From positions 1-5,919 of the forward strand of contig JAHDDN010000351.1 in NCBI GenBank assembly GCA_020629335.1: a stretch of 5,919 nucleotides of DNA, written 5' to 3'. A program made the translations under genes and the position numbers. Below the pieces are notes generated by a model. That model saw only the letters and a list, made by a program, of their open reading frames with translations, made no database searches and was not told the origin of the DNA. The DNA comes from Chitinophagales bacterium. Lineage in GTDB: Bacteria; Bacteroidota; Bacteroidia; Chitinophagales; UBA2359. This document shows positions 1-5,919 of the stretch, one piece after another (within the stretch, counting starts at the first letter, position 1; each line of letters begins with the position of its first letter).

Positions 1-4
1 CAGT

Positions 5-55
5 GAGCGCAGCGAACGGTCTCTCCTCTCTAAGCGAACGCAGTGAGCGGTCTCT
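5..55. repeat. Pair of degenerate 20-bp GC-rich direct repeats
   Basis: Two copies of a 20-mer lie at 5-24 (GAGCGCAGCGAACGGTCTCT) and 36-55 (GAACGCAGTGAGCGGTCTCT). They differ at three positions and are 31 bp apart start to start. The sequence is far more GC-rich than the methyltransferase gene that ends 9 bp downstream at 64. No coding potential is evident. It is probably a fragment of a dispersed intergenic repeat that continues beyond the left edge. No U-tract terminator for the leftward operon is visible in it. Confidence 0.6.
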
Positions 56-63
56 AATCTATT

Positions 64-1023
64 TCATTTTTTCCGAAAAACAAAAGTAACCGTAGCACTT
101 TTTTTCAAGGCTGCTGCTGGCATATCCAGAGCCGCAAAGAGCGGGAAGGTAGACATAAAAAAGGCTTTTTGAACGCCTAAGTTTAATCGGGAATAATTAG
201 CCGTATAATCTTTATTACCTTTGAGGCTTTCGTAGAGGAGTTCTCTCTTATTAAATAATTTATTCAGGAGGCTTTGCTGGAAACCGAATGGATTGTACTC
301 CATATTATAGTAATTTTCTTCTAAGAGTTGGAAGCCTCTTTCTTGCATGATTTTTTTGAAGGTAGCTGGCTTGAAAAAGATGGTGTGGCGTGGCGGATCT
401 AAGTGCAGCCATTTACCCTTAAATAACTGACTTTGTAGGCTATTGATATTGGGAATGGCGATGATTAAAATGCCTTGCTGATGTAATATTTCTCCAATCG
501 TATCTAATATTTCTTTAGGATTTAGCAGATGTTCGAAAACGTGAAAAAGCGTAATCGCTCCGAAATGATCCTTAGGAAAATCCTCTTTACTTAAAGCTTT
601 TTGTTGAAGATGGATATTGGGGATTCGGGCGGCTCGATTGGCGGCTTTCCCTGGCATCTCTATCCCGTGAATATGATAGTTTCCTTGACGAGCTACATTG
701 GCCAAAAAAAGTCCATTACCACAACCAATATCTAATACATTAGCTGGCTCCTTGACATATTTTTTCACAATGGCGGCTCTGCGTGCACGAAATATATTGA
801 GCACTCGTTCTATCCAGCTATCAAATTTTTCTTCTTCTTGCCCATAATATTCTTCATCATAGGCTTGGGCTAATTGAGCTGCTGTAGGCTGAGGTGATAA
901 ATAAATCGCTTCGCAATCATCACACCCAAGCAGATTAAATGCATGGCCATACATATCCTGTGTATCATAAAGAATTTGATAGTTGGGAGAATGACAATAG
1001 GTGCAATGAGGATGAAGTGGCAT
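64..1023 (-). CDS. Zinc-ribbon class I SAM-dependent methyltransferase
   Basis: This 319-residue protein is predicted to transfer a methyl group from S-adenosylmethionine; the acceptor is unknown. The N terminus carries two CxxC pairs (C7/C10 and C34/C37) that look like a small zinc ribbon. They are followed by the YLSPQP and YDEEYYG stretches common in methyltransferases of polysaccharide and glycan clusters. The Rossmann motif I is VLDIGCGNG (96-104), an acidic residue ending strand 2 is E122 in GIEMP, and FHVFEHL (160-166) is the post-II motif of the Methyltransf_23/UbiG-like group. There is no signal peptide or membrane helix, so it should be cytosolic. The ATG at 1023 lies 9 bp after the stop of the upstream glycosyltransferase gene, so the two are almost certainly co-transcribed. 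That context suggests methylation of a sugar or lipid-linked glycan, which is inference. Family assignment is secure; substrate is not. Confidence 0.9.
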   Translation of the reverse strand: MPLHPHCTYCHSPNYQILYDTQDMYGHAFNLLGCDDCEAIYLSPQPTAAQLAQAYDEEYYGQEEEKFDSWIERVLNIFRARRAAIVKKYVKEPANVLDIGCGNGLFLANVARQGNYHIHGIEMPGKAANRAARIPNIHLQQKALSKEDFPKDHFGAITLFHVFEHLLNPKEILDTIGEILHQQGILIIAIPNINSLQSQLFKGKWLHLDPPRHTIFFKPATFKKIMQERGFQLLEENYYNMEYNPFGFQQSLLNKLFNKRELLYESLKGNKDYTANYSRLNLGVQKAFFMSTFPLFAALDMPAAALKKSATVTFVFRKK

Positions 1024-1032
1024 CGAATTAAA

Positions 1033-1782
1033 TTAATCTTTCTTATTGTACAAGGAAAAATTACCGACACCAATGCGCTGTAAGAAGTGCATCATAGATA
1101 CTTTTAGTACGCCTAAACCGTAAATACTGCTTCGCTTAAAGTTAATGGAAGAAGCTTCTTCAAAGTATTTGGTTGGACAAGTAATTTCTGCTATTTCAAA
1201 ACCGGCATAAAACACTTGGGAAAGCATTTGATTATCAAAGATGAAGTCGTCTGAATTATCATCAAAATTAATGCTGAGTAATACTTCTTTAGAAAAGGCT
1301 CTATAACCAGTGTGATATTCTGATAATTTTTGACCGATGAGTATATTTTGACTCAAGGTTAAAAAGCGATTAGCGATGTATTTGTAGAGAGGCATTCCGC
1401 CTTTTAGTGCGCCCTTACCTAAGATTCGAGAACCTAATACCGCATGGTATAAACCACTTCCAATAATACTCGCCATGGCTGGAATCAACTTAGGCGTATA
1501 CTGATAATCAGGATGAACCATAATCACAATATCAGCCCCTAATTCTAAAGCTTTATTATAACAGCTTTTTTGATTACCTCCATAACCCTTATTTCGGTCA
1601 TGGCGTATGCAATGCTCTATGCCTAATTGTTTGGCAACTTCCATGGTATTATCTGTACTGTAATCATCCACCAATATCACCTCATCCACTATATCGAGTG
1701 GAATCTCTCTATAAGTTGTTTCTAAGGTTGATGCTGCATTATAAGCAGGCATCACTACTACTACTTTTTGACCGTTAATCAT
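1033..1782 (-). CDS. Family 2 glycosyltransferase, DPM1-like (polyprenyl-phosphate sugar synthase type)
   Basis: This 249-residue protein is a GT-A fold inverting glycosyltransferase. The N-terminal nucleotide-binding strand VVVVMPAYN (7-15) is followed by VDDYSTDNT (38-46) and NKGYGGNQKSCYNKA (64-78). The catalytic region MVHPDYQY (88-95) stands where the DXD motif lies and is typical of the DPM/DPG-synthase-like subgroup. GSRILG and the acceptor-side motif EYHTGYRAFS follow. Unlike bacterial ArnC/GtrB proteins it has no C-terminal membrane helices, as in soluble DPM1. The likely reaction is transfer of a hexose from a nucleotide sugar to a polyprenyl phosphate at the cytoplasmic face of the inner membrane. 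Sugar and acceptor are inferred, not shown. The start at 1782 has an AGGAGG run only one base upstream of the ATG (1783-1790), too close for an ideal Shine-Dalgarno. It is the second gene of a leftward set, 137 bp after the TPR gene and 9 bp before the methyltransferase gene. Confidence 0.92.
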   Translation of the reverse strand: MINGQKVVVVMPAYNAASTLETTYREIPLDIVDEVILVDDYSTDNTMEVAKQLGIEHCIRHDRNKGYGGNQKSCYNKALELGADIVIMVHPDYQYTPKLIPAMASIIGSGLYHAVLGSRILGKGALKGGMPLYKYIANRFLTLSQNILIGQKLSEYHTGYRAFSKEVLLSINFDDNSDDFIFDNQMLSQVFYAGFEIAEITCPTKYFEEASSINFKRSSIYGLGVLKVSMMHFLQRIGVGNFSLYNKKD

Positions 1783-1840
1783 TCCTCCTATTCGTTATTT
1801 ATTTCATCACTTTTTTATACGAAAATCCAAACTCGGAAAA

Positions 1841-1866
1841 GGGCGGACACATAGGTCTGTCCCTAC
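1841..1866. repeat. 26-bp hairpin repeat, copy 1
   Basis: The left arm GGGCGGAC (1841-1848), loop ACATAG and right arm GTCTGTCC (1855-1862) are followed by CTAC. Relative to copy 2 the right arm has two C-to-T changes. Read as plus-strand RNA or single-stranded DNA, both still pair as G-U or G-T wobbles. The copy starts exactly 50 bp before copy 2. It resembles REP-like GGGGCGGAC/GTCCGCCCC palindromes dispersed in many bacterial genomes; that comparison is from memory. Confidence 0.75.
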
Positions 1867-1890
1867 AATCGTTATTTATTCGTTGGGAAA

Positions 1891-1916
1891 GGGCGGACAC
1901 ATAGGTCCGCCCCTAC
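1891..1916. repeat. 26-bp hairpin repeat, copy 2 (perfect 8-bp stem)
   Basis: GGGCGGAC (1891-1898), loop ACATAG (1899-1904) and GTCCGCCC (1905-1912) form a perfect 8-bp stem with a 6-nt loop, followed by CTAC. The repeat lies immediately downstream of the leftward TPR gene and is flanked by TTATTTATT on both sides (1872-1880 and 1920-1928). The hairpin may act as an mRNA 3'-end stabiliser or attenuator between the TPR and GT2 genes. It lacks a U-tract and so is not a classical intrinsic terminator. Confidence 0.8.
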
Positions 1917-1919
1917 TCC

Positions 1920-3953
1920 TTATTTATTCAAACCTGGATCCAAGGTGGCGGCTTGATCCATATATCTTTTTCCTTTTTCAGTTTGTCCCATATTGCTATA
2001 AGTGATCCCTACATTAAGCAATATTTTGGGATTATTAGGCTCTAACTCCAATGCCTTCAAACTCATCTCTAATCCCTTTTCTAATTTATTTTGCATTCCA
2101 TAAATGATCCCTAAATCTTGAAAAGCCCCTGCATGATTAGGGTTCTTTTCTAAAGCCATATAGAAATACTCAATGCCTTTATCTAAATCGTTTTTCTTAC
2201 GAGCATAAAGCATCCCCAATTCATCGTAAGGAACATAGCTTTGCGGATTAATTTCTTTTACCACCTTTTCTAAGAATTGGATTGTTTGATCAATTCCTTT
2301 GGGATCTTCTACCATTTCTGCTATCATTGGAATATTTTTCCAAATTCTCGGATGCTCGGGTTTTAATTCCAATACTCGATAGTAGGCATCATAGGTTTTG
2401 CCATAATCTCTCAAGCCATCGTGATAAGCATTGCCTAATAATATCAAAGCATCTTTATTCTGTGGGTAGATTTCTAAAGCGCGATTCAAATAGCCAATCG
2501 CTTTTTTAGATAAATTCGTTTTCTCTACTTTATTTTTGGTAAAGGTCGCCTTATCTAATAATACGCCACCTGCCGAGGTATTTGCTTTACTACTATTAAC
2601 CGAAGTGGCCACATCTGTCGTGAATAAACTATAATTGTCATTCCAAGCAGGTATACGAGCTAAAGTTCTCAATGAAAAACCCACTACAAATATACCAATC
2701 AATGCAGTCGCTAATTTCTGACGCATAGCAACATCCTTGATCATACTTTCTCCTAATCCCTTAAACAAATAAACAAAGCCAATAATTAATCCCAAGGAAG
2801 GAATAAATAAGAATCGCTCATTCATAAAGGAACCGATAGAAAATATCAGATTAGATACAATAGAAAAGGTGATAAAAAAGAAAGCAAAGCCATAAGCGGA
2901 AATGTCTTTCTTAAATATGCCAAACAATATTTTAATCAGCATTAAAGCCACAATAATAACTGACAAAATCACCCAAATATTTGACCATCCAATAATCGCC
3001 ACCTGCTTGGGGTAATAATCATGTGTTAACGGATGTGGAAAGAAAAGCAATTTGAAATACTGCAACCAAGTGTACATAATGGTCGCATACTTCTCCCCCA
3101 CACTGGCCTCCATAAATGGCTCATTCAATAGCTCTGTTACCTCTTTACCTGTCCCTAAAAAGAAACCTAATACTCTATAACGTATGAACAAAAATAATCC
3201 CGTCGCTGCTGCCATTGGCCCCATCACGCCTAAGTGCTGTTTAATATTGGCATTCGTAAAAAAGTACAAGGTCATAGGCACTACCGCTAAGAAAGTAATC
3301 GCCTCTTCTTTCGACATCAAAGCCAGAAAAAAAGTGATCCCAATTAGCGCAATATGCACCATCTTATTAGTATCCAAATAACGGATCGCCCAATAAATGG
3401 TCAATAAAGCCCCCAACAAACCCAACATCTCAATACGTCCCTTGATATTGGCTACCACTTCTGTATGAAGCGGATGGGCTACCCAAAGCGCCGTGATGAC
3501 AAAAGGCATCTTTAACCACCATTTTTTTTCCTCGCTGACTGGCAAAAGCCTCGATAAGAGATAAAATATCAAGCAGCCCGTCAGTGCATATAGTAATACA
3601 TTTATAAAATGACTCAATCCTGGACTCAATCCAAATAACTGATATTCGAGCGCAAAAGTCGCAATACCTAATGGTCTATACCTACCACCTGCTACCAAAT
3701 CTTTCTGCTGACCAAAGAAGCCAACTAAACTTTCAGTAGTAAAAATATCTTTAATACCAGCTAATCCGTTTTTTGTAAACTCATTGCGCTCAATATACAA
3801 GGAGTCATCCAAGGCATATTGAAAGCTACTTGTATAAATATACAAGCCAAAGCCCAAAAGGAATAATACCAAAAGGGGCATTGCATTACTTTTCAAAAAA
3901 GAAGTTGAAGTAGTGGTAGGTTGGTCTGACTTAAGTGGCACTTTTTTACTCAT
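1920..3953 (-). CDS. TMTC-like GT-C membrane protein with C-terminal TPR repeats
   Basis: This 677-residue protein has about 11-12 hydrophobic helices from residue 24 to about 430, then a soluble TPR region (about 483-677, roughly five repeats such as NPNHAGAFQDLGIIYGMQNK and EPNNPKILLNVGITYSNMGQ). The membrane half has hallmarks of TMTC-type glycosyltransferases: a first external loop with ALDD (D49/D50), YRPL (92-95), HFIN (115-118), the conserved HPLHTEVVANIKGRIE (160-175), and FPHPLTHDYY in the DUF1736-like part. Eukaryotic TMTC proteins transfer mannose from dolichyl-phosphate mannose to proteins. By analogy this could be an inner-membrane enzyme using a polyprenyl-phosphate sugar, with the TPRs in the periplasm binding the acceptor. 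The DPM1-like gene downstream fits. Bacterial members are usually annotated only as TPR proteins, so activity is inferred. The ATG at 3953 precedes a short polar N terminus before the first helix, and no strong Shine-Dalgarno is seen. Confidence 0.88.
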   Translation of the reverse strand: MSKKVPLKSDQPTTTSTSFLKSNAMPLLVLFLLGFGLYIYTSSFQYALDDSLYIERNEFTKNGLAGIKDIFTTESLVGFFGQQKDLVAGGRYRPLGIATFALEYQLFGLSPGLSHFINVLLYALTGCLIFYLLSRLLPVSEEKKWWLKMPFVITALWVAHPLHTEVVANIKGRIEMLGLLGALLTIYWAIRYLDTNKMVHIALIGITFFLALMSKEEAITFLAVVPMTLYFFTNANIKQHLGVMGPMAAATGLFLFIRYRVLGFFLGTGKEVTELLNEPFMEASVGEKYATIMYTWLQYFKLLFFPHPLTHDYYPKQVAIIGWSNIWVILSVIIVALMLIKILFGIFKKDISAYGFAFFFITFSIVSNLIFSIGSFMNERFLFIPSLGLIIGFVYLFKGLGESMIKDVAMRQKLATALIGIFVVGFSLRTLARIPAWNDNYSLFTTDVATSVNSSKANTSAGGVLLDKATFTKNKVEKTNLSKKAIGYLNRALEIYPQNKDALILLGNAYHDGLRDYGKTYDAYYRVLELKPEHPRIWKNIPMIAEMVEDPKGIDQTIQFLEKVVKEINPQSYVPYDELGMLYARKKNDLDKGIEYFYMALEKNPNHAGAFQDLGIIYGMQNKLEKGLEMSLKALELEPNNPKILLNVGITYSNMGQTEKGKRYMDQAATLDPGLNK

Positions 3954-4000
3954 AAAATCTCAATCATGGTACAAATGTCTCACAAGATAAGAAATAATTA

Positions 4001-4006
4001 AATTCA
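4001..4006. repeat. Left flank of putative 6-bp target-site duplication (AATTCA)
   Basis: AATTCA directly abuts the first base of the structured repeat at 4007 and recurs exactly after its last base at 4210-4215. The element boundaries were set independently, by where the two copies in the window stop matching, so the coincidence is informative. Confidence 0.65.
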
Positions 4007-4209
4007 TTAGGGGCTTCCCCCTTGCACACAAATTCTGTCGCAAGCGTCCGCTTGTGACAATTTGTGTGCAAGGGGTCGGGCTGTTCGCTATTATGTGGCT
4101 ATGCGCTTCCTACTACGCTAAGGTCTGCTTGTCTCTTTATGGAGCCTGCGCATACCTAAGCTCCATAAGTCAGCACATGGCCGCCACATACCGCTGCCAT
4201 CCCTAAGCC
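4007..4209 (+). repeat. Structured MITE-like element, left copy
   Basis: This 203-bp element begins TTAGGGGCTTCCCC (4007-4020) and ends CCATCCCTAAGCC (4197-4209). The same ends occur on the minus strand at 5903-5916 and 5694-5706. Between them lie a head palindrome (4018-4075) and a body of about 137 bp that matches the other copy at roughly three-quarters of positions by eye. Conserved blocks include GGGTCGGGCTGT, TTATGTGGCTATGCGC, TACGCTAAGGT, CTTGTCT, ACCTAAGCT, CATAAG and CGCCACATACC. Two long-range pairings are kept in both copies: TATGTGGC (4092-4099) with GCCACATA (4183-4190), and GCTAAGGT (4117-4124) with ACCTAAGC (4154-4161, one A-A mismatch). The 6-bp direct repeat AATTCA flanks it exactly. 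No ORF of note lies inside. It could be a non-autonomous transposable element or a structured RNA; it lies 135 bp upstream of galT. Confidence 0.85.
4018..4075. repeat. Head palindrome of left element: 17-bp perfect arms with nested hairpin
   Basis: The arm at 4018-4034 (CCCCTTGCACACAAATT) is a perfect inverted repeat of 4059-4075. Inside it, after a 2-nt bulge, GTCGCAAGC (4037-4045) pairs with GCTTGTGAC (4050-4058) through one G-T wobble around the loop GTCC. The total is about 26 bp of pairing. The sequence is unrelated to the palindrome at the same place in the right copy. No U-tract follows on either strand, so a Rho-independent terminator is unlikely. Confidence 0.9.
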
Positions 4210-4215
4210 AATTCA
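4210..4215. repeat. Right flank of putative 6-bp target-site duplication (AATTCA)
   Basis: This second AATTCA directly follows the conserved end CCTAAGCC of the left structured element. The match is exactly 6 bp and does not extend to a seventh base on either side. Confidence 0.65.
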
Positions 4216-4239
4216 AGGTATCTGGGTAAGTTGGTATCA

Positions 4240-4274
4240 AGTATGTTAGTACGAGTTCTCATCACTAACATACT
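4240..4274. promoter_or_regulatory. 11-bp perfect inverted repeat upstream of galT
   Basis: AGTATGTTAGT (4240-4250) and ACTAACATACT (4264-4274) are perfect inverted repeats separated by 13 bp, 70-104 bp before the galT start. The right arm begins a run of five ACTAA pentamers at 4264, 4272, 4279, 4287 and 4296, spaced 7-9 bp. It could be an operator for galT control or a leader hairpin. No regulator gene is nearby and no recognised promoter boxes were found, so the role is open. Confidence 0.5.
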
Positions 4275-4343
4275 AACTACTAATAGACTAAATTTACTAA
4301 AATAATCCTTACCTTCGATCCTCATATTCAAAATATTATCATT

Positions 4344-5369
4344 ATGACAGAATTTGACCTTAATGAACATACACATAGACGATATAACCCATTAGCAGAT
4401 GAATGGGTATTAGTCTCTCCACACCGATCTAAACGCCCATGGCAAGGCCAAATAGAAGATATACCTGTCTCAGAAAGACCCGCTTATGATCCAAATTGCT
4501 ACTTATGTAAAGGTAATAGTCGTATGGGTGGAAAACAGAATCCTGATTACGAAAACATATTCGTATTTGATAATGATTTTGCGGCCTTACTCATAGATAC
4601 ACCTGCTGGGGAAAATGAAAAAAGCGAAGACTTATTTCGATTCAAAAGTGAAAGAGGAATGTGTCGAGTCATCTGCTTTTCTCCTAATCATAGTTTGACT
4701 TTAGCTCAAATGGAGGTGGATGCAATCGCTAAGGTAATAGAAGAATGGAGTCGCCAATATGTAGAATTAGGCCAACATGAGCGAATTAACTACGTCCAAA
4801 TATTTGAAAATAAAGGCCAAATGATGGGCTGTAGTAACCCACATCCACATGGACAGATTTGGGCAACAGAAAGTATCGCTGATATCCCTGCGAGAGAAAA
4901 CAAAGCGCAGAAGGAATATTTTTATCAAAAAGGAAGTACCCTATTAGGGGATTATTTGAAAGCAGAAAAGGAAAAGCAGGAACGAATTATCTATGAAAAT
5001 GAGACCTTTACGGTTTTAGTACCTTTTTGGGCGGTTTGGCCTTATGAAAGCATGATTTTACCTAATCGTTCAGCTGAAAATATCAGTCAATTGAGTTCGC
5101 AAGAAATTAATGATTATGCTGATGCTATTAAGGTATTGACGACTAAGTATGATCGATTATTCAATGTTTCTTTTCCTTATTCGGCAGGAATACATCAAGC
5201 ACCCACTAATGAAAATGATAGCGACTATTGGCATTTACACCATCACTTTTATCCGCCTTTATTAAGGTCCGCTACGGTGAAAAAATTTATGGTAGGTTAT
5301 GAAATGATGGCTAATCCTCAAAGAGACTTTACCGCAGAATTTAGTGCGCAACAATTGAAAGCGCTATAA
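4344..5369 (+). CDS. galT: Galactose-1-phosphate uridylyltransferase (UDP-glucose--hexose-1-phosphate uridylyltransferase)
   Basis: This 341-residue cytosolic enzyme of the Leloir pathway exchanges UMP between UDP-glucose and galactose-1-phosphate, giving UDP-galactose and glucose-1-phosphate. It is of normal length for the E. coli-type GalT family (HIT superfamily). The active site is GCSNPHPHGQIW (162-173): H169 is the expected nucleophile that becomes uridylylated, and Q171 follows. Metal-site residues C52 and C55 (CYLC), H116 (SPNHSL) and H167 match the structural zinc ligands of the E. coli enzyme. NPLADEWVLVSPHR (15-28) and the C-terminal GIHQAPTN and WHLHHHFYPPLLRS blocks are also typical. 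The start at 4344 gives the expected N terminus; upstream is AT-rich without a clear Shine-Dalgarno. No galK, galE or galM is in the window. Its stop codon directly abuts that of the convergent moaD gene, and the gene pair lies between two inverted copies of a structured repeat. Confidence 0.98.
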   Translation: MTEFDLNEHTHRRYNPLADEWVLVSPHRSKRPWQGQIEDIPVSERPAYDPNCYLCKGNSRMGGKQNPDYENIFVFDNDFAALLIDTPAGENEKSEDLFRFKSERGMCRVICFSPNHSLTLAQMEVDAIAKVIEEWSRQYVELGQHERINYVQIFENKGQMMGCSNPHPHGQIWATESIADIPARENKAQKEYFYQKGSTLLGDYLKAEKEKQERIIYENETFTVLVPFWAVWPYESMILPNRSAENISQLSSQEINDYADAIKVLTTKYDRLFNVSFPYSAGIHQAPTNENDSDYWHLHHHFYPPLLRSATVKKFMVGYEMMANPQRDFTAEFSAQQLKAL

Positions 5370-5615
5370 TTAACCTCCACTTACTGGTGGAATAATCGCC
5401 ACTTCATCTCCATCACTTAATAATTGATGATCCTTACAGTAGGCTTCATTCACCGCAAAGGAGACTTTAGCTAATTCCTTAAGCTCAGGGTGTTTTTCAA
5501 ATAAAGATTGCTTGAAGTCCTCAATAGTCGCATTCGAGGCGATAGACCATTCTATTTGCTGTTGACCTAATATTTCTTTGGCTATTCCGAATGCTAGTAG
5601 ATTTATTTTGATCAT
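5370..5615 (-). CDS. moaD: Molybdopterin synthase small subunit MoaD (ubiquitin-like sulfur carrier)
   Basis: This 81-residue beta-grasp protein carries sulfur as a C-terminal thiocarboxylate and, with MoaE, converts precursor Z (cPMP) to molybdopterin. It begins MIKINLLAFGIAKEILG and ends AIIPPVSGG. The terminal Gly-Gly is the site of adenylation and sulfuration, and PPVSGG is characteristic of MoaD rather than ThiS. I chose the ATG at 5615 because an in-frame ATG at 5684 would add 23 residues (GEVPERRRG and so on) translated from a GC-rich intergenic repeat, whereas 5615 gives the standard family start and length. No other moa or moe gene is in the window, so it may be separated from its pathway or lead into genes outside it. 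Its stop codon touches the galT stop (5367-5369) with no gap. Confidence 0.93.
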   Translation of the reverse strand: MIKINLLAFGIAKEILGQQQIEWSIASNATIEDFKQSLFEKHPELKELAKVSFAVNEAYCKDHQLLSDGDEVAIIPPVSGG

Positions 5616-5633
5616 AAGATTAGATAACTGATT

Positions 5634-5651
5634 AACCAAGAAATTTTGGTT
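5634..5651. promoter_or_regulatory. Short inverted repeat upstream of moaD
   Basis: AACCAA (5634-5639) and TTGGTT (5646-5651) are inverted around GAAATT, 19-36 bp upstream of the chosen moaD start. It may be an operator or chance; the arms are only 6 bp. Confidence 0.25.
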
Positions 5652-5654
5652 TAT

Positions 5655-5690
5655 CCCCCTCCGCCTTTCAGGCACCTCCCCCAAGGGAGG
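5655..5690. repeat. GC-rich double-hairpin repeat next to the right element
   Basis: This C-rich stretch contains GCCT-TTC-AGGC (5663-5673) followed by CCTCCC-CCAA-GGGAGG (5675-5690). Sequences of this look recur between genes in Bacteroidota genomes (from memory). Translated on the minus strand it produces the spurious GEVPERRRG peptide that falsely extends moaD. It ends 3 bp before the right copy of the structured element, so two repeat families are stacked here. Confidence 0.55.
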
Positions 5691-5830
5691 ATAGGCTTAG
5701 GGATGGAAGTGGTATGTGGCGTAATGGGACTGCTTATGAAGCTTAGGTGGACGTAGGCTGGCCTGCAAGGCAGACAAGTACACCTTAGCGTAATAGCAGG
5801 CGCATAGCCACATAAGAACGGACAGCCCGA

Positions 5831-5905
5831 CCCAATTATTTTTTGGCCATCGTTGGGCCGACACATAGGTAGGCCCCTACAAACGATGGCCAAAAAATAA
5901 TTGGG
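5831..5905. repeat. Head palindrome of right element: 24-bp perfect arms
   Basis: The arm at 5831-5854 (starting CCCAATTATT, ending CCATCGTT) is a perfect inverted repeat of 5882-5905. The 27-bp centre (5855-5881) is a variant of the hairpin repeat found at 1841-1866 and 1891-1916. It occupies the same place as the unrelated palindrome of the left element. Confidence 0.9.
5855..5880. repeat. 26-bp hairpin repeat, copy 3, nested in the palindrome centre
   Basis: This copy matches copy 2 at 23 of 26 positions. Two of the three changes are compensatory: the fifth stem pair is G-C in copy 2 and C-G here (C5859 with G5872), so GGGCC (5855-5859) still pairs with GGCCC (5872-5876). The remaining change leaves one G-A mismatch. 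The core ACATAG loop (5863-5868) and the 3' CTAC are kept. Confidence 0.75.
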
Positions 5906-5919
5906 GAAGCCCCTAAAAA

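Follow-up and report, generated by a model that had tools for sequence, protein, structure and literature searches.

The window, a 5,919-nucleotide stretch of DNA from a Chitinophagales bacterium, carries galT and a MoaD/ThiS-family gene between two inverted copies of one structured element, each with a 5' tag, a short stem (P1), a side hairpin (P2), and a stem resembling the Rfam family Flavo-1 (P3). Both genes had been named in the sequence-only reading and are confirmed by Pfam. The features are listed below with the evidence for each; R1 is a search model of the element's core with 9 rows, both window copies included.

4007..4209, + strand: copy 1 (tag, P1, P2, and P3); inverted repeats, fold, model R1
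4007..4011, + strand: 5' tag TTAGG of copy 1, outside P1; family form TT(T/A)GG
4012..4016, + strand: P1 5' strand GGCTT of copy 1, complement of 4205–4209; supported by relatives, while its own folds prefer another register
4017..4075, + strand: near-perfect P2 side hairpin of copy 1; inverted repeat I8, RNA and DNA folds
4073..4209, + strand: P3 Flavo-1-like stem of copy 1, including the P1 3' strand AAGCC (4205–4209); R1 and Flavo-1 models
4344..5369, + strand: galT (GalP_UDP_transf N and C domains), a bystander; Pfam
5370..5615, − strand: MoaD/ThiS-family protein, a bystander; Pfam
5694..5916, − strand: copy 2; inverted repeats, fold, model R1
5694..5833, − strand: P3 of copy 2, with an 86-nt insert (5721–5806) and the P1 3' strand (5694–5698); R1 and Flavo-1 models
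5831..5906, − strand: P2 side hairpin of copy 2, its arms perfect over 24 bp; inverted repeat I3, RNA and DNA folds
5855..5880, − strand: GTAG-tagged palindrome (REP-like) at the tip of copy 2 P2; repeat D1
5907..5911, − strand: P1 5' strand GGCTT of copy 2; comparison among copies and DNA fold
5912..5916, − strand: 5' tag TTAGG of copy 2; comparison among copies

That 4007–4209 (+) and 5694–5916 (−) are inverted copies of one element, as first noticed from the letters, is upheld by inverted repeats pairing 4007–4212 with 5691–5916 (I1, 62 nt, 87%; I2, 31 nt, 90%; I4, 27 nt, 81%; I18, 14 nt, 100%) and by alignment of the bodies, which are 84.4% identical (114/135 aligned bases). Between the shared ends and the body, the copies carry unrelated, nearly perfect hairpins (4017–4075 versus 5831–5906). 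R1 scores copy 1 at 52.7 bits and copy 2 at 53.9 bits, both being themselves rows of that model. P3 of copy 1 has an 83-nt insert at its tip (4100–4182), and its first three bases (from 4073) also close P2.

Whole copies fold better than shuffled sequences both as RNA (z = −7.3 for copy 1, −7.0 for copy 2) and as DNA (−7.6 and −7.2), with 0/200 shuffles as good in each case, and this surplus comes mostly from P2. Taken by themselves, the bodies have z = −1.5 and −1.9 when folded in the element orientation, or −2.8 and −2.2 for the opposite strand; the body of L001, a copy in the distant Saprospiraceae genome G001, gives 0.3 and −0.04. The outward-facing TTAGGGG ends described earlier are indeed shared by both copies, but comparison with relatives divides them into the TTAGG tag and the first two bases of the 5-bp stem GGCTT/AAGCC. 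Single-sequence folds adopt this P1 register in one of four cases (copy 2 as DNA); in the other three (copy 1 as RNA and as DNA, copy 2 as RNA), TTAGGG pairs with CCCTAA. Matches to miRNA families (MIR474 and others) were rejected as long hairpins scoring below gathering cut-offs.

A dispersed family related to Flavo-1

The element is related to Flavo-1. Both copies match the Flavo-1 model over its full length (1–76/76), on the same element strand and with ~87 nt inserted, at 23.3 bits (E = 0.055) for copy 1 and 22.6 bits (E = 0.084) for copy 2; in copy 1, the match runs on the strand opposite to the element (+). The element had been called undescribed, which is only partly right given these whole-model matches, although neither copy reaches the Rfam gathering score of 42 bits. 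R1 re-finds all 12 gathering-level Flavo-1 sequences in loci L211–L215, though five of its nine rows derive from the RF01705 search. R2, a model of the window type only (4 rows), recovers one of these 12 (L213:11053), and among 30 best-hit loci it matches four at E ≤ 0.1, including two with E < 0.01.

The likeness resides in the P3 core, with its outer GGG/CCC pairs, G-N-A/G-N-A internal loop, and AGC..AGCGG arms, as well as in the Bacteroidota host and a dispersed occurrence with many copies in some genomes. The window copies differ in their 83–86 nt P3 insert and in a base swap, having CGGGCT/ATCCC where commoner Flavo-1 sequences have CCCGCT/ATCGGGG, and the P1, P2, and tag of the element lie outside the 76-position model. 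Flavo-1 has been catalogued as a Bacteroidota ‘small RNA’ since 2010 (Rfam RF01705; entry type Gene; sRNA), and a review passage places it among the most abundant small RNA families, giving no function there (PMC9029176).

Across 112 copies, the common anatomy is a TT(T/A)GG tag, a 5-bp P1, a variable P2 side hairpin, and a Flavo-1-like P3 with conserved internal loops, forming a three-way junction of roughly 60–220 nt. Successive tag positions in 105 copies are T (85%), T (80%), T or A (92%), G (90%), and G (97%). P1 pairs exactly (5/5) in 87/112 copies, compared with 7.8% when tails are swapped under the same search. In P3, pairs N11–N62 and 16–57 are Watson-Crick in 105/112 copies each, versus 62 and 68 after shuffling, and the GNA/GNA outer loop is present in 102/112. 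The family stems covary; in the 9-row set, the covariation score exceeds all 500 shuffles, whereas the number of doubly changed pairs does not. For one candidate, L002, the pattern match is fortuitous and lies within a 446-aa reading frame.

R1 matches were found at E ≤ 0.01 in 38/198 Saprospiraceae genomes, with up to 25 candidates scored per genome; the 38 include G001 and G101, which supplied R1 rows. RF01705, with 18 candidates scored per genome, matches 37/247 Bacteroidota genomes (28 above cut-off) and 0/14 control genomes. There are at least 33 copies in G101, and 41 at E ≤ 0.01 in G401, 34 of them above cut-off. A second copy is present in 1 of 80 fetched regions, and two copies within 1.7 kb are uncommon because copies are sparse in the two genomes counted. 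An Rfam search of G001 and G002 gave 0/2 but was uninformative, as nothing was found in its controls either. A viral scan gave no match with a first pattern; a second pattern matched five contigs, with elements confirmed in two (L206 and L209).

Genomic placement and site sharing

Copies are intergenic in 98 of 111 cases, versus 21% under random placement, and the 91 copies with a gene on each side show near-random flanking orientations (++ 31, −− 22, +− 22, −+ 16). The same holds within G401, where 37/41 copies are intergenic and gene orientation is again near random. No target duplication was detected in 102 copies: for words of 4–8 bases, observed totals lie below shuffled means, and the longest shared flank word is 6 in four copies (4.8 expected) and at least 6 in six (6.3 expected). 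As the window ends 3 bases past copy 2, this comparison within the window concerns copy 1, and the AATTCA on both sides of that copy is at chance level.

A search for empty sites among relatives of G397 (Rfam run on 10 of 12 fetched loci) found shared sites and none empty, so recent mobility lacks support. Four congeneric genomes share one Flavo-1 copy at a common site; it exceeds the Rfam cut-off in two and is recognizable by alignment only in the other two, which suits an old, vertically kept sequence. Copies in G401 show no replication-strand bias (26:15, p = 0.12; local skew 21:20), and there is therefore no support for lagging-strand insertion, which was discarded as a mode of targeting.

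Origin of the pair and nature of the element

We propose, with a probability of about 70%, that the element is a non-coding, dispersed, REP-like DNA repeat, mobile or formerly mobile, that was acquired independently by two neighboring gaps. The unit would be the three-way junction, with its TT(T/A)GG tag, P1, swappable P2, and a P3 whose internal loops are conserved while its tip varies; it may act as folded DNA, either an extruded cruciform or a single strand. Now or formerly, new copies would have been inserted between genes without duplicating the target, presumably via some enzyme, and stem pairing in the element may be kept by selection at copying and perhaps also by template switching during replication. 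The bracket around galT and moaD would then be two separate acquisitions rather than a mobile or invertible unit, since copy 2 is closer to L001 (89.3%) than to copy 1 (84.4%), even though G001 is a distant relative (GT2 69%, against 77% for the best relative; galT 55%). The fallback offered by the sequence-only reading, chance neighbors of an abundant element, fits a family dispersed over so many genomes. Counting against the proposal are the Flavo-1 site shared within a genus and the lack of empty sites, the missing replication-strand bias, the G-T excess of the P3 shaft (below), the weak folding of the isolated bodies, the P1 register appearing in one fold of four, and the rarity of two copies so close together in the genomes counted.

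Its favored suggestion, in which the two copies delimit a composite transposon or an invertible segment, now appears highly improbable. The inverted arrangement about two unrelated genes invites it, as does the absence of galT-moaD adjacency from all 30 relative loci: galT was found at 30 loci in 29/198 Saprospiraceae genomes, with identity no higher than 60%, and tblastn within up to 1.5 kb on each side found neither moaD, a gene short enough to escape detection, nor the TPR gene, while the element is at 0/30. However, composite transposons are flanked by near-identical insertion sequences with a transposase gene; here the flanks are 84.4% identical, copy 2 is nearer another genome's copy, and the dispersed family lacks target duplications. 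No transposase was seen between or across the copies, where ORFs ≥ 60 aa comprise galT, the MoaD/ThiS gene, and an 80-aa frame that matches nothing in Pfam. MITEs are likewise non-coding and dispersed with complementary ends, but the element ends in a 5-bp stem whose sequence varies, no target duplication is seen in 102 copies, and no matching transposase was found. REPs and BIMEs, GTAG- or CGTC-tagged palindromes associated with RAYT (PMC3733652), resemble the element in being short intergenic foldbacks, dispersed and tagged at a single end. Movement by a RAYT or another Y1 (IS200-type) transposase would account for the foldback, the short 5' tag, the intergenic dispersal, and the lack of target duplication, and a Y1 domain (PF01797) is matched in 14/20 genomes carrying Flavo-1 or the element; its absence from the other six is weak evidence, their completeness being unstated. 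We nonetheless regard this as distinctly unlikely: the tag is TT(T/A)GG rather than GTAG or CGTC beside a 20–40 nt palindrome, size and fold differ, and replication-strand bias is absent in G401. Among 30 Y1 loci fetched of 60 matches, one has a gathering-score Flavo-1, more than 1 kb away, and a RAYT link was thus looked for in these loci but not found.

It is also unlikely, though less so, that an RNA role, as a small or a cis-acting RNA, explains Flavo-1 and its relatives, with the window copies as expanded RNA genes. Rfam's entry type and the stem covariation favor an RNA, a table entry grades Flavo-1 as probably one (PMC2864571), and in the P3 shaft alone G-T exceeds A-C (60:35, p = 0.013), as an RNA role predicts; this excess, however, is on the complement of the strand that Rfam assigns to Flavo-1. 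Orientation to genes is near random, and in F. psychrophilum Flavo-1 matches fall ‘indistinctly’ on the sense or the antisense side of transcribed regions, with many outside them, although several coincide with structured 5' regions (PMC9723704). Over all element stems, G-T (86) and A-C (66) are about equally rare among 3506 pairs, unlike in tRNAs (38 and 3 among 578 stem pairs, 34 of 35 tRNAs; Fisher p = 6e-6), which suggests that the structure is maintained at the DNA level. Template switching could yield the same stem symmetry without function.

Extending the DNA-repeat proposal, we tentatively suggest, at somewhat less than even odds, that Flavo-1, instead of being an RNA gene, constitutes the P3 arm of a larger DNA three-way junction with tag, P1, and P2, passing between lineages and spreading without target duplication by an unrecognized non-RAYT mechanism; the window would represent an expanded lineage with P3 and P2 cargo. 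The fuller anatomy and the lack of tRNA-like wobble make this a testable alternative for Flavo-1. If it is true, many Bacteroidota ‘sRNA’ annotations would be repeat DNA, and looking for an enzyme that recognizes a folded three-way junction becomes a concrete task. The GTAG-type palindrome inside copy 2 P2 is apparently a separate element, with related copies at 1835–1866 and 1885–1916.

The element and its relatives

The two structured elements that the sequence-only reading had proposed are real: copy 1 (4007–4209, plus strand) and copy 2 (5694–5916, minus strand). Flavo-1 (Rfam RF01705), catalogued as a small RNA, aligns full-length to both at a lenient Rfam threshold, below the gathering score; both alignments use the same strand of the element and place an insertion of ~87 nt at the tip. 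Scanning genome_contigs (one genome per species, 84,980 species) with a specific pattern matched two contigs, L001 from Saprospiraceae MAG-38, which carries a true relative, and L002, which was rejected as a chance match within a 446-aa frame. L001 has the same insert as the window copies but only ATAAAT where the side hairpin would be, and L005, from a different Saprospiraceae genome, has the element without the insert; these comparisons tell the parts of the element apart. A second contig of the L001 genome, L004, starts inside an element, repeats being where assemblies are expected to break. A 176-base L001 query found only two matching genomes among 199 of the family, the second over just 45 bases. 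R1, a model of the P3 core (9 rows), found matches in 38 of 198 Saprospiraceae genomes (E≤0.01).

Anatomy and folding

We analysed 112 copies from 80 fetched regions, from single loci, and from the window, L001, L005, and two contigs of a virus collection. Their layout is a TT(T/A)GG tag, P1 (a 5-bp stem), CCC-P2-GGG (a side hairpin), tCGGGCTnTCCGcT, the P3 shaft (P3 being a Flavo-1-like stem with a variable tip), CCgCTnCnATCCCT, and P1'. With P1 taken as the best-scoring site in the upstream 130 nt, and a small bonus if CC follows, an exact P1 occurs in 87/112 copies, as opposed to 7.8% with swapped tails. Pairs 2, 4, and 5 of P1 are Watson-Crick in 105–106 copies versus 43–56 when shuffled, although this count, unlike the 87/112 figure, leans on the selection of 107 copies for having a P1 match. 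P3 pairs 11–62 and 16–57 are each Watson-Crick in 105/112 copies (62 and 68 when shuffled), the copies having been located by a model that itself contains these pairs. Read on the complement of the element strand, the outer internal loop is GNA on both sides in 102/112.

P2 is ≥20 nt long in 70/107 copies; in 26 of these 70, pairing runs without interruption for ≥8 bp from its foot. The P2 sequences of those 26 are mostly different from one genome to another, but more alike within genome G101; related P2 hairpins in G122 show paired changes, as judged by eye. Folding of the whole copies far exceeds that of shuffles, chiefly owing to P2; the bodies alone give z-scores of −2.8 to 0.3. When the window copies are folded as single sequences, TTAGGG pairs with CCCTAA in three of the four folds, and the P1 register, GGCTT/AAGCC, appears only in copy 2 folded as DNA; the predicted P1 stem rests on comparison with relatives.

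In genome G197 (L195–L199), ~45 nt 3' of P1' are common to most of five flanks (CTACGCGC..CGGCTTGTCGAGCT); in this genome the element apparently extends further 3'. Full elements also occur on two IMG/VR contigs, in flanks that may be viral or host (L209, 22–158; L206, 772–840). In the open-access papers searched, we found no description of P1, P2, or a DNA reading of Flavo-1, and no occurrence of four sequence strings.

The galT-moaD bracket

The 5919-base contig encodes a methyltransferase, a family-2 glycosyltransferase (GT2), a TPR protein, GalT, and a MoaD/ThiS-family protein, and ends 3 bases past copy 2. A short imperfect repeat, GCGAACGCAGTGAGCGGTCTCT-like, lies at its opposite end (1–60), and the contig thus appears to start and stop within repeats. 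A further short palindrome (CCTCCC...GGGAGG, 5655–5690) adjoins copy 2 in front of moaD.

The two copies had been read as flanks of a composite transposon or invertible segment, or as chance neighbours. Copy 2 is 84.4% identical to copy 1 and 89.3% to the L001 copy, and close pairs occur elsewhere: genome G401 has two neighbour pairs spaced <3 kb, one tandem and one inverted, and one of the 80 fetched regions (each up to ~3 kb) holds a second copy. Given this divergence and these pairs, independent acquisition of two copies is the simplest reading of the bracket. The closest galT besides the window's own, among the best 120 protein matches listed, is 65% identical. Among 198 Saprospiraceae genomes, galT was detected in 29 (30 loci); neither moaD nor the TPR gene was detected in the sequence of up to 1.5 kb on each side of any (four loci being shorter, and short proteins such as MoaD being able to escape detection), and the element was found at 0/30.

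The long-insert form is common to two distant genomes and was not otherwise seen, which suggests passage between lineages, with selection on the insert as a possible alternative. In the L001 genome, GT2 is 69% identical to the window's, in a frame with one stop (the best of 175 matching genomes reaches 77%), and GalT is 55% identical.

Function, mobility, and age

Selection of one strand as RNA would predict more G-T mismatches (wobble in that RNA) than A-C mismatches (wobble only if the other strand is the RNA). All stems (3506 pairs) contain 86 G-T, 66 A-C, and 195 other mismatches; excluding the P3 shaft leaves 26 G-T and 31 A-C, and canonical Flavo-1 shafts (31 copies, 449 pairs) have 8 and 5. 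By comparison, 34 of 35 tRNAs from genomes G064 and G401 give 38 G-T and 3 A-C in 578 pairs (Fisher p 6e-6 versus all stems, 1e-6 without the shaft, 0.015 for canonical Flavo-1), so neither element strand evolves like tRNA. The sole sign of an RNA role is the G-T excess of the P3 shaft (60 versus 35, p 0.013). Template switching at imperfect palindromes is reported to be able to restore stems (PMC8794818) and could produce the same symmetry, so symmetry alone is no proof of DNA function; conservation of positions in the loop and tag does argue for recognition.

Copies are intergenic in 98/111 cases (21% under random placement), and gene orientations around the 91 flanked on both sides are ++31, --22, +-22, and -+16. 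For copies of L096–L205, the 5'-side gene is closer than the 3'-side gene (median 64 versus 144 bases), and the 5' flank is A+T-rich as far as the tag. G401 yielded 41 Flavo-1 copies from 150 scored candidates, 37 of them intergenic, with no bias in gene orientation or replication strand; six lie inside 64 kb of the 5.5-Mb chromosome (C1, 478250–542251).

No target duplication was seen around family copies. Of 20 genomes examined, 14 have Y1 transposase matches and 6 have none; of 30 fetched loci (60 Y1 matches in all), one has Flavo-1 nearby at gathering score. We take the family to be mobile or formerly mobile DNA, not proven transposons. The window also contains three copies of a GTAG-tagged REP-like palindrome:

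1835–1866, first GTAG palindrome
1885–1916, second GTAG palindrome
5855–5880, third GTAG palindrome, in the P2 hairpin tip of copy 2

The third looks like a nested insertion. A 2013 survey records CGTC repeats in Bacteroidetes, with GTAG repeats listed under other phyla (PMC3733652).

Some copies are old, since in one genus, taken to be Flavobacterium, four genomes have a Flavo-1 copy at the same site, where they are 74–83% identical. The copies in L211 and L221 score above the Rfam cut-off; the 5' arm is broken in L222, and the shaft is altered in L223. A canonical Flavo-1 in L211 (15593–15670) lies downstream of a stretch that L211 shares with L221 and L222; in those two, a GGGCGTG-type element follows the stretch (~17100–17230 and ~14830–14900, respectively); these look like different subfamilies in apparently the same gap.
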